From positions 1 through 63,046 of the IMG/VR virus record IMGVR_UViG_3300020171_000006: 63,046 bases of DNA. One strand, 5' to 3'. The stretch is from a virus. The translations under genes were made by a program, and so were the position numbers. Each line of letters opens with the position of its first letter. Position 1 is the stretch's first letter. Under the pieces are notes generated by a model, which worked only from the letters and a program-made list of their open reading frames with translations, did no database searches and was not told the origin of the DNA. Below are positions 1 to 63,046 of this stretch, piece after piece.

Positions 1-127
1 GCAATCTTTCGGGTGCCAAGATTGTCTCCGCATGTAATAGCTATAACAAGATGCGAAACCTGCTTGTGCTGATACTCGGCGGACACAAGCCAACCGAGAC
101 CGAAATCAAAGCCGCGCTGAAGGAGGA
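1..127. repeat. Left copy of 127-bp contig-end repeat
   Basis: Identical base for base to 62920-63046. The repeat falls inside a reading frame that is intact when the ends are joined. A length of exactly 127 is a common assembly k-mer size, so this is best read as a circular contig with a k-mer overlap. Confidence 0.97.
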
Positions 128-131
128 ATGA
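1..131 (+). CDS. 3' end of hypothetical protein that starts at 62808
   Basis: Continuation across the contig ends of the gene starting at 62808. The frame enters at base 1 in mid-codon and ends at TGA 129-131 after Lys-Glu-Glu. Joined, the protein is 80 residues. Its last codons double as the Shine-Dalgarno site (AAGGAGGA) of the next gene. No family recognised. Confidence 0.85.
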   Translation, partial: NLSGAKIVSACNSYNKMRNLLVLILGGHKPTETEIKAALKEE

Positions 132-132
132 C

Positions 133-549
133 ATGCACGAATTGAAACCCGATGCCGCCGAACAAGCGGCTGAACGCATTGACCGCGACAAGGCAATCAT
201 ATTCGGAGAATTGGCAGAACCTCGTATTGATGCCATCGCCCGAATTATCCGCGAGGTGTACGCGCCACTTGAACAGGAAAATGCCCGCTTAAAAGCCGAC
301 CTCTCAGTAATCGACGAATATTTACCCGGGCATTTCGGAGAGCCGCCAAGTAAGACTATACCCGTCCTCGAACAGCAGGCGCGGGAACTGGCAATAATGC
401 TTAAACCACTTGCGGATCTCGATATTCGCCACATGGGTTCACTCCCCGATAACCGAACCCTACTTATAATACAAGATACATCAATCAAACTTGGCGATAT
501 TCGCAAAGCCCGCGCCGTCCTCGCCAAGTGGGGGAAATCTTGGCGTTAG
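133..549 (+). CDS. Hypothetical 138-residue protein, partly coiled coil
   Basis: Starts at ATG 133 after an AAGGAGGA site; the leader GGAGGAATGAC before the ATG is the same as that of the gene at 62808. The first 70 residues are charged and helical with a heptad-like pattern, followed by a mixed region and a basic C terminus ending WGKSWR. Codon choice is GC-rich compared with the AT-rich backbone, like the small genes on both sides of the contig junction. No known domain recognised. Confidence 0.75.
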   Translation: MHELKPDAAEQAAERIDRDKAIIFGELAEPRIDAIARIIREVYAPLEQENARLKADLSVIDEYLPGHFGEPPSKTIPVLEQQARELAIMLKPLADLDIRHMGSLPDNRTLLIIQDTSIKLGDIRKARAVLAKWGKSWR

Positions 550-550
550 C

Positions 551-730
551 ATGATTGCACCTGGAAACTACTGAGCTAATTGTGAAATTGTTCCGAATCA
601 ATGCGGTTGTGGTTTATATTGGGTTCGTGTTCATGTAATAAGCTGGATTGATCCGGAACCGGATTATTCAAAAAGCAAGATATTTCAAACATTCAAAATA
701 TGGCGAGCTCATTTCAGACAAACCAATTGA
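551..730 (+). pseudogene. Possible small gene broken by an in-frame TGA
   Basis: From ATG 551 the frame reads seven codons, meets TGA at 572-574, then stays open to TGA at 728-730. The residues around the stop read like continuous protein (..PGNY-stop-ANCEIVPNQCGCG.., with several Trp later), so TGA could replace a Trp codon. TGA is a normal stop elsewhere here, so a nonsense mutation is likelier than recoding. The Shine-Dalgarno is weak and a competing frame is also open, so this is tentative. Confidence 0.3.
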
Positions 731-825
731 AAAACAACGAAATCCGAAACCGGAGAGTGCCACTATTCAGTTTTATTTCTGAACGGTATGGAAAGTATCT
801 GCCGGAAATAAAAACTGTACAATAA
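700..825 (+). pseudogene. Remnant of a DUF932-type gene (C-terminal end only)
   Basis: An open frame of 41 codons from ATG 700 to TAA 823-825. Its last 20 residues (LFSFISERYGKYLPEIKTVQ) are identical to the C terminus of the full DUF932-like protein ending at 61260, while the DNA differs at many third codon positions. Upstream the similarity fades. This looks like the tail of a diverged second copy, most of which was deleted or replaced. It might still be expressed as a short peptide. Confidence 0.55.
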
Positions 826-893
826 TTAAAATTAATTTCACATCCTTCCCCCTCCCCCTTTAGGGGGGAGGGGAATGTAAAATAAAAATTGTT
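823..893 (+). repeat. 71-bp repeat with strong GC hairpin, copy A
   Basis: Perfect match to 61258-61328. It begins with the TAA stop of the DUF932 remnant and contains an inverted repeat of C and G runs (CCCCTCCCCC, loop TTTA, GGGGGGAGGGG), a very stable hairpin. No T-run follows it, so a typical intrinsic terminator is not supported; an mRNA 3'-end stabiliser or processing element is possible. Confidence 0.85.
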
Positions 894-909
894 AGAAAGG
901 AAAAAAGTA

Positions 910-1059
910 ATGCATATAAAATATCCAAACATTACCGTTCAATTAGTTGGTGAAGATGGAAATGCATTTAATATTCTTGGAAAGGTAACAAAAACACTAA
1001 AAAGAAATAGAGTAATTCAGTCTGACTTTATTTTAATACCACCAAAAAAACATATATAA
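910..1059 (+). CDS. Small protein, truncated relative of the 59895 protein
   Basis: 49 residues from ATG 910, preceded by AAAGGA. The core VQLVGEDGNAFNILGKV resembles the start of the 62-residue protein at 59895-60083 and a small family common in phages and bacteria, whose C-terminal half normally ends in a conserved Tyr-Asp-x-x-Leu region. That half is missing: after residue 33 the sequence diverges and ends. Probably a shortened paralogue. Function unknown. Confidence 0.6.
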   Translation: MHIKYPNITVQLVGEDGNAFNILGKVTKTLKRNRVIQSDFILIPPKKHI

Positions 1060-1082
1060 TATAATAAGAGGGGAGATTCCAT

Positions 1083-1283
1083 TTGAATACAAATCTAAAA
1101 TTAGAAATCATCAAGAAATTTCGTACCCAGTTAGATTTTGCTAAAGCTGTAAAATTAAATGAACAGTTCATTTCCAGGGTAATAACTGAGCGATCCAGTA
1201 TTTCACCACAAGAACAACAGAGATGGGCAGATATTCTAAAGTGCAAAGTTCATACTATTTTTCTGGAAACAGTTCCCAAATAA
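1083..1283 (+). CDS. XRE/Cro-type helix-turn-helix DNA-binding protein
   Basis: 66 residues, starting at TTG 1083 after an AGGGGAG site. The region QLDFAKAVKLNEQFISRVI is a typical XRE helix-turn-helix, followed by ISPQEQQRWADILKC as in small Cro-like repressors. It covers only the DNA-binding domain. Likely a transcription regulator of the rightward arm. No partner repressor or integrase was seen, so a lysis-lysogeny role is not supported. Confidence 0.7.
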   Translation: MNTNLKLEIIKKFRTQLDFAKAVKLNEQFISRVITERSSISPQEQQRWADILKCKVHTIFLETVPK

Positions 1284-1298
1284 CTAAGGAGGTTTGTG

Positions 1299-1943
1299 GT
1301 GAAAGCATCTGAGTATCTTGACAAGAAAATTCTTTTTATCAATCCCGACACTGAAAAGGAGGAAACAGGAACAGTAACAGCAGTTGAAGATGATGATACT
1401 CTGGAAATTAATGGTGAGTATATCGCTTCTCCTGAAGATGTTAAACTTACCGAAGAAGAAGTAGAAACCGAAACAGAGGAAATTGAAGAGAAGGTGGCTG
1501 CTAATGAAGTATTAACAGCAGAAAACATCTTGGCAATTGAGGATAAAAGCATCCTCAAAGCGATCCTCAAAGAAAACAATATCAGACCTACCAACCCTGG
1601 AGTTTACAAAACTGCTGAAACACTCCAGAAATTCATCATTGAATCTTTACAGTTAAAGGATACTGTAAAGGTTACAAAGGAAGCAAAACTGGAAAAGAAA
1701 ACTGTAGTAAAACCAGAAAAGAAAGTGGAAAATCCTATCCCTGCAAAAACTCCAAAGGAGAAAAAGGAGAAAAAGGACTCGATGGTGGGATATATCTGCC
1801 ATTTAATTCTTTCCGGAGAAACTAATTCTAAAGTGCTTTTTGCAAAAGTACAAACAGAGTTTCCAAATAAGGGAGAAAAAGCAATTAATTCCAATATTCA
1901 GTATGATCTTTACATGGCAAAACATTTCGGAATTATCAAGTAA
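1299..1943 (+). CDS. Hypothetical acidic/lysine-rich protein with winged-helix-like C terminus
   Basis: About 214 residues. Two GTG starts (1296 and 1299) follow AAGGAGG at 1286-1292; the second has the better spacing. An N-terminal small beta-rich segment is followed by a Glu-rich stretch, a helical segment (about 75-115), a long Lys/Glu/Pro-rich linker, then a C-terminal block of about 55 residues that looks like a winged helix (from SMVGYICHLIL to HFGIIK). The layout suggests a nucleic-acid-binding protein; no family was recognised. Confidence 0.65.
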   Translation: MKASEYLDKKILFINPDTEKEETGTVTAVEDDDTLEINGEYIASPEDVKLTEEEVETETEEIEEKVAANEVLTAENILAIEDKSILKAILKENNIRPTNPGVYKTAETLQKFIIESLQLKDTVKVTKEAKLEKKTVVKPEKKVENPIPAKTPKEKKEKKDSMVGYICHLILSGETNSKVLFAKVQTEFPNKGEKAINSNIQYDLYMAKHFGIIK

Positions 1944-1944
1944 C

Positions 1945-2015
1945 CCCACTCCTTGGTGGGAAGGTGGCTGGTAAGGGTGATTACAAACCTGAGTACCCGT
2001 AGTTGCCCTTACCAG
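1945..2015 (+). other. Two hairpins between genes, possible structured RNA
   Basis: CCCAC 1945-1949 pairs with GTGGG 1956-1960. CTGGTAAGGG 1968-1977 is a perfect 10-base inverted repeat with CCCTTACCAG 2006-2015. Neither is followed by a T-run. The pair sits just after the stop at 1943 and before the small frame at 2039, so it may be a leader, processing site or small RNA. Confidence 0.5.
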
Positions 2016-2038
2016 TTAAATAAAAAGGAAAATGAAAA

Positions 2039-2146
2039 ATGGGTGGTGGCAGAATTTCCACATTAGGAAAATGCACAGACAAACGTGGTCTGGTATCAGT
2101 GGAGTTGCACAGCTTCTCCTGTATACAACTGATTGCAGGTAAATAA
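2039..2146 (+). CDS. Possible 35-residue peptide
   Basis: ATG 2039 after an AAGGAAAA site; reads MGGGRISTLGKCTDKRGLVS.. to TAA 2144-2146. A second frame from ATG 2032 (38 codons) overlaps and is also open, so the choice is uncertain. It occupies most of the otherwise empty 1944-2181 gap. No similarity recognised. Confidence 0.35.
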   Translation: MGGGRISTLGKCTDKRGLVSVELHSFSCIQLIAGK

Positions 2147-2181
2147 ATGAATCCTGTCCACCCTTTCGAAAAGAGATTACA

Positions 2182-3015
2182 ATGAAATTCCTATTACTCT
2201 CAGATACCCACCTCCGTTCGACCTGTCCAATTGGTCGCAAGGATGATTTCCGAACTACCCAATATAACAAGTGGAAATACATTATTAATACCGCTATTAC
2301 TCAAAATGTATCTGCCATTTTACAGGCAGGTGATCTATTTGATATTCCTTCCCCATCCCTTGGTTTAATAACTGAGATAGCTGAACATCTAATAGAATTA
2401 AAAAAATGGGATATAAAATTTCTAACTATTCCTGGGCAACATGACCAACTCATGCGTTCCTCAGATTTATCCAGAACTGCTATGGGCGTTCTCAATAAAG
2501 TGGGTTTGCTTAGCGTTATTCCTGATGGAAAATTTACTACTGAAATTCTAATTGTACATGATATGATTGGAAACAAACCTTTATATCCTGGGCATGAAAT
2601 TACTTATGCTAAGAAATATCTTACTTCTCATCCTGAGTTTGACCTTATCTTATGTGGAGACTATCATTACCCCTTCATTGAAAAAGATGGTAATAGAATT
2701 ATTGTTAATACTGGTTGTTTACTCAGATTAACCAGAAACCCAGATGATATGTTTAGAATTCCACATTTCTATATTTACAATACTGAAGATAAGTCATTAG
2801 AAAAATTTGAAATAGAAATTCCGCCAGTTGAAGATACATTTATAATGTCCGATTACAAAACCGATGAAGTGGATAGAAAAAATGTTATTAAACTGATAGA
2901 AAGATTAAAAAATAGAGGAGTTGGTATTGGATTTTTGTTAGTATTGGAATCATATTGTAAAGAGAATAATATTGATCCTGAAATAAGAGCAGTGATAGCA
3001 GAAGCATTAGAATAA
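2182..3015 (+). CDS. sbcD: SbcD/Mre11-like DNA repair exonuclease
   Basis: 277 residues with calcineurin-type phosphoesterase motifs: SDTH (D8, H10), GDLFD (D51), GQHD (85-88, usually GNHD), HD (126-127) and GDYH (159-162, usually GHxH). The family is a Mn-dependent nuclease working with Rad50/SbcC ATPases to process DNA ends. Its likely partners are encoded apart: the Walker A half at 53037-54011 (minus) and the signature/Walker B half at 10081-10692 (plus). The C-terminal capping region is short compared with full bacterial SbcD. Confidence 0.85.
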   Translation: MKFLLLSDTHLRSTCPIGRKDDFRTTQYNKWKYIINTAITQNVSAILQAGDLFDIPSPSLGLITEIAEHLIELKKWDIKFLTIPGQHDQLMRSSDLSRTAMGVLNKVGLLSVIPDGKFTTEILIVHDMIGNKPLYPGHEITYAKKYLTSHPEFDLILCGDYHYPFIEKDGNRIIVNTGCLLRLTRNPDDMFRIPHFYIYNTEDKSLEKFEIEIPPVEDTFIMSDYKTDEVDRKNVIKLIERLKNRGVGIGFLLVLESYCKENNIDPEIRAVIAEALE

Positions 3016-3031
3016 ACCAAGGAGGAAAGCA

Positions 3032-4213
3032 ATGAAGCATGATAAAAGAAACAGCAAGGGTAGATTTACAAAGAAAGAATCTGAAGTACAACTACACGGT
3101 CAACTGGCACAACAGGCAAAAGATGAAAAGTGGATGCCGATACGAGAATGGGAATTAGCGGGCGCGAAAGGTGAGTCGCCATTCGACTATACTTCGGTTA
3201 ATAATTGTGCGTTCTGTCAACATTATAAGAAATGTGTGTGGGCTTTTGATGTTGGATGCCCACTTTATAGATGCGCCGACCTTGTTGATGCCTGTAGAAA
3301 ATCCCACAATTCCACCCCTATGCTTGCTGTTCTTGATGGGTTCATCGAAGCGGCAAGGAAAGAACGGGAACCCGCGCCGGAGCCGTTCGAGGCGATGGTG
3401 TATAACAATCGTGCGCTTGAGGACTCGACACACAGATGCTATGGCTTATTCAAGCTTATCGAGGTGTCCGAAATGGGTACACTCTATAAAGCAGGTGATG
3501 GTCAATATCATGACATGGGAGGCGGATATTTGGTAGATAGGTTTGACTTTGCCACACCTGCCGAGCGTGAGCGGTTCGAGAATGTCAAGCGTGAGGTTGA
3601 GCGCAAGGGACAACGGTATGAGGGAAACGTTACTTTTACCATTCCTGAGGGTAAAATAGTTGTGTATGCAGGGGAGTTCCGCCAACCCGCACAAGATGAA
3701 CTATATAATTGGGAGATGAGTGCCGTTTATGCGCATATTGTACCTAATGAACTTCGCACCATCCTCGCGCTCATAGACGACCCGGACGTGAAGAAGAAGC
3801 CGGAACCAATGAACATGACTATCGCGGGACAGAAAGTCAAGATGTACGCTAACCCACATCGCTGCGCTGATTGCGCCCATCCGTTCGCACCTAAGCCGAA
3901 GCCGCAGTTTGAGGTCGGACAGGTGGTCTGTAACAAATCCACGGGGGAATTATTCCGAATCAGCAAGTATAATACTGGTTGGCTGTATGACAAAAATGGA
4001 AGTTGTCATGCTGAAGGTGCGTGTCGCCCTGCTCGCCTGTCAGATTTCCGCAAGACTAGTAACGGGGTCGAGGTGCTGATGCAATATGCAAGCACCGGAA
4101 ATGTGAATTTTTGGATAAACCGACACGGTAATTTCATTATGCATAAAGATGGCGAACTTCTTGCCACCGCGCTGGGATGTGTTGTGGCTCCCGCCGATAT
4201 AACGGAGGAGTAA
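3032..4213 (+). CDS. Hypothetical cysteine-cluster protein
   Basis: 393 residues, AAGGAGG site before ATG 3032. The first 30 residues are basic (KHDKRNSKGRFTKKES). A Cys-rich cluster follows at about 60-90 (CAFCQHYKKC, then CPLYRC and a further Cys), with another HRCADCAHP near 275; both could bind Zn. The 5' end is AT-rich but the base composition becomes GC-richer after about 3150, marking the start of the accessory block. No family recognised. Confidence 0.75.
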   Translation: MKHDKRNSKGRFTKKESEVQLHGQLAQQAKDEKWMPIREWELAGAKGESPFDYTSVNNCAFCQHYKKCVWAFDVGCPLYRCADLVDACRKSHNSTPMLAVLDGFIEAARKEREPAPEPFEAMVYNNRALEDSTHRCYGLFKLIEVSEMGTLYKAGDGQYHDMGGGYLVDRFDFATPAERERFENVKREVERKGQRYEGNVTFTIPEGKIVVYAGEFRQPAQDELYNWEMSAVYAHIVPNELRTILALIDDPDVKKKPEPMNMTIAGQKVKMYANPHRCADCAHPFAPKPKPQFEVGQVVCNKSTGELFRISKYNTGWLYDKNGSCHAEGACRPARLSDFRKTSNGVEVLMQYASTGNVNFWINRHGNFIMHKDGELLATALGCVVAPADITEE

Positions 4214-4214
4214 G

Positions 4215-4406
4215 ATGAGACGATACTGTGAAACACCATCGGGGAAAATAGACCCATGCTTAGTTGGATGGGGAGCATACTCGAATTTAAATAGCACAAA
4301 GAGTTGCCATGACGAGCCGATTGAAGAAAACTGTCGGAGAATTGTGCAGGAAGATGGCGTACAATTATGCCCCTCTTGTGGGCGTGAATTGGATGAAAGG
4401 CCATGA
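4215..4406 (+). CDS. Small zinc-ribbon-like protein
   Basis: 63 residues, ATG 4215 just after the previous stop, with GGAGG upstream. Ends with CPSCGRELDERP, a CxxC pair as in zinc ribbons; three other Cys lie upstream. Its TGA stop (4404-4406) overlaps the ATG of a 10-codon frame at 4403. Function unknown. Confidence 0.65.
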   Translation: MRRYCETPSGKIDPCLVGWGAYSNLNSTKSCHDEPIEENCRRIVQEDGVQLCPSCGRELDERP

Positions 4407-4435
4407 CCAAATACATCTGCTTAAGGGAGAAGTGA
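4403..4435 (+). other. Ten-codon mini-frame, leader peptide or gene remnant
   Basis: ATGA overlap with the preceding gene; encodes MTKYICLREK then TGA. The first residues resemble MTTYICW, the start of the membrane protein at 4708, and the DNA is alike too. Either a leftover of a duplicated gene start or a coupled leader feeding ribosomes to the gene at 4439. Confidence 0.35.
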
Positions 4436-4438
4436 GAG

Positions 4439-4711
4439 ATGAAAATAATTATCAGTATCCTACTTATTGTTTGTCTAATTAGCATGATAGTACAATGCAA
4501 TGGGGAGTTTGACAAATACATATCAGACTTTTCGCTGGTTGTACTTGATCAGGAATCAACAGCCATGACAGATGAAGAGTTTGATAAATACATAGTTGTA
4601 TTTGATAATGGATGGCTGAATAGTATGTCATCGGGACCAGACACACTCACAATGAAACAATTTACGAGGTCGGTTGATGATATTGTTAATGAACAGGGGG
4701 CAAAGCCATGA
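4439..4711 (+). CDS. Small exported or membrane-anchored protein
   Basis: 90 residues. Residues 2-18 are very hydrophobic (KIIISILLIVCLISMIV) followed by QC, a signal peptide or membrane anchor; the residue before Cys is Gln, which does not fit a lipobox well. The rest is acidic and soluble. A short repeat EFDKYI occurs twice (around residues 23 and 47). Stop overlaps the next ATG (ATGA at 4708). Confidence 0.65.
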   Translation: MKIIISILLIVCLISMIVQCNGEFDKYISDFSLVVLDQESTAMTDEEFDKYIVVFDNGWLNSMSSGPDTLTMKQFTRSVDDIVNEQGAKP

Positions 4712-5232
4712 CTACCTACATCTGCTGGATTATCGTACTGTCTATCATCACCAACGCGCTGAGAGGTTTGCATCAAAGTCAGGTCATGTGTAAGCCGACC
4801 GACAAGCAGCATCGGCAAATAGTATGGGATAGACATGATGAAATTGATAACTATAATTTTGGCGCTGATTATTCACAATATGTAATGTCGGGGGTTGATT
4901 TTATTCGCCAGTTCAACCTTGGCGCACGCGGGCATATCTGGTATCGCTGGTATCATGCCATTGACGCGGGATCATTCATGGCGTTTGCGGGCTTGGTCTG
5001 GATGCTGTCTCACGCCGGGTCATGGGCGCCGTTCGGGCTGGCACTCACGGTCATGTGGGTCGCATACGAACCTATGTATCAGTACGGACGGTACAAGACG
5101 ATATTCGACACGGCGTACAAGGAGCACGTATGTTTCTTCGATCTCATAGATTTCCACGCAAGCAAATGGACAATGACAGCCGTGCGGATGGCGCTGGTGG
5201 CAATCATGGTAGCACTCACAATCGGAGGATAA
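4708..5232 (+). CDS. Integral membrane protein, unknown function
   Basis: 174 residues with an N-terminal hydrophobic helix (about 3-19), two central segments around 87-123 (AGSFMAFAGLVWML and FGLALTVMWVAYE), and a C-terminal hydrophobic tail (about 155-174). Coupled to the upstream gene by an ATGA overlap and followed by another small membrane protein. No family recognised. Confidence 0.65.
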   Translation: MTTYICWIIVLSIITNALRGLHQSQVMCKPTDKQHRQIVWDRHDEIDNYNFGADYSQYVMSGVDFIRQFNLGARGHIWYRWYHAIDAGSFMAFAGLVWMLSHAGSWAPFGLALTVMWVAYEPMYQYGRYKTIFDTAYKEHVCFFDLIDFHASKWTMTAVRMALVAIMVALTIGG

Positions 5233-5233
5233 G

Positions 5234-5383
5234 ATGGATAGTTGGCAAGCACTTCAATCGGGCATGTTGGCTTTGCTTTTATGCGGGATGTTTCTTCAGC
5301 CGAATACAAGAATTAAGGGCGTGGCGATTGTTTGGGGGGTTACATCTATAGTATATTTTGTTTATGCTGTGGTCTTGGCGTGA
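5234..5383 (+). CDS. Small membrane protein, 49 residues
   Basis: ATG 5234 after CGGAGG, reads MDSWQALQSGMLALLLCGMF.. to TGA 5381-5383. Two hydrophobic stretches (about 10-21 and 29-49) separated by a polar turn (QPNTRIK) suggest two membrane helices. It follows the 174-residue membrane protein at once, so both probably act at the membrane. Confidence 0.6.
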   Translation: MDSWQALQSGMLALLLCGMFLQPNTRIKGVAIVWGVTSIVYFVYAVVLA

Positions 5384-5432
5384 ATTACCGCTTGATATAA
5401 CCGCCTCGCATGTCGAGGCATAGGAGAAAACA

Positions 5433-5537
5433 ATGCCAGTAAAACTTCAGTGGTGTATTTTTGCATCGGGTTTCCTTTCCTGTTTGATAGTTTGCATAAC
5501 TATTTATTTTAATTGGTTATACTGTATCTGTCGATGA
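5433..5537 (+). CDS. Small cysteine-containing membrane peptide, 34 residues
   Basis: ATG 5433 after TAGGAG; reads MPVKLQWCIFASGFLSCLIV.. to TGA 5535-5537. One membrane helix with five Cys in all. A short hairpin, CCTCG/CGAGG at 5404-5418, lies just upstream and ends close to the ribosome site. Frame and site support it, but length keeps confidence moderate. Confidence 0.45.
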   Translation: MPVKLQWCIFASGFLSCLIVCITIYFNWLYCICR

Positions 5538-5541
5538 TAAT

Positions 5542-5659
5542 GCTGGCGGTGGTCGAAAGACATGCGAATCAGGAAAGTTAGTAGTAAGCACTGAGGCTGA
5601 TGCTGCCTCCCTGGGCATGAGGGTGACGATTTGACTTTCCGCAGTCCCTCACCGCCAGC
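5542..5659 (+). ncRNA. Candidate structured RNA 1 (118 nt)
   Basis: Closed by a perfect 10-bp stem, GCTGGCGGTG 5542-5551 with CACCGCCAGC 5650-5659. Inside: GTC-GAAA-GAC with a GNRA tetraloop, a 7-bp stem GGAAAGT/ACTTTCC, and within it GAGGC/GCCTC and CCCT/AGGG hairpins. No good reading frame covers it. The strand is unproven; plus is chosen from the flanking genes. Confidence 0.55.
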
Positions 5660-5668
5660 TAAACAACC

Positions 5669-5764
5669 TTACCGGCTGTAGTCTAATGTCCATACTGGGC
5701 GTTGCAATTAAGGACGGACGCGCACTAACAAGCGAGCAGGTGTACCAGTCCTGCCAGCCGGTAA
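5669..5764 (+). ncRNA. Candidate structured RNA 2 or leader (96 nt)
   Basis: Closed by a perfect 10-bp inverted repeat, TTACCGGCTG 5669-5678 with CAGCCGGTAA 5755-5764, with a nested ACTGG/CCAGT pair. It ends 16 bases before the ATG at 5781, so it may be the 5' leader of that gene. It follows candidate RNA 1 by 9 bases. Confidence 0.5.
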
Positions 5765-5780
5765 ATGAAAGGAGCGAAAG

Positions 5781-6107
5781 ATGTACTTCTGGAAAGAATG
5801 TCGCCCTGAAATTAAATCGTGTGGTGATTGTCCCGATGTGGATACATGCCAAGAGGAAATGGCGCCACATATTCCCGCCTTCCCCGCCGCCGATGAATGG
5901 CATCCGATTGCCGAGGCACTGAGGGATGGAACTGAGATATTAGCAGAACGCTTATTTGGCAATGGTACGATAATCTGTCTTATCCATTGGAGTGATGATG
6001 CCAAGGAATGGCGAGATAATGAAGGTACAGGCACATATTTATCCGATGACGAAATTATTCGATTTGCAATCATCAACCTACCGGAGATAGGCGAAGGAGG
6101 AAAGTGA
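5781..6107 (+). CDS. Hypothetical protein with N-terminal Cys cluster
   Basis: 108 residues, AAAGGAG site. The first 25 residues carry four Cys (C7, C14, C17, C23), a possible metal site. The rest has DEWHPI and a Trp-rich segment (IHWSDDAKEW), a pattern typical of short phage proteins of unknown role. Its stop overlaps the next start (TGATG at 6105-6109). Confidence 0.65.
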   Translation: MYFWKECRPEIKSCGDCPDVDTCQEEMAPHIPAFPAADEWHPIAEALRDGTEILAERLFGNGTIICLIHWSDDAKEWRDNEGTGTYLSDDEIIRFAIINLPEIGEGGK

Positions 6108-6340
6108 TGAGTATACACAGTGACCGCGTAGAATGGGCGTTGAACCACCTTGAGGGATTTTCGCGCGAAGCTACTGATTATCTGCGGGAAGAAATTACCC
6201 GTCAGGACAAGGCAATGCGGGATATGCTTGAAAAGGGAAACTTTGGATGTGCATGTTGTGTATATCGGAAACAAGAAGATTGCGAGGATAAATGTACGGA
6301 AGGTCGTCGCGCTTACTTCATGGGCGAGAAAGGGAAGTGA
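6107..6340 (+). CDS. Hypothetical small Cys-rich protein
   Basis: 77 residues from ATG 6107, coupled by TGATG to the gene before; a GTG at 6104 is a worse option. Helical N-terminal half, then CACCVYRKQEDCEDKC, five Cys in 16 residues, a likely Zn site. Stop overlaps the next ATG. Function unknown. Confidence 0.6.
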   Translation: MSIHSDRVEWALNHLEGFSREATDYLREEITRQDKAMRDMLEKGNFGCACCVYRKQEDCEDKCTEGRRAYFMGEKGK

Positions 6341-6993
6341 TGGCAATAAATAATTGCGAATTTGCCAAAATGAAGCAATGTGAACATCTCGATGATTTGG
6401 AACGTCAGCTTACCGTAGTCAACGCTGACCTTGCCGACTGTAAGTGTTTGCTTGCCGGAGCCCTGCGAATAGCCAATCGCGCACAAGAGGGCTCATGCGT
6501 AGACTGCAAGGAGCTTGCCGAAGCTAAAGAGGAAGCCGCTGAATTCTCGAGGGAACTCAATGTGTCCGGTGGGCATGTGTTTGATTTGAAGCGAGAGCTT
6601 GTCGATGCCAACGCTGCGATACTCAAACTGTCAAAAGAACTAATATTAATCGGTGAAACAATAGGTGCTAAACCACACGGGTCATACTATGAACAGGTCA
6701 AAAAGTTTAAGGATGAAGCTAACGTGTCCATAGAAACAAACGAGAATATCAGACTAAAGAAAGAACTTGCCATCTCTGAGCGCAACCGACTGGTCAATCT
6801 CGGGATAGCACAGCGTGAAGAGGAGCGTGCGGATAAAGCAGAGCGTGAGGTTGTGGTCATACGGAAACAACTTGATGACCTGTTTAATGCATGCGTCCAC
6901 AATGATAATCCCGCCGTCAATAAAGCGTTAGATAGCATTGCCGGTGCCCGCGCCGAACTCGCAGAGAAAGGAGAGGACGATGTCAAAGGTTAA
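6340..6993 (+). CDS. Hypothetical coiled-coil protein
   Basis: 217 residues from ATG 6340, which overlaps the upstream TGA; GGGAAG lies upstream. A short Cys-bearing N terminus (NCEFAKMKQCEHL), then two long alpha-helical stretches rich in Glu, Lys, Leu and Ala (about 20-115 and 125-190) broken by a Gly/His turn. Probably a rod-like dimer. The 3' end overlaps the next gene by 14 bases. Confidence 0.65.
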   Translation: MAINNCEFAKMKQCEHLDDLERQLTVVNADLADCKCLLAGALRIANRAQEGSCVDCKELAEAKEEAAEFSRELNVSGGHVFDLKRELVDANAAILKLSKELILIGETIGAKPHGSYYEQVKKFKDEANVSIETNENIRLKKELAISERNRLVNLGIAQREEERADKAEREVVVIRKQLDDLFNACVHNDNPAVNKALDSIAGARAELAEKGEDDVKG

Positions 6994-7219
6994 GAAATTT
7001 AAGCGTGGCGACAGTGTAGTTCTGCACATTCCGGCTATCTTTATTTGCAACGTATCGTATGATAAATATCGTGTCTATTGCCCTGTATTCGGGCGAGAAG
7101 TAGAAATAGACCCCGCCGAGGATGTTGCCAAAATTACAAAAGGACAGTTCAAGGAAGTAATAAACGCAATTTACGAAACAGACATTGTGTTCGGGAAGGA
7201 GTCAGCCGATGCCGAATAA
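6980..7219 (+). CDS. Hypothetical small basic protein
   Basis: 79 residues from ATG 6980 with GGAGAGGA upstream. Begins SKVKKFKRGDSVVLHIP, which reads like a small beta-barrel, then an acidic helix. Its 3' end overlaps the next gene by 11 bases. No family recognised. Confidence 0.6.
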   Translation: MSKVKKFKRGDSVVLHIPAIFICNVSYDKYRVYCPVFGREVEIDPAEDVAKITKGQFKEVINAIYETDIVFGKESADAE

Positions 7220-7490
7220 ACTGGGACCATGTCCAAAGTGTGCTTGTTTCGACATTGAATCCGCAGATGATATTGGGTATGATGACCATTGGTATTGCGT
7301 AGATTGTGGATATATGGAGCCAAAGGACACGTGGAACACCCGCGCATACCTCGCTCCAGTGCGGGAACTGGTAGAAACTATAGACAGCGTGTCGGAATTT
7401 CTTGAGGATGTACTAACCCCAGGGGTATGGATGTTAATCAAAAACAAGACTACCGCCGTGCGCGAGAAGGTATTCGGAGAGGACGTATGA
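7209..7490 (+). CDS. Lar-like restriction alleviation zinc-ribbon protein
   Basis: 93 residues from ATG 7209, AAGGAG upstream. N-terminal half has CPKCACFD, then WYCVDCGYMEP and WNTRAY: two CxxC pairs plus the closing Trp-Asn-x-Arg, the layout of Lar-type proteins that weaken type I restriction in some phages and prophages. The C-terminal half is a helical extension. The match is by motif only. Confidence 0.55.
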   Translation: MPNKLGPCPKCACFDIESADDIGYDDHWYCVDCGYMEPKDTWNTRAYLAPVRELVETIDSVSEFLEDVLTPGVWMLIKNKTTAVREKVFGEDV

Positions 7491-7711
7491 ATAGACAATG
7501 CGTGAGTATAAAGTCAGTCGGGGTCATTAACACCGTTACACTCATTGGTGATGGTGGCGTTGAATTTATACCTTGTCCGCTCGAATACGAGATGAGTAGA
7601 GCAGTTGCGGAGAAGTTGAAGGCAGATATAGAAAAATATGGCAACGCAAAGACTACATTATTCATAATCATTGACTCGCTGACAGCGGATGAACGGGAGG
7701 ATGCCCTATGA
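7487..7711 (+). CDS. Hypothetical protein with the IDSLT C-terminal module
   Basis: 74 residues from ATG 7487 (ATGA overlap with the gene before, and with the gene after at 7708). After a beta-rich N terminus it carries SRAVAEKLKADIEK and ends IIDSLTADEREDAL. The same module occurs at the C termini of the proteins at 8574 and 8939, with near-identical DNA for the IIDSLTA segment. Confidence 0.6.
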   Translation: MNRQCVSIKSVGVINTVTLIGDGGVEFIPCPLEYEMSRAVAEKLKADIEKYGNAKTTLFIIIDSLTADEREDAL

Positions 7712-8007
7712 AAATACCAATACCGTGTCAGTGTGGGAATTCCAATCCCAGACTCGATCCATCATACCGTAAGGGATGGACACGCCCGGATGGGTATGAA
7801 ATATTATGCCCAAATTGCGGAAGAGAAGTCTATAAAAAGACAAAAGAATCCGCAATATTGGCATGGAATGAACTTAACTATCGCCCGAATCCGCTCGAAG
7901 CCCCGGCGCGAAAGCTGATTACAACCATGCTCACTATAAAATGTGCCGACCCATCAGAGGCGAATAGGTTACGCCAAGCATGTGATGAAATGGAGGATGT
8001 CCTATGA
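7708..8007 (+). CDS. Second Lar-like zinc-ribbon protein
   Basis: 99 residues, coupled on both sides by ATGA overlaps. C7 and C9 (PCQCGN) and CPNCGREVY followed by AILAWNEL make a two-pair zinc ribbon ending in Ala-Trp-Asn, as in Lar-type proteins and in the protein at 7209. The rest is helical. It may be anti-restriction; motif evidence only. Confidence 0.5.
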   Translation: MKIPIPCQCGNSNPRLDPSYRKGWTRPDGYEILCPNCGREVYKKTKESAILAWNELNYRPNPLEAPARKLITTMLTIKCADPSEANRLRQACDEMEDVL

Positions 8008-8306
8008 TTAACAATGAATATCCCGATGAGGATGAATTACAGAAAATTCAGACATGGGATTATAGCGACTTCAAGGGTCTTATGGAATTCATCTATGAAA
8101 TATGGAAGTATCACGAACCCAATCCTGGCTGGTGTGGATGGAAACAACGAAGCAGAAAATACTGGTTGCATACAGGCGGATGGTCAGGGAATGAAGAAAT
8201 TATCGGAGCGATGATGAATAACAATATTTTTTGGATGATATGTTGGGTATCAAATAAACGTGGTGGTCATTATATTTTTGAGTTGCCAAAGGAGAAGAAT
8301 GGATAA
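8004..8306 (+). CDS. Hypothetical Trp-rich protein
   Basis: 100 residues, ATGA overlap with the preceding gene. Eleven Trp residues, several in WCGWKQRSRKYW and GGWSGNEE, ending RGGHYIFELPKEKNG. A pattern seen in small phage proteins of unknown function; no fold assigned. Base composition is more AT-rich than its neighbours. Confidence 0.6.
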   Translation: MINNEYPDEDELQKIQTWDYSDFKGLMEFIYEIWKYHEPNPGWCGWKQRSRKYWLHTGGWSGNEEIIGAMMNNNIFWMICWVSNKRGGHYIFELPKEKNG

Positions 8307-8577
8307 GCCAGTTATCTACAAAATGGCGACAACTGCCAAGCCAATTACGCGAGAGCAATTAGATGAGCTGCTCAACGCTATGCAATCCAGAATGGGCGCA
8401 GTAATTATCGCCCCTATCCGCGACTACGCCGACCAGCGGGATGCAATTATAGACAGGATGACAAAACATATATCCAGCACTTGTATTTGCTGCCCGATTC
8501 TCGGCATAGGTACATGTCCCAGGGATGCCGAACAATGCCCGGAAACGGTCAACCGCTATTTCGCGGAGGGAAAATGA
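8299..8577 (+). CDS. Hypothetical Cys-rich protein, paralogue of the 8574 N terminus
   Basis: 92 residues from ATG 8299 (AAAGGAG upstream). The second half reads DQRDAIIDRMTKH..CICC..C..C..NRYF. The next protein begins with the same plan: DQQDATIDRMVVW..CNIC..C..C..KRYF. Four or more Cys suggest a Zn-binding module repeated in two adjacent genes. Confidence 0.6.
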   Translation: MDKPVIYKMATTAKPITREQLDELLNAMQSRMGAVIIAPIRDYADQRDAIIDRMTKHISSTCICCPILGIGTCPRDAEQCPETVNRYFAEGK

Positions 8578-8942
8578 CAATAGGCAAATATAATGACCAG
8601 CAAGATGCAACTATCGACAGAATGGTAGTATGGATATTTGAGAATGATGCCTGTAATATATGCCAAGAAATTGACAAAAAACCATGTGGTGCTGATGTGC
8701 CGACACTCGGATGTAGAAAGCCGTTGCCGGATAAAATTAAACGTTATTTCGTTGACGCGGCAAACGAACTCATCAAACAACGCGATACTGAACTTGGCAT
8801 CCTGCGTCATCACAAGATGAGCAAGACGGTGGCGGAGGAATTGAAGGCGAAGATACGCGATCGATTTAATTGCTTTATTCGGAATGAATATCTACGTGGA
8901 CTTAGCGACATCATCGACTCGCTGACCGAGGAGGACGTATGA
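8574..8942 (+). CDS. Hypothetical two-module protein
   Basis: 122 residues from ATG 8574 (ATGA overlap). N-terminal Cys module (DQQDATIDRM to KRYF) matches the protein at 8299; C-terminal module (SKTVAEELKAKI to IIDSLTEEDV) matches those at 7487 and 8939. It joins two shuffled modules found separately next door, which suggests local duplication and recombination. Confidence 0.6.
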   Translation: MTIGKYNDQQDATIDRMVVWIFENDACNICQEIDKKPCGADVPTLGCRKPLPDKIKRYFVDAANELIKQRDTELGILRHHKMSKTVAEELKAKIRDRFNCFIRNEYLRGLSDIIDSLTEEDV

Positions 8943-9298
8943 GTGAACTTGAACAAGCTCGTATTGAACAACTCACCAAGACCTGTGATTCGCTCGGTCG
9001 TAAGCTGAAGACTGCCACCGAAGACGATGCTAACCAGAGGCTAATCGTTGCCGCCGAGGCGTTTCGTAAAACATTGACAAGGCGGAATAAAACCATTGCC
9101 AAAGCAGAGCAGACTATCTTCCAACAACGTGAACACCTGGCGAAGATACAGAGCAATCGCAAGATGAGTAAGGCAGTCGCGGAGAGGGTAAAAAAGAAGA
9201 TTAATTGTGATATTACGATGGCAAAACATGATCGAGTAAGATGGGTTAGACTTGATGATGTATTCACAATCATCGACTCGCTGACAGCGGAGGAGTGA
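8939..9298 (+). CDS. Hypothetical coiled-coil protein with IDSLT module
   Basis: 119 residues, ATGA overlap at the start, TGATG coupling at the end. N-terminal basic/acidic coiled coil (about 1-75), then SKAVAERVKKKI and IIDSLTAEE, the module shared with the proteins at 7487 and 8574. The DNA at 9269-9291 repeats 7667-7689 and 8910-8932 almost exactly. Confidence 0.6.
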   Translation: MSELEQARIEQLTKTCDSLGRKLKTATEDDANQRLIVAAEAFRKTLTRRNKTIAKAEQTIFQQREHLAKIQSNRKMSKAVAERVKKKINCDITMAKHDRVRWVRLDDVFTIIDSLTAEE

Positions 9299-9546
9299 TG
9301 AATAATCAGAATATACTTCAGCAAATTAAATCAGCAAAGAGTAAGTATCAATCTTTAAAACAAGGGAATGATCGAAATATCGGTACTTATGAATATTTAG
9401 AAAGTCAGTTGAAAGAGAAGGGTTTTACATTAGTACAAGCAGAAAAACATATTACAGAATTAAATGGTGAACTGGAAAAGTTAGATAGGAAAATGGAAAC
9501 AGAACTGGAAAAAGCAGAAATAATCATATCTAATCTCGGAGAATGA
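9298..9546 (+). CDS. Hypothetical coiled-coil protein
   Basis: 82 residues from ATG 9298 (TGATG with the gene before; a GTG at 9295 is less likely). Almost wholly helical and charged, a likely coiled coil. The base composition returns here to the AT-rich backbone, so this marks the right border of the GC-richer accessory block. Confidence 0.55.
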   Translation: MNNQNILQQIKSAKSKYQSLKQGNDRNIGTYEYLESQLKEKGFTLVQAEKHITELNGELEKLDRKMETELEKAEIIISNLGE

Positions 9547-9549
9547 GCA

Positions 9550-9756
9550 ATGGGAACCAGATACTTTATTGATGTTACCTGTCCAAAATGTGGCTATGTT
9601 GAATATGAAGTTTGGTATGCCCCCACCTGTGGGGTTACTAAATGGAAATGTCCTGAATGTAAGAAAGTGGTTGATCTTGAAAAATATACTGGGATCACAA
9701 AAGAAGAAGCTTCCAATGCAGATGTAATTAAACGGATATGCGAGGCGCATCAATGA
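9550..9756 (+). CDS. Zinc-ribbon protein
   Basis: 68 residues. CPKCGY at 11-16 and CPECKK at about 35-40 form a two-pair zinc ribbon, with an extra Cys in APTCGV between. The C-terminal 20 residues are helical. Small ribbons of this kind are common in phages as nucleic-acid or protein adaptors. The stop overlaps the next ATG (9753). Confidence 0.6.
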   Translation: MGTRYFIDVTCPKCGYVEYEVWYAPTCGVTKWKCPECKKVVDLEKYTGITKEEASNADVIKRICEAHQ

Positions 9757-10079
9757 GCTATACTGTATGGATGATAATTGATACCGGTGGAAAAAAACCT
9801 ATTTCAATAGTAGATTCAATAAATTATACCAGTAATGTTTCCGGAATGTGGGAAAAAGCACTTGGATTTTCATTAAGAGAACTTAATGGTAAACTTGGTT
9901 TAGAATGCATTAAATCTCTTACAAAAGCGGTAAAACATATGAAGGAAAATCCATCTATTTATAAACCCATGAATCCTTCAAATCGTTGGGGATGCTATAC
10001 TAATGCAATGCAGTTTCTAAGAGATATTTTGAAATGGTGCCGCAATAATCCAAAAGCAACTTTAAAAATGTGGTATTAA
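9753..10079 (+). CDS. Hypothetical protein
   Basis: 108 residues from ATG 9753 (ATGA overlap). Starts with a beta hairpin-like segment (SYTVWMIIDTGGKKPISIV) followed by helices; PSNRWGCYTNAMQFLRDIL near the end is the most distinctive part. A single base separates it from the Rad50 C-half gene, so they share a transcript. Confidence 0.6.
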   Translation: MSYTVWMIIDTGGKKPISIVDSINYTSNVSGMWEKALGFSLRELNGKLGLECIKSLTKAVKHMKENPSIYKPMNPSNRWGCYTNAMQFLRDILKWCRNNPKATLKMWY

Positions 10080-10080
10080 A

Positions 10081-10692
10081 ATGAATATTTCTAAATTGAA
10101 TGAAGAGGTTTTTAGCATTAAGCGTGAAATTCAAGATGCTAAAACTGACCTTGAAAAGTATAAATTAGAAATAGAAAAGTTTGTAAAATTGAAATCTAAT
10201 TTTCAAGAAGCAATCAAAATTCTAACCATAGTATTAGGTACTACCCAGGAGGAGATAGTAACTTTTATAGAGGATATAGTAACATCAGCCCTTCAGCATG
10301 TTTACGGGGAGGATTATAAGTTTAGAATAGAGTTTGTAATGAAACGAAATCAAGCAGAAGTTATGCTAATCCCATATAAAGGAGATATGGTCTATGATTG
10401 TAAGCTAAGTTGTGGGGGAGGTATTCTTGATATAATTTCTTTTGCTCTTCGCATTGCCTGTCTTGCAATAGTAAGTCCACAACCGGATCAGGTAATAATT
10501 CTGGATGAACCGGCAAGAAATTTACATGGTGAAGTTTCCAATCAGCAATTTGGATCTCTGGTTCAGGAGATTTCACGGCGATATGGTTTACAAATCATTG
10601 TGGTTTCAGGAGAGAGCGTTCTTACTAATTATGCAGACAAGGCATTCAATGTTAAACTGGTAAATGAGGTATCCCAAATAGAGGAATTATAA
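10081..10692 (+). CDS. Rad50/SbcC-like ATPase, C-terminal half (signature and Walker B)
   Basis: 203 residues. Residues 1-45 are coiled coil; LSCGGG at 109-114 matches the ABC signature (LSGGE in relatives); VIILDEP at 138-144 is Walker B, followed by a D-loop-like ARNL and an IIVVSGES strand in place of the His switch. There is no Walker A. That motif lies in a separate gene on the other strand at 53037-54011, so the ATP site must form between two polypeptides. The coiled coil is far shorter than that of the other half. Confidence 0.8.
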   Translation: MNISKLNEEVFSIKREIQDAKTDLEKYKLEIEKFVKLKSNFQEAIKILTIVLGTTQEEIVTFIEDIVTSALQHVYGEDYKFRIEFVMKRNQAEVMLIPYKGDMVYDCKLSCGGGILDIISFALRIACLAIVSPQPDQVIILDEPARNLHGEVSNQQFGSLVQEISRRYGLQIIVVSGESVLTNYADKAFNVKLVNEVSQIEEL

Positions 10693-10886
10693 TGATAATA
10701 TTCTGGCGGGGATTAGCAATTTCACTCATTCTTTTTGTAACAATAGTAATGATTAATCTTGCCAATCAGATGTTAATTCTAATGTATATGGCACCTGATT
10801 CAATTCAACAGCAATTATGGATTGTGTTAGGAATATGTCTATTGGTTGGTTTTCTAATCAGTATAACCTGGAGAATACTAACTTGA
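10692..10886 (+). CDS. Small two-helix membrane protein
   Basis: 64 residues, starting on the last base of the preceding stop. Two hydrophobic segments (about 5-32 and 42-62) around a polar loop (APDSIQQQ). Size and topology would fit a holin or an inner-membrane accessory protein, but its place beside a lipoprotein and a transglycosylase is the only hint. The stop overlaps the next start. Confidence 0.55.
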   Translation: MIIFWRGLAISLILFVTIVMINLANQMLILMYMAPDSIQQQLWIVLGICLLVGFLISITWRILT

Positions 10887-11185
10887 AATGGTTATCATTT
10901 ATTTCTCTACTTTTTATCATCTCATGTTCTAACCCATGTTCAAGTCAGATGGATGAAACCAGAAAAAAAATGGGAAGACCTGATGATATTACAAAGTATC
11001 ATACCGGTACTTACAATTCTGAGAGCTGGAATTACTGGTCGCAAGGACGTATAATTACATGGTCATGGGGTAGTTATATATCAGGATGTGAAAAGTCAAC
11101 GTTTTCATTCAGTGCTTTCAAACCAGCTTTGAAAGAACTAATTTCTATTGAGACATTTAATAAGGATTGTATGACTTGTCCATAA
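10883..11185 (+). CDS. Predicted lipoprotein
   Basis: 100 residues from TTG 10883, which overlaps the upstream TGA, with GGAG at a good distance. MKWLSFISLLFIISC is a compact lipoprotein signal ending in a lipobox (IISC, Cys 15). The mature part has QMDETRKKMGRPD and an aromatic segment (WNYWSQGRIITWSWGSY), and ends CMTCP. Phage lipoproteins sometimes block superinfection; that role is only a possibility here. Confidence 0.6.
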   Translation: MKWLSFISLLFIISCSNPCSSQMDETRKKMGRPDDITKYHTGTYNSESWNYWSQGRIITWSWGSYISGCEKSTFSFSAFKPALKELISIETFNKDCMTCP

Positions 11186-11194
11186 GGAGGATAA

Positions 11195-11458
11195 ATGAAT
11201 AGTCAACATGCCAGGCGTGTAGCAGAACGTATTTACCCTGCTAATTCTAATACTGCTAAAACATTTGGAAATATAAATTCATTACGAGAAAAAGCAATTG
11301 CAAATGCTACCAGCATTATTACTGAAGAATATTCGCCAATAATTAAGGAGTTATTGGATGCTGGAAATTACTTTGCAAGTATTAGAGGCTATGCAAACTG
11401 CGACTGTGAAAATTGTAAAAAATGGCGTATCATTCTTACAAAATATATGAAAGGATGA
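11195..11458 (+). CDS. Hypothetical protein with Cys pair
   Basis: 87 residues, AAGGAGG before ATG 11195. Starts NSQHARRVAERIYP, helical, with NCDCENCKKW near the C terminus, three Cys that may bind metal. Stop overlaps the transglycosylase start (ATGA at 11455). Unknown role. Confidence 0.6.
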   Translation: MNSQHARRVAERIYPANSNTAKTFGNINSLREKAIANATSIITEEYSPIIKELLDAGNYFASIRGYANCDCENCKKWRIILTKYMKG

Positions 11459-12015
11459 ATATGAACAAAGTGCTGGTATTTGGGTTAACTATCCTGATAC
11501 TCCTGCACTTTCACCAATTGCAAATACAACCGGCAGAATGGCATTTCAATTATGCTTTCATAACAGAAAAAGAACCACCTAAACTAATTAATAAAATTCA
11601 GAATTATATACAGAATAAAGGAATAGAAAAACAGATAGCGCAGGACATAGCAATAATAATCTTTGAAACGGAATATGATTATGAGATACAGGCATCACTT
11701 ATTATGGCAATTATTGAGACAGAATCCGGTTGGAATTCACTTGCAGTTTCGCATGTTGGTGCAAAGGGATTAATGCAGGTTTATCTAAGGGTCTGGTTAA
11801 GATATTTATTGGCTCATGAATTGATTGCAAATGAAAATGATATATTTGATGAAATTACTAATATTCAGATCGGAATACATATATTACAACTTAATCTGGA
11901 GGAACATGATTATAATATTAGAAGAGCTTTATATGGGTATTATGGGGCATCGCAGGCATGGTATTATAATCGTGTAATGAGTAATCAGGTAAAAATTAAA
12001 AGGGAATTAAAATAA
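11455..12015 (+). CDS. Lytic transglycosylase (SLT domain) with signal anchor
   Basis: 186 residues from ATG 11455 (ATGA overlap; ATG 11461 also possible). A hydrophobic N-terminal helix (VLVFGLTILILLHF) exports or anchors it. The SLT core follows: IIETESGWN with the likely catalytic Glu near residue 90, then VGAKGLMQV and a later GYYGAS region. It cleaves peptidoglycan glycan strands. It lies in the rightward arm, away from the endolysin at 15597, so an entry or wall-remodelling role is possible. Confidence 0.75.
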   Translation: MNMNKVLVFGLTILILLHFHQLQIQPAEWHFNYAFITEKEPPKLINKIQNYIQNKGIEKQIAQDIAIIIFETEYDYEIQASLIMAIIETESGWNSLAVSHVGAKGLMQVYLRVWLRYLLAHELIANENDIFDEITNIQIGIHILQLNLEEHDYNIRRALYGYYGASQAWYYNRVMSNQVKIKRELK

Positions 12016-12016
12016 A

Positions 12017-12259
12017 ATGAACATTAAAATTGGTCCGGTTCATCTTGATAAATTAAATATTTTGAAATCTGAAGTTATTAATTGCGACATCCATGCTCAT
12101 ATTGAAGCACAAGTTGAGGACAATTCTTATAAACTTAGTGGAGGAGGCGGAGGAGGAGGCGGGTTAACAACAAGTTATGGGGTATGGAAAGGTATTCTTA
12201 CTTTAACTGAACATGAAGTCCATATTCTTCACAATTCAATCCACCGTGAAAAATGTTAA
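12017..12259 (+). CDS. Hypothetical protein with an eight-glycine run
   Basis: 80 residues. An N-terminal beta-like part, then SGGGGGGGG (an uninterrupted Gly run, GGAGGAGGC-type DNA) as a linker, then a C-terminal part ending in His-rich HEVHILHNSIHREKC. ATGTTAA overlap joins it to the helicase at 12253. Unknown function. Confidence 0.6.
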   Translation: MNIKIGPVHLDKLNILKSEVINCDIHAHIEAQVEDNSYKLSGGGGGGGGLTTSYGVWKGILTLTEHEVHILHNSIHREKC

Positions 12260-13809
12260 ATAAAGATTACAAAAAATTAACAGACGAAGAATTAGAAAAA
12301 ATATTACCAGATTCTAATTTTCATACCAAGTTATTTAGACATCAAAAAGTCTCAATTGCTTTTACATTAGGGGAGAAGCATAATAGAATAATGTTTATAC
12401 AAGGCATTGGCACGGGGAAGTCTTGTCTTGCTTTACATTTATTACAATGCTGGAACCCACAAGGGAAAACTCTTATTGTCTGCCCAAACTCAGTTATTAA
12501 AACATGGAAGGAAGAAATAGCCAAACATACTAATTTCAAGTTTACAGTATTAAATGGTTCAAAACAGGAACGAATAGATAAAATTATAAATGGTGATAAC
12601 AGATTATATCTTATAAATTATGAGGGATTGAAAGTAATAGGAGCAGAAAAATCAGGTAAGAAATATGTTATAAATAAAAATAAACTGAAAGAATATGGGT
12701 TTGAAGCGGTAATTATTGATGAAGTACATCATTGTAAATCCTGGTCGCTTCAGATGAAAATAACTGCTCAATTAACTAAACGTTCCAGATATGTAATAGC
12801 TATGACCGGAACCCCTATATCAAAATCTGCTATTGATCTATATGGTGAGTTCTTTGTATTAGATAATGGGGCAACATTCGGAACTGAATTTTATTGGGGG
12901 TTTCTTAGAAAATATTTTTATAAACCACCTTTTCGATATGAATATGAACCAAAGAAGATTTGTCATATTTGTGGTGAACTTTATGCTTACAAGAAAGATC
13001 ACTTACTCAAACATTCCATCAGTCCAGCAGAATACAGAAGTAAATATGGTAAGGATGAAACCTCGGAAAGCATCATTCTAAAACTTGCTTCCAAGAAATC
13101 TATTACCTATTCAAGAGAAGAATGTATAGATTTGCCTGAGCGTATGTATGAAGTACGAGAGGTAGACCCATCAGACGAGCAATTAGATATGGTTGTAAGC
13201 CTCTTCTCTGATGTTTCTAACGATGATCTCACCCTGGAAGGTATAAAGCTATGTACCCACAAATTACTGCAGATTTCAAGCGGTTTTCTACTCGTTAAGA
13301 ATGGTGCTATAAAAAGATTAAAGAGTAATCCTAAACTGGCTGAACTGAAAGAAATCATTTCTCAGGTATCAGGAAAAGCAATAATCTATCATTCATATAT
13401 TTATGAATCAAAAATGATTTCGGAACTGCTCAAATTCATGGGTGAAAAATATGCTATTTTGAATGGGCAGATAACAGATAAGGAAACCCCAATAAATAAA
13501 TTTCTTAATAATGATGATATAAGGTTTCTTGTTGCTCATCCAAAGACAGGAGGAGAAGGATTAAATCTGCAAATTTGTAATATTATTATCTATTTCAATT
13601 CCGGTATGATGGGGGTAACGCTCAGAGACCAATCGGAAGGAAGGATATATCGTTCCGGTCAAAAAAATGCTTGTTTATATTTTGATATTATTCTTTCGGG
13701 AACAGTAGATAAAGTTCTTTTTAATAGTCTAAAAAATCGTACTGATTACGTTCAGGATTTAATGACTTATTTCAAAGGTAAAAAGAATGAATGTTCTCAA
13801 AGTTCTTGA
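12253..13809 (+). CDS. SNF2-type DEAD-like helicase with inserted Ros/MucR-like zinc finger
   Basis: 518 residues. Walker A GIGTGKS 51-57, motif II DEVH 156-159, motif III MTGTPIS about 184-190, and the C-terminal lobe with HPKTGGEGLNL and QSEGRIYRSGQ (motif VI). SNF2 proteins translocate on duplex DNA. Between the lobes sits CHICGELYAYKKDHLLKH (C237, C240, H250, H254) followed by SPAEYRSKYG, as in Ros/MucR zinc-finger regulators. Such a finger could target the motor to DNA. Next to the primase, it may act in replication start or fork restart. Confidence 0.8.
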   Translation: MLNKDYKKLTDEELEKILPDSNFHTKLFRHQKVSIAFTLGEKHNRIMFIQGIGTGKSCLALHLLQCWNPQGKTLIVCPNSVIKTWKEEIAKHTNFKFTVLNGSKQERIDKIINGDNRLYLINYEGLKVIGAEKSGKKYVINKNKLKEYGFEAVIIDEVHHCKSWSLQMKITAQLTKRSRYVIAMTGTPISKSAIDLYGEFFVLDNGATFGTEFYWGFLRKYFYKPPFRYEYEPKKICHICGELYAYKKDHLLKHSISPAEYRSKYGKDETSESIILKLASKKSITYSREECIDLPERMYEVREVDPSDEQLDMVVSLFSDVSNDDLTLEGIKLCTHKLLQISSGFLLVKNGAIKRLKSNPKLAELKEIISQVSGKAIIYHSYIYESKMISELLKFMGEKYAILNGQITDKETPINKFLNNDDIRFLVAHPKTGGEGLNLQICNIIIYFNSGMMGVTLRDQSEGRIYRSGQKNACLYFDIILSGTVDKVLFNSLKNRTDYVQDLMTYFKGKKNECSQSS

Positions 13810-14755
13810 CCATTTTGCAATTAGTTATATATCAGACCATCCAAAAGTTTGTCAAGGAGCAGTTGGTATATGCTGTCCCCTTTGTGGAGAGACTAATTTC
13901 AAGCGTGGCATCTTTCTCGATAATGGTATAAGTTCCTGCTGGAAATGTGGGAACTCCATGACACTTTATAGACTGCTTCATACCTTGAAAGGAATTTCCT
14001 ATGATGAATTCTGTGAAGTAGCAAATATTCCAAAGTATACGGAATCGGTTAAGAGTGATCTTAATACTATTTTTGCAAAGAATAAACCTGTTAAAAAGGA
14101 GAAAAAGATATTTTCTTTTTATAACTACATGAAATATTTTAAAAAGGATTACACTTCCCCTATAATAAATAATTTTCTAAAGGAACGAAATTTTAGTCTG
14201 GATTTTTTGTTTAGGTATGATTGTTACTATGCAATAGCAGGTGATTATCAACAGCGTTTAATAATTCCAATATATAGAGGAATGGATGAAGTAGTTTCCT
14301 TTGCCGCTTATGACTTTACTCATACCAGTAAGTCAAAATATCTTTTTCCCAAGGATTCTAACATTCATGATTATCTTTATAGTGCCGGACGACCTGCCTA
14401 TGATAATGATACTATAGTTCTTGTTGAGGGAGTATTTGATGCATGGGCAGTTGGATTATATAAACCTGCTTATGCTCTATTTGGAAAAACAATTCATCAA
14501 GCACAGGTAAACTTTCTAATCAATACCACTAAACTTACCAATAGAATTCTAATTCTGCTTGATGGTGATGCCACATTACAAGATTCATATAAAATTAAAT
14601 GCCAGCTTGCCTCATATTTCAAAACAATTGATACATATAGATTACCTGAAAAACATGACCCTTGTAGTTATCCGAGGAAACTTCTCAAACAATTATTAGA
14701 AGGAGAAGCAAATGTCAGCGGAAGAATTGGGTATTCTGAGGAAAGCAGCAAGTGA
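13787..14755 (+). CDS. DNA primase, zinc-ribbon and TOPRIM domains
   Basis: 322 residues, 5' end overlapping the helicase by 23 bases. An N-terminal CHC2-type ribbon (C30, C33, C51, C54) is followed by a basic linker and a TOPRIM core: VLVEGVFDAW (Glu 214) and LLDGDA (259-262). It should make RNA primers for the replisome encoded on the opposite arm. No helicase domain is attached; the DnaB-like helicase is separate at 57690. Confidence 0.85.
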   Translation: MNVLKVLDHFAISYISDHPKVCQGAVGICCPLCGETNFKRGIFLDNGISSCWKCGNSMTLYRLLHTLKGISYDEFCEVANIPKYTESVKSDLNTIFAKNKPVKKEKKIFSFYNYMKYFKKDYTSPIINNFLKERNFSLDFLFRYDCYYAIAGDYQQRLIIPIYRGMDEVVSFAAYDFTHTSKSKYLFPKDSNIHDYLYSAGRPAYDNDTIVLVEGVFDAWAVGLYKPAYALFGKTIHQAQVNFLINTTKLTNRILILLDGDATLQDSYKIKCQLASYFKTIDTYRLPEKHDPCSYPRKLLKQLLEGEANVSGRIGYSEESSK

Positions 14756-15209
14756 TTTTATTTTAAAACATTATATTCAAATTTGGGAAGTAGAAGATTT
14801 AATAAATGAGGGCTATCTTATGTTAAGTAAAATAAGAGGAAAATATAAAGAGAATTTATATACTAAATATACAACTTTTCTTTATAGTCAACTTACATAT
14901 CATTTTCTAAATATAACAAGAAAGGATCGGTCGGGAGTGGTTATAACTATGGAAGATTTTAATGAATATATTGATACTGTAGAATCACAAGGAATAATGA
15001 GTTATCCACCCGCTATTTTGAAAGAAGTATCAGAAGAAGCAAGAGCACTTTTTGATGCTGCCGCAAATATGCCACAAGGATTATTTGATTATCTTAATTC
15101 AATGGTTGTAGGAAATCTATCATATAATAGATGTATTTGCAAATATGTTGGAATTCCACAGTACAGATTCAAGCAATATAAGAATGAAATTAAGGAAAAT
15201 ATATTATAG
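14712..15209 (+). CDS. Sigma-factor-like protein
   Basis: 165 residues, AAGGAG before ATG 14712, overlapping the primase 3' end by 44 bases. Residues 20-70 (VEDLINEGYLML..KYTTFLYSQLTYHFL) look like sigma-70 region 2, where DL..EG..L and the Phe/Tyr-rich helix are typical. The C terminus (NRCICKYVGIPQYRFKQYKNEI) resembles a region 4 helix-turn-helix. It could redirect host RNA polymerase to late promoters. The assignment rests on motif shape. Confidence 0.5.
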   Translation: MSAEELGILRKAASDFILKHYIQIWEVEDLINEGYLMLSKIRGKYKENLYTKYTTFLYSQLTYHFLNITRKDRSGVVITMEDFNEYIDTVESQGIMSYPPAILKEVSEEARALFDAAANMPQGLFDYLNSMVVGNLSYNRCICKYVGIPQYRFKQYKNEIKENIL

Positions 15210-15383
15210 TTTTCCTTCATTTCCACGCCAGTTACCTAAACCATAACCAAGAAGTAATGTTCCAAAACCAATAGTGGCATCTGACATCGGTTCGGTAATT
15301 TTATTCATTTTCATAGCGATCCCACTGACAACAATTATGCTTCCTATAATTGTTCGCCAGTGGGGTCTTTTTTTATCCACCAT
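15204..15383 (-). CDS. Small membrane protein at the end of the lysis cluster
   Basis: 59 residues, ATG at 15383 on the minus strand with GAGGAT upstream, stop TAA at 15204-15206. Two weak hydrophobic segments (RTIIGSIIVVSGIAM and IGFGTLLLGYGLG). It overlaps the holin-like gene at its start, and the sigma-like gene by 6 bases tail to tail. A plus-strand terminator lies inside it. Possibly a holin or antiholin partner. Confidence 0.55.
   Translation of the reverse strand: MVDKKRPHWRTIIGSIIVVSGIAMKMNKITEPMSDATIGFGTLLLGYGLGNWRGNEGKL
15321..15374 (+). terminator. Intrinsic terminator for the rightward arm
   Basis: CCCACTG 15321-15327 pairs with CAGTGGG 15358-15364, and inside it ACAATTAT 15331-15338 pairs with ATAATTGT 15346-15353 around a 7-base loop. 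Then comes a run of seven T (15368-15374). It lies 112 bases past the stop of the sigma-like gene, where the rightward arm ends. Confidence 0.85.
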
Positions 15384-15588
15384 TTAATTTATCCTCTAAA
15401 CGACCAAATCTTCTTTCCACTTCTTTATGCTTTTCATTACAAAGATTTGCCCACTGTTTATTTTCTTTTAACTCATTTATAGAATCTCTCAAACCATTGA
15501 TTTGAATTTTAACAATGTATAAACCAATACCAACAATAACCCCACTTGGGCCACCATTCATTAAAATTCTAATAATTATATCTTCCAT
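15373..15588 (-). CDS. Holin-like membrane protein
   Basis: 71 residues. One membrane helix (about 3-28, with GGPSGVIVGIGLYIV) followed by a charged coiled coil (INGLRDSINELKENK.. to RLEDKLNGG). This plan matches small BhlA/XhlA-type holin-like proteins. It lies directly downstream of the M15 endolysin, which supports a lysis role. The stop overlaps the start of the 59-residue gene. Confidence 0.6.
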   Translation of the reverse strand: MEDIIIRILMNGGPSGVIVGIGLYIVKIQINGLRDSINELKENKQWANLCNEKHKEVERRFGRLEDKLNGG

Positions 15589-15596
15589 AATTTCTC

Positions 15597-16124
15597 CTAA
15601 CTTTTTATAACCTCTAACATTTCTTCCATACGTCTATATGCGTTATCCTTATCTCTCCACCACAATGCTTTTGGAAATTTAATATCTCTGCTGTCAACAT
15701 GAATTCCAGGAGTATTCCAGCATGGGTAAACTCCTATACCAGTAAAGTCAAATCTCAGGGCAATATGAAACTGATACAACCAATGGAAATCCCCTAATAC
15801 CTTTTTATAAAGTACAAAGTCAACAGCCTTTCCCTTTCCATGCTGTCCAGTATCATCATCTCTATAATCGCTATTAATTTTATGTTGCAATCCCATAGAT
15901 GAACAGAATTTAAGCATGTGTTCAAGCATGTCTATAATAACCAGTTCCATCTTCTCAAAATTATTGAACTGATCTATACGTAAAGTTGGCCATCTGTAAA
16001 TCCATTGTTCAAGCGGAATATCACCCACATAAACAGGAATAGGAGGTTTCTCAGGAATGATTTCAGGTTCTTTTGGCATTGGTTTCTTTCTGATTATAAA
16101 TATTCTTTTAAATATATTAAACAA
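15597..16124 (-). CDS. Endolysin, M15-type peptidase
   Basis: 175 residues. After a basic N terminus and a Pro-rich linker (KEPEIIPEKPPIPVY), the catalytic part has SDYRDDDTGQHGKGKAVDF (H95, D102 as Zn ligands) and GIHVDSR (H142). That is the layout of M15 D-Ala-D-Ala carboxypeptidase-like phage lysins, which cut peptide bridges of the wall. The N-terminal 14 residues are hydrophobic-basic and might associate with the membrane. Next to the holin-like gene. Confidence 0.75.
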   Translation of the reverse strand: MFNIFKRIFIIRKKPMPKEPEIIPEKPPIPVYVGDIPLEQWIYRWPTLRIDQFNNFEKMELVIIDMLEHMLKFCSSMGLQHKINSDYRDDDTGQHGKGKAVDFVLYKKVLGDFHWLYQFHIALRFDFTGIGVYPCWNTPGIHVDSRDIKFPKALWWRDKDNAYRRMEEMLEVIKS

Positions 16125-17123
16125 TTATAATCTCCACGATATACAAATGTAACCGGAACCACCGCTGCCACCCGAAAAGCCACCGGCAGAATTTGATGCT
16201 GCTCCTGAACCACCGCCCCCAGAGTTTGCGGCCGCAGTAATCCCATCCCCAGAATACGCTCTACCTGCTGCACCAGCACCATAGCTTCCACCGCCACTAC
16301 CACTATCGCCAGCCGCGCCCCCCGGGCCTACACAATCTCCCCCAGCAGTACTGGCGCCGCTACTGCCTCCGCCGCCACCAATACGTACAAAGCATGCAGA
16401 ACCACCGAACGAAGTTCCGCGAGCACCAGCTGCCCCACCAGTAACTCCTGTTTGACCACCCGTTCCCCCTGTATGTACGGAACCCTTTGAGCCTAATTTA
16501 CCACCATAAGCAGTGAATAATGCGGCAAATGTAGTTGATACCCCATCCACACCATTATTATCTGCGGCACCGCCCCCACTTCCACCAGTTCCCACAGAAT
16601 ACGCTAACGATGCTGCTGGAACAACTTTATAATCTTTGATAGCAACAACCTCTCCACCTCCACCACCACCACCATATTGAGAGGCGGCATTTGTACACCC
16701 TCCGGCTCCACCACCAGCTCCCACAATCAGCACATCACAAACATATACCCCTGCTGGAACCGTCCAGTTGCCCGACCCGGTTGTGTATTTCTGGATAGTA
16801 AGAGCACCAGCTAATCCTGATGTAAGTTTTCCTTGAATAACAATAACATCACTTCTAATTTTATCAACGTCTACATCCATACCTATTAAATCAGAACGTA
16901 TATCTTTCAATGAACTTGCAGCACTAATAAGGTCACTTGCCGCATTATGAATTAGAACTAAATCACTTCTAATATCTTTCAATGAACTTGCGGCGCTTAT
17001 AATATCCGATGCAGCATTATGAATTAATACCAAATCTGAGGCAATATTATTCAAATTAGAATCTATTGTTACAAGATCTGATTTACATCTCCTTGCCTCA
17101 TTATAAGCCAAAATAGAACTCAT
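16125..17123 (-). CDS. Tail fibre-like protein, coiled-coil repeats and Gly-rich domain
   Basis: 332 residues. Residues 1-100 are SDLV-type heptad repeats (LVLIHNAASDLISAASSL occurs twice with small changes). Then WTVPAGVYVCDVLIVGAGGGAGG opens a Gly-rich domain of about 200 residues, like Gly-rich adhesin or fibre tips. DNA at 16906-16967 repeats 32013-32074 in another fibre-like gene (60 of 62 bases). Its place after the hub gene suggests receptor binding. Confidence 0.65.
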   Translation of the reverse strand: MSSILAYNEARRCKSDLVTIDSNLNNIASDLVLIHNAASDIISAASSLKDIRSDLVLIHNAASDLISAASSLKDIRSDLIGMDVDVDKIRSDVIVIQGKLTSGLAGALTIQKYTTGSGNWTVPAGVYVCDVLIVGAGGGAGGCTNAASQYGGGGGGGEVVAIKDYKVVPAASLAYSVGTGGSGGGAADNNGVDGVSTTFAALFTAYGGKLGSKGSVHTGGTGGQTGVTGGAAGARGTSFGGSACFVRIGGGGGSSGASTAGGDCVGPGGAAGDSGSGGGSYGAGAAGRAYSGDGITAAANSGGGGSGAASNSAGGFSGGSGGSGYICISWRL

Positions 17124-17473
17124 GTTATTGCCCTCCCGATAGCGGTTACTTTTCCGCTGGTATAAGTGTATGTTTCCGTAACAGTTATATTAAGTTCCCC
17201 GGCACTAAACACCCATGCTATTGATGTTAACTGTTCCCCTGTATATGAGCAAGTTCCCACTAATGTAATGTCATATCCGGCATCCCCAGCAGGAGAATTA
17301 TCAGTGAGGGTCATTGTATTTATCTTATCCCCTGTATAAGCAATAACATAATCAGAATCATGTGTAGGGATACCCTCTGCTGCTGCTTTCAATTCCGCCA
17401 TCATACTATTATGATGTACTGCTGCAACAGTTGTTACATTTGCAGTTACTACCGCTGTTTTTGTATATGCCAT
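17120..17473 (-). CDS. Hypothetical tail-associated protein
   Basis: 117 residues, ATGA overlap with the fibre gene after it. Thr/Val-rich, beta-like sequence (VTETYTYTSGKVTAIGRAIT at the C terminus) typical of small virion proteins. Its place between hub and fibre genes suggests a tail-tip part. No family recognised. Confidence 0.55.
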   Translation of the reverse strand: MAYTKTAVVTANVTTVAAVHHNSMMAELKAAAEGIPTHDSDYVIAYTGDKINTMTLTDNSPAGDAGYDITLVGTCSYTGEQLTSIAWVFSAGELNITVTETYTYTSGKVTAIGRAIT

Positions 17474-17484
17474 TTATAAACCTC

Positions 17485-17946
17485 TTATGCCAATGTTACT
17501 ATGCAATTTACTGTCATGGTTTCAGAAGTTGTTTTAACTTCTGATATAGCTGCATAATTGATTAATGTTCCAGAATCAGGAGTAGCGGAAGCAGTACCTC
17601 CAAATAAACCAAATCCTGTTAATGTGCCAATAGCGTCTGCTGCTCCAAAAAATGAAGTTGTAGAAACTATTCCACCACTGGAACTTATTGCTGCTAATGT
17701 TACTCTATCAAGTTCTGTTACTAATATAGTTGCTACCGCAGGATTAGCGGGGAATGCTCCTGTACATACCGCTCCATAAGTAATATAAGTAGTCATCCAA
17801 TTAGCAGTTGCAGCTTTACCAGTAGCAGTAATAGTATTCTTATAATAACTATATCGCTTTTTTCCTGTATAAATATTTTGAAATATTATCTTAATATTGC
17901 AATCAGTAATATTCTGCTTTTCATTTATTTTAATAGTTTTACCCAT
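17485..17946 (-). CDS. Hypothetical tail-associated protein
   Basis: 153 residues from ATG 17946, with AGGTG upstream; an earlier ATG at 17961 is possible. A basic N-terminal beta part, then an Ala/Thr/Gly-rich segment with little charge. The neighbours are virion proteins, so it is probably a tail-tip or fibre component. Confidence 0.5.
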   Translation of the reverse strand: MGKTIKINEKQNITDCNIKIIFQNIYTGKKRYSYYKNTITATGKAATANWMTTYITYGAVCTGAFPANPAVATILVTELDRVTLAAISSSGGIVSTTSFFGAADAIGTLTGFGLFGGTASATPDSGTLINYAAISEVKTTSETMTVNCIVTLA

Positions 17947-18148
17947 ATGTGCACCTATCATAAATTGCTATTACTTCATCGTATTTAACCGGATGTGCAG
18001 CTTTTATTACAGTAACAGAATCAGTAAGAGTAATAGTTTCCTTTATAATTTTTATAATATAGATAAGTTCATCCTCTCGATATTCAACAATATTCATCTG
18101 CTGTTTTGCAAGACTCATTACTAAATCAATAATATCATCAGTCGCCAT
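17939..18148 (-). CDS. Small hypothetical protein in tail cluster
   Basis: 69 residues from ATG 18148 with GAGGG upstream; the start lies inside the 3' end of the hub gene and the stop inside the next gene. Acidic helix at the N terminus, then a Thr/Ile-rich part. Function unknown. Confidence 0.5.
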   Translation of the reverse strand: MATDDIIDLVMSLAKQQMNIVEYREDELIYIIKIIKETITLTDSVTVIKAAHPVKYDEVIAIYDRCTYG

Positions 18149-19421
18149 AATTACCCTCAAAGTTTATTGAATATCTTAATATATTATTTCCTAAATCTTC
18201 TATATAAACCTGAGTAATAAAATAAGTATCATTATAACGATAAGCGGAACTATCAGGATTAGTAATATTTAAAACAATCTTCTGCCCGGCTTTGAACCCA
18301 TAATAATTAACAATGGAAACAGACCCTTCTATTCGTGGGAATGCCCATTTATATAATTCTCGCATTGCTTTTCTTGTTCCAAAAAATACCGAATCTACTG
18401 TATTATCTTTAATCACATATTCGTAAACACCATCCCCACCTTCAACAGCAGCTAAATGAGATTGGGAAGCTTCATCATCAACTCGAATAATTAAAGGATA
18501 TGCAAATTTCATTGTTATGTTTAATACAATACCATTAGCAGGAGTTGTCTCGGCAGCAGCACAAAATAATGTTTGGTCATAATAATTATAAAAATAAGCA
18601 AATGAACCATCATCGGCATCAATATTTTCTCTACCAAGTATTTTTGCATCCCCATCTACTGTAAGAGAAATGCTTTTAGGTTTATATGGTAATGTCCAAT
18701 ATCGAGATTCACCGTTGCCAACAAATTTTACCGTTTGATTACCTGATTCTAAATCACCGCCCTGAAAATAAACTGTATTTCGTATCTGAGTATAATCAGA
18801 ATATATTCGCAGGGAATCAAAATAAGTTTTAAGATTAGCATCAGTTATTTCTAATGGGGCAGGAGTACCTAAAGAGGCATGAAAAAAATGTATATCTTTA
18901 TCTTTATCTATATACCATTCATAGCCTTCCATTTCTGCTAATTCTCTTACGCAATCGGATGGTTTTCTATAATTAAATAATATATCAAGTTCATGCTGTG
19001 GATAGGATATAATATTATTCATTGTAAAACCAATAGCAGGATCAGTAAAATTATCTATAATATGACTTACCACTGTATGAATTGTAGGTACAAATGAAGG
19101 ACTTAAAAGATCACTTTTATAATGTTCTTTAACCAATCGCCTATCAAATAATCGCCAATATCCAATACAGGAAAGTACATAACTCACTGTTTCCGGAGCA
19201 ACATATTCTCTTGTAATTGTAGATATAATCCCACTAAATAAATTCTGGATAGTATCATCAAGATAAATCTGTACATCATTTCCTTCTACTGGTTCGGTAG
19301 AAGGATTAACTAATTTAAATGATGCAGTATTAGAATTAGTAGTAGCCCTATCATAAATGGCAAGAGAACCACCCTGAATTATAACTTCTGTAGAATCCAC
19401 TGTACAATAAATAACACTCAT
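18138..19421 (-). CDS. Baseplate hub or tail protein
   Basis: 427 residues, beginning on the last base of the tape measure stop. Mixed beta sequence with an N-terminal part (LAIYDRATTNSNTASFKLV), a central region with VRELAEMEGYEWYIDKDKDIHFFH and a C-terminal beta domain (FKAGQKIVLNITN). This plan is like gp27/Tal-type hub proteins that follow tape measure genes in siphophages. Assignment from position and general sequence character. Confidence 0.55.
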   Translation of the reverse strand: MSVIYCTVDSTEVIIQGGSLAIYDRATTNSNTASFKLVNPSTEPVEGNDVQIYLDDTIQNLFSGIISTITREYVAPETVSYVLSCIGYWRLFDRRLVKEHYKSDLLSPSFVPTIHTVVSHIIDNFTDPAIGFTMNNIISYPQHELDILFNYRKPSDCVRELAEMEGYEWYIDKDKDIHFFHASLGTPAPLEITDANLKTYFDSLRIYSDYTQIRNTVYFQGGDLESGNQTVKFVGNGESRYWTLPYKPKSISLTVDGDAKILGRENIDADDGSFAYFYNYYDQTLFCAAAETTPANGIVLNITMKFAYPLIIRVDDEASQSHLAAVEGGDGVYEYVIKDNTVDSVFFGTRKAMRELYKWAFPRIEGSVSIVNYYGFKAGQKIVLNITNPDSSAYRYNDTYFITQVYIEDLGNNILRYSINFEGNYGD

Positions 19422-22400
19422 TAAAGTATCGAGTATGTTTGTTGCATTCTCGCCCTTCTGGTTATACTTTCAACTATTTTACTTGCAAGACGGTCGGCGT
19501 CATTATCATTCAAAATTGTATTTCCGGTTACATAAATATTGATTGCGCCACCTTGATTTGCGCTATGTCTGGAATCACTTCTTGTAAGAACTTCCTCACC
19601 ACCATGAACAATAGCAGGAATAGGTCTTCCAATCATACCCTTTACAATTCCACCAAATTGATAACCAGGAATCCCCATTGCAGACAATTCTTCTTCGGTA
19701 TATTGCTGCGCAAGAGTTGGCGGGTTATAAGCACCCATAGCTGCCATTTCTGCAGTAGTCTTACCTTGTAAAGTACCAAATCCAGTATATTGATCTCCAA
19801 GTGCTGGTTTATCAAGTCCAAGACCTTCTCTTGTCTTACGATACATTGTTTCAAGAAATCCTTTAGGATCTTCCGTAACCCTCTTCCAAGCATCATATAT
19901 AGCCCATAAAGAACCAAGAATTATTAATGCTGGTCCTAATGCAGTTAAAACAGCAGTGGCGAGGGTTGCTGCAAAAGTAGCAATAGCAGTTATAACAGCA
20001 GGAGAAGTAAAGGAAGAGGCAAGAGCTCTAGTAAATTCCCATATTCCAGCTAATTTTGCTATAAACCATTTAATAGCGTCTCCTACAAAACCAGATTTTA
20101 ATGCATCAACAATACTTTGAGCAAGAGTCCAAAGTACAGAAAACTTACTAATGAACCATTTAATAATATTCCAGACCCAACTAGATTCTAATGCATCAAC
20201 TATTGATTTTGCTAATGTCCAAAGTACAGAAAACTTACTAATGAACCATTTAATAGTATCCCATACCCAACCAGATTTCAAAGCATCCACAATACTTCCA
20301 GCCAATTTCCACAATACCGAGAATTTTCCTACAAACCATAGAATTGTAGTTTGAACCCAATCAGATTGTAAAGCATCAACAATCCATTTTCCTAATGTAA
20401 TAGCAGTTTGAAGAATAAGAGCAAAAGCTGCTGCGCCAAGGTAAATAAAAGGATCAATAAGCTGATTATAAATCCATTTTCCTAATGTAATAGCTGTTTG
20501 AAGTATTAAAGCAAAGGCGGCACATCCTATTGATACAATAGGACTTACTAATTCTCTATAAATCCATTTTCCTAATTCAATAAATCCCTGAAGTATTAAA
20601 GAAAAAGCAGCACATCCAGCTTTAACAATAGGACTTACTAATTCTCTATAAATCCATTTTCCTAAATCTCTTAATTCTTCCCAAACTTTTTCTCCAATCC
20701 ATTTACAAGCATCTTCTACAATTTTTAAATGAAAAGTATCATAAATCCATTTTCCTAAGTCTTTCATTCCTTCCCAAACTTTACTACCTACCCAGGCGTA
20801 TGCCTTCATTGCAGTATCACTTGTAAAAACATTCCACAATGCATTAGCAAGACCGCCTATTGCCTTTAATTCAAGCTGGGTCATTAACATTGCACCAATA
20901 TCAGCAGCGGCATCCGAGGCATTATTTCTTAGATTATTCCAAATTTCTCTCCAATTACCTACAAGAATATCACGATTAAACCAAAATGCTACATTCTCTA
21001 ATTCCCATTTAATTCGGTAAGCAATATCCTTGAAAGTCTCTTCTGCATATAATCGTATCCTTTCAAATACTCCAGGGGGGGTTTCGCTTGTAAATGTAGT
21101 AAGAAGAGCTGTAGTATCAATAGGTAAAAATCCACGTGCTTCCAATTCAAGATTTCTTTCCCATTCTTCCCGAAGTCTGGCACGTTCAATTTCCACTAAT
21201 CGTATAGCTTTTGCTTCTTTCTCTGCTCCTATTACCATATTTTTCTGGTACTCTTGAAAATTAGCATATTCAGTCTGCATTGCAGAAATTTCATCTCTAT
21301 TTCTTGCAAATGCTTTTGTTACATCATCAAGAGAATTCGTTAATTCCTTATTATCAAATATAGCTGCTTCAGTAGTAGGAGTAGTCCCTCCGGCTTCCAT
21401 TTCTTCCATTGTTTTATAAATAGTACCAGAGGGTCTACTATAAGCTAAACCCTGCATTTTCTTTTCTTTAACAAAAGGCATTTTCTCCCATAAATCTTTT
21501 ACTGCTCCCATTATTACTTTTAAATCATTCCAGTAAGCAATAGCAAGAGTAACAGCAACTGCCATTGCAGTAAATCCAATAATAAGAGGTCCTGATATAG
21601 GAGTAAGTAAAGTAGCCATAGCAGTAAAAATTCCTGCTGTTGCTGCAGCTTTTACAATTAATGCTCCAGATAGTAAAAGTAAAATTCCACCAATAGCTAA
21701 TGATAATGCGCCTATTGCTGCTGTTAAACCTATAATAGTATTTGTTAATCTTGGAAATGCTTCTGTAAATTTTAATGTAAGAGCTAAAACTCCCCCCATC
21801 ATTTCAAGTAAATCGCCTGTTATTGGAATAAATACTTCACCAAGTCTCTTTATAAGTATATCAAGGGAAGAAGTAAAAGTTTTAAATTTATTAATTAAAG
21901 TATCCATCATAACGTCAAAAGCTTCTTGTGATGCCCCAGCAACTTCACCCATTAGTACAAGGTCTTCACTAAAACGTTGAGCACCTTTACCAGTAAGAAT
22001 CAGTATAGCATTAACCGCTCTCATTTCTGGAATAAGTTTAAAAAGTACATCAGCGCTCGCACCAGTTTCTTCTGTCAATTTATTAAAAACAGGAATTAAA
22101 CCATCAGCTGATATAGTCATTCCATCAAGAATTTCAATTAAATCTTCTGATGGTGTTGCAAGAGAAGAAAAGGCACCTCTTATACCTACAATAGCTTCCT
22201 CTGTTGAAATACCACTAAATGTTAATGTGGCGATCATAGCAGCTAATTCTTCAAAAGAAACACCTAATCCTGCTGCAATTGGAATAGCCCTTGCAAGAAC
22301 AGGTCCCATTTCAGCAACTGTTGTTTTACCTCTATTTTGAGTCGTTATTAATATGTCCATGACATTAACCGCATCTTCTACGGACTTTCCATAAGCATTA

Positions 22401-22852
22401 ATAACAGTTGTCAAAATATCAACAGCAGTTGTTGTATCGGTAAAACCACCAATAGCTAATTTTGTAGCATCATTTAAAAAGGTAACTGCTTTTGTAGCTT
22501 CTACACCTGCAGATACTGCTTGATATAAAGCATCAGTAAGTTCATTTACACTTTGAGGACGTTGCATAGCAAGAGTTTTTAACTCTTTATTCATTCCAGC
22601 AAGTACTACTGTATTATTATTTATTAGAGTGGCAACTTTAGCAAGACGATATTCAAAGTCGGAGGCGGATTTAGTAGCAAGAACAAAAACACCTGTTATA
22701 ATAGCACCAAATGCGGTGAAGGCTACCCCTGCCCTTAGTATATTCGCCTGATGCTTCTCCAGCGAATTACCAACTTTTTTCATTCCTGCTTCAAACTTAG
22801 TGGCATCAGCTACAATATCATATCGTAACCTGCCACCTAATACATCAGCCAT
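19421..22852 (-). CDS. Tail tape measure protein
   Basis: 1143 residues. The N-terminal 350 residues match the TP901-type tape measure region (LAKVATLINNNTVVLAG.., AVSAGVEATKAV, FEELAAMIATLTFSGISTEEA). Hydrophobic segments lie at about 375-440. The C-terminal half holds tandem repeats of about 35-40 residues (LGKWIYRELVSPIV and WFISKFSVLWTLA), also visible as DNA repeats at 20100-20760. By the usual 1.5 angstrom per residue rule the tail would be about 170 nm long. ATG overlaps the stop of the frameshifted chaperone (TAATG). Confidence 0.9.
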   Translation of the reverse strand: MADVLGGRLRYDIVADATKFEAGMKKVGNSLEKHQANILRAGVAFTAFGAIITGVFVLATKSASDFEYRLAKVATLINNNTVVLAGMNKELKTLAMQRPQSVNELTDALYQAVSAGVEATKAVTFLNDATKLAIGGFTDTTTAVDILTTVINAYGKSVEDAVNVMDILITTQNRGKTTVAEMGPVLARAIPIAAGLGVSFEELAAMIATLTFSGISTEEAIVGIRGAFSSLATPSEDLIEILDGMTISADGLIPVFNKLTEETGASADVLFKLIPEMRAVNAILILTGKGAQRFSEDLVLMGEVAGASQEAFDVMMDTLINKFKTFTSSLDILIKRLGEVFIPITGDLLEMMGGVLALTLKFTEAFPRLTNTIIGLTAAIGALSLAIGGILLLLSGALIVKAAATAGIFTAMATLLTPISGPLIIGFTAMAVAVTLAIAYWNDLKVIMGAVKDLWEKMPFVKEKKMQGLAYSRPSGTIYKTMEEMEAGGTTPTTEAAIFDNKELTNSLDDVTKAFARNRDEISAMQTEYANFQEYQKNMVIGAEKEAKAIRLVEIERARLREEWERNLELEARGFLPIDTTALLTTFTSETPPGVFERIRLYAEETFKDIAYRIKWELENVAFWFNRDILVGNWREIWNNLRNNASDAAADIGAMLMTQLELKAIGGLANALWNVFTSDTAMKAYAWVGSKVWEGMKDLGKWIYDTFHLKIVEDACKWIGEKVWEELRDLGKWIYRELVSPIVKAGCAAFSLILQGFIELGKWIYRELVSPIVSIGCAAFALILQTAITLGKWIYNQLIDPFIYLGAAAFALILQTAITLGKWIVDALQSDWVQTTILWFVGKFSVLWKLAGSIVDALKSGWVWDTIKWFISKFSVLWTLAKSIVDALESSWVWNIIKWFISKFSVLWTLAQSIVDALKSGFVGDAIKWFIAKLAGIWEFTRALASSFTSPAVITAIATFAATLATAVLTALGPALIILGSLWAIYDAWKRVTEDPKGFLETMYRKTREGLGLDKPALGDQYTGFGTLQGKTTAEMAAMGAYNPPTLAQQYTEEELSAMGIPGYQFGGIVKGMIGRPIPAIVHGGEEVLTRSDSRHSANQGGAINIYVTGNTILNDNDADRLASKIVESITRRARMQQTYSIL

Positions 22853-23482
22853 TAATTGCCCCGTCCTTCAGTTCTCTGCATATGTTTAATGCCCTCGATG
22901 CCTGTCTTAAATACAGGTTTATCCTGCTGTTTTTTCTGAGACTCTTTCATTCTATCAGATTCAATTTGACTACCTAATACTGCAACAGCAGCATCAAAAT
23001 TGATTTCCCATATTGAACTTTCCTGAATTATTTTAGATGGTCTTTGCCCATATCTTTGACAAAGACCATCTAATAACCCTACAAATTGCTCATTCTTCAG
23101 GAAAGGGAAGCAAATCTGGTGCTCCCGCTTCTGAAGAATTTATAACAAAGATTGCCTGTCGATCATTAAATGGAATTTCACCAACATCTTCAATGGTAAC
23201 GGGCGGGTTAACAAGAGATAGAACAGTAATTGAATTAATTAAATTAGTCATATTACTTAATTCAACTATTGACACTTTCTGTCCACCCTTTGCCATTTTA
23301 TTTGATGCTTCCATCGCTGTATTGAACATTTCTAATGGCAAATTACCAATAGAAACCTGTTCAATAAGACTTAACCTTTTCAATTCCACAGTTACCCCTG
23401 AAGGTAATTTATGAAATTCTGTCTTTTTGGATTTTGCTTTCCACTCAGAGAGTGAAATTGATCTTAAATCTTTCTTCTGCAT
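22852..23482 (-). CDS. Tail assembly chaperone, long form by +1 frameshift
   Basis: The region 22852-23110 holds a frame of about 83 codons (LLDGLCQRYGQRPSKIIQ.. to RTEGRGN) with no start codon near its beginning. It is in the +1 frame relative to the short chaperone and continues exactly to the tape measure start. At 23107-23104 the codon CCC is followed by T (CTT CCC TTT CCT), where a Pro tRNA could slip to CCT. The joined product would be about 209 residues. This is the gpG/gpGT arrangement seen before tape measure genes. Confidence 0.7.
23090..23482 (-). CDS. Tail assembly chaperone, short form
   Basis: 130 residues from ATG 23482 with AGGA upstream. Charged N terminus with KLPSGVTVELKRLSLIEQVSIG, typical of gpG-like chaperones, then helices, ending APDLLPFPEE. 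It lies between the tail tube gene and the tape measure gene as expected. The last codons hold the slip site for the long form. Confidence 0.75.
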   Translation of the reverse strand: MQKKDLRSISLSEWKAKSKKTEFHKLPSGVTVELKRLSLIEQVSIGNLPLEMFNTAMEASNKMAKGGQKVSIVELSNMTNLINSITVLSLVNPPVTIEDVGEIPFNDRQAIFVINSSEAGAPDLLPFPEE

Positions 23483-23506
23483 AATTGCTTTCCTCCGTTT
23501 AAAATG

Positions 23507-24055
23507 TTATGCTGTAGCAGTGCTATCACCAAGCAGGAATAATTGATTACCTGTTGATTTAGTTGAATCTTTAATAGCATGAAACTCAACTGGCACTACC
23601 CATGAACCATCCTCAAGTGAAAACGAATAAGCAAGTTTCACTTCAGGAAATGCTTTGTAAATTGTGATCTTCTCGTTACTATCAGTCGTTTCAGTCCCAG
23701 CGGCATCCCCCAATGGGGTAATAACAAGCGTAAGAGCATCCCCCACCGCAATCTGATGGCCACCAAACTGAATCTTTTTCTTACTACCAGCACCATCAAG
23801 AACATAAGTTCCTGTATTCATTACTGAAGTAAGTAAACTCAATTCTGTTTCAAGCATTGCAATCGTAGCAACTGCCCTTTCAGAAATGATTTTCTTATCA
23901 ATAAGCATGGAAGTCTGTGATGAGGTAACTTCAAAATAGGTTATATCATATCTAAATGTAACCGCATCCTTGAAATAACCCAGTTCAACAGAATTGAAAC
24001 TAACTCCAGCAGCACCATAATTAATATTTGTAGCTGTTAACGTACGAGTTGCCAT
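23507..24055 (-). CDS. Major tail tube protein
   Basis: 182 residues. Begins ATRTLTATNINYGAAGVSF, then FEVTSSQTSMLIDKKIISERA and a beta-rich body, ending in a small C-terminal extension. The size, beta character and location just upstream of the chaperone fit a siphophage tail tube subunit. It should stack as hexamers around the tape measure. Confidence 0.75.
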   Translation of the reverse strand: MATRTLTATNINYGAAGVSFNSVELGYFKDAVTFRYDITYFEVTSSQTSMLIDKKIISERAVATIAMLETELSLLTSVMNTGTYVLDGAGSKKKIQFGGHQIAVGDALTLVITPLGDAAGTETTDSNEKITIYKAFPEVKLAYSFSLEDGSWVVPVEFHAIKDSTKSTGNQLFLLGDSTATA

Positions 24056-24058
24056 ATC

Positions 24059-24529
24059 TTAAAAACCTCCCTTTGCAATATCATTTATTGCTTCTTTAAC
24101 TTCATTTACAAAATCTTTTTCTGACTTCTTAGCAGCATTTGACATATAAGGTCTTGGGCCTCTTTTTCTATTTGGTCCCGCGCCCATGTGAACATGAACA
24201 CCATAATTAACATGAGTAATAATGCCACTCGTTAATGTATTACTTGTTTTCTCTACCTTAATATTACCAACTCCAGTTTCTAATTTTCCCTGAGCAACAG
24301 TAGAATTCATTAATTTTCTGGTACGTTTATAACCAGAAGCTTCAGGAGTACTATAAACTAATTCATTTAATTCATCTTTAGCACTTCCCTCCAGTATAAC
24401 TGCGCCATTAATTAATGCTTGATTCATTCTTGGATGAGCTATTAAATCTTCCAACTTATTGAACCATGCTTGAGCTAATCGAGCATCATCAGGATTAACT
24501 TTAATATCAAAAACTGGTTTTTCAGCCAC
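24059..24529 (-). CDS. HK97 gp10-like neck/tail completion protein
   Basis: 156 residues. The C-terminal half has THVNYGVHVHMGAGPNRK and GPRPYMSNAAKKSE, the hallmark of HK97-gp10-type proteins (a Tyr/His strand, then Pro-x-Pro-Tyr and a helix). These join head and tail. Overlaps the preceding gene by 8 bases. Confidence 0.75.
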   Translation of the reverse strand: MAEKPVFDIKVNPDDARLAQAWFNKLEDLIAHPRMNQALINGAVILEGSAKDELNELVYSTPEASGYKRTRKLMNSTVAQGKLETGVGNIKVEKTSNTLTSGIITHVNYGVHVHMGAGPNRKRGPRPYMSNAAKKSEKDFVNEVKEAINDIAKGGF

Positions 24530-24926
24530 TTGTTTTCCTCACTTCTGTTTCATACAAAGCAGTATAATAATGTGCTGAATCATCCTCGAAATGTGAGGGA
24601 CCAGAATTGCGAAGACATTTACAAAGATTGATTTCACTATTGAGGTTGGTGTTTGCCCGCTTATCAATAAGTAAATCAACATTCTGCATTAAAGCAAAAG
24701 CATGAGTCTTTTTCTTTGCCTTAGTATTTATTCGTACCCCACAAGGAAATATCTCAAATGCTGGATGAGTAGAGGGGATTTCAGCAAAAATTGAAATCCC
24801 TTCCCTATCAGAATTTACTGGGAATTTCTCTTTATAAATAGTAACAGTAAAGTTTCCATTCCCAACAATATTTACCATGTTGGTTACAAAGTAGTCTTTA
24901 AATGCCCCTTCAACATCGAGAATCAT
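24522..24926 (-). CDS. Tail terminator-like protein
   Basis: 134 residues, ATG 24926. Alpha/beta sequence with FKDYFVTNMVNIVGNG at the N terminus and YYTALYETEVRKTSG at the C terminus. The size and position beside the gp10-like and tail tube genes fit a tail terminator, though order relative to gp10 is swapped compared with SPP1. No direct motif, so moderate. Confidence 0.45.
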   Translation of the reverse strand: MILDVEGAFKDYFVTNMVNIVGNGNFTVTIYKEKFPVNSDREGISIFAEIPSTHPAFEIFPCGVRINTKAKKKTHAFALMQNVDLLIDKRANTNLNSEINLCKCLRNSGPSHFEDDSAHYYTALYETEVRKTSG

Positions 24927-24927
24927 A

Positions 24928-26061
24928 TTAATTCTCTTTCGTGTAAACCACTACAAAAGTGGCATCATAAATAGTGGAAGCTGTTCCGGTTTCAACCAGT
25001 TCTACCTGAATATGCTCTGCCGCATCAAGGTAATTATACGGTTGAGCAATATCACCCATATCATATAGATAACCAGCCGCAAGAGCAGTTCCACCACCAT
25101 AAGGACCATGCACAAATGCATCCGTCAGCCACTTTGCACTTTCATCTTTCACAATCAACTGCCAATAAGCAGTATTAGAATCAACTGCACATGCCTGTGA
25201 AGAACCAAAATAAATCTTATGAATCTTCACATCGCAATGAGGATTAAAAATAGGAATTTTGAATGTACTGGCAGTAGCAATATCACCAGCATTTGTTACA
25301 TGATAATAATACTGGTCAGGCGGATAATAATCAGTTCCACCATGCATTTTACCAGAATTATCAATCCTGAATCTTTCCACCCCACTTTGCCTTACGCTCA
25401 GATGATCCCTACCATCAGAATCATGCTGAATAAGAGGAGCAGAACCAATATCATTGATTACTCGAATCACATTATCAGTAGCAGTTCCAACGGAACTTCC
25501 ATCATTGAGTTTTCCACTCATTGGAGCATCAATAGTATAAGTAAGTGAAACTGTTACCCCTGAAATTGCTGTACCAGTACTTGCCTTTATGATTGTTAAT
25601 TGTAATGTATCACCAGCAGCAAGATGGTCTTGGTCAGCGGTAGTCGCAATAGTAAAATCTCTTGGTTCATGAATTGTAAATCCCGTTGTAACGGTTGTTA
25701 GTGAACCAAGAGCGGTACTATTACCGGTCTGTTGTAGAGTAATAGTCTGATAAAGTGTTGCACTATTTGCCGCCGTTGTATCCGCTGCAATCGAGCAATG
25801 AGTAATGGTTACATCATTTCCACACCGAAGTAAAGGATAAACATAAGCATCATTATCAGCAGCAATATCACCAAGTCCAATAGTAGCATATCTATATTTC
25901 CAACCTGAAGTAGTATAAATTGTACCATCGGACATTAGTTTAAATTTTAATGTTCCATCATCGTAATGTGAAATTATATCTCTTTGATTATTCACATCGA
26001 AAATCATAGCAGGACCAGAGCCCTGAGAATCCTCAACATGAATTACACTTGTTGCACCCAT
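24928..26061 (-). CDS. Virion surface protein with two copies of a repeated domain
   Basis: 377 residues. Two similar halves: each opens with a line like FKLMSDGTIYTT or FRIDNSGKMHGG, then GDIAADNDAYVYPLLRC or GDIATASTFKIPIFNPH, and ends in a beta strand (VSLTYTIDA, VVVYTKEN). The next gene (26077) has one copy of the same domain. Such opening lines are common in fibre and decoration proteins. Likely a head-tail or tail surface protein. Confidence 0.55.
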   Translation of the reverse strand: MGATSVIHVEDSQGSGPAMIFDVNNQRDIISHYDDGTLKFKLMSDGTIYTTSGWKYRYATIGLGDIAADNDAYVYPLLRCGNDVTITHCSIAADTTAANSATLYQTITLQQTGNSTALGSLTTVTTGFTIHEPRDFTIATTADQDHLAAGDTLQLTIIKASTGTAISGVTVSLTYTIDAPMSGKLNDGSSVGTATDNVIRVINDIGSAPLIQHDSDGRDHLSVRQSGVERFRIDNSGKMHGGTDYYPPDQYYYHVTNAGDIATASTFKIPIFNPHCDVKIHKIYFGSSQACAVDSNTAYWQLIVKDESAKWLTDAFVHGPYGGGTALAAGYLYDMGDIAQPYNYLDAAEHIQVELVETGTASTIYDATFVVVYTKEN

Positions 26062-26076
26062 TTATTTTCCTCCTTA

Positions 26077-26634
26077 TTATGTACCTAATGTATATTCAAT
26101 TAAAAATGTTAAACCAGCCATTGCTAAACCGCCAACTGTCTTAGTATATGTACAATACAGATAATCATCGGCTACAATAGAAGCATTAGTAATAGCACCT
26201 AATGTAGTCCATGTCTCATCTGCAAGACCTGGATTAGCCGCTGCGGTTGTAAAAGTTGCCACAGCCCCGTCATCCACTTCCCTTTTAACTGTAATAATTT
26301 GTTTATTTGTAGTTCCATCAGCCGTATCAGCATTTACACAAATATAAATATTAGTAACTGTACAGGTTGCCTGCGGTTGCCATAAATAATTTTGCAAAGC
26401 ATCAGAATCAGCAGCAATATCGCCAATGCAAACGATTACCTGACGTTTAGGATCACCCCCACCAGGGTCAGGTAATCCACTGGAATCAACTGAGAATGCC
26501 TCTGTACCACTCTGCTCAAAATCTATTACATCTCTTGTTCCACCACCACCAGCGTCACCACCATCATTTCTTATAATCGCCCCTGTTCCGGGCGGATTAA
26601 CAAATTTGAAAACAGGTGTTTCATCCGTTGCCAT
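26077..26634 (-). CDS. Virion surface protein with one copy of the repeated domain
   Basis: 185 residues. After a Gly-rich N terminus it has FSVDSSGLPDPGG, then IGDIAADSDALQNYLWQP and TVTNIYICVNADTA, ending FLIEYTLGT. It aligns with both halves of the 377-residue protein next to it. Probably arose by duplication; role likely structural. Confidence 0.55.
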   Translation of the reverse strand: MATDETPVFKFVNPPGTGAIIRNDGGDAGGGGTRDVIDFEQSGTEAFSVDSSGLPDPGGGDPKRQVIVCIGDIAADSDALQNYLWQPQATCTVTNIYICVNADTADGTTNKQIITVKREVDDGAVATFTTAAANPGLADETWTTLGAITNASIVADDYLYCTYTKTVGGLAMAGLTFLIEYTLGT

Positions 26635-26792
26635 TATACTTTTCTCCTTGTTTTAATTGTTATAGGTTTTACTACTTTATTTGCTTGATTGACTGCATTT
26701 ATAACAGTAGGAATACTTTCACCAACCGCCCTCTCTTCAGCTGTTGCAGTCCCATCAATCAACCTTTGAATTAATCGCAATCTCTGCTTCAT
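26634..26792 (-). CDS. Small hypothetical protein in connector cluster
   Basis: 52 residues from ATG 26792 with AAGGAGAG upstream. Starts MKQRLRLIQRLIDGTATAEE and ends in basic TIKTRRKV. Its 5' end overlaps the head-closure gene by 38 bases, and its stop touches the next ATG. Unknown role. Confidence 0.5.
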   Translation of the reverse strand: MKQRLRLIQRLIDGTATAEERAVGESIPTVINAVNQANKVVKPITIKTRRKV

Positions 26793-27129
26793 TATATTCT
26801 CTCCTTCTTGAAACAACTACCATGTAATATTCAACCTGTCCAGTCAGCATTTTCATCCTTGAAAAAATACCACCTGGAACTATATCATATTCATAACCAT
26901 CAAATAGAATTTTATCACCCGGAGAAACTGATTCCGTTATAATGAAATAGCCATCTATCTGAATATTCTCTCCTAACTGTTCTTTGACTTCTTTACTAAT
27001 CTTTCCTCTAAACAGATAATCAATCTCATCGGACGGATCATAAGTAGGTTCAAAATCATCATCCACAGAATCAGATTGCCTGCGTAAAATCTTACAGGAA
27101 AGTTCAGTTATGAGAAATGAACTAATCAA
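26755..27129 (-). CDS. Head closure (stopper)-like protein
   Basis: 124 residues, ATGA overlap with the connector gene upstream. Beta-rich with FRGKISKEVKEQLGENI, GYFIITESVSPGDKILFDG and EYYMVVVSRRREY. That is the usual sequence character of stopper proteins that follow the adaptor gene. Position supports it. Confidence 0.55.
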   Translation of the reverse strand: MISSFLITELSCKILRRQSDSVDDDFEPTYDPSDEIDYLFRGKISKEVKEQLGENIQIDGYFIITESVSPGDKILFDGYEYDIVPGGIFSRMKMLTGQVEYYMVVVSRRREYNEAEIAINSKVD

Positions 27130-27710
27130 AGCATCCTCTCATTATCCGGTTCATTAATGCCAATATTATCTACAGCAATAAATGAAAGTGGTTTAGGTAA
27201 TCGGCAAAGAATCTTCTCAATCTGATTATCATCAAACCAAACAGTACCACCTTCAATATCAATCTGTTTCATCTGCAATGGATTTTTCCTAAGATACAAG
27301 GCAAGTGATGCTTCGACATTCTTTACTGTATTTATTGTTGAAGTGTAAAAGTCCACTTCTGGATTTCCACTTATCTCAGTAAATCCATAAACATAAACCA
27401 CTACAATATTATCATGCCCCCAAGGAAGACTTGAAAACAGTCGTATTCTACCCTCTGGTCGCCTTACTTCAAAATCAGTATCTTCAGTCTGGGCAACATC
27501 ATCAATAGTAAGAGAAGTAACTGAAATGATTGGCAATCTTAAATTAATCCAGAAATTATCCTGTCCTCCTGAAAATGTCTGAGTAATAGTAGTGGATTCC
27601 CAGCGATAGCCAGAATACATATCAAGTAAGGATCGAGCATCATCAAGATTTTCCTGAGTAATCTCACTACCTACCCGCGCCTGCGCGCTTGTTAGTATAT
27701 TATATGACAT
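27126..27710 (-). CDS. Head-tail connector (adaptor) protein
   Basis: 194 residues. N-terminal helices (TSAQARVGSEITQENLDDARSL is split here as TSAQARVGSEI and NLDDARSLLDMYSG), then a beta hairpin region LPIISVTSLTIDD and a Tyr-rich strand, then more helices. This is the gp6/gp15-like adaptor plan. It would bind the portal ring and extend the neck. Confidence 0.6.
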   Translation of the reverse strand: MSYNILTSAQARVGSEITQENLDDARSLLDMYSGYRWESTTITQTFSGGQDNFWINLRLPIISVTSLTIDDVAQTEDTDFEVRRPEGRIRLFSSLPWGHDNIVVVYVYGFTEISGNPEVDFYTSTINTVKNVEASLALYLRKNPLQMKQIDIEGGTVWFDDNQIEKILCRLPKPLSFIAVDNIGINEPDNERML

Positions 27711-27713
27711 TCG

Positions 27714-28088
27714 CTATTCCACCTTTTTCTTCACTACTTTTTTCTTTTTTGCCGCTTGTTTCCTTTTAATTGTTGCCCTTGATTTTACTCTTTGTTCCTC
27801 TGTCCAAGGCGATAAAAAAGGTTTCTCTTTTGACTTTTCAATAATCTCACCCGCTTGGGTAGTTATAGGGGCGGATGATTCTTCAAGCATTGGCTCACCT
27901 CTATTGTATAGAATACTGGATTTACTTCTGCCAAAGAGATAGGGTTTCATATCAATTAAACAGTCTGCAATCTTCTGTGGAACATCATATTCTATATCTG
28001 ATTTATGAAATCTAAACCGTTCCTGAGATTCAGGGTCATAATAAGTGAATGTTTTTTCCGCCTCATTTCCAATAAACCAAATTCTCAT
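27714..28088 (-). CDS. Hypothetical protein with lysine-rich tail
   Basis: 124 residues from ATG 28088 after AGGGGAG. The first 60 residues (RIWFIGNEAEKTFTYYDP, FRFHKSDIEYDVPQKIADC) look like a small globular domain found near head genes; the C terminus is extremely basic (KRKQAAKKKKVVKKKVE), suited to DNA or capsid-interior contact. Overlaps the glycosyltransferase stop. Confidence 0.5.
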   Translation of the reverse strand: MRIWFIGNEAEKTFTYYDPESQERFRFHKSDIEYDVPQKIADCLIDMKPYLFGRSKSSILYNRGEPMLEESSAPITTQAGEIIEKSKEKPFLSPWTEEQRVKSRATIKRKQAAKKKKVVKKKVE

Positions 28089-29059
28089 TGTACTCCCCTT
28101 TCGGAAAGACATTTGTTATACAACCAATCAGCGAAATGTTTAGAAGTGTAATTGTTAGCTACTAATTCTCTTCCGGTATCTGCTATTTCTTGCCATCTAT
28201 CAAACTGTCCTTTTTCCATGTCATGAAGAAAACCATTTACTTCCCATTCAAGATTATCCTTAGTTACATAAACACAATTCTCATAATTCTTAAATCCTAA
28301 ATCCTCATACTCTTTGTGGTGCTGAATAAACGTAACCATACCGGCAAGTGGCATTTCAAAGTATTTAGGTACTGGATAAAATTCGGATAAGGCAAGTCCT
28401 CCAGCAAACATCTTCAGCATAAGATGATAATCTGCCCCGCAAGGTACTTTATCATTCTGTATCCAGTGGGGGATATAATGAATATAAGGTTGTTTAAATG
28501 CCCATTTCCTAAATTCGTAAGCACCAATACCGCCATCCCAGGTTGCACCATTGCCAAGAACTTCATGTATTCTATTTGTTATTAAACCAGTTCCGGGGAC
28601 AAAATTAGGAGTAAGTGGAAAATACCAAAGCATATTCTCACAATTACCATTTAAATATAGCTCAAAATATTGAAAGAATCTTTCCCTCACTGGTGATATA
28701 ATATGGTCTATATCCCTACTAAGGGAACGTTCAATACGCTGTTTAGCATCCAGTTTATGTACCACTACACCCGTGTCCTGGTACTGTCCCTTTACTTCAT
28801 TCTGATGAGGATCACTGAAATACTCTAATTTCAAAGCGGAATGCTTTTCAATTCCATCAATTTTAATGTGATGAGATGAATGAACATCGTAGAACAGAAT
28901 AACATCAGCATCAATATCCTGAGCAGAGCAGTCATTATTTATATCAGTAACATCAAATCTGCTCTGTTTCAACGCTTCAAACATATTTCTGAAAACTGGA
29001 CTATATGTTTGTGGTCTTAACTTCTGGTCGTTCTTATCGTACACCAGCGCAAATTTCAT
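28085..29059 (-). CDS. Glycosyltransferase, GT-B type
   Basis: 324 residues. The C-terminal part has SEFYPVPKYFEMPLAGMV, EYEDLGFKNYENCVYV and FDRWQEIADTGRELVANNYT, matching the end of glycosyltransferases that act on surface glycans (family 1-like C-terminal domain). The N-terminal Rossmann part starts MKFALVYDKNDQKLRPQ. First of three consecutive enzymes inside the virion gene cluster; 26 bases overlap with the next. Confidence 0.65.
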   Translation of the reverse strand: MKFALVYDKNDQKLRPQTYSPVFRNMFEALKQSRFDVTDINNDCSAQDIDADVILFYDVHSSHHIKIDGIEKHSALKLEYFSDPHQNEVKGQYQDTGVVVHKLDAKQRIERSLSRDIDHIISPVRERFFQYFELYLNGNCENMLWYFPLTPNFVPGTGLITNRIHEVLGNGATWDGGIGAYEFRKWAFKQPYIHYIPHWIQNDKVPCGADYHLMLKMFAGGLALSEFYPVPKYFEMPLAGMVTFIQHHKEYEDLGFKNYENCVYVTKDNLEWEVNGFLHDMEKGQFDRWQEIADTGRELVANNYTSKHFADWLYNKCLSERGVQ

Positions 29060-30140
29060 TTACCTGCTCCACAACTTTATGATTATGCATCCGCTCCATC
29101 ACTTCAGAATTCAAAGAGAATTCAAGTGTACCCTTCATCATTCTACCAACTCGTTCAAGACTAAATTCTTCCTCTGCTTGTTTTCTTATTGTTAATCGAA
29201 CATTATTATTTCCAGCAGTTTCCTGCCAGCATTTATCAATTTCCTGGGCAAATCCCTTTATATCTCTTGGATCATGATTATATTGAGTATAAGGAGAACC
29301 TCCACCCGCAACCATCGGAACACCTGAAGCCATCGCTTCCCTGACTGTTCTGGTTGCTATCACATGAGGGGTAATAAATATGTCTGCTGATCTATAAACA
29401 AATTCTAAACCAGTAACAAACTTCATGCATTCACCAATCAATTTTCCATATTTATTTATATAATCTCTCCGATAATCATTCTTCCAAATTCCATAAATGT
29501 GAATTGATGCCTTACTATTAATATGTCGTTTATAATAAAGTGCCGCTTGAAGTACATTAAATGGAGTAATATCCTCCCGCCACATATCGGTTATAATGAT
29601 ATTGGGTTCCCCACTATTCTCAAATTTCCTCTTAGTACCAAATGGAGTATATTTAATCAAATCAACAGGAGCAGGAACATAATGAACAAGGCTACTTGGT
29701 ACTAAATCCTCAAACATCTCCATGTATTCCTGCCAGAATGTAATGTACCCAAGACAGTTTTTATCCAGCACCTTATCGGTTATCATCTTAAAAACATCTT
29801 TTTTTCTATCTACCGGGTATGCCCCGCTTCTATACCCGGTAAGAAAAGAACTCTCAGGTCTTCCATGCAGACATATCATATAAGGAATATCCTTACGAAG
29901 ATAATCAAGAGGAATGTCAGAATGCCTGAGCATTATATTGGCATCATCACACCAATGTGGATTAACTGTTTTAATGGCACCATCAACTAATCCTACCCTA
30001 CAATTTGCCTGGTCTTTCCAACCAAAATCAATAAACTCAGCATCAAGTCCGGCCGCTCTCTCTGCTATTATTAGTTCTTTTGCTGTTTCGTACTGCCCAC
30101 TCTGGCATGGTGCAAATACTCCCCAATGCGCAACTTTCAT
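29034..30140 (-). CDS. Glycosyltransferase, GT4-like
   Basis: 368 residues. N-terminal VAHWGVFAPCQSGQYETAKE is a GT-B acceptor-domain start; the C-terminal domain has IFITPHVIATRTVREAMASG followed by VPMVAGGGSPY, the nucleotide-sugar site pattern (Glu in the E-A-M-A-S-G motif). Probably transfers a sugar to a virion protein or host glycan. Confidence 0.7.
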   Translation of the reverse strand: MKVAHWGVFAPCQSGQYETAKELIIAERAAGLDAEFIDFGWKDQANCRVGLVDGAIKTVNPHWCDDANIMLRHSDIPLDYLRKDIPYMICLHGRPESSFLTGYRSGAYPVDRKKDVFKMITDKVLDKNCLGYITFWQEYMEMFEDLVPSSLVHYVPAPVDLIKYTPFGTKRKFENSGEPNIIITDMWREDITPFNVLQAALYYKRHINSKASIHIYGIWKNDYRRDYINKYGKLIGECMKFVTGLEFVYRSADIFITPHVIATRTVREAMASGVPMVAGGGSPYTQYNHDPRDIKGFAQEIDKCWQETAGNNNVRLTIRKQAEEEFSLERVGRMMKGTLEFSLNSEVMERMHNHKVVEQVNEICAGVR

Positions 30141-30141
30141 T

Positions 30142-31074
30142 TTAGCTTTCCTCTTTTAAAGATTCAATAAGTGTTCTTGTTTTTGCTATCTGATTATCAA
30201 ACGTATAACCTTTTTCCTGTACAAATTTCCGACCTTCAATATGTCTTGGAGTTACAATCATATTGACCGCTTCATCAATAGTATTAAAAAGGGCTTCGGT
30301 TGGATAGAGTTGTTTTGCTCCATAAAAATTATGAATAACCGGTTGGATATTGTGGATCATTGCCTCGAAAATATTGTTACCAAAACTCTCGAATAGGGAT
30401 GTACTCAATAGATAGTTTTTATCCTGCCAAAAAGTTTCCATATTAGTAACAAAGCCATAATGAATAATGTTATCCTGCAGTCCCAGTTCTTTAGTCAGGT
30501 ATTCCATATAGACCCGATGTCGGAGTTCTCTATATGTGCCTGCTATGTGAAGTTTGAATTGAGGAGAAACATTATTCAGCTTTTTCATAATTTGAAGTAC
30601 CATTGGAGGATTCTTTCTATGATCTATCCCATTTGGAACCCAAGCAATATCATAACCAGTCTTAAAATTGTTATTAGAAGCATTTTCCAACTCGAAGCCA
30701 TTTTCAATTACAATAGATTTCACGTTTTTTATCTCATGATAAATCTCTCCTAATAATGTTTTTACATGCGAAGCCGTGAATACTAATCTATTAACAGCGT
30801 TCCACTCTATTCCCTTATACAGTTGATTAAATAATTCATAGCTCCGCAGTCTCACAATAACCTTCTTACCTTTGATAAATGGACTCTTGGTTCCTATTGC
30901 CGCCACTTCATTAGCAAACTCGAACCAAACTATATCTGCCCATTTAATTGCTTTTTCAATTCCTTCAACAGAGGAAACTTCTGCTAAACAGACATTATAA
31001 TCTTTTGAAAGAGCATCTACTGTCTTTCCTATAAGAGTATTAAAACCCTTAGCACAAATAAATGCTACTTTCAT
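30142..31074 (-). CDS. Glycosyltransferase, GT4-like
   Basis: 310 residues. MKVAFICAKGFNTLIGKT at the N terminus; DIAWVPNGIDHRKNPPMVL and YLLSTSLFESFGNNIFEAM (with the conserved Glu-Ser-Phe-Gly) in the C-terminal domain are typical of GT4 enzymes. Third of the set; its start lies 10 bases after the fibre-like gene at 31085. Confidence 0.75.
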   Translation of the reverse strand: MKVAFICAKGFNTLIGKTVDALSKDYNVCLAEVSSVEGIEKAIKWADIVWFEFANEVAAIGTKSPFIKGKKVIVRLRSYELFNQLYKGIEWNAVNRLVFTASHVKTLLGEIYHEIKNVKSIVIENGFELENASNNNFKTGYDIAWVPNGIDHRKNPPMVLQIMKKLNNVSPQFKLHIAGTYRELRHRVYMEYLTKELGLQDNIIHYGFVTNMETFWQDKNYLLSTSLFESFGNNIFEAMIHNIQPVIHNFYGAKQLYPTEALFNTIDEAVNMIVTPRHIEGRKFVQEKGYTFDNQIAKTRTLIESLKEES

Positions 31075-31084
31075 TTTCTACCTC

Positions 31085-32329
31085 TTATGCATCAAACCAG
31101 ATTTTAAGACCAGTTTGAATTTCTTCAAATTCAAGAGAATCTGCATCAGCGTCAGCCTGCATCCATTTGAAATGATAGGTATCATTACCAGTAACCTCAA
31201 TGGCAATATCACTATCTCCCATTAAATCGCCACCAAAACTTGTTCCTACTGCAGCAAAAGTACAGAAATTATCAGGAATGGTAATGGCATTTCTCAAGGT
31301 TCCAGGTGCGTCAGTTCTTACTTGAATTTGCGCCGCACCTAAACAGGCATTTGCGCCAGCATTAAGATTATCTACCATTCTAAATCGGAACATTGCTATT
31401 GCCCTTGCTATCGTAGCAGTGGTAGGTAAATCTGCAATTGTAACCGATGGAAGATTGATGTCACTAATAGTTGTATCAACAGTAATCTTTTGAGCACAAG
31501 CCCCCCAGAACTCCATTGAATATATCCCACCTGCAAGAATAACCTCTATATCACTTCTGAGATCTAAGAGTGAGCTTTTTGCTCCTACTAAATCACTCTG
31601 CACATTAAGTAAATGAGAATGAATATTACCTACCAGTACCACATCAGAGGCAATATCATTTATTTGGGACATAGCAGATATTAAATCGGAGGCAATATTT
31701 ATTACGTGAGAATGAATATTTGCTATATTCACGCAATCTGAAGATATGTCGATCACGTGAGATAGAATTTCAGTGATACCTACTTTTGCTCCAACAATAT
31801 CACTTTTAATATCTAAGAGAGTACTTTTCGTACCCACCAAATCACTTTGAATATCAATAACATGACTATGAATATTTGATATATTTACACAGTCAGAAGA
31901 TATATCAATTACATGAGAAAGAATCTCAGTTATATCTAACTTTGCTCCTACAATATCACTGCGAATGTCAAGCAATTCACTATTCATTGCTATAATATCA
32001 CTTCTAACATCCTTCAATGAACTTGCTGCACTAATAAGGTCACTTGCTGCATTATGAATTAGAACTAAATCACTGCCCATATCCTTTAAAATGCTTGCAG
32101 CACTTACGATGTCAGATGCGGCATTATGAATCAAAACCAGGTTACTTGAAAGATTTAGTACATGGGAAAGAACCTCATCCATATCGGTATCTATTCCAAC
32201 TAAATCCGATATGATAAATTCAGTCCTTTCCAGAACCGAACCATCTCTATTTGAAACTACACTTGTACTTACGAAAGCATTATCAGCTGTATTTTCCCCG
32301 ATTGCTTTCGTTCTATTTAAATATCTCAT
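31085..32329 (-). CDS. Fibre-like virion protein with SD-type coiled-coil repeats
   Basis: 414 residues. Residues 35-260 are a long run of heptad-like repeats (LVLIHNAASD, DIRSDIVGAK, ILSHVIDISSDCVNI, each more than once). The last 150 residues form a beta-rich head ending IQTGLKIWFDA. Repeats and 60 of 62 bases at 32013-32074 are shared with the tail fibre-like gene at 16125. Being next to capsid genes it may be a head fibre. A likely target for the adjacent glycosyltransferases. Confidence 0.6.
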   Translation of the reverse strand: MRYLNRTKAIGENTADNAFVSTSVVSNRDGSVLERTEFIISDLVGIDTDMDEVLSHVLNLSSNLVLIHNAASDIVSAASILKDMGSDLVLIHNAASDLISAASSLKDVRSDIIAMNSELLDIRSDIVGAKLDITEILSHVIDISSDCVNISNIHSHVIDIQSDLVGTKSTLLDIKSDIVGAKVGITEILSHVIDISSDCVNIANIHSHVINIASDLISAMSQINDIASDVVLVGNIHSHLLNVQSDLVGAKSSLLDLRSDIEVILAGGIYSMEFWGACAQKITVDTTISDINLPSVTIADLPTTATIARAIAMFRFRMVDNLNAGANACLGAAQIQVRTDAPGTLRNAITIPDNFCTFAAVGTSFGGDLMGDSDIAIEVTGNDTYHFKWMQADADADSLEFEEIQTGLKIWFDA

Positions 32330-32348
32330 TCAAACACTCCTCCTCCTG

Positions 32349-32708
32349 TTAATTTGCTCTACCTATATATGCCACAACATCAATTGTAGCCGCCGTTCCA
32401 CCGGTCTCTGAGACAAAGCGGAATCTAATAAACCCCACCCTACCCTCGTATTGAATTGCATACGTTCCATTCACTGTTTGGGTTATATCCTGATCGTCAA
32501 AATCAAGATTAAAAAATGAACTATTATCATTACTACCTTCAAGTCGAACAACCACTGTGGTATTCATAGCAGCAATTGTATATTGAAAAACCGCATCTTT
32601 ACATCCGCTCATATCTAATAAATCAGATGTAACTCCTGTAGCGGTTAATTGTGTAAAAGTATATGGACGTTCACTGTCCCTATAATTATGAGCTTTAATC
32701 GTTGCCAT
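32349..32708 (-). CDS. Decoration-like virion protein A
   Basis: 119 residues. Beta-rich: VVVRLEGSNDNSSFFNL, DDQDITQTVNGTYAIQYEG, FRFVSETGGTAATIDV. The next gene (32729) encodes a paralogue with the same blocks, so the pair arose by tandem duplication. Size, beta content and position near the capsid gene suggest a capsid decoration or fibre-base protein. Confidence 0.55.
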   Translation of the reverse strand: MATIKAHNYRDSERPYTFTQLTATGVTSDLLDMSGCKDAVFQYTIAAMNTTVVVRLEGSNDNSSFFNLDFDDQDITQTVNGTYAIQYEGRVGFIRFRFVSETGGTAATIDVVAYIGRAN

Positions 32709-32728
32709 CAGTAATTAACTCCCTTCGT

Positions 32729-33127
32729 TTACCGGAGAATAAATTCCTGCGGCTCAAAAATTTTAACTTTAATATCAACAGTAACAAGAGTTCCGCCAGA
32801 TTCAGAAACTACATACAAACGAAGGTATCTAACTTCACCTTTGCCCTGATAACGAAGTGCATAAGTTCCATTCGCTGTATATGTAACATCCTGCTCATCC
32901 TCATCCACGTTAAACCAATTACTGTTATCCAAAGAACCTTGAATCCTAACAACTACATTGGTATCAATCGTTGCAATTGTTACAGCAAAAACAGCACTCA
33001 AGTAAATAACTTTGCCATCATCTGTAATCATCTGAATAACATCAGAGGCAGTTGCAGCAGCAGTTATCTGAGCAAGCGTAACAATCGAATTGTTAGGAGC
33101 ATAATGTGAGGCTATATATATTGCCAT
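32729..33127 (-). CDS. Decoration-like virion protein B
   Basis: 132 residues. Matches protein A block by block: VVVRIQGSLDNSNWFNV, EDEQDVTYTANGTYALRYQG, YVVSESGGTLVTVDI. It carries an extra C-terminal tail (KIFEPQEFILR). Probably a virion surface protein. Confidence 0.55.
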   Translation of the reverse strand: MAIYIASHYAPNNSIVTLAQITAAATASDVIQMITDDGKVIYLSAVFAVTIATIDTNVVVRIQGSLDNSNWFNVDEDEQDVTYTANGTYALRYQGKGEVRYLRLYVVSESGGTLVTVDIKVKIFEPQEFILR

Positions 33128-33147
33128 AAATACTCCCTTTCATTTTA

Positions 33148-33197
33148 GGCGGGAGGGGGATATTTCTACCCCCCATCCAGAGGAAAGCTGACCCGCC
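33148..33197 (-). other. Intergenic GC-rich hairpin
   Basis: GGCGGG 33148-33153 pairs with CCCGCC 33192-33197, and inside GGGGG 33155-33159 pairs with CCCCC. It separates the 340-residue virion gene from decoration protein B. No T-run follows on the minus strand, so it is more likely an mRNA processing or stability element than a terminator. Confidence 0.55.
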
Positions 33198-33203
33198 ATT
33201 TAA

Positions 33204-34226
33204 TTAATTATTAGTAGTTTGGAACAACATCTGATATGCCGTATGGGCATTATCTGTCCCAGTTTCCAAAGCTCTCGCAAATGTATAAGTTACATTCGTA
33301 GAAGCATCAGAAACACCTAATGCACTTGTTCCAACACAAACACCATCACCAAGTACAGTAGCACCAACATTCATACAATATACGATGGCACCTGAACAAG
33401 CAGCTAAAACATACTTTGGATTTGTATCCGATCCTGCTCTTGTAGCAAAATCTGTCGTTTGACAGCAAATTCCAACAACAGCAGTATCATTAGCAGCAGC
33501 CAAATGTCCTTCACATAATTCCCAATTAATACCACAACCAGGAATCATTGTTTGCCCTGTTGCAACTTTAATTGGTCTTACTGGACCATAAATAGGACCA
33601 GCGGCAATTTCCGTATTGCTACCTTCACCTGTAATAAGGTCAGTAACAAAAATGCTGTCGATATAAACTTTCTCAGTACTTGCAGAACTACGCTGGTCAA
33701 CAAATCTAAATCCATCAACCGCTTCTCTGGCTATACCGGAAATATCAATGCATTTTATTTCAAATACATCCACTGTGGTATTAACAGGAACACTTAATGC
33801 AGTGCACCAATCCCCATTATTCCTAATTTGAACAGTTAATTCACCTGCTAATCTCAATGCTGTATCATCATGAACCCACATACAAAGCCAATTGAATTCA
33901 TTCCAATTTTCTCTGTCAGGTCTATGATTAGTATCGAGGGTTAGAGTTGAACCAAGTGTAGTTGTTAAACTATCTGTTTCAAGAGAATCTGAACCTGTTC
34001 TAAAATCAGGAGTTCCTGCAACGCAATTAAAATCAGATGCACTGGAAATATCCCAATCAGTAACAGTTTCACAATTAGAAACCATGTGAATTGTAGAGCC
34101 AACAGTTGCAAATTTCTGCAATTGCCAAGCAGCCCAATAAAAACCGGGACCAAATTGACCTTCAACTTCTGTACGTTCGACAGGACTAACATAGTCCCTA
34201 TTTTCATGTTTGTAACCTGCACCCAT
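33204..34226 (-). CDS. Virion-associated protein next to major capsid
   Basis: 340 residues. N-terminal NRDYVSPVERTEVEGQFGPG, a beta-rich middle, and a C-terminal half with VATGQTMIPGCGINWELC and DTAVVGICCQTTDF that reads like a decoration or head-fibre domain. Its leader and 3' end are both bordered by GC hairpins. No known family assigned with confidence. Confidence 0.5.
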   Translation of the reverse strand: MGAGYKHENRDYVSPVERTEVEGQFGPGFYWAAWQLQKFATVGSTIHMVSNCETVTDWDISSASDFNCVAGTPDFRTGSDSLETDSLTTTLGSTLTLDTNHRPDRENWNEFNWLCMWVHDDTALRLAGELTVQIRNNGDWCTALSVPVNTTVDVFEIKCIDISGIAREAVDGFRFVDQRSSASTEKVYIDSIFVTDLITGEGSNTEIAAGPIYGPVRPIKVATGQTMIPGCGINWELCEGHLAAANDTAVVGICCQTTDFATRAGSDTNPKYVLAACSGAIVYCMNVGATVLGDGVCVGTSALGVSDASTNVTYTFARALETGTDNAHTAYQMLFQTTNN

Positions 34227-34250
34227 TGTAAATCTCCTTTTTAGAGTCGA

Positions 34251-34278
34251 TGCCGTCCTGGCACAATACCAGGCGGCA
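34251..34278 (-). other. Hairpin in the leader of the 340-residue virion gene
   Basis: TGCCG-T-CCTGG at 34251-34261 pairs with CCAGG-CGGCA at 34269-34278, ten pairs with one bulged T. It lies between the endonuclease stop and the next ATG. No T-run follows in the minus direction. Confidence 0.55.
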
Positions 34279-34288
34279 CCGTACTCAG

Positions 34289-35143
34289 TTAGTAAAAGTT
34301 AAATAATTGTTTATTATCTTCTTTTTGTAAACACGCACATAATTCACTAATACAATTATTTATTGAATCATTAATTGCATGTTCCCAAAATCTTAATACA
34401 GTATAACCCTGTAAAGACCACAATTGATTTTTTAACTTATCTTGTTTAATCATATCTTTACGGTTATGCCAATAATCACCATCACACTCAATTATGATAT
34501 TATAATCCGGTAAAAAGAAATCCACACAAGAATATAAATTATCAATCACAATTGAATATTGCTTCTCATAATTTAAATTCAATTGTTTTAAAATTTTCTC
34601 AAAAGCAAGTTCAATGGAAGTATCTTTAATCTTACGAATGCTTCTAATACCGGAAACATAAGCAGTTTCTAAACTCTTACTTATACTTTCTCTGTGTTTA
34701 ATAGAAAGATTTTTATCCTTCCAATAAGCAATTAATTTACCAGAAGCATATTTTTCTTTTAAAACTTTACTGTGCTCCTTTTTCCATTGTTCTGTTTGCT
34801 TCTTACCTTTTCTTCCAGAAGTTTTTCCTTTATGAGCAATACTCATTTTTAATCGAGCTTCCTCTGAATGATTTTTTCCATAAAAAGGATTCTTTTCACC
34901 CTTTCTAATTTCACTCAATTTCTTTCTCGTCTCTTCTGAGTCCATAGGATTATAAAGTAAGCCAAGAGAATGTTGTTTCTTTTTTGTTTCACTAATTTTT
35001 CTCTTGTGTTCTTCTGAAAAGAATTTAGACTTGCCTCTTCCATTATGACCATTAATAAATCGGTTTCCCTGTTTTACTATTTGGCCACAACTACATTGGC
35101 AATACTTCTCATATGAATTTCTTTTTTCCATCTTATTTATCAT
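34289..35143 (-). CDS. Homing-type endonuclease, NUMOD3 repeats plus Vsr/DUF559-like nuclease
   Basis: 284 residues. N-terminal CQCSCGQIVKQGNRFINGHN is a Cys/His element; three NUMOD3-like DNA-binding repeats follow (SEEHKRKISE, SEETRKKLSE, SEEARLKMS). The C terminus has a restriction-fold nuclease: DTSIELAFEKIL, VDFFLPDYNIIIECDGDYWH and TVLRFWEHAI, with Asp/Glu/Cys-Asp as in Vsr-like enzymes. It sits as a free-standing gene just past the major capsid gene. A paralogue is at 54479. Confidence 0.75.
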   Translation of the reverse strand: MINKMEKRNSYEKYCQCSCGQIVKQGNRFINGHNGRGKSKFFSEEHKRKISETKKKQHSLGLLYNPMDSEETRKKLSEIRKGEKNPFYGKNHSEEARLKMSIAHKGKTSGRKGKKQTEQWKKEHSKVLKEKYASGKLIAYWKDKNLSIKHRESISKSLETAYVSGIRSIRKIKDTSIELAFEKILKQLNLNYEKQYSIVIDNLYSCVDFFLPDYNIIIECDGDYWHNRKDMIKQDKLKNQLWSLQGYTVLRFWEHAINDSINNCISELCACLQKEDNKQLFNFY

Positions 35144-35164
35144 AACCTATTTACTATATTAAAT

Positions 35165-36502
35165 TTACTTTGTTACATTATAAAGCCAACCAATCATTGG
35201 CTCAGTAGTGGTATCACGAATTGCACGGAAATGTTTTCTCATTGTAGAAACAAGGTAACTATTTCCATAAAGAGGTTTCCGTACATATTCAATTGTAAAA
35301 CCTTTTCTTATACCAACTCTGAAACCTGGAGTCCAGACTTTCAACAGTTGTGTAAGAGTTTCAGTAGTACCATCATAAACACCACTTGCATTCTGTAACT
35401 CCTCAACATGCTGAGTTAGAACAATCTGCTCACCATCAATAGCATTAAGTCTGCCATTTTTAATAGTAGCAACTGCCCCAAATTTATCAACAGTTCTTAC
35501 TTCAGCAAGAGACATCATTTTTTGGTACATATTAGTATTACACAGAACTTTAATCTCGTCTGGATTAATACCATACAAACCCATCTCAGAATTAAGTCCT
35601 CTCAGAAGAGCAAGCCCTGCTGAGGTTGACCACGTTGAACCATCGTTCTTCAGTGTGCTGATACACATATCCCTGAGACCATTCCAGCTTCTCCGAATAT
35701 CATCCGAAGCTACTGTATAACCAGTATCAAGATGAGTAGCAGTAGTATCACCATTAATAATTGCATTATCTGAACCTCTTGACTGAGCTATTGCAATATC
35801 CCTTCTCAGTTCAGGAAGTACAGCAACATAAGCATCCTCAATCATCTCATCGGAAACCGCTGTATTGACAATACTCTTGATTGCTGTAAATGTCAAATCA
35901 TCAGTTCCCATTGAACTGGTCTTATACATTGAAGGTGAATCTGTAGTTGCTTCCCCACCTTTATAAGCTGTCAGATGGGAGGATTTCACTGGAAATGTAT
36001 AGGGATTCGTAGGCATGGTAAATGATTGGAAAAGAGAAGTAATTTTCGCTTCAATTTCCACAAGGTCGATCATAGACTGCGAAAAGCCTTCGGGAATCCA
36101 CTCAAGACCTACACCTGCCGCGCTTGTATTCAATGCCTTCACAAGTTCTCCCCATTTCCTTTCAAAATTAGGAAATGACTGAAGAGCGGAAGGTTGACGT
36201 TTCATAATGGTGCAAAGAATGTAGAGATCATCATTCATTTCATGAAGTTTCTTTGTAACCTCATCCGTACCTGCTTTTTCCTCAAGTCTTTTCTGAATAA
36301 CCAAAAAGTCCTGGGGGTCAATATCAGAATATGGATGCTGTCTATTTTGGGTTTTCTTCAGAATATTACGAACTGCTTTCTCTACCATATCATCTATTTT
36401 CTTTTCATCAAAAGAAAGACCTAAATCCTCTTTCTTCTCAGTAATGATTTTAAATAGAGATGCACCAAGAGCTTCAAATTCCTGGGTTGAAAGTTGTTTC
36501 AT
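35165..36502 (-). CDS. Major capsid protein, HK97 fold
   Basis: 445 residues. A helical N-terminal region of about 110 residues (delta-domain-like, with QHPYSDIDPQDFLVIQKRL), then WIPEGFSQSMIDLVEIEAKI, FTMPTNPYTFPVKSSHLTAY, SDEMIEDAYVAVLPEL and the C-terminal RVGIRKGFTIEYVRKPL, all characteristic of HK97-like capsid proteins. It follows the XkdF-type protease and a scaffold-like gene. Some 100 N-terminal residues may be cleaved on maturation. Confidence 0.85.
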   Translation of the reverse strand: MKQLSTQEFEALGASLFKIITEKKEDLGLSFDEKKIDDMVEKAVRNILKKTQNRQHPYSDIDPQDFLVIQKRLEEKAGTDEVTKKLHEMNDDLYILCTIMKRQPSALQSFPNFERKWGELVKALNTSAAGVGLEWIPEGFSQSMIDLVEIEAKITSLFQSFTMPTNPYTFPVKSSHLTAYKGGEATTDSPSMYKTSSMGTDDLTFTAIKSIVNTAVSDEMIEDAYVAVLPELRRDIAIAQSRGSDNAIINGDTTATHLDTGYTVASDDIRRSWNGLRDMCISTLKNDGSTWSTSAGLALLRGLNSEMGLYGINPDEIKVLCNTNMYQKMMSLAEVRTVDKFGAVATIKNGRLNAIDGEQIVLTQHVEELQNASGVYDGTTETLTQLLKVWTPGFRVGIRKGFTIEYVRKPLYGNSYLVSTMRKHFRAIRDTTTEPMIGWLYNVTK

Positions 36503-36507
36503 CTTAT

Positions 36508-36990
36508 TTATTCCTCCTTGTTTTCTAATGCAGCAGCAATTGCCTTTACAATCGTATTGGCAAGGTCTGTATTTTTATCTGTTTTATTAGTTGATTGTTT
36601 ACTGGCTTTTTCAAAGCCATCACTAATTGCCTTTACAGCATCCACTTCGTCCTCTTGCTTCTCTGCTGGTTCCTCACCAATAAGAAGATTGAGGGTATCA
36701 CGCAGGTTCTTCAGTTTACTAACAGTATCCTTAGAAAACTTTGCCCCTGCTTTGTCAACCTCAAATTTGAAAATACCTTCTTGAGATTCGAGTTTCTCTA
36801 ATCTATCATTAGATTTATTCAGAGCATCCTCAATTTTCCCAAGTACGCCTTTGAGTTCATCCATCTTTACTTCTCCTTTCGAGTCATCTCGCTTTACTAA
36901 TAGAAAACTTTGTTTATTTGCTGCTCTATCAACCAGTGAAACATGATTGACTTTTATGTTAAATAATCGCCGGAGTTTCAATTCTGGCAT
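36508..36990 (-). CDS. Scaffold-like protein with XkdF C-terminal-type start
   Basis: 160 residues from ATG 36990 (an ATG at 37005 is an alternative). It begins with LFNIKVNHVSLVDRAANK, a segment normally found at the C terminus of XkdF-type proteases, then a long charged coiled coil (KGVLGKIEDALNKSNDRL) and acid tail. Overlaps the protease by 32 bases. A split protease-scaffold arrangement is a reasonable reading. Confidence 0.6.
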   Translation of the reverse strand: MPELKLRRLFNIKVNHVSLVDRAANKQSFLLVKRDDSKGEVKMDELKGVLGKIEDALNKSNDRLEKLESQEGIFKFEVDKAGAKFSKDTVSKLKNLRDTLNLLIGEEPAEKQEDEVDAVKAISDGFEKASKQSTNKTDKNTDLANTIVKAIAAALENKEE

Positions 36991-37627
36991 CCGAAAACCC
37001 TCCAATGCTATACCCCGTTATTTCCCCCTTTTTAACTGATTCCCAAATCTTATCATCTAATACTAATGTTGCCATCATCCATGTGCCCTTCTTCACTGTC
37101 CCGTCACCCACCATCATATCCCCTGGTGCAATATATGATTCAACAATTTTCAGCTTCGAGTTATCTCTACCACTGTGCATCAAGTCATTTCCACTTCCAG
37201 AATACGTCACCATAAAATTGTGAGCCGCTTTCCGTACTTCCTCTTCACTATAAATGTCACCAATAGTTTTATCTGTTCTGGTAGCATCAACGGTCTCTGG
37301 CTCTAATACAACCCCAAGTATATATCGTAACTCTTCTCCTTTTTTAATTGTTATATCACCAATCTTAAAATCCTCTGGTGAATTATAAGTTAATGCTGAA
37401 TATTTAGAATTCTCTATTTCATACTTCTCCGCTTTCTGTTCAAACATTCCCCCGCACTGTCCGGCTGCTTCCTCTTGCGTTTTACCTTCCCTAATCAGAA
37501 AAGGAATACATCTACCCATCCAATCATCCCTTGATTCACCCGGCTGTATTTCAGGTTTAGCAATAGAAAGGTTATCCAATTTTTCAAGATGAAGGTTTAC
37601 CTCTTTAGTGATTTTTCTTTTTATCAT
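36959..37627 (-). CDS. Prohead protease, XkdF-like
   Basis: 222 residues. KGEELRYILGVVLEPETVDA, YSEEEVRKAAHNFMV, LKIVESYIAPGD and KGTWMMATLVLDDKIWESV, then KGEITGYSIGGF match the XkdF family of head maturation proteases. The N-terminal 60 residues (PGESRDDWMGRCIPFLI..QCGGMF) form the usual short leading domain. Cleaves scaffold and capsid precursors during assembly. Confidence 0.8.
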   Translation of the reverse strand: MIKRKITKEVNLHLEKLDNLSIAKPEIQPGESRDDWMGRCIPFLIREGKTQEEAAGQCGGMFEQKAEKYEIENSKYSALTYNSPEDFKIGDITIKKGEELRYILGVVLEPETVDATRTDKTIGDIYSEEEVRKAAHNFMVTYSGSGNDLMHSGRDNSKLKIVESYIAPGDMMVGDGTVKKGTWMMATLVLDDKIWESVKKGEITGYSIGGFSDARIETPAII

Positions 37628-37751
37628 TATCCAATTCCCTCTTAACTTGTTCTATTAAAAAGCCATCTTTTGCAATCAATCTGCCTTTTGAATCATATAC
37701 TTCAAATTTTGAACTTTCTTCTAATTTTTCTTTTTTTCTTTTTTCATTCAT
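37605..37751 (-). CDS. Small hypothetical protein, 48 residues
   Basis: ATG at 37751 with GAGG about 10 bases upstream, TAA at 37605-37607. Basic N terminus (NEKRKKEKLEES) then SKFEVYDSKGRLIAKDGFLI, a likely small beta hairpin. Overlaps the gp7-like gene at its start and the protease at its end, so it is tightly packed in the head operon. Confidence 0.55.
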   Translation of the reverse strand: MNEKRKKEKLEESSKFEVYDSKGRLIAKDGFLIEQVKRELDNDKKKNH

Positions 37752-39151
37752 AATTCAACAGCCTCTATTAAATATTGTTTTCCTCTCATTATCCCGGAAG
37801 CAGTAGGATACTCTATTTCTACTATTTTCTTTTCTATTATTTTAAAATTTGTATTTTCTGAAAATAGCACTTCCTTTTCAGCCTTCTTATAACCAGATAT
37901 ATAATCAACAGATACACCACTTTTTGAATTGATTTTAAATAGCACCTTATTACCAAATGATTTAGCAATATCCGAATCAGATGACCAAGATGAGGTTCCA
38001 CCCATTTTCACTATTGATCCATTTGGAAAAATTGCATCAACATCCTTTCCAAATGTTGTTATCCCACGAAAAACTTCACCATTATATTTAGGTGATTTTT
38101 TTATAAATTCCTCTATATTAGTAGCGTCTTGTTTTAATTTAACTTTATAACTTTCTTTATAATTCAATATTTCCGGTGCATTTCTTTGTAAACGCCTTAT
38201 ATCTGCAAAATCAGTTGTGGTATATGCTCTTACACTACCTATTATTTCATCTGCATGTTTATCTGTTATTTTTCCGCCAAAATCATTTATTAATATTTCT
38301 TTTACATCTTTTATATCTTTTTTTGGTAAATGACCCCTTGTAAGTCTTTCCGGTTTTTCTGAAGTAGGTGCAGTAACTTCTGGTCTCCTAATAACCGGAA
38401 TCAAAGCACATTTACAATTTACAGTATTCCATGCACTCCCTGCTCTATCACCTGGATATTGTAAACTCTCCCCATTCACTATAAATGATTCATCAATATC
38501 TACTATCTGCTCTACATGAAAACTTCTATGTGCTGTTCCCATTAAATATGGTGACCATCGTTTACCTTTTGCTACTGTGGATTGTTTATAACCTTCTAAT
38601 GCACCATTATTAAATGCTCTTGTAGTCTCAGTCTGAGAAATCCTTTTTGCTTGCCACATCTTTTGATACTGACCTTTTTCTTTTAATCTTGAAGCTATTG
38701 CAGCAACACTTTCCCCTGCCTGAGTACCAACCAGAAACTCTTTTCTCATATCATCAATGAATGATGCTGGAGCAGTAACCACCTCTTTCAATCCCTGTTC
38801 CCGTATTTCCCTTGATATTGTCTGAATACCAAGTGCCTCAACATCTGCATCGGTAATTATCTTTTCAGTAAGTATTGGTAATGGTTTCCCATAAGCAATC
38901 TCAGTTATTTCAAGCGCATACTTAAATCCAGTGCGACCCGCAAGTTCGATTGTCTTTCCAACTTTATTTTTAAATGCTATCAACTCATTAGTTTTCAATT
39001 TAAAACTGTTTTCACCTTTTCCACTATTAACATCAACAATGAGTCTATTTAGAATAGATGACAACTGGACATAGCAAGTACCATAGATTCTCTTTTCCTC
39101 TACTCTTCTTCGCTGTCCATAAGCCGCTGTCATTACCCTTGCTGACGCCAT
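37748..39151 (-). CDS. SPP1 gp7-like head protein fused to an ADP-ribosyltransferase domain
   Basis: 467 residues from ATG 39151 (AAGGT upstream; ATG 39178 also possible). The N-terminal 290 residues are a Mu gpF/SPP1 gp7 minor head protein: RISQTETTRAFNNGALEGY and WNTVNCKCALIPV. The C-terminal 170 residues read as an ARTE-type ADP-ribosyltransferase: VFRG (Arg), GGTSSWSSD (Ser-Thr-Ser-like) and EKEVLF (Glu-x-Glu). gp7 binds the portal and can enter the cell with DNA, so the toxin-like domain could modify host targets early. Confidence 0.75.
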   Translation of the reverse strand: MASARVMTAAYGQRRRVEEKRIYGTCYVQLSSILNRLIVDVNSGKGENSFKLKTNELIAFKNKVGKTIELAGRTGFKYALEITEIAYGKPLPILTEKIITDADVEALGIQTISREIREQGLKEVVTAPASFIDDMRKEFLVGTQAGESVAAIASRLKEKGQYQKMWQAKRISQTETTRAFNNGALEGYKQSTVAKGKRWSPYLMGTAHRSFHVEQIVDIDESFIVNGESLQYPGDRAGSAWNTVNCKCALIPVIRRPEVTAPTSEKPERLTRGHLPKKDIKDVKEILINDFGGKITDKHADEIIGSVRAYTTTDFADIRRLQRNAPEILNYKESYKVKLKQDATNIEEFIKKSPKYNGEVFRGITTFGKDVDAIFPNGSIVKMGGTSSWSSDSDIAKSFGNKVLFKINSKSGVSVDYISGYKKAEKEVLFSENTNFKIIEKKIVEIEYPTASGIMRGKQYLIEAVEL

Positions 39152-39166
39152 TTTTACCTTACCCCT

Positions 39167-39219
39167 ATACTTATACACCTCAAGATGAGATCATTGAAAT
39201 TTGAGCCATTCTAACCCCT
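39167..39219 (-). promoter_or_regulatory. Conserved 53-bp leader element, copy 1
   Basis: Some 85 percent alike to 52229-52281. Shared blocks include ATACTTATACACC, GAGATCATT, AAATTTGA, CCATT and ACCCCT (plus-strand reading). Each copy lies just upstream of a minus-strand operon, here the gp7-like gene. Read on the minus strand it ends with GTATAAGTAT, an AT-rich -10-like block. A phage-specific promoter or operator is likely. Confidence 0.6.
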
Positions 39220-39240
39220 GGTATCCTAAGTTTTATTCAG

Positions 39241-39279
39241 GAGAGGCACCCAGCACTTCCCCGTTGATGAATGCCTCTC
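39241..39279 (-). other. Intergenic hairpin
   Basis: GAGAGGCA 39241-39248 and TGCCTCTC 39272-39279 form a perfect 8-bp inverted repeat in the 138-base gap between the 92-residue gene and the gp7-like gene. In the minus direction it comes before the leader element's operon gap end. No T-run; possible processing site. Confidence 0.5.
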
Positions 39280-39316
39280 CCTTGGAAAGGAGGCCCGCTG
39301 TGCCGGAGCAGGAACC

Positions 39317-39595
39317 TCAAACATCATCATTATCTAATGCATCACGCATTCCGGCAACCAACTTGGCAAATTTCAACTGAAGTAAATCCTCCACGCGCTG
39401 TCCCGGCTTCTGACCAAATGTAGTAGTTAATTTAGAACCAATCCGCTTACCAACTTTAGCACCCATATCATACGCTTCAGTATCGGTTATCTGTTGATTT
39501 GCAATAGAAAGAACAGAATCAACAAGCAAATCTACCAGACGTTCTTTAATACCACCAGTGAAGAAGTTCATAATTGCTTTGAATGGATTAGTCAT
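39317..39595 (-). CDS. Hypothetical protein in head cluster
   Basis: 92 residues from ATG 39595, directly after the portal stop, with GAGGAAG upstream inside the portal gene. Amphipathic helices (TNPFKAIMNFFTGGIKERL), then VGKRIGSKLTTTFGQKPG. Role unknown; a small portal-associated protein is possible. Confidence 0.55.
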   Translation of the reverse strand: MTNPFKAIMNFFTGGIKERLVDLLVDSVLSIANQQITDTEAYDMGAKVGKRIGSKLTTTFGQKPGQRVEDLLQLKFAKLVAGMRDALDNDDV

Positions 39596-39596
39596 T

Positions 39597-41024
39597 TTAT
39601 ACTTCCTCTGCTTCAGGTTGAAATGATGGACTTGCACCTGCTGGAAATTTACCACTCTGAGAAGGTTGGAATCCGCCCGGGGGAGGGGGTCCTTCCTGCT
39701 CAGGAGGCATTTCCATAAATGCATCATCCAATGAAACTAAGTTTGCTGCTAATACTCTTTTACTACCAAATTTCTTTTTATCCTCACCCTCCATAGGATA
39801 ACCAAGTGCTGTAGCATACTCCCCTATTGTAATACCACCACGTTCAAGCATTCTGGATAAACGTTCTTCTCTCTCTTTCACTGTTTCTTCCAAAGCAGGA
39901 ATAATATCCATATCAAATCGGCAATAGTATTCTTTTCCAGATGCCTTATTATATGGTATGATGATATTCTTCTGAATTGTCCGTTCTATCTTCCTACACT
40001 TTGGAGGTAATGTAGTAGTCCAGAAAATTCTAATTTGCTCTTTTGCATTTGCATAATTTGCATATTCATAAATCCCAGCCATCGCGGGCGGAACTCCAAA
40101 TGCTCCAAAGATTCTTTCCCTAAGACTCTTTTCCATCTCTCTAAAATCCATATCCCTACGGGCTTCGGATAGAACTTCAACTTCCATACCTGATTCCATT
40201 AGAACCGGCAACCGTGCTTTTCTTGGACCACTGAATGCTTTTGACCATGCTGCCGCAAATGCCCGTTTAGATATTTCCTGAAGAGGTGGAATACCTTTGT
40301 TAATATCTGGATTATGTTTAATGATAAGATCAGGTCTGGCTTCATTCTCGAAAAATGTTTTATTATAGCCTTCCCGATACAATTCAGTAACAAGAGAAGT
40401 TGCTAATGCTTTTACCGTACCCTGCCCATATAGAGGATCGGTTGGATTGGTATATTTGAAATGCACAATCTTTTGTGGAGGAAATCTCTTTTTGAAAGCA
40501 TCGTTAACACTATACTCATAATACTTAATTCGTTCAGTAGTATCAGGTGCAATCTTAACATGATAAGGTTCAAGATTATGTAATTCTAACGGTAGTCCTT
40601 TTACCATTCCAAACTTTTCCCAGTAATTGTCCCCTGTAAGATCAAGAAACAATGCAGTCTGCTCAATTAAATCTGGACCAGATTGATATGAATTTGGTTC
40701 ATCAAATAAATCAAAAAGAATACCATCTTTTAAAATTTTATCTTCACCTTTCAACCTCTCATATAACCGAAATGGTGCAGTTGATATTGATGTTGAAATA
40801 ATCCATGCCGCTACATATACCCAGACTACTGTTGAGTATGTTTGCGCGAATGCCCTGTAATCCCCTGGTTGTGGTACAACTTCTAAACCATGCAGTAAAC
40901 TTGTTACTAAAGGCCATGCCTGAGATTGCTTCAATACCGCAAGTGAAAACTGCTCCTCTCCTGGGTATTCCGGTAATGGATTACAAAACCCTAAATTCTT
41001 TTGTATATCAAACAACGAAGCCAT
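39597..41024 (-). CDS. Portal protein, HK97-type
   Basis: 475 residues from ATG 41024 (TGATATG junction; an upstream TTG is less likely). YVAAWIISTSISTAPFRLYE, LTGDNYWEKFG, KIVHFKYTNPTDPLYGQG and ARPDLIIKHNP match HK97/lambda-type portals; FGAFGVPPAMAGIYEYANYA is the conserved C-terminal segment. A Pro/Gly-rich tail closes it. The ring forms the DNA gate. Confidence 0.85.
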   Translation of the reverse strand: MASLFDIQKNLGFCNPLPEYPGEEQFSLAVLKQSQAWPLVTSLLHGLEVVPQPGDYRAFAQTYSTVVWVYVAAWIISTSISTAPFRLYERLKGEDKILKDGILFDLFDEPNSYQSGPDLIEQTALFLDLTGDNYWEKFGMVKGLPLELHNLEPYHVKIAPDTTERIKYYEYSVNDAFKKRFPPQKIVHFKYTNPTDPLYGQGTVKALATSLVTELYREGYNKTFFENEARPDLIIKHNPDINKGIPPLQEISKRAFAAAWSKAFSGPRKARLPVLMESGMEVEVLSEARRDMDFREMEKSLRERIFGAFGVPPAMAGIYEYANYANAKEQIRIFWTTTLPPKCRKIERTIQKNIIIPYNKASGKEYYCRFDMDIIPALEETVKEREERLSRMLERGGITIGEYATALGYPMEGEDKKKFGSKRVLAANLVSLDDAFMEMPPEQEGPPPPGGFQPSQSGKFPAGASPSFQPEAEEV

Positions 41025-41025
41025 A

Positions 41026-41247
41026 TCAATATCCAATCTGATTTAATAGAACTGTTCCAGTTATAATTGCTCCTGCAATAGCAACGGTAAGAACAACAAT
41101 ACTGACAGTTCCGATAGCTATGTATTTAATAACTTTTCCTCTCCATATAGTAGGCTCCTTCTCTCCAGTGAAATAAGTAAATACCGAAAAGATTGCTAAC
41201 AAGAATACTGACAATACAAAAAAACCAATGAGTATTTGTGCTAACAT
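41026..41247 (-). CDS. Two-helix membrane protein between terminase and portal
   Basis: 73 residues, GGAGG upstream of ATG 41247. Helices at about 3-25 (LIGFFVLSVFLLAIFSVF) and 42-68 (IAIGTVSIVVLTVAIAGAII). An odd place for a membrane protein; it might be a holin-like or superinfection-control protein. The stop overlaps the portal start. Confidence 0.6.
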   Translation of the reverse strand: MLAQILIGFFVLSVFLLAIFSVFTYFTGEKEPTIWRGKVIKYIAIGTVSIVVLTVAIAGAIITGTVLLNQIGY

Positions 41248-41257
41248 TAGAAACCTC

Positions 41258-41569
41258 CTACATCAAACGAAGTGCTATTCTTGGAGTTAATTGAGGAAAC
41301 CTTTCTCCAAACGGAACTTCATCAAAGTCCTTACTTGTATAAACCAATCCAAATCTTTCTTTATAATGATCATAAAATGTATCAACGCAAACAGCATCGG
41401 TCGGTAATCCTCTAACATTCAATTCTTTTCTACCATTCATAAAAAGATTGGAAAGCATTTCACGAGCCACATAAACTATCTTCCTTCTCCTGAAGACATC
41501 TGCATTGATTATTACATGACTTTTTTGTGGGCCATCAAAAATATCATTATCACTAATTCCTGGAATCAT
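41258..41569 (-). CDS. Hypothetical protein after terminase
   Basis: 103 residues, ATGA overlap with the terminase gene. Alpha/beta sequence with VIINADVFRRRKIVYVAREML and RFGLVYTSKDFDEVP. No family recognised; its location suggests a role in packaging or head assembly. Confidence 0.55.
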   Translation of the reverse strand: MIPGISDNDIFDGPQKSHVIINADVFRRRKIVYVAREMLSNLFMNGRKELNVRGLPTDAVCVDTFYDHYKERFGLVYTSKDFDEVPFGERFPQLTPRIALRLM

Positions 41570-43125
41570 TGAAGTCCTCCGTAGAAGAGGGGTTCACCTT
41601 CATGCAGACCTTCTCCGCCTGCCACCGTAACTACAGTATCCTTGTCTTCTTCAGCATCACTCTGTTTACCATCTTCAACCAAATAATCAGATAATGATGC
41701 AGTACCCGCTATAATAGAAAACATACCAGCCATTTTAAAACATCCACTCAAAGCATCTATCTGGTCCATATACGTTCCCTTGTCAAATTCAAGGGCTTCA
41801 TTTATTAAATCTTCATTCCAAGGTGCTCTGACAATATGCAGTTTACCAGTCTCACCTCTTGCAATTACCGGTAATGCCCGTATCCTTTTACTTGATGCTA
41901 CCGGTACTCCTATAATGCCAATAGAAACTAATTCAGGATCTGCCCAACATTCCTGCACCATGCCCTTTTGTGGGCCTTGCGATTCTATTCCTACCAGGTA
42001 TCCAATATTGCCAAACATCTTCTGTTCATGAATACAGGTCTCTTTAATAGTTCTTCGTACTTCCGGCCATGACTTTTTAATTTTTACTCGCGCATCAAGA
42101 TAAACATCTTCCCCATCCATAGTCATTCTAAACGATGCGGTAAAACTATCCTGATCAGATTCGGATGTTGCCAAGTCCCAGAACCGAACCCACGGCATAC
42201 CTTCAGGTGCCTTATCCACAATATCAAAATGAGTCTTTTTAAATAATGCGCCTTCAGATGGAACTGGATTCCCTTGATACATCGAACTCCAGTTATAACT
42301 TCCTACCGTATCTTTAATGTTTAGTAACTCTGCCTGCGGATACCGTGACGGCCATAGTGGAAATAATTTAGGTCTTTTCAACGGATCGACAGTCGGACCA
42401 TTACTAAATGCAGGTAAACAAATATATCTAAATCCTTCCTTATCTAAACTCATAAGAAAGTCAGCCAGATCACCTTTTACCCATCGTGTCATTACCAATA
42501 CTATAATTCCACCTTTATGTACTCGTGTCCGCAATGTTGACTTATACGTCTCTATAACAAAATCATTATAAAGTTTACTTTCTGCATCCCCTCTGTTCTT
42601 ATATGGATCATCAATAATTAACAAGTCTGCACCAACACCAGTCAGCCTACCCTCTAACCCAGATGCCACCATTCCACCTTTATGCGGTTTATCTAAATTC
42701 CATCTAAACCGTGCTTTACTATCCGGCGATAATGAAACCCCAGAAAAGATTGCCTGGTATTCGGGACTGTCGATAATATTTCTAATATCACGAGAGAATG
42801 ATTGTGCATGCTCATCACCATAAGCTGTCAGTATTGCGAAGTCGTTAGGGTTGTTTCCAATGTAGAATGCAGGAAAGAGTTTACTAATCTGCAAACTCTT
42901 TCCATGCTGTGGGGGTTCGTGAATGATAAGTCGTGTCCAACCAGCCTCTCGTGCCGCTGCCTTTTCCAAACATCCGGCTATATATGTATGATGAGGACTT
43001 ACTTCATAATTCGGCCAGCACGCTTGACTAAATGCCATAAGCTTCTTACTTCGAAGTTTATTGGCAACCCGCTCTGCCAACCCTTTACTCAAATCCCTAT
43101 CTTGTAATATATTCCTGATGTCCAT
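41566..43125 (-). CDS. Terminase large subunit
   Basis: 519 residues from ATG 43125 with GAGG upstream (TTG 43137 is an alternative). ATPase: PPQHGKSLQISKLFP (Walker A-like) and LLIIDDPYKNR (Walker B), coupling VLVMTRWVKGDL. Nuclease: RFWDLATSESDQDS (first Asp) and later acidic residues. The C-terminal tail is acidic. Drives headful or site-specific packaging. Confidence 0.9.
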   Translation of the reverse strand: MDIRNILQDRDLSKGLAERVANKLRSKKLMAFSQACWPNYEVSPHHTYIAGCLEKAAAREAGWTRLIIHEPPQHGKSLQISKLFPAFYIGNNPNDFAILTAYGDEHAQSFSRDIRNIIDSPEYQAIFSGVSLSPDSKARFRWNLDKPHKGGMVASGLEGRLTGVGADLLIIDDPYKNRGDAESKLYNDFVIETYKSTLRTRVHKGGIIVLVMTRWVKGDLADFLMSLDKEGFRYICLPAFSNGPTVDPLKRPKLFPLWPSRYPQAELLNIKDTVGSYNWSSMYQGNPVPSEGALFKKTHFDIVDKAPEGMPWVRFWDLATSESDQDSFTASFRMTMDGEDVYLDARVKIKKSWPEVRRTIKETCIHEQKMFGNIGYLVGIESQGPQKGMVQECWADPELVSIGIIGVPVASSKRIRALPVIARGETGKLHIVRAPWNEDLINEALEFDKGTYMDQIDALSGCFKMAGMFSIIAGTASLSDYLVEDGKQSDAEEDKDTVVTVAGGEGLHEGEPLFYGGLQ

Positions 43126-43285
43126 TAACCTCACCAATATCTATTACTACTTTTCCACTTCCATTGCAATTTATACATTTCATATATGGCAGCTTATTCA
43201 AGTCAACTATATATATGTTCTTTGGCAGATAATACGGTATTGCACCATTACCTAAACATTCTGGACATTCAACTATTGCTTTCAT
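43097..43285 (-). CDS. DnaJ-type zinc-finger small protein
   Basis: 62 residues. CPECLGNG and CINCNGSG are two CxxCxGxG-type motifs as in DnaJ. The 3' end overlaps the terminase start by 29 bases. Possible chaperone-like zinc adaptor; unknown partner. Confidence 0.6.
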   Translation of the reverse strand: MKAIVECPECLGNGAIPYYLPKNIYIVDLNKLPYMKCINCNGSGKVVIDIGEVNGHQEYITR

Positions 43286-43288
43286 TTA

Positions 43289-43537
43289 TTAACTCGTATA
43301 ACTAAATTTTATATCATTATCTAAAAATATAGTTCCTGTAGTATTAGGAGGAATCCAAGGTTGATATGGGGATATGCAAGGAACCTGTTTATACTCCTCA
43401 TAACCAGCAACAGTTATCCATCCCTTACCATCACAACCATGACATGCTTTCCAATCATCTGTTTCAAATACCTTATCCACCCCACGATGATTTAATCTTC
43501 CAATACCTTTACATACAGGACATTTTTCAGCATGCAT
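43289..43537 (-). CDS. DnaJ-type zinc-finger small protein
   Basis: 82 residues with CPVCKGIG and CHGCDGKGW, the same paired motif as the neighbour at 43097, followed by a Pro-rich part (SPYQPWIPPN). The pair probably arose by duplication. AGGAGG lies upstream of ATG 43537. Confidence 0.6.
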   Translation of the reverse strand: MHAEKCPVCKGIGRLNHRGVDKVFETDDWKACHGCDGKGWITVAGYEEYKQVPCISPYQPWIPPNTTGTIFLDNDIKFSYTS

Positions 43538-43662
43538 TTTGCTTTCCTCCTTAAAAATTCTAATTCAATGAAAAATTGATAAGTTTATAAATGAGGGTAT
43601 ATTGCAACTTTTCCTTTTCCTTTTGCTTTCAACAAGCCCTATCCCCTTATACTCTATATGAT

Positions 43663-43711
43663 TTTCTAATGTCCGGTATTTATAATATTTCTAATGCAAT
43701 AGTTTCTAATG
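43663..43711 (-). promoter_or_regulatory. Three copies of a 9-bp repeat in an AT-rich gap
   Basis: TTTCTAATG at 43663-43671, 43688-43696 and 43703-43711 (CATTAGAAA on the minus strand) in the gap 43538-43717 between small terminase and the DnaJ-like genes. TATAAA-like sequence lies among them. Could be an operator or promoter region for the packaging and head genes. Confidence 0.4.
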
Positions 43712-43717
43712 CCTACA

Positions 43718-44212
43718 TTACAATGTCTCTACTACCTCATACTCTGCTTCATTAGTATTGCATATCATTAGTAACTTTTCTAATTGTTCTGGTTGCAATT
43801 TATCTAAATACTTATCCAGTGCTTTATCTCTGTCTTCCTTATCTTGATCCTTTGCATAAACATCGAATACTTCTGCAATCATTTTACCTGCTACTAATTG
43901 TGCAGTGTTATCATCTACTTGCAATGTATCGGTAATCTGCCCCATGTGTGATGCAATCAAAGTCTTCTTTGCATTAGTTTTATTGATTAGAAACTGTGCA
44001 TACGAAGAGGCGTCAAAGCCCATTCTATATAGTTCTTCACGGATTTGAACCTTTACATTACCCTTGTTTAGCGCTTTATATATTTGTACTGCTCCACTAT
44101 TATCACTACTATGTGTACCTTCTAACTGTCCTGTCTTGGTTAAAGAGCCTGTTCTTATATAATTTTTAATTAACTTATTCTCTTTAGGGGTTATTTTTCT
44201 TTTGACAGCCAT
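43718..44212 (-). CDS. Terminase small subunit
   Basis: 164 residues. An N-terminal helix-turn-helix-like region (ENKLIKNYIRTGSLTKTGQLEG), then ELYRMGFDASSYAQFLINK and a central helical oligomerisation part, ending in an acidic tail. Similar to small terminase subunits that bind the packaging site. The gap to the large subunit (two small genes) is unusual but not rare. Confidence 0.65.
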   Translation of the reverse strand: MAVKRKITPKENKLIKNYIRTGSLTKTGQLEGTHSSDNSGAVQIYKALNKGNVKVQIREELYRMGFDASSYAQFLINKTNAKKTLIASHMGQITDTLQVDDNTAQLVAGKMIAEVFDVYAKDQDKEDRDKALDKYLDKLQPEQLEKLLMICNTNEAEYEVVETL

Positions 44213-44305
44213 TGTGGATTATCTCTTTGTAATGGTACTGTACTTTGTAGTTAATGATATTATATAATGTTACGGTATATTTATAAATAATAAGATTTAT
44301 ATTAT

Positions 44306-44506
44306 TTAATAAGGGATTTTGCAGTATTGAAGTATCTTATCTCTGAATGCTGTTGCTATGCTTTGCTTTCTTATTAGTGCATTATAGAGTGAATCTTTAG
44401 AAATACCCATTGCTTCGGACATTATTCTGTATGATATTTTGGTTCTATTCATGAATCGGAGGACTTCGATGAATTGAGTGTCTGTAATTCTGACTCTGTT
44501 GAGCAT
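44306..44506 (-). CDS. Helix-turn-helix protein
   Basis: 66 residues. RIMSEAMGISKDSLYNALIRK is a likely helix-turn-helix, with a following helix. The AT-rich gap 44213-44305 downstream on the minus strand may hold a promoter for terminase. Probably a small transcription regulator. Confidence 0.5.
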   Translation of the reverse strand: MLNRVRITDTQFIEVLRFMNRTKISYRIMSEAMGISKDSLYNALIRKQSIATAFRDKILQYCKIPY

Positions 44507-44533
44507 GGTGGTTTTGCTGAGTGTTATGATTAA

Positions 44534-45496
44534 TTACTCCTTTTTAAATATTAGAATGTTTTGATGGGTTTTTCCGAGTTTCTTTCCTGCTTCAAATTGT
44601 TTACCTACTCGTATTGGCAAAGAACCTACTGCTGTTATTAAAATTGCATCGTTATAGAGACCAAGACCACATTCTTGAAATATCTTGATTGTATCGGCAA
44701 CGAAACCTTGATAAAAACCTGTTTTTAAGTCTCTAAAATCTCCTACAACGAAGCAAGCCATACATCCGGGTTTTAACTTCTTTGAACATTGAGAAATAAT
44801 AGATTTATATGCTTTTATAAAATCTTTATAATTCATTGTAGAAAGGTCAGCAGGATCATCAGAATAACGCTCAAGATTGCCGTAAGGAGGACAGGTAAAT
44901 ATAAAATCAGCTTTAGGAGCATTATTTAACTTTTCTAAAGCATCACCACAAACCCATTTAATAGGTGCTTCTGAACATATTTCAGCTTTTTGAGTTTCAT
45001 TAGCATCTATTTGTACTTGCTGAAGTTCTATCCCATAATATTTATAACTAAGAATACCTGCTATAATACCACGAACAGAACCTCCAGCGAAGGGGTCTAT
45101 AATCTGCCCACCTTCAGGGCAGAACCAATGATACATAAGTTCACAAAGGGTGGGGTCAAATATGGAAGTTCCTTGTGTATCAGTAGTTTTCCGTGTTCCT
45201 TCTTTTACCCTATAAGCATCAAAAGAAGCGGCTTTTCCTTTAAATGTTAAACCACCTTTTTCTTTTTGTTCCCTTGTCCAAGTTTCCTTATCCCCGATTG
45301 CAAAGACTTTGCAATCGCGTCCTATTTCACTCTTAATCCCCAATGAAATCCATGCTCTTTTTCGTCTTTGCCATGCCCCTTCCCTTGCATTTAATACTGA
45401 AAATGGAGGAAATTCAAACTTTTGAGCAAGAATGCCCTTTTGCTGAATTATTGCAGTATCAAGTAAATCTTTACCAAATAAACTAAATTTTTCCAT
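44534..45496 (-). CDS. DNA methyltransferase
   Basis: 320 residues. DPFAGGSVRG is the SAM-binding motif I and FTCPPYGNLE the catalytic motif IV, in the order of beta-class N4/N6 amino methyltransferases. The N-terminal FPPFSVLNAREGAWQRRKRAW is a segment common in phage-encoded methylases paired with ParB-like domains. The Cys in CPPY replaces the usual Asp/Asn/Ser. It may protect phage DNA from restriction. Confidence 0.75.
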   Translation of the reverse strand: MEKFSLFGKDLLDTAIIQQKGILAQKFEFPPFSVLNAREGAWQRRKRAWISLGIKSEIGRDCKVFAIGDKETWTREQKEKGGLTFKGKAASFDAYRVKEGTRKTTDTQGTSIFDPTLCELMYHWFCPEGGQIIDPFAGGSVRGIIAGILSYKYYGIELQQVQIDANETQKAEICSEAPIKWVCGDALEKLNNAPKADFIFTCPPYGNLERYSDDPADLSTMNYKDFIKAYKSIISQCSKKLKPGCMACFVVGDFRDLKTGFYQGFVADTIKIFQECGLGLYNDAILITAVGSLPIRVGKQFEAGKKLGKTHQNILIFKKE

Positions 45497-45514
45497 AATT
45501 TACCTTCAATAATT

Positions 45515-46090
45515 TTAAACTTCCTTTTTTCTGAATCGTATACGTTGGACTTCTCGTTCCAGGTGTTCCATTTGTTTTGAAAGGTTTACAATAAACTCGA
45601 TGAGTTCTGCTTTTGTCTTTTTTTTCATTAATTTGTTATCTATAAGTGGTTCTGTAATGGGAGAAGCAGCTAATTCAAATGGAATATAGGCATCAACCTC
45701 TTTTCCAGCTTCTGTTTCGGTAAGGTAGTAGCAATTCTCAATATCATCTCTGAAAACCCTTAAAACAATACCTGAAGAACACATATGATAGCGTTCTGAG
45801 AGATACCGTATGATTGCAGCATCGGAATTATAATGTTTTCTTAAAAGAAGGTAAGAAAGACGTATTGATAAATACTCTAATTGTGTGGAAATGAGGTTTA
45901 CAGTTTTTGTACGTCTCTGGAGTCTCTGTAATTCACCAATAAGAAAATCAACATCTCTATCAAGTTCTAATATTTCCTTTTCTCGCTCTTTAGATCGTTT
46001 TTGAAAGTAAATATTACGTATTCTCTGGTTTGCGCCACGATGTTTAAATTGGTAATCACTGTAATCCTTCGTATTGCGTTCTATTGACAT
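45515..46090 (-). CDS. Hypothetical protein with coiled coils
   Basis: 191 residues. Basic N terminus (FKHRGANQRIRNIYFQKR), a central helical region (LISTQLEYLSIRLSYLL), and a C-terminal coiled coil (FIVNLSKQMEHLEREVQRI). Lies between the 53-residue gene and the methylase. No family recognised. Confidence 0.55.
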   Translation of the reverse strand: MSIERNTKDYSDYQFKHRGANQRIRNIYFQKRSKEREKEILELDRDVDFLIGELQRLQRRTKTVNLISTQLEYLSIRLSYLLLRKHYNSDAAIIRYLSERYHMCSSGIVLRVFRDDIENCYYLTETEAGKEVDAYIPFELAASPITEPLIDNKLMKKKTKAELIEFIVNLSKQMEHLEREVQRIRFRKKEV

Positions 46091-46242
46091 TCATTTTTCC
46101 TTTTTCTGTATTCCCTTTGAGATTCTGTGGAAGTTATTAATCTTCTTTTATCTTTTGCAAGAGCTATCCAATTATCCCTATCTTTTTTACTGAAGAAATA
46201 GCAAGGATGCTTGTCATTTTCTATCGCCCAGAATTTTAACAT
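46081..46242 (-). CDS. Small hypothetical protein, 53 residues
   Basis: ATG at 46242 overlaps the stop of the glycosyltransferase gene (ATGTTAA), stop TAG at 46081-46083 past the next ATG at 46090. Reads MLKFWAIENDKHPCYFFSKK and ends in a basic RKRKNECQ. It fills the gap between two genes with overlaps on both sides, which supports it as real. Confidence 0.55.
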   Translation of the reverse strand: MLKFWAIENDKHPCYFFSKKDRDNWIALAKDKRRLITSTESQREYRKRKNECQ

Positions 46243-47075
46243 TTATCTAATTTCTTTAAAACCATTCCATAATTATTTACTCTATCCGGTATAATTAATC
46301 CAGGTTTTTTAATAAGTTTATTGTTCTTAAATGATCTATAATCTACTTGATGATGCCATCTATTAAATTTCCAAGTAACTTTTACTACATCAGGATGCTG
46401 GTCTCTTAATGACTCAGCAAATTTTAATCTATTATCTCCATCAATATAAACACTATTGGTATTCCCACCTTTCATCTGTAATGTTGATATTTTAAATTGA
46501 ATGAAAGCATAAAACATAATAGTACACCAGCCATCTTTTAAAACTCTTAAAGATAAATCGGTATCTTCATTATATCGTCCACGCCATCTATAAGGAATAT
46601 CATTTTTTATAAGAATACATGAATAAATTCTTGTATTTAAAAAAAATGCTGGATACCTATCTTCATTCATTAATGAAAAATACCAATATTGAGGGCCAGC
46701 TAATGCTACATTTTCATATCTATCTACAAAATCTTCCATACACTTTAAAATAGTACCAGATGTTACTAATATTTTACAATTATTATTAAATCTTAAAAAT
46801 CTTTTAATATTATCATCCATAATCCAGTGTCTTTCTGTACCTATACCTATTGAATATTCCCATACCCAATTTCGAGCTGGTATTGAGCCTTGCCCTAAAT
46901 TACTAAACGGTAATACTAATATCTTTTTAGAATCAATGACAGAAGCATACTGGTTATATTCTTGTGGTTCAATAACTATATGATAGGGAACATTCATCTT
47001 TTCAAGAGCTTTACTCGTTAATCTGCTCTCCCAGCGACCCTTTGAAATGATATAAATTGGATATTTCGGTTGCAT
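46236..47075 (-). CDS. TET-associated-type glycosyltransferase (TAGT-like)
   Basis: 279 residues. YPIYIISKGRWESRLTSKAL at the N terminus, GSIPARNWVWEYS, HWIMDDNIKRF and WRGRYNEDTDLSLRVLKDGW match the family of glycosyltransferases found with TET/JBP dioxygenases in phages, which add sugars to hydroxymethylated bases. No TET/JBP protein was recognised in this genome, so the base substrate is unclear. Confidence 0.6.
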   Translation of the reverse strand: MQPKYPIYIISKGRWESRLTSKALEKMNVPYHIVIEPQEYNQYASVIDSKKILVLPFSNLGQGSIPARNWVWEYSIGIGTERHWIMDDNIKRFLRFNNNCKILVTSGTILKCMEDFVDRYENVALAGPQYWYFSLMNEDRYPAFFLNTRIYSCILIKNDIPYRWRGRYNEDTDLSLRVLKDGWCTIMFYAFIQFKISTLQMKGGNTNSVYIDGDNRLKFAESLRDQHPDVVKVTWKFNRWHHQVDYRSFKNNKLIKKPGLIIPDRVNNYGMVLKKLDKC

Positions 47076-47077
47076 AA

Positions 47078-47356
47078 TTAGTCCTTTTCATCAATATATA
47101 TTTTATTTTTTAATACTCTTTTTACTATAGTCGGAAACCATATATATTTTATATTTGGCGTAATATTTTGATCTATTAATTCTGCAAATTTATCTACATC
47201 TTCATCATTTCTAAAGTGAATTACTATTTGTCTCTTCGATTTTAAATTTTTAAGTTTAAATTCTGGCATATCTTTCCATTCATCTTCCCAATTCTGATCT
47301 TCCCAAAATAAATCATCCATACCAGGAATAGCTATATGCTTTTTCCTTTTAATCAT
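47078..47356 (-). CDS. Hypothetical protein next to the TAGT-like gene
   Basis: 92 residues. After an acidic Trp-rich part (DLFWEDQNWEDEWKDMPEF) it has QIVIHFRNDEDVDKFAELI and KYIWFP, a small alpha/beta segment seen near phage methylases and modification genes. Overlaps the next gene by 8 bases. Role unknown; a link to DNA modification is inferred from place. Confidence 0.55.
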   Translation of the reverse strand: MIKRKKHIAIPGMDDLFWEDQNWEDEWKDMPEFKLKNLKSKRQIVIHFRNDEDVDKFAELIDQNITPNIKYIWFPTIVKRVLKNKIYIDEKD

Positions 47357-47585
47357 TAGCTTTTCCCCTCATATGTATTCTATCTGTAAATACCTCTAAT
47401 TCTACAATGCGTTCTTCAAGTAAAGTTACTCTTTGAAGAGCATGTAAAGCAATAGCTAATATTATTTGTTCTTCGGTTATGCTCTCTTCATTACCAGGAT
47501 TCATTATTGATTCAATTATGCCTTTGAGATGTTTGTCAGGAATTGGTCTTATTGTTTTTATCCAAGCCATAAAATCAGTATCCAT
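47349..47585 (-). CDS. Hypothetical protein
   Basis: 78 residues, mostly helical, with ITEEQIILAIALHALQRV. Lies directly downstream of the clamp loader in the same operon. No family recognised. Confidence 0.5.
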   Translation of the reverse strand: MDTDFMAWIKTIRPIPDKHLKGIIESIMNPGNEESITEEQIILAIALHALQRVTLLEERIVELEVFTDRIHMRGKAND

Positions 47586-47600
47586 TTCATTCCTCTTTAC

Positions 47601-48518
47601 TTATATAAGTGATGCCTCATACAACATATTTACCAGCATTGCTTCTCCACTATCATATGTATTTTGACTAAATATTTTTATCATTTCACATATTGCAGGA
47701 TCACCTTTAGAAAGTAATACTGTTTTCATATAGCCCAAGATGGCTCTCCTGATTTTCTCAGGATCTTTATCAGTTATCAATTTATAAGTAGAAGAAACCC
47801 TATCCCAATTTGATTTCTTTACTAATAGCCTGCATAAATCAAGTACTGATGCCTCAATTTCAGTATCCTGTTCTACAAGGTGCAATTGCTGTTCTTCATC
47901 TTCAACGGATAATGCCTTTTCAAGTAATGTTAAAGCTCTCCTGGGGCTACCCTCAGCCCTATCAATAATAGCAAAGAATACTATATCTGATATATCTTCC
48001 TGAAGGTCAAGAAGAGCACTATTTAATAAACTTTCCATCTCTTTTTCTGATAATAGATGTACTTCAAATACCGAACACCTATTTTTAATAGTAGCAATAA
48101 TCTTCTGAGGATCAGTAGAACAGAAAATGAAATAACTTGTAGACGGATAATCTTCTATTACTTTTAACAAGCCATTCTGGGCGTCCTTAGTAAGCTGGTG
48201 TGCTTCATCAAATAGGAATATACGACATTTCCCTGACATTGGTGAAACATGAGCTTGACTAATCACTTCCCTTATCGTATCAATTCCTCTGGTATTAGCA
48301 ACATTCAATTCTGAAAAATCAATATCTGAACAGTTAAATTCTTTAGCAAGTATTCTGGCTAATGTGGTTTTACCGCATCCCGAAGGACCACAAAATAGAA
48401 ATGTATGAGGACGTTTATCAGGACTGAATTTAACAATCTTCTGTAATGATTTAATGATTGCTTCATTTCCTATTACATCAGAAAAGGAAACGGGGCGAAT
48501 ATCATTATAAAGAGACAT
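47601..48518 (-). CDS. Sliding clamp loader subunit, DnaX-like
   Basis: 305 residues. Walker A GPSGCGKT 44-51, Walker B with DEAH 104-107, and an IKNRC segment in place of the SRC arginine finger motif. AAA+ core followed by a helical collar domain (about 220-305). It should load the clamp encoded at 51135. A single subunit gene probably makes the whole pentamer. Confidence 0.85.
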   Translation of the reverse strand: MSLYNDIRPVSFSDVIGNEAIIKSLQKIVKFSPDKRPHTFLFCGPSGCGKTTLARILAKEFNCSDIDFSELNVANTRGIDTIREVISQAHVSPMSGKCRIFLFDEAHQLTKDAQNGLLKVIEDYPSTSYFIFCSTDPQKIIATIKNRCSVFEVHLLSEKEMESLLNSALLDLQEDISDIVFFAIIDRAEGSPRRALTLLEKALSVEDEEQQLHLVEQDTEIEASVLDLCRLLVKKSNWDRVSSTYKLITDKDPEKIRRAILGYMKTVLLSKGDPAICEMIKIFSQNTYDSGEAMLVNMLYEASLI

Positions 48519-48529
48519 TATAAATATCC

Positions 48530-48718
48530 TTATATATCAAGTTTAATTCGTGTATTTTCCCTTGCCTTTTTTGCTTCTAATCTCTCTATTTTTTCACAAC
48601 ATCGCATAATTGCTAATCCAAAGCACATAGATTTAACTTCATTACTCCAGCCGCGTCCTTGTGCCCATCTAATATCTTGACAATATTCTGCAATCTTAAC
48701 TTTATAAGGTTTTTTCAT
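48530..48718 (-). CDS. Small hypothetical protein
   Basis: 62 residues from ATG 48718, coupled to the polymerase stop by TGATG (GTG 48721 is an alternative). Basic, with DIRWAQGRGWSNEVKSMCFG and a helical C terminus. It sits between polymerase and clamp loader. Unknown role. Confidence 0.55.
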   Translation of the reverse strand: MKKPYKVKIAEYCQDIRWAQGRGWSNEVKSMCFGLAIMRCCEKIERLEAKKARENTRIKLDI

Positions 48719-51138
48719 CACATCTCCTCCATCGAGAGCCAGTCAATACCACAAAGCCATTTCAATTTGAATGGGGCATTTTTAGTCCAAGACCAGTGAT
48801 TCTTGTTTATTGAGCATTCTTCAACTATTGCCATCAGTTCTTTCTGTTCCCGCTTCTTAACATCAAATGTGAGGCTATCATGAATTTGCAGTACTGGCAA
48901 TGACTCAAATCCTTTTATCAGCGGGAGGATCCGGTTTAAACTATCAAGTAAGCAATGAAATGCTGTTCCCTGTATTGGTGTATTTACAATCTGATTTCTG
49001 GATAATGGAGCATGCCGTCTAAACCCTGTTGCTAATTCTACATAACCATTTCTATCATAAAATCGTTCCTGTTCATCCTGCCAATCAGCAACTCCTCTAT
49101 AAGTATTATAAAACTCCTCCTCAATTTTCTTAACATGATTTTCCTCTACCCCTAAATTAGTTGATATTGTTTTATAGTAAGAACCATAAAGAAGTGCAAA
49201 CATAAACCCACCTTTAGCATTATTGCGCTCCTCTTTAGTAATCTTATTTTCTGGTTTTCTAAATAGTTTACTTGCCCAATATCTATGCATATCAAATCCA
49301 CTATATAACTGGTCTAATAGCACTTTGTCATGCGCTAATATCGCTTGTACCACTACTTCCATTGCTTTATAATCTGCTTCTAAGAAGAAATCATGTCGTG
49401 GTATAAATATCTTTCTAAATTCCCTCTGTTGCTCATCTCGTTTAGGAATATTCTGCAAATTAGGTGAATCACAGGAAGATCGAAATGACCGGGCAATCCA
49501 TAAATTATATGTTGGATGTAAGAATCCATCAGCATCACAGTATTTAATAATACTTTCTAAATAGGTACTTGACATCTTTTCAAGGGTTTTATAAGTAGTT
49601 ACTGCTTGGGCAAATTTACCTATTTCATCATTTTTGTTAGCAAGATATTCAAACAATTCATCATTAACCTGGGGACTGCCCTTTTCTGTTTCCGATAATG
49701 GCTCAATTCCATAATGATCGAAAAATACCCACCTCAGATGTAAGGATGAACCTGGATTGAATTTCTTACCTTTCACTCTTTCAAACTTATTCACAGCATC
49801 AGAAGATTTAATGATTTCTATTGCTGCATCCCTATCCTTATTTACTTTTGCCCGGTACTTTTCATAAGCGGGCATATCAATCTTAACACCATTATACTCT
49901 AATTCAGCAAGTGAAACATTAGATTGTATATAGAATTTTACTGGAACTATCTGTTTACGCCTTTTTAATTCTTTTGCATGATTAGAAGCTATTAAGATTG
50001 TAAATCGACTATCTAATCCTGAATACTTTACTTGATTTTCTAATGGGTTTGAAGCAAAGTTCTTTACATCCACCATATCCTTATATTCTTCACCTGTATT
50101 CTCAAATACCTGAAATGCTAAACTCTTCTTTTCTTGTCGCTCATCCAGAATGTGTTTAGAAAGCATAGTATCCCATACCCAGTTATTAACTGGATGTCTA
50201 AACAGTACTCGTGTCCATGCCTCTTCAAACTTAAAGGCTTGATTACATTTTGGAGTACTGGATTTTAAGAATTTAGAAAATGTATCCCATATTTCGGGGT
50301 CTTTTGGATGAAGAGGAATTACATAGGCTAAATCTTTAGATTGTGCTATTGAAACCATATGAATAATGGGATTTCCTGTATAAGGATTTAATTGATTAGT
50401 TTCATAATCAAAATTAGTTATTTTCTTATTATTAGTAAATAATTGGATAATTTTAATACAATCTACTTTATTTCCAAGCCAAATATTACCACCCATTCCA
50501 ATTAACTGTTCAGGTAAATCAATATCCAGATACTTTAAAGCCTTTTCCATATCTCGCATAAACACATCTTCCATATCTCGGTCACGAAGGATATAAGCAG
50601 GGTGATAATGAACGCTCACCCAACAATCATATTTAATTGAAGGATAAACATCGCCTCTAATAAGATGTAATCCTCCTTTTCCTCTTAACCCTGGAACAAT
50701 ATGATCTGGAAGCATTCTCTTTGCCGCTTGTAAACCAAAGCACATTATTAAACGCGGTTTAGCTTTCTTAATTTGTGCTTCTAATCGCTCATAACAATAT
50801 TCTACTTTACTTTCATCAAAAGTATTATCGGGTGGTCGGCATTGCAGAACATTGGAACGAGTACAATGCCTATCCATTTCAACCCCAAACTCGGAAAATG
50901 AATCATCAAGGAACTTACCGGCTTTCCCTATAAATGGGATTCCTGTTTTATCTTCCTCTTCACCTGGGGCTTCACCAATTATAAATATGTTTGATGCGCC
51001 CTCTCCAAATGGTTTTATCTTAGGATTTAAACATATTTTATAGAGTCCACACATCAGGCACGGATCAGCAACAAATCCATGATGCTTAACAATTTTCTTA
51101 CCGGCAACCTCATTTATATCAAAAAGCATATTTTTCAT
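48718..51138 (-). CDS. DNA polymerase I with N-terminal family 4-type uracil-DNA glycosylase
   Basis: 806 residues in three parts. UDG-like (1-200): C27, C30, C100 and C115 fit a Fe-S cluster, with GEAPGEEED 55-63 and HPAY 179-182. Exonuclease (about 240-400): FDYET (D244, E246) and YSGLDSRF 372-379. Polymerase (about 400-806): motif A DYKAMEV from D589, motif B R638..K642..YG with one residue more than in E. coli Pol I, motif C IHDS (D754) where E. coli has HDE. A UDG-like domain is known on the SPO1 polymerase. The fusion suggests care over uracil or modified pyrimidines. Confidence 0.85.
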   Translation of the reverse strand: MKNMLFDINEVAGKKIVKHHGFVADPCLMCGLYKICLNPKIKPFGEGASNIFIIGEAPGEEEDKTGIPFIGKAGKFLDDSFSEFGVEMDRHCTRSNVLQCRPPDNTFDESKVEYCYERLEAQIKKAKPRLIMCFGLQAAKRMLPDHIVPGLRGKGGLHLIRGDVYPSIKYDCWVSVHYHPAYILRDRDMEDVFMRDMEKALKYLDIDLPEQLIGMGGNIWLGNKVDCIKIIQLFTNNKKITNFDYETNQLNPYTGNPIIHMVSIAQSKDLAYVIPLHPKDPEIWDTFSKFLKSSTPKCNQAFKFEEAWTRVLFRHPVNNWVWDTMLSKHILDERQEKKSLAFQVFENTGEEYKDMVDVKNFASNPLENQVKYSGLDSRFTILIASNHAKELKRRKQIVPVKFYIQSNVSLAELEYNGVKIDMPAYEKYRAKVNKDRDAAIEIIKSSDAVNKFERVKGKKFNPGSSLHLRWVFFDHYGIEPLSETEKGSPQVNDELFEYLANKNDEIGKFAQAVTTYKTLEKMSSTYLESIIKYCDADGFLHPTYNLWIARSFRSSCDSPNLQNIPKRDEQQREFRKIFIPRHDFFLEADYKAMEVVVQAILAHDKVLLDQLYSGFDMHRYWASKLFRKPENKITKEERNNAKGGFMFALLYGSYYKTISTNLGVEENHVKKIEEEFYNTYRGVADWQDEQERFYDRNGYVELATGFRRHAPLSRNQIVNTPIQGTAFHCLLDSLNRILPLIKGFESLPVLQIHDSLTFDVKKREQKELMAIVEECSINKNHWSWTKNAPFKLKWLCGIDWLSMEEM

Positions 51139-52190
51139 TTCTTTTCCTTTTTCTTTACTGCAACTACTGATTTAAACCTGCCATCTTCTGACTCCCCATA
51201 GAAAACACCCATAGAATCATTGAGCAGGAACTTATCACAATTTGATAACATTACTGACAAATGATATGGATTCAGATTATATCCACCCTTTGGTAATCTC
51301 TTTCCAAAGTCCAGTATCTGCTGAATAGAAGCTGTTTCCCCCGCATAACTAATAGAAATATTCTCTCCAAAGGATAACAGGCATTCAGCATATTCAATAA
51401 CTTCACCTGTAAAATCCCCTACTGTTTTAAGTGCTTTCATCAATTCCTGTTTTGGTAATGCAATCAATTCATCCTTTTTAAACTCAGGAAAGAACTTGTC
51501 TGTAGAAGGATAACCAGTTCCATCCATTAGATTACCGAATAGAATATAATCCCCAGCATAGAAAATACATTTGGAATCCTGAATTAGAATATCTCGATCA
51601 CCGTCAAACTTATCTATTGATGCAACTACTTTAGAAAACTCAGTGGGAAAGATAACCGGGTCAGTTGATATAGTTCTTTCCAGCTTACAATTTGCTATCC
51701 TCATCCCGTCGGTAGCAGATAATGAATCATCCTTTAGATACACCCCACACAATGCTAATCTGGATGAACTTTTTGAAGCAAATGGATTAGTAAGTTTTAA
51801 CCCATTTACAAAATCATAATTAACCTGCACTGTTTCATCAGAAGAAAGGCTTTCCACTATCTCATCAAAATTGAAATAGTCCTCATCAGATTCAAATGGT
51901 AAAACTGAAGATGCCTTTCCTGCTTTTAATGTAATGTTCTTATCATCTACTAAGATTTCCACTTCATCCTTTGTTATACTGTTTACGAATACAGCAAACT
52001 TATCGAAGGGAACCATGAACCCAGCTGTTTCTAATTCCATTGGATAGATAGCCCCAATAGAACCATTGAAGGTTATAAGGGAGTCATTCCTGAAACAAAT
52101 GTTCTTTAGAATAGGAATAGCGTCATTTTTGGAGACAGCAAATCTAAGAGCATTGATAACTTTCTTAAGTTCAGCAGTTTTTAACAGCAT
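51135..52190 (-). CDS. dnaN: Sliding clamp (DnaN-like beta subunit)
   Basis: 351 residues. The N-terminal MLLKTAELKKVINALRFAV, middle LALCGVYLKDDSLSATDGMR (the Ala-Thr-Asp-Gly-x-Arg motif of bacterial clamps) and C-terminal GVFYGESEDGRFKSVVAVK fit a three-domain bacterial-type clamp. It overlaps the polymerase start (ATGA). Preceded by the conserved 53-bp element at 52229. Confidence 0.85.
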   Translation of the reverse strand: MLLKTAELKKVINALRFAVSKNDAIPILKNICFRNDSLITFNGSIGAIYPMELETAGFMVPFDKFAVFVNSITKDEVEILVDDKNITLKAGKASSVLPFESDEDYFNFDEIVESLSSDETVQVNYDFVNGLKLTNPFASKSSSRLALCGVYLKDDSLSATDGMRIANCKLERTISTDPVIFPTEFSKVVASIDKFDGDRDILIQDSKCIFYAGDYILFGNLMDGTGYPSTDKFFPEFKKDELIALPKQELMKALKTVGDFTGEVIEYAECLLSFGENISISYAGETASIQQILDFGKRLPKGGYNLNPYHLSVMLSNCDKFLLNDSMGVFYGESEDGRFKSVVAVKKKEKK

Positions 52191-52228
52191 TGTTTTGTCC
52201 TTTTTTTACGTTAAAATTTCTAACTCAT

Positions 52229-52281
52229 ATACTTATACACCCTAAGTGGAGATCATTAAAATTTGAACCATTATGACCCCT
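52229..52281 (-). promoter_or_regulatory. Conserved 53-bp leader element, copy 2
   Basis: Close copy of 39167-39219, lying about 40-90 bases upstream of the clamp gene start. The shared AAATTT, GATCATT and TATACTTATACACC blocks suggest common control of the clamp-polymerase and head gene operons. Promoter or operator function is inferred. Confidence 0.6.
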
Positions 52282-52296
52282 TTATATGCGACATTT

Positions 52297-52809
52297 TTAA
52301 AAGATAAGAGGACTATATACCCTGACTTCATGTCCTAATATCTTTCTTTTCTGTGGAAGCCAATTTCCTTGAAGTCGAGTACGTTTTTTAAAGCATCCTT
52401 TTTTCAATAATTCTGATAAATTCTCTATTACTACCTGACCTGTATAGATTGTATCCGGCGGGTCTGTTTTCCATGTATTTAATACAAACGGTTTAATCTC
52501 ATTCATAAATCCATAATTCCAGCAATAGATCCCAAGCATTGTATCTGAATACATATAGATTTCTAAATTTCGAGTAAGGATAAATACAGTTTTCAATTCA
52601 TCCTGCCATAGTATAGATTTAAGTTGCCTTAGAGAAACTGAGGTCTTTTCAGTAATCAATTTTAGAAAAGGATCAGTTGGAACTTTAGTAATAGAGGTTT
52701 TTACCCGCTTCTTACACATTTTAACATGATTTACAAATTCTATTGAAGTTCTTGATGATGTATTCTCAAAAATTTGATTACAATATTTACAGATGTGGGT
52801 GCGATTCAT
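52297..52809 (-). CDS. Hypothetical protein with N-terminal zinc finger
   Basis: 170 residues. HICKYCNQIFENTSSRTS and FVNHVKMC form a C2H2/C-type finger (CxxC then His and Cys). The rest is alpha/beta with no known motif. It overlaps the membrane protein upstream by 4 bases. Confidence 0.55.
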   Translation of the reverse strand: MNRTHICKYCNQIFENTSSRTSIEFVNHVKMCKKRVKTSITKVPTDPFLKLITEKTSVSLRQLKSILWQDELKTVFILTRNLEIYMYSDTMLGIYCWNYGFMNEIKPFVLNTWKTDPPDTIYTGQVVIENLSELLKKGCFKKRTRLQGNWLPQKRKILGHEVRVYSPLIF

Positions 52810-53033
52810 TTTCTTTTCCCTTTGTTAGTAAGTTCACCCATAACCATGATTAAAGCAAAGAGTGCAATCCAAATTCCTCCACATATCAATCGCCATGCTA
52901 TTGGTTGAATAAATAGAATTCCTGTCCAGATGATAAAGTAACCAACAAAGAAAATCATTGAGGCATTCTTAATTGACTTTACTTTCTGCCTCTGCTTCCG
53001 AATCCATTCAGTTTCAGTTTCTACTTCTTTCAT
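52806..53033 (-). CDS. Two-helix membrane protein in replication cluster
   Basis: 75 residues. A charged basic N terminus (EWIRKQRQKVKSIK) then two membrane helices (about 26-45 and 49-66), basic tail NKGKRK. Positive ends suggest both face the cytoplasm. Perhaps tethers replication to the membrane; this is only an idea. Confidence 0.55.
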   Translation of the reverse strand: MKEVETETEWIRKQRQKVKSIKNASMIFFVGYFIIWTGILFIQPIAWRLICGGIWIALFALIMVMGELTNKGKRK

Positions 53034-53036
53034 ATA

Positions 53037-54011
53037 CTACTCCGATTTTAAAAGATTTTCCTTAGTTTTCACCGTAAGCGCAGAATCACAGTAAGGGCAA
53101 TTTGTAAGTTGCCCTTGTAACTTTTTAATTTCTCCTTCTAATGTTACTAATTCATAACCCTTATTTCTAATTCCCTCTTTTAATATCTTACATTTTCTAA
53201 TTATCTGTTCAATAGTTTCTAATTCATTCCTTTTGCTTTCTACTGTTTTAATATATTTAGAAACAGCATCTAATATCTCTCCTGCTTCCTGAATCTGTTT
53301 ATCATCTACAATCTTACTCTTTACCCACTTTATCTCTGCAATTATCTTTTGTAAACTACTTATGCTGTTTACTACATTATTTCGCCTATCTATACACCTT
53401 GTAATATTCTTCTGAATAGATTCTAATTCCTGTAAAACATTCTGAATACCAGATTCTAAATATTGATTAGCATTATCAATCTGCTTATTGAGACTATCTA
53501 TTTCTGTTCCTGCCCCTACCTGTTTCCTTTTTAGAATATCGAGAGCATTGGTAAGTTTATCCAGTTTAGTAATACCATTTAGATACTTTGCCGCTTGCCC
53601 AGGAGTTTGCAAAAGTAAGAAATGAGGTTCTAATTGCATTTGAACATTAATATCAGTCAGGTTTAAAATCTCTATTACTGGTTCAGGAACATCATTTCCG
53701 AGTACTGAATAGTTCTGAATTTTACCAGCTAAATAAGTTTTGTAAGAACCTGTAGAAGTTTTACCTCTTGCTCTAATTACTGCACCAGTAGAATTTTCTA
53801 ATATTACTTTGGATTCATCTTCGCCATTCCGAAGAAAACAAGTTTTAAAAGAATCACCACCAGGGCTATTTGTTCTCAACCATTCGATAGCCCGAATAAT
53901 TGAGGTTTTACCATGATCTGATGCGCCTACAATCACGTTAAATCCAGGAGAGAATTTTAATTTAGAATTTTCGTGACTCTGAAAATTCTTTATTGTCAAA
54001 TTTTTAATCAT
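53037..54011 (-). CDS. Rad50/SbcC-like ATPase, N-terminal half ending at the zinc hook
   Basis: 324 residues. IKNLTIKNFQSHENSKL and Walker A GASDHGKTS (29-37) are the SbcC/Rad50 start. A coiled coil follows (about 160-300), and the protein ends 16 residues after CPYC (305-308), the Cys-x-x-Cys zinc hook. There is no signature or Walker B motif. The missing lobe is encoded at 10081-10692 on the plus strand. Zinc-hook dimers of this half plus two C-lobes could form a four-chain Rad50. Confidence 0.85.
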   Translation of the reverse strand: MIKNLTIKNFQSHENSKLKFSPGFNVIVGASDHGKTSIIRAIEWLRTNSPGGDSFKTCFLRNGEDESKVILENSTGAVIRARGKTSTGSYKTYLAGKIQNYSVLGNDVPEPVIEILNLTDINVQMQLEPHFLLLQTPGQAAKYLNGITKLDKLTNALDILKRKQVGAGTEIDSLNKQIDNANQYLESGIQNVLQELESIQKNITRCIDRRNNVVNSISSLQKIIAEIKWVKSKIVDDKQIQEAGEILDAVSKYIKTVESKRNELETIEQIIRKCKILKEGIRNKGYELVTLEGEIKKLQGQLTNCPYCDSALTVKTKENLLKSE

Positions 54012-54333
54012 CCTCTGCCACCTTTAAATCACCCTCTTCATAAGCTATTGCTATCACTGTGATCTCTTCCAATTTGCACGTTACCAATGAATACCTCTTG
54101 TATTTCTCAGTTGTAATCAGACAAGGAATCTTATTTTCCAGCTTTGCCAGTTCTGCGGTCTTTCTAAATAGATTATGAAATGCAAATCGTTTACTATATT
54201 TTTGCTCCATATAAATATCTTTATGTAGAGAATCAGAACGGGTATGTCTGGAATTTCCACCGGATAGAGGGGTGCGCTCAGTACCAAACTTTCTGGCTAT
54301 TCTCCTCTCTACATTTTTCCAATTCTTATTCAT
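54004..54333 (-). CDS. PD-(D/E)XK nuclease, Holliday junction resolvase-like
   Basis: 109 residues. VERRIARKFGTERTPLSGGN, HTRSDSLHKDIYMEQKYSKR with Asp then Glu-x-Lys, and a helix (LFRKTAELAKLENK), then PCLITTEKYKRYSLV. This is the fold pattern of small resolvase-like phage nucleases. It overlaps the Rad50 N-half gene by 8 bases, consistent with recombination work. Confidence 0.7.
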   Translation of the reverse strand: MNKNWKNVERRIARKFGTERTPLSGGNSRHTRSDSLHKDIYMEQKYSKRFAFHNLFRKTAELAKLENKIPCLITTEKYKRYSLVTCKLEEITVIAIAYEEGDLKVAEDD

Positions 54334-54413
54334 TTCAATCTCTGTAAAATTAAACCAACAATAATAGTTATTACAAATAATTCGCCAGCAATAATACCAA
54401 GTCCAAAGTCCAT
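54330..54413 (-). CDS. 27-residue membrane peptide
   Basis: ATG at 54413 with a strong AAGGAGAG site, coding for MDFGLGIIAGELFVITIIVG and a short basic end, stop overlapping the nuclease start (ATGA). The ribosome site and coupling argue for translation. One membrane helix. Could be a leader or a small membrane effector. Confidence 0.5.
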   Translation of the reverse strand: MDFGLGIIAGELFVITIIVGLILQRLK

Positions 54414-54478
54414 TTTACCTTTCTCTCCTTTTCCTTTCTACTGGTTTATATACTTTTCGCCATACTGTATAAACCCAT

Positions 54479-55099
54479 TCATAAAATTTCTTTCAATATT
54501 TTCTTCATGCATTTTTCTGGTGATTTGTTTATTTCATGTTCCCAAAATCTTAGAGTTTTATATCCTAAAAACTGAGAGGCAAAATCTTTATTTAAATCCC
54601 TCTTTTTCATATCTGATAAATTATGCCAGTAATCACCATCACATTCTACAATTAAATTTGCTTCTGGAATAAAAAAATCTACTATCCCAACATTCTTAAT
54701 GTGGACTTGCTTTTTATATGAAATATTATTTTTCTTCAATTCCTTTTCAATGGCAATTTCAATGGAAGTATCTTTAAATCTATCTTTATTTTTCAGCATG
54801 TAATTAATATGTGAATTACTCATTTCTCTTTTTGATTCTTCAGAATGAGGCCGTCCTTTATGTGATTCACTCATTTTTCTTTTTGTAGTTTCTAGGTGTC
54901 TATAACCTTTATGTGATTCACTCGATTTTTTACGTGTTTCTTTAGAATTTAAAAAACCCAAACGTTCTTTTCGTTTTTTTCTTGAAATACTTATTTCTAA
55001 TTTTGTTTTTTCTGTTTGTTTTTTATTTCTTCGATTATGCCCATGAATAAATCTATTTCCTTTTTTTACTTCTTTACCACAACCACATTCACATAACAT
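54479..55099 (-). CDS. Homing-type endonuclease, second copy
   Basis: 206 residues from ATG 55099 (GAGGGA upstream). Starts CECGCGKEVKKGNRFIHGHN as in the 34289 protein, then NUMOD3-like repeats, then DTSIEIAIEKEL, VECDGDYWHNLSDM and TLRFWEHEI. Paralogue of the 34289 enzyme. The frame is open upstream to 55261 and beyond, adding a hydrophobic stretch right after recA; that part may be a separate small membrane gene joined in frame. Free-standing homing gene. Confidence 0.7.
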   Translation of the reverse strand: MLCECGCGKEVKKGNRFIHGHNRRNKKQTEKTKLEISISRKKRKERLGFLNSKETRKKSSESHKGYRHLETTKRKMSESHKGRPHSEESKREMSNSHINYMLKNKDRFKDTSIEIAIEKELKKNNISYKKQVHIKNVGIVDFFIPEANLIVECDGDYWHNLSDMKKRDLNKDFASQFLGYKTLRFWEHEINKSPEKCMKKILKEIL

Positions 55100-55266
55100 T
55101 TTATTTCCCTCAAAATTATAAAAAGGGCTGATTGCTTTGTGTTCATGGTATACAGGAAACCCTATACTACCCAAAGCGCACAGCCCTATATTATTGGCAA
55201 TAAAAAATCCTGCTGCCATGAACAATATCAATATAATATATTTTAAGAAAAAGTCAAACATTATTT

Positions 55267-56265
55267 TTATCTTAATCTTTTCTTTCTTTCTGATGGTAAA
55301 TATAGTTGTTTCCATAATCCATAAACTGTAGCTTCAAGTTCATCTTCAAGCCTATTTTCTTCTATATAATTTATCATATCATTAAATCTTAATTTTTTAC
55401 CATCAAATTGATGCCAACCTTTTGTCACATCTGATCTATTTTCCTGTAAAAATTTTAGCGAACTTGAGATGTTATCAATTCCATAATCAAACAGAATATC
55501 AAATGAACCTTCTCTGTATGGTGGTGCAATCTTGTTTTTATCCACCTTAAAATTGATTGTTACACCCATTATTTTCTTATGAGCGTTCTCTATCTTACCA
55601 CCCGGAGTTAATAAAACTCTTGTAGACGCATAAAATTTAAGTGCTTCACCACCACTATAAATATATTTTTTTATAAAACTTCCGCCTATATCCTGTCTTG
55701 TCTGATCAACAAAAATGAGAGATAGGTTCTTTTGGCAGAGTTTCCAGATTGTTTTACGGAATGAAGCACTTAATGCCTTTGCCCTGGATGCCCCATAAGG
55801 ATCTTTCTCATCCATTTCATGTTCTGAGGATATAGCAGATAGACTATCAATAGAAATAACATTAAGTGTATCAGGTTTACAATCTCTTAATGTTGGTTCA
55901 ATAATATTTTTAAAAAGGGATTCAATAGTAATATTATCTGTAGTATCATCTTTTATTATACTTTCCGAACGTGGGGAAAGATATATTAGTTTAGCAATAT
56001 CTATTCCAAATAGCATTTCAGCCCGTTTAGAATCAAATGTACCTTCAGTATCGACAAGAGTAGCTATACCTCCCTGCCGCTGGGCAGAACCCAGCGGCTC
56101 AAGGGATATGATGGATTTAGATGTGGATTCAGGGCCATATACATGAGATATTCTACCAACCCCAAATCCACCTGGCAATCTATCTGCAATGGCAAGGTCA
56201 AGAATAGTACATCCTGTTGAGAAATACCCGGAAACAGGAGGTAGGGAATCTATATTATCTTTCAT
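55267..56265 (-). CDS. RecA/UvsX-like recombinase
   Basis: 332 residues. Walker A GPESTSKS (44-51; Ser replaces the usual Gly before Lys), LVDTEGTFD, VISIDSLSAI (Walker B) and IFVDQTRQDIGG (a NQ-type L2 start) match the RecA family. It should promote strand exchange and recombination-dependent replication. ATGA overlap with the coiled-coil gene upstream. Confidence 0.85.
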   Translation of the reverse strand: MKDNIDSLPPVSGYFSTGCTILDLAIADRLPGGFGVGRISHVYGPESTSKSIISLEPLGSAQRQGGIATLVDTEGTFDSKRAEMLFGIDIAKLIYLSPRSESIIKDDTTDNITIESLFKNIIEPTLRDCKPDTLNVISIDSLSAISSEHEMDEKDPYGASRAKALSASFRKTIWKLCQKNLSLIFVDQTRQDIGGSFIKKYIYSGGEALKFYASTRVLLTPGGKIENAHKKIMGVTINFKVDKNKIAPPYREGSFDILFDYGIDNISSSLKFLQENRSDVTKGWHQFDGKKLRFNDMINYIEENRLEDELEATVYGLWKQLYLPSERKKRLR

Positions 56266-56774
56266 CCTCTTCTCCTTGCCCCTGTTCTTTCCTTCAAAGT
56301 TTTTATATTACTTTCATCCACAGCTTTCCCAAATCCGGCAAGGGAAATACGGTTATTGATCATGGAGCGTCTATGCTCAAAAGCAGATATGAGCATGTAA
56401 ATTTCATAATCAAGCAGTTCACATTCTGAACGAATATCTCTTGCTTCCTGAGCGGATGGATTAAAATCAATAAGTTCCTGTAACATAACCTCTGTAGTTT
56501 TTAATCCCTGTTCATCCCGCTCCTTTCTAATCTTTAATCCTAATTCAGCTTTGAGATTCTTAACAAGCAATTCTGCTCGTTTGAGTAATCGCTTTGCCTG
56601 AACAGAATCCTCAATAACTGAAAAGTAAATACTGGAATGCTCATTACAGGTAGTTTCTAAATTTAAAGCAGAAAGACTTAATTCTGGTACTACTTTAAGT
56701 TTAGTCTCTTCAAAATCCTCTACTAAATCTTTAAAGAGTTTCAATAATTGTGATACTTCCTTTTCTACATTCAT
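56262..56774 (-). CDS. Helical protein, possible recombination mediator
   Basis: 170 residues, almost wholly helical with charged heptads (EDSVQAKRLLKRAELLVKNL, ECELLDYEIYMLISAFEHRR). It sits between the SSB and RecA genes with overlaps on both sides, where a UvsY-like loader would be expected. There is no clear sequence match, so this role is an inference from position. Confidence 0.5.
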   Translation of the reverse strand: MNVEKEVSQLLKLFKDLVEDFEETKLKVVPELSLSALNLETTCNEHSSIYFSVIEDSVQAKRLLKRAELLVKNLKAELGLKIRKERDEQGLKTTEVMLQELIDFNPSAQEARDIRSECELLDYEIYMLISAFEHRRSMINNRISLAGFGKAVDESNIKTLKERTGARRRG

Positions 56775-57688
56775 TATCTGCTCCTTCTCCTGACAATATT
56801 AGACTGTACCCTTTCCTTTTCTGGTTCTTCTTCCTTTTCATCATCAAAAGGGAGGTCATCATCCTTTTCTTCAACCGGTTCTCTACGTCTTGCCGGTACT
56901 CGTTCCCTTATTGTTTCTTCCTCTGATTCTGATTCCTCAGTTCTACCACGCCTTGAACTACCTCTTACTGGTTCAGTTTCTTCCGATGTATCTTCAACCG
57001 CGCCACCCACTGCTTTTGACATCTCATTAATATCAGGTTTAATAAGCAGTTCATCGATAGATGGTAAATCATAATAATCATCAGGGATTTTTAATTCCCT
57101 ATCCTCAGTTTTAAATCCTCCATACTTAGTATTGAATCCTTCACCAATACGCTTGAAAACAATATTAATATTATCCTCAACTACATCATACAGAATTTCC
57201 CCTGTTCTGTCATTTACCACAATACCCGCAATACCAAGAATTATACCAGTAGCGGCATCATAAAGCATTGGTCCCTCAGCCAATGTACGCTTGTCCTTCA
57301 TGTTTGTAATCCAGAAGAGGTTACGCTTTGAGGGACGGTAATCCCTGAGAACCTCATCATCCTCACCGTCTTTTTCAAGAGTTCTTCTGTAATCACAAAC
57401 AGGACATTTCTCATTATTCATCCTCTCAGGGCAAAGAAATGAATTCTTGTTTGGTCCTACTGTATAATGTACCCAAACTTCTTTGTAGAATGCTGCTTCC
57501 TCTACTCTTGGTAATATGCCAAGATAAATTGAACCTGCTTTTGGTTTGAAGTATTTAACGTCATACTGATCCTGTAAAGTTTGTTCATCAGGTAGATAAT
57601 AGAGTGAACCACCCCGCTTTGATGATTTTTCAAATGCTTCTTTTTGTGCTTTGAGTCGCTCTTCTCTTGTAAACGCTTTTCTTGTCAT
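56774..57688 (-). CDS. Single-stranded DNA-binding protein, T4 gp32-like
   Basis: 304 residues from ATG 57688, right after the helicase stop. YLPDEQTLQDQYDVKYF, GPNKNSFLCPERMNNEKCPVCDYRR (split: Cys at LCPER and CPVCDYRR), RNLFWITNMK are gp32-type; three Cys suit a Zn site. The C-terminal 80 residues are low-complexity Glu/Arg and include DDDLPFDDEKEEE, an acidic protein-binding tail, but end in basic RRRSR. Confidence 0.7.
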   Translation of the reverse strand: MTRKAFTREERLKAQKEAFEKSSKRGGSLYYLPDEQTLQDQYDVKYFKPKAGSIYLGILPRVEEAAFYKEVWVHYTVGPNKNSFLCPERMNNEKCPVCDYRRTLEKDGEDDEVLRDYRPSKRNLFWITNMKDKRTLAEGPMLYDAATGIILGIAGIVVNDRTGEILYDVVEDNINIVFKRIGEGFNTKYGGFKTEDRELKIPDDYYDLPSIDELLIKPDINEMSKAVGGAVEDTSEETEPVRGSSRRGRTEESESEEETIRERVPARRREPVEEKDDDLPFDDEKEEEPEKERVQSNIVRRRSR

Positions 57689-57689
57689 T

Positions 57690-59063
57690 TTACTTTTTCC
57701 CATTTTTGATTGTGTAAGGTTGAGCATACATCATAAATCTACCAATTCTTAAATTCTGACCAATTAATATCCTCCCTGTTTGTGAACCATTCCGATTAGC
57801 AAAACACCCTATAATTACCTCTTTAAACCCATAATCATTCTCCTCCTCAATTACATCCGTTATATAAAATCCTCTGTCTATGTTTGCGAATTTTCGCCGA
57901 TCCTCAGATAACGTAGTACCATCAAATTTATAGTTTCTTTTCAATTCATCCGAACCCATATCATTAACCTGCGATGGAGTTACCATTAGTAATTTCTTAT
58001 CATCGGCGATACCTTTTAAAAATATATAAATCTCATTGATATTGTCCCTGGTTTGTTTCATACTGTCAAATGGTTTCATAATATCGGCATAATCATTAAT
58101 AACCACATCTGGATGAAAGTTCTGGAAGTTTTCTAAATTCTCAATATAAGCAAGTAATTCAAAAGGAGTACAAGAACCCATTGGATACTTTTTCACAATC
58201 AATTTACCACCAAATTTAGATAATTTCTTTCTAACAGCCAAAACCTTTTCCTTATTATAGACCGAACCACGCCACAGATATTTCTTTTTAATCTGATTAT
58301 CTTCCAGACTTCTAAACTCTATCTCCTCTTCCTGTTCATTATCAACAAGAGCACCAATCATCATATCATACCTTTTTAATGTGTCCTCTTCACTGTTCTC
58401 ATGAGAAACATGTAATACTGATAAACCCTGCATTAATGCCTTATATGCTATATAATGACAGAACCAAGATTTTCCACCTTTCTGCACTCCTGCAATAGTT
58501 ACTAAATCACCCCGCTGTAATCTAACATATCTATCAATATAACTGATTCCCAATTCAAGTAACCTTTCCGGTTTATCTCTCCTCTTTTCTAAATCAAGAG
58601 CAGAAAAATAGTCAGCACCAATATCCTGTTTACCAATGCCTGATTTAATTGCTTTCTGCATTTCTGCAATAGCTTCTTCATATCTATTATTTTCGAGTAA
58701 ATCAGCAAATTTGTATGTGGCATCTATTAATGACCTTTGCAGGATAAAATCATTTAACTTTGATAATACGTAATCCTTATTAGGTTCCAGTTCCTGAATG
58801 TAGTTTAAATATCTGGCTACCAGTTCCCGCTTATCATCATCCCACTTTGTAATCTTGCCTAATAGCTCATCTTGAAAATGTCTTCCTGGTGCTCTCTTAT
58901 ATTTCTGTATAAACTTTCTGGTAATCTTAAATACTAATTGAGTAACCTCTGAATTGAAGAATTCTATTTGTAATTGTCCCACTACCCCTTTGGCAAACTC
59001 ATCATCTGTTATAAGTAAAAATAGAATTGAATCCTGAAGATGTGAACTAACCGACTGCTCCAT
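57690..59063 (-). CDS. Replicative DNA helicase, DnaB/RecA-fold
   Basis: 457 residues, GGGGAGG before ATG 59063. N-terminal helical domain (about 1-140), then Walker A GVQKGGKS 192-199, VLHVSHENSEEDTLKRYD, VVINDYADIM (Walker B) and TPSQVN. This is the DnaB family core. It is the first gene of the leftward arm. A TATAAT box at 59087-59092 is close to the site and is only a tentative promoter. Confidence 0.85.
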   Translation of the reverse strand: MEQSVSSHLQDSILFLLITDDEFAKGVVGQLQIEFFNSEVTQLVFKITRKFIQKYKRAPGRHFQDELLGKITKWDDDKRELVARYLNYIQELEPNKDYVLSKLNDFILQRSLIDATYKFADLLENNRYEEAIAEMQKAIKSGIGKQDIGADYFSALDLEKRRDKPERLLELGISYIDRYVRLQRGDLVTIAGVQKGGKSWFCHYIAYKALMQGLSVLHVSHENSEEDTLKRYDMMIGALVDNEQEEEIEFRSLEDNQIKKKYLWRGSVYNKEKVLAVRKKLSKFGGKLIVKKYPMGSCTPFELLAYIENLENFQNFHPDVVINDYADIMKPFDSMKQTRDNINEIYIFLKGIADDKKLLMVTPSQVNDMGSDELKRNYKFDGTTLSEDRRKFANIDRGFYITDVIEEENDYGFKEVIIGCFANRNGSQTGRILIGQNLRIGRFMMYAQPYTIKNGKK

Positions 59064-59345
59064 GCATCAACCTCCCCTCTTATTATATTATATACGTTTT
59101 TTCGATGGTATTAAAAGAGAAATAAAAATTATTTTTAATTATTTTATCTTTTATCTAATTATTATTAAAATAATATAATATGTTATAACCTATTGCCCTA
59201 TAATAAGTTATATTATTTAATACTATAAATCATAAGAAATTTAAAACAGATATTTAATACTATAAAAATCTAACTTGTTATCTACCATATAGTTATAAGT
59301 AAAAATATAATTAGGTTTTAAAAATAATAATATTATATTTATATC
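59064..59345. other. AT-rich hub between divergent arms, possible origin
   Basis: About 280 bases of very AT-rich DNA (runs such as TATTATATTATATAC, AAATAATAATATTATA) with no coding frame. Both arms start here. Such a region would suit divergent promoters and an origin. No clear iteron or DnaA box set was seen. Confidence 0.55.
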
Positions 59346-59383
59346 AAGAGAAGAAAGAAGAACCCGAAACCAAGGAGAGGCAC

Positions 59384-59546
59384 TCCAGACCTGAACACGG
59401 CGGAAGTCCTACTAAATAGTCTGGAACAGCCCAAAGGGAAAGATTAAAACTGAAGAGATTGAAACTGAGTGCAATCCCCGACAATCGGTGGTGCAGAAAA
59501 GCGAAACTCAGACAATCAAAGGTCGCAGGTTCTTCCTCATACCTGC
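59384..59546 (+). ncRNA. Candidate structured leader of the rightward arm
   Basis: Three hairpins in a row: TCCAGAC 59384-59390 with GTCTGGA 59419-59425; CTGAGT-GCA 59465-59473 with TGC 59492-59494 and ACTCAG 59506-59511, enclosing CCG/CGG; and GCAGGT 59525-59530 with ACCTGC 59541-59546. It precedes the first small gene at 59601. Could be a regulatory 5' leader. Confidence 0.5.
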
Positions 59547-59600
59547 CTGAATGAAGCCAAAGCAGAAACCTAACCATTCATTATAATAAGGAGAAGTAAG

Positions 59601-59765
59601 ATGACAACTAAACTTGAAATGTCCAGAATTATTGTACAGGCACTTTATAACCTGTCGGAATTGCCATCCACAGATGATAGCGAAGTTGTAAAAATCAGCA
59701 AAAAGAAAATAGACCATCTTGAAAAAAATTATGTAAGAGCTTGTAAAATACTCAAACTACAATAA
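59601..59765 (+). CDS. Small helical protein, 54 residues
   Basis: AAGGAGAAGT before ATG 59601. Reads MTTKLEMSRIIVQALYNLSE.. to TAA 59763-59765; one long helix and a basic C-terminal helix (SKKKIDHLEKN). First gene of the rightward arm. No family recognised. Confidence 0.6.
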   Translation: MTTKLEMSRIIVQALYNLSELPSTDDSEVVKISKKKIDHLEKNYVRACKILKLQ

Positions 59766-59792
59766 TATCTGCTCCACCTTCCCCTACTTTCC

Positions 59793-59847
59793 TTCCAAGT
59801 CCTGAGCCCCCTTGCTCAGGCATACAGGAAATAGAGGACAGTTGGAA
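59793..59847 (+). other. Nested hairpin in the leader of the 59895 gene
   Basis: TTCCAA 59793-59798 pairs with TTGGAA 59842-59847; inside, CCTGAGC 59801-59807 pairs perfectly with GCTCAGG 59814-59820. No T-run. Similar leaders precede most genes in this arm segment. Confidence 0.5.
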
Positions 59848-59894
59848 AATCCAGTGGCGAGACCTCAAACCTGATTCTAATAAGGAGAAGTGAG

Positions 59895-60083
59895 ATGAAT
59901 AAGCCCAAAGTAAAACTATCTGGAACTGATGAAAATGTTTTTGCTCTTGCAGGAAAATGTGCTTCCGCTCTCAAAAAACATAACATGTATAAAGAAGCAC
60001 AAGAAATGAATGAAAAAATATTTGCTTCTCATTCTTATGATGAAGCACTCCAAGTAATGATGAATTATGTTGATGTATCCTAA
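59895..60083 (+). CDS. Small protein, full-length relative of the 910 protein
   Basis: 62 residues, AAGGAGAAGT before ATG 59895. KPKVKLSGTDENVFALAGKCASALKK and YDEALQVMMNYVDV match a small protein family common in phages and bacteria, of unknown function. The truncated relative is at 910-1059. Both lie near a DUF932 gene or remnant. Confidence 0.7.
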   Translation: MNKPKVKLSGTDENVFALAGKCASALKKHNMYKEAQEMNEKIFASHSYDEALQVMMNYVDVS

Positions 60084-60085
60084 AC

Positions 60086-60180
60086 AGGTCTCCCGTGACA
60101 GGAGCTACCATACGCCCATCAGAAAGGATATTGATAAGCAGATGGAGTGTATCACGGTCCCATGAGGATTATGTAGACCT
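60086..60180 (+). ncRNA. Candidate structured RNA 3 / leader
   Basis: Three nested perfect stems: AGGTCT 60086-60091 with AGACCT 60175-60180, CCGTGA 60093-60098 with TCACGG 60152-60157, CCATC 60116-60120 with GATGG 60141-60145. The 5' part, 60087-60111, is repeated at 62257-62281 (20 of 25 bases). It begins 3 bases past the upstream stop and precedes the gene at 60219. Confidence 0.55.
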
Positions 60181-60218
60181 TCCCAATAATGAAAACATAA
60201 AACCAAGGAGAAATGGAA

Positions 60219-60482
60219 ATGAAAAAAATCGTAAAGTATGTGGTTTTCTCTCGGACGGGTCGTAATATTGGCAATAGTTACATGCATCGGGTATATCTGT
60301 CGATAGCGGGGCTTGATGTGGATGGACGGAAAGTGTATCAAGGGCACTCCCCATATATTATCACGCGGGGATATTGGGCGGAACACTACAGCAGCGGCCT
60401 GAACAAGAGGGATCAGGCCGAATATTACGCGGCGGAGCGGGAATTGACCGTGTTGAGTGCAGAAATGACGGTAGCATTATAA
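60219..60482 (+). CDS. Hypothetical protein
   Basis: 87 residues from ATG 60219 (AAGGAGAA at good distance; ATG 60213 is too close). KKIVKYVVFSRTGRNIGNSY, then YLSIAGLDVDGRKVYQG and YWAEHYSSGLNKRDQAEYY. Basic beta-rich start and helical end. GC-rich codons from about 60240 on. Function unknown. Confidence 0.6.
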   Translation: MKKIVKYVVFSRTGRNIGNSYMHRVYLSIAGLDVDGRKVYQGHSPYIITRGYWAEHYSSGLNKRDQAEYYAAERELTVLSAEMTVAL

Positions 60483-60531
60483 CCAGTGACAAGACCCAAT
60501 TCTTGGAAAAACCCCAAACAAGGAGTCACCA

Positions 60532-61260
60532 ATGATAGCAAGAAGCGAAGAACTTGCAGTAGCAGGAATTCCCGAACCAGTATGGACAGACACCTGGCAT
60601 CCAATTTCTCACAAAAGATGCATCGAGAATCTAACATCTGTTTTTGATCACATGAATCTTCCAGTTATTAGAAAGGATTATTCACTCAGCAAAGATAACA
60701 ATCAAGTATTTGCGTCTTGGGTACTTGATAAGAGAGAAATTGATGGACTTTCCCCCACAGTCATCTGGAGAAATTCCACCGATAAACAATTCCCCTTTGG
60801 AATTGCGGGTGGGACGCATACTTTTATCTGCTCCAATCTCGCATTCACCGCTGATTCATTCCTGGAATTTAGAAAACATACAAAAGGAATGGATGATGGT
60901 GAACTTTATCGAGTAATGCTTTCTGGGGTTGAAAAAATTCTTCCTCTTACAGATTCCTTTTCCAAATGGCATCTTTCACTTCATGATGTAAAGTTAAGTT
61001 ATGGAGAAATGAAAGAGCTTGCCTACGATGCCATCATCAATGAGGTTGTTAGCCGGAGAAAAGTAAATCAGTTTAACGAAATGCTCTTTGGTGAGCAACC
61101 TTCCTATACCTGGAATGAATTGCATGGTTTTCATGGAGCATGCACCGAACTCATGCGGGACACTAATATGACAAACTCAATGAGTCGGCAAGCATCATTA
61201 TTCAGTTTCATTTCTGAACGGTATGGAAAATATTTACCAGAAATAAAGACTGTTCAGTAA
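60532..61260 (+). CDS. DUF932-family protein
   Basis: 242 residues, AAGGAGT before ATG 60532. AGTHTFICSNLAF is closely like the DUF932 core, with TWNELHGFHGACTELMRDTNM and the C-terminal LFSFISERYGKYLPEIKTVQ. DUF932 proteins are widespread in phages and plasmids but have no known function. Shorter than many members, by its N-terminal part. AT-rich, unlike its GC-rich neighbours; followed by the 71-bp repeat. Confidence 0.7.
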   Translation: MIARSEELAVAGIPEPVWTDTWHPISHKRCIENLTSVFDHMNLPVIRKDYSLSKDNNQVFASWVLDKREIDGLSPTVIWRNSTDKQFPFGIAGGTHTFICSNLAFTADSFLEFRKHTKGMDDGELYRVMLSGVEKILPLTDSFSKWHLSLHDVKLSYGEMKELAYDAIINEVVSRRKVNQFNEMLFGEQPSYTWNELHGFHGACTELMRDTNMTNSMSRQASLFSFISERYGKYLPEIKTVQ

Positions 61261-61328
61261 TTAAAATTAATTTCACATCCTTCCCCCTCCCCCTTTAGGG
61301 GGGAGGGGAATGTAAAATAAAAATTGTT
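61258..61328 (+). repeat. 71-bp repeat with strong GC hairpin, copy B
   Basis: Identical to 823-893, starting with the TAA stop of the DUF932 gene. It contains the CCCCTCCCCC/GGGGGGAGGGG hairpin. The repeat and coding tail together mark a duplicated or exchanged segment. Confidence 0.85.
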
Positions 61329-61384
61329 TAGTATCATTACAACCGATAAGATGACAGAATTAAACAAATAACAAGGGGGACACA

Positions 61385-61600
61385 ATGAGATTCGCAACGG
61401 GGGCGTTTACCGAAATCGAATTGAGAGTTACTGAACGTGAAACCGATCTGTCGCGTTATTGGATATTCAAACGGTCAGAACTGGCGCGGCTGAGTAATCA
61501 CGATCAACAGTATATCGCTGACATCATGTTCTCTCGATTCGGCGCGGAACCAGTTTACCCGAACGCTAAAATCCAGGCGCGGTACAGAGCAGCCAAATAA
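61385..61600 (+). CDS. Hypothetical protein
   Basis: 71 residues, GGGGG site before ATG 61385. Reads RFATGAFTEIELRVTERETD then a helical end (LARLSNHDQQYIADIMF). GC-rich codon use. No family recognised. Confidence 0.6.
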   Translation: MRFATGAFTEIELRVTERETDLSRYWIFKRSELARLSNHDQQYIADIMFSRFGAEPVYPNAKIQARYRAAK

Positions 61601-61660
61601 CCGGGTGCGATCCGGTCGGCAGTTAAACCATAACAGGACACACTAAACAAGGGGAGTATA

Positions 61661-61876
61661 ATGGAAACGAAAAGCAAAGGCTTTATAATCACCTATACAA
61701 CGCAAGACGGCGAAACAGCATACCTGAATAAGTTTCGTATGTGGGGCTTGCATAATATGAAACAGGACGCTGAAGTATTTGCCACTGAAGACGGTGCCAA
61801 GATGTGGAAGTGCACATTTATCAAAGTACAAATGGGGCCGGAATCGTATAAACAAGTTTCTGTCAGGCCATATTAG
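61661..61876 (+). CDS. Hypothetical protein
   Basis: 71 residues, GGGGAG before ATG 61661. METKSKGFIITYTTQDGETA and FATEDGAKMWKCTFIKVQMG; a small beta domain. The leader carries ACCGG/CCGGT at 61600-61616, one of the repeated CCGG-hairpin leaders. Function unknown. Confidence 0.6.
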   Translation: METKSKGFIITYTTQDGETAYLNKFRMWGLHNMKQDAEVFATEDGAKMWKCTFIKVQMGPESYKQVSVRPY

Positions 61877-61885
61877 AGCAGAGCC

Positions 61886-61931
61886 CCCCGGTTCGCCGGG
61901 GCGTAATGCACAACCCGGTGGCAAGTCCGGG
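61886..61931 (+). other. Two GC hairpins, one with a UUCG tetraloop
   Basis: CCCCGG 61886-61891, TTCG, CCGGGG 61896-61901: a perfect stem with the very stable UUCG loop. Then CCCGG 61914-61918 pairs with CCGGG 61927-61931 across TGGCAAGT. They form the leader of the gene at 61954. The part CAAGTCCGGG recurs before the gene at 62321. Confidence 0.55.
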
Positions 61932-61953
61932 AAACTTTAACAGGAGGCGGGCG

Positions 61954-62253
61954 ATGGATAGCAAGATTACAAGATTCATGCGAGATACTCAATATATCGG
62001 CGTGAATCATAACAGCCGGGATACGTTCGGTGAATGGCGGCGAGAAATACACGTGGTGCAATTCCAGGGCCGTCCATTCGGCGGGTGCAGTGCGTATGAT
62101 GAAGTTTATGTCTATACACCCGAACTATGGAATAAGTACCTTGTAATGGCAATGAAACAAGCTGCCGATACGAATAGGGAAGTAGTGAAATCGGATCACT
62201 TTGTTTACCTTGCCCCGATCTGGATACATGGAGTTAAACAAGCCGAAGTATGA
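61954..62253 (+). CDS. Hypothetical protein
   Basis: 99 residues from ATG 61954 with AGGAGG upstream. MDSKITRFMRDTQYIGVNHN, then RREIHVVQFQGRPFGGCSAY and a helical part ending FVYLAPIWIHGVKQAEV. The sequence looks like a small alpha/beta domain. No family recognised. Confidence 0.6.
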   Translation: MDSKITRFMRDTQYIGVNHNSRDTFGEWRREIHVVQFQGRPFGGCSAYDEVYVYTPELWNKYLVMAMKQAADTNREVVKSDHFVYLAPIWIHGVKQAEV

Positions 62254-62256
62254 TAG

Positions 62257-62315
62257 GGTCTCTCGTGATCGTAACTACCATTGGCCGGCCGACAAGTCCG
62301 GGCATAACAAGAGAG
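62257..62315 (+). promoter_or_regulatory. Leader motif with possible ribosome-site masking
   Basis: 62257-62281 repeats 60087-60111 (20 of 25). CTCTC at 62260-62264 can pair with GAGAG at 62311-62315, which is the Shine-Dalgarno site of the gene at 62321. That would hide the site. A CCGG..CAAGTCCGGG hairpin motif lies between. Confidence 0.45.
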
Positions 62316-62320
62316 GATGC

Positions 62321-62443
62321 ATGAAACTCACATACCGCGAGAACGGGCGGGTGATTGCCCGGCTATCAGCAGACGTAATTGTATTCGTGCCGCGCCGCAA
62401 GTCATGGGTAAGCTGGTTAATGAAACTATGGAGGAAACTATGA
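62321..62443 (+). CDS. Small basic protein, 40 residues
   Basis: GAGAGG before ATG 62321; MKLTYRENGRVIARLSADVI then FVPRRKSWVSWLMKLWRKL, an Arg/Trp/Lys-rich amphipathic tail. Stop overlaps the next ATG (ATGA at 62440). Could bind RNA or membrane; no family recognised. Confidence 0.5.
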   Translation: MKLTYRENGRVIARLSADVIVFVPRRKSWVSWLMKLWRKL

Positions 62444-62793
62444 GTATTCGGCACTCCGTCGAGTGTACCCGCACCGAGGCGGATGCGTTCCGCACCGAGG
62501 TCAAGGCATTTCTGGATTCGGAAAACTTGCAGTATCACCGTATAATTGCCTTGACTGCATATGAAGGAGAGGTACGGGTCTATACGGGCAATACTGTAAT
62601 GCGTCCGCGCCGGAGATCGGGGCGTAAGTTTGTAAGCGGCGATGGTAATACCTCAACCTATCTGATAACAAAAGGGCAGATAGAGGAGCTTGAATATACA
62701 TCTACCTTTCGTGATGAATGGTATAATCCTGAATATCAAGACGAGGAAAAAGCCGCATTGCGTAAGTTGCTTTCTCATCAATACGCATTTTAA
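62440..62793 (+). CDS. Hypothetical protein
   Basis: 117 residues from ATG 62440 (ATGA overlap, GGAGG upstream). SIRHSVECTRTEADAFRTEV, LTAYEGEVRVYTGNTVMRPR, then TSTYLITKGQIEELEYTST. Mixed alpha/beta. No family recognised. Confidence 0.6.
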   Translation: MSIRHSVECTRTEADAFRTEVKAFLDSENLQYHRIIALTAYEGEVRVYTGNTVMRPRRRSGRKFVSGDGNTSTYLITKGQIEELEYTSTFRDEWYNPEYQDEEKAALRKLLSHQYAF

Positions 62794-62807
62794 ACTGGAG
62801 GAATGAC

Positions 62808-63046
62808 ATGACCGAACAACATTCACCATTGACTATTGAAGTAAGCAAAAACACACTCGGCGATAAGATTACATACATTCGCGGAATTGATGACGAGATA
62901 GTATGTAGTTTTAAGACTTGCAATCTTTCGGGTGCCAAGATTGTCTCCGCATGTAATAGCTATAACAAGATGCGAAACCTGCTTGTGCTGATACTCGGCG
63001 GACACAAGCCAACCGAGACCGAAATCAAAGCCGCGCTGAAGGAGGA
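62808..63046 (+). CDS. Hypothetical protein crossing the contig junction
   Basis: ATG 62808 after GGAGGAATGAC. TEQHSPLTIEVSKNTLGDKI and CNLSGAKIVSACNSYNKM; continues into bases 128-131 to a TGA stop, 80 residues in all. The intact frame across the join supports a circular genome. Function unknown. Confidence 0.75.
   Translation, partial: MTEQHSPLTIEVSKNTLGDKITYIRGIDDEIVCSFKTCNLSGAKIVSACNSYNKMRNLLVLILGGHKPTETEIKAALKE
62920..63046. repeat. Right copy of 127-bp contig-end repeat
   Basis: Identical to bases 1-127; one copy should be dropped when the genome is closed to 62,919 bp. Confidence 0.97.

What the first reader, a model, noticed from the sequence alone, without database searches (positions are those of the whole stretch)
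46236..47075. TAGT-type glycosyltransferase without a visible TET/JBP partner
SKGR, GSIPARNW, MDDNI and RYNEDTDLSLR match the glycosyltransferases that decorate 5-hydroxymethyl bases in TET-encoding phages. No dioxygenase or hydroxymethylase was seen, yet the phage also has a UDG-polymerase fusion and a methyltransferase. It may hypermodify DNA by an unknown route, or depend on host-made bases.
Basis: partly seen in the sequence, partly recalled or inferred. Interest (0 to 1): 0.7.

Follow-up and report, generated by a model that had tools for sequence, protein, structure and literature searches.

The report
Phage DNA-glycosylation enzyme with unknown target
This virus carries a sugar-attaching enzyme that almost always travels with a small, previously unnamed partner protein and in some viral relatives is fused to the DNA-copying enzyme, so it probably decorates viral DNA with sugar, although none of the enzymes known to make the attachment site could be found.

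Summary
The ORF at 46236-47075(-) is a genuine TAGT glycosyltransferase (Pfam PF20691, 144 bits, cut-off 27.5; invariant DD and NEDTD residues). The record has an exact 127-bp end repeat, so it looks complete. Six-frame searches found no TET/JBP, thymidylate-synthase/hydroxymethylase-family or C5-methylase gene. The 92-aa ORF directly upstream (47078-47356), here called S, matches no Pfam or PHROG family. It precedes TAGT in 78 of 80 viral loci (the other two are cut by contig ends) and accompanies it in 28 of 29 prokaryote-genome loci. It is fused to TAGT in Aeromonas, Vibrio, Tenacibaculum and Pectobacterium phages, and often follows a ParB domain like that of phage DNA methylases. Two relatives fuse TAGT to DNA polymerase A, one through a UDG domain; others have polymerase A, B or C, or a clamp-like gene, nearby. 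I infer a replisome-linked DNA glycosyltransferase module. Its acceptor is unknown: TET is absent from 98, and the thymidylate-synthase family from 99, S-TAGT viral records. TAGTs without TET are already in the literature; the S partner and polymerase fusions were not found in the papers read. New variant of a known kind.

The parts
46236..47075 (-). TAGT glycosyltransferase (GT-A fold), 279 aa; invariant K12, R14, R68-N69, W84, D87-D88 (DxD-like MDDN), D171/D173 (NEDTD), G203-G204, R239
47078..47356 (-). S protein: 92-aa conserved partner (W..MPEF...FxxxEDxxxFxxLixQxiTxkTksiWxP), in no Pfam or PHROG family; stop codon 2 nt before the TAGT start codon
47349..47585 (-). 78-aa ORF overlapping the S start; no relatives in the 80 TAGT loci; unknown
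47601..48518 (-). DNA polymerase clamp-loader ATPase, 0.5 kb from TAGT
   Evidence: phrog_5846, 1e-63
48530..48721 (-). 63-aa ORF, unknown, between clamp loader and polymerase
48718..51138 (-). UDG + 3'-5' exonuclease + family A DNA polymerase, the same architecture that is fused to TAGT in L345
51135..52190 (-). DNA polymerase sliding clamp (beta-clamp type)
44534..45496 (-). N6/N4-type DNA methylase with an N-terminal stretch similar to the C-terminal part of a ParB-type protein; next gene but one downstream of TAGT
45515..46090 (-). 191-aa ORF of unknown function between TAGT and the methylase; not conserved with TAGT
1..127 (+). left copy of the exact 127-bp terminal direct repeat (other copy 62920-63046): genome complete/circular

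Best explanation
TAGT and its upstream S protein form one functional unit. Shown here: they are genetically almost inseparable and are often one polypeptide; TAGT has the fold and invariant acidic residues of an NDP-sugar-dependent GT-A transferase. Inferred: S docks on TAGT and helps it onto its substrate. In many relatives the S domain follows a ParB domain of the kind that phage ParB-DNA-methylases carry, so S/ParB would be the DNA-recruiting side and TAGT the sugar-transferring side. Inferred from fusions to and adjacency with replicative polymerases and clamp-like genes: the acceptor is phage DNA, modified at or just behind the replication fork, which would protect it from host nucleases. 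Not shown: the acceptor group. It is not supplied by a recognisable TET, dCMP/dUMP hydroxymethylase or C5-methylase gene of this phage, so it comes either from an activity not recognised by these families or from direct glycosylation of an unhydroxylated base. Some cassettes add NDP-sugar epimerases, methyltransferases or a radical-SAM enzyme, which suggests that donor and product sugar vary.
For: TAGT membership; GT-A fold by Foldseek; invariant residues kept. S directly upstream in 78 of 80 TAGT-seeded viral loci, the other two being contig edges; S-seeded scan finds TAGT beside it in nearly every locus; S accompanies TAGT in 28 of 29 genome loci. Overall, of 337 distinct TAGTs, 32 fused, 288 with S upstream, 2 edges, 15 none. 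Fusions in isolates Aeh1, 65, PTm1, Kuja, POP12, Vibrio 1.076.O and 1.124.O. No other window gene travels with TAGT: 0-2 of 80 loci. Polymerase links: S-TAGT-exo-PolA in one ORF; TAGT-UDG-exo-PolA in one ORF with S just upstream; UDG-PolA 2 nt downstream of S-TAGT in L030; Pol III alpha-UDG upstream in L026; PolB within 3 kb in 17 loci; clamp-like gene directly after TAGT in four loci. ParB domain of ParB-S is related to that of phage ParB-methylases. Tailoring genes inside cassettes. No TS family in 99 and no TET in 98 S-TAGT records.
Against: No biochemical evidence exists for this clade; the acceptor is unidentified, and a GT needs a nucleophile. In 26 of 80 loci a terminase-like gene family recurs in the neighbourhood, so polymerase adjacency is not universal, and most records searched have no Pol A at all (5 of 50 have one). 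Each polymerase fusion is a single metagenomic contig. The profile built on this clade does not reach T6 ggt, the characterised DNA transferase (E 0.11), although both pass the Pfam cut-off. The S-docking inference rests on fusions and on one AlphaFold model.
Confidence: 0.62

Rival explanations
1. S-TAGT is an ordinary 5-hydroxymethyl-base glycosyltransferase; the hydroxymethyl base is made by a diverged or host enzyme that the family searches miss.
For: All characterised members of PF20691 that I read of act on hydroxymethylated or already glucosylated pyrimidines (PMC13216743, PMC13390438). Larger S-TAGT phages (Aeh1, 65, PTm1, Kuja, POP12, henriette) do carry thymidylate-synthase-family genes.
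Against: Window: no Tet_JBP, TS-family or C5-methylase match in six frames and no candidate among the larger unannotated ORFs scanned. No such gene in about 100 S-TAGT records. C5 methylases in only 5 of 45. The two 47-kb vibriophage isolates lack both TET and TS.
Confidence: 0.3
2. S-TAGT glycosylates protein, virion or cell-surface glycans, not DNA.
For: The tailoring genes found in some cassettes (NAD-dependent sugar epimerases, FkbM methyltransferases, other GTs) also occur in surface-glycan clusters, and the window has three GT genes in its virion cluster. DALI places T6 TAGT near GT2 (PMC13216743).
Against: Two independent fusions to DNA polymerase A, clamp-like and polymerase adjacency, ParB fusion, family precedent on DNA, and position inside the replication cluster of the window, away from the virion GTs.
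Confidence: 0.12
3. The cassette acts on DNA of competitors or the host rather than on the phage's own DNA, as a mobile interference gene.
For: It is mobile: up to 76% identity between a 63-kb phage and a 334-kb jumbo phage, in otherwise unrelated gene contexts.
Against: Polymerase fusion points to the phage's own replication fork. Mobility fits an anti-restriction gene equally well.
Confidence: 0.05
4. Missing genes: the record is a fragment and TET or hydroxymethylase lies outside it.
For: IMG/VR records can be partial (stated).
Against: Exact 127-bp terminal direct repeat and full replication, head and tail modules indicate a complete genome; the same absence recurs in about 100 other records.
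Confidence: 0.03

Closest known systems
TET-associated glycosyltransferases (PF20691) in TET operons, e.g. Nonlabens phage P12024L gp26 (TET) - gp27 (TAGT) - gp28 (methyltransferase)
   Same: Same Pfam family (P12024L TAGT 76 bits), GT-A, phage early region
   Different: P12024L TAGT is beside TET and a methylase and has no S; S-TAGT phages have S and no TET
T6/T2 beta-glucosyl-HMC-alpha-glucosyltransferase (ggt)
   Same: PF20691 member (35.8 bits, cut-off 27.5); near replication genes and DNA polymerase; TET-free pathway
   Different: Lies next to gene 42 dCMP hydroxymethylase and, per PMC13216743, works on alpha-glucosyl-hmC; no S; not reached by the S-TAGT profile
Fused TAGT of Aeromonas phages Aeh1, 65 and phiAS5 (Aeh1: 'presumably modifies DNA, unknown base', PMC8056088 citing Iyer et al. 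2013)
   Same: Same S+TAGT unit (46-49% identity in TAGT); one polypeptide in Aeh1 and 65
   Different: Large T4-like genomes; Aeh1 and 65 have thymidylate-synthase-family genes; S and TAGT are separate genes in the window
Phage ParB-DNA methylase fusions
   Same: Related ParB domain stands before S as stands before the methylase
   Different: Methyl transfer by a Rossmann methylase in place of S + glycosyltransferase
T4 alpha-GT (GT-B) associated with the replisome (PMC13216743)
   Same: DNA glycosylation proposed to be coupled to replication
   Different: Unrelated fold; acts on 5hmC; not fused to polymerase

Membership tests
TAGT (Pfam PF20691) | Profile match above the curated cut-off over the whole domain | tested here: met
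   143.9 bits vs 27.5, profile 1-205 of 205
TAGT (Pfam PF20691) | GT-A fold with conserved acidic DxD-type and second acidic motif | tested here: met
   Foldseek best hits are GT-A transferases, E ~1e-4, on the S-TAGT model of relative L029; invariant D87-D88, D171, D173 in the window protein
TET/JBP-TAGT hypermodification operon | TET/JBP dioxygenase in the same genome | tested here: not met
   No PF12851 in the window; 0 of 98 S-TAGT viral records; positive control rings
T-even HMC glucosylation pathway | dCMP hydroxymethylase (thymidylate-synthase family) | tested here: not met
   No PF00303 in the window nor in 99 records
T-even HMC glucosylation pathway | alpha- or beta-GT (PF11440, PF09198) making the first glucosylation | tested here: inconclusive
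   No such match among the ORFs scanned with Pfam; no six-frame search for these families and the smallest ORFs were not scanned
S-TAGT module (defined here) | S protein directly upstream of, or fused to, TAGT | tested here: met
   47078-47356 precedes TAGT by 2 nt
DNA glycosyltransferase (activity) | Transfers sugar to a base in DNA | not testable with these tools
   Only indirect: polymerase fusions, ParB fusion

The most novel reading that the evidence does not exclude
S-TAGT glycosylates DNA without any prior hydroxylation: the transferase, recruited by S/ParB and by the polymerase (or working with the UDG domain of the polymerase), attaches the sugar directly to an unhydroxylated base, for example at an exocyclic amine as N6/N4 methylases do, or to a group made by a new enzyme class. 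That would be a one-step DNA glycosylation pathway carried by hundreds of viral contigs.
Probability: 0.22. Interest if true: 0.88.

Novelty: new variant of a known kind. Interest (0 to 1): 0.68.

Why it matters
A 2026 paper on T4 glucosyltransferases (PMC13216743) leaves open what the hundreds of TAGTs lacking alpha- and beta-GT act on. The S partner, the natural fusions to DNA polymerase and the absence of hydroxyl-making enzymes make that question directly testable: co-express two small genes, or measure nucleosides in two described 47-kb vibriophage isolates. If the acceptor is not a hydroxymethyl base, a new DNA modification chemistry is involved, with consequences for restriction evasion, sequencing artefacts and enzyme tools.

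Tried and rejected
Fragmentary genome as the reason for the missing partner: rejected (127-bp terminal repeat). MTase 44534-45496 or ORF 45515-46090 as TAGT's constant partner: neither occurs in any of the 80 TAGT loci. PDB sequence search with TAGT: nothing. AlphaFold of S alone: mediocre (pLDDT 71); the first combined alignment A3 was unusable because MAFFT laid S rows on TAGT, so natural fusions were used (A5, pLDDT 91, pTM 0.88). Mycobacterium phage Cooper accession was not held; P12024L served as TET control instead. S in TET phages: the 71-aa ORF before TET in P12024L resembles S only at E 0.012 and the ParB proteins of HTVC112P and Nigel not at all, so not claimed. C5 methylase as a hidden common partner: 5 of 45 records, rejected. 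Radical SAM as the universal acceptor-maker: found in only a handful of loci and not seen among the scanned window ORFs, rejected as general.

Full report
What is there. The window is a whole IMG/VR virus record of 63,046 bases. Its first and last 127 bases are identical, the usual sign of a complete circular assembly (62,919 bp). The ORF at 46236-47075 on the minus strand matches Pfam PF20691, TAGT, with 143.9 bits against a cut-off of 27.5 over the full profile, and PHROG 842. Among 62 aligned relatives, including two TET-linked TAGTs, D87-D88 of MDDN, D171 and D173 of NEDTD, R68-N69, W84 and G203-G204 are invariant. A model of a natural S-TAGT fusion from a relative (pLDDT 91, pTM 0.88) finds GT-A transferases in the PDB and TAGT-annotated phage proteins among viral structures.

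No hydroxyl-maker. Six-frame searches of the record find no Tet_JBP, no thymidylate-synthase family, which includes the dCMP and dUMP hydroxymethylases, and no C5 DNA methylase. Pfam scans of most larger ORFs offer no candidate. The Tet_JBP search works: it rings in phage P12024L. The same absences hold for 98 (TET) and 99 (TS family) other viral records with this TAGT, many of them fragments, and for the 47-kb isolates Vibrio phage 1.076.O and 1.124.O. Larger relatives (Aeh1, 65, PTm1, Kuja, POP12, henriette) do have TS-family genes; whether these are synthases or hydroxymethylases was not resolved.

The partner. A TAGT-only scan of viral contigs found 564 relatives, of which 80 were kept. 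When every gene of the surrounding cluster was searched in those loci, only one travelled with TAGT: the 92-aa ORF 47078-47356, here called S (78 of 80; every other gene 0-2). S lies upstream on the same strand, usually directly and most often overlapping TAGT by 11 nt; the two loci without it are cut by contig ends. In the window the S stop codon is 2 nt before the TAGT start. S is not in Pfam or PHROGs. Its core is W..(E)W..MPEF.........F...ED...F..L..Q..T.....W.P. An S-seeded scan returns TAGT beside S in practically every locus. In prokaryote genomes S accompanies TAGT in 28 of 29 loci; one of these has S downstream and the exception is a broken ORF; hosts include cultured Erwinia and Pantoea. 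Over all distinct TAGTs collected: 337, of which 32 fused to S, 288 with S upstream, 2 at edges and 15 without, two of these TET-linked. This pooled figure includes S-seeded loci, so the TAGT-seeded sets are the unbiased ones. In the isolates Aeh1, 65, PTm1, POP12, Kuja (twice), 1.076.O and 1.124.O, S and TAGT are one protein. About 30% of separate S proteins are long, and those examined include a ParB_N domain before S related to the ParB of phage ParB-methylases.

Link to replication. In the window TAGT sits 0.5 kb from the clamp loader and 1.6 kb from the UDG-exo-PolA polymerase. In L183/L344 a single 1,091-aa ORF holds S, TAGT, exonuclease and Pol A. In L345 a 1,062-aa ORF holds TAGT, UDG, exonuclease and Pol A, with S just upstream. 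In L030 a UDG-PolA gene starts 2 nt after S-TAGT. L026 has a Pol III alpha-UDG fusion upstream of S-TAGT. Pol B lies within 3 kb in 17 loci, among them the S-less clade around L382. Clamp-like genes directly follow TAGT in four loci, with weak Pfam support. Polymerases of families A, B and C are thus linked to one glycosyltransferase family, and twice it is fused to Pol A. Each fusion is a single contig; the ORFs are long and open.

Other cassette genes. Between S and TAGT or next to them lie, in some loci, NAD-dependent sugar epimerases (5), a class I methyltransferase (7), FkbM methyltransferases and a radical-SAM/SPASM enzyme (6 in the clustered set). I read them as donor-sugar or product-tailoring enzymes; this is inference.

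How it probably works. S docks on TAGT. In the fusion model of L029 the conserved W..MPEF stretch is predicted with pLDDT about 80-95, while in the S-only model it was about 70; the comparison is imperfect because protein and alignment differ. S, and ParB where present, bring TAGT to DNA; polymerase and clamp bring it to the fork; TAGT transfers a sugar from an NDP-sugar. The acceptor is the open question. Known members act on hydroxymethylated or glucosylated cytosine (T6: PMC13216743, PMC13390438). Here nothing recognisable makes such a base.

What was known. T6 ggt belongs to PF20691 (PMC13390438). 288 of 753 GT-encoding phage genomes have a TAGT without alpha- or beta-GT (PMC13216743). Aeh1's enzyme is tabulated as DNA-modifying, unknown base (PMC8056088, citing Iyer et al. 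2013, which I could not read). I found no mention of S or of polymerase fusions in the papers read, but the library lacks many journals.

Verdict.

Noticed in passing
window 28085-31074 (-): Three consecutive glycosyltransferase-like genes (29034-30140 and 30142-31074 GT-B type, 28085-29059 weak) inside the virion gene cluster; possibly glycosylation of virion proteins.
   Followed up: partly
window 34289-35143 and 54479-55315: Two NUMOD3/DUF559 homing-endonuclease-like genes about 70% alike in stretches, inserted in the capsid and recA regions.
   Followed up: no
window 1031-1078 and 59069-59116: 48-nt inverted repeat, 92% complementary, bounding the plus-strand higher-GC arc around the circular junction; possible origin or divergent control region. 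A 133-nt direct repeat (761-893, 61196-61328) lies in the same arc.
   Followed up: no
L026:6287-9772: DNA polymerase III alpha (PHP domain) with a C-terminal UDG domain, just upstream of S-TAGT; UDG domains recur on polymerases next to S-TAGT.
   Followed up: partly
L174 (HTVC112P gp17-gp18) and L178 (Nigel_1-Nigel_2): A ParB-domain gene lies directly upstream of TET in two TET phages, parallel to ParB-S upstream of TAGT.
   Followed up: partly
L005:10834-11814, L030:7314-8471, L081:7998-8957, L011:1525-2616: Radical-SAM/SPASM enzyme within S-TAGT cassettes in varying positions.
   Followed up: partly
L382, L384, L385, L387, L392: Clade of TAGTs without S, most directly downstream of a family B DNA polymerase.
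   Followed up: partly
BFVD A0A6G6XN95: An 890-aa viral protein aligns to the whole S-TAGT model (TM 0.82, 40% identity); likely a further fusion, not identified.
   Followed up: no
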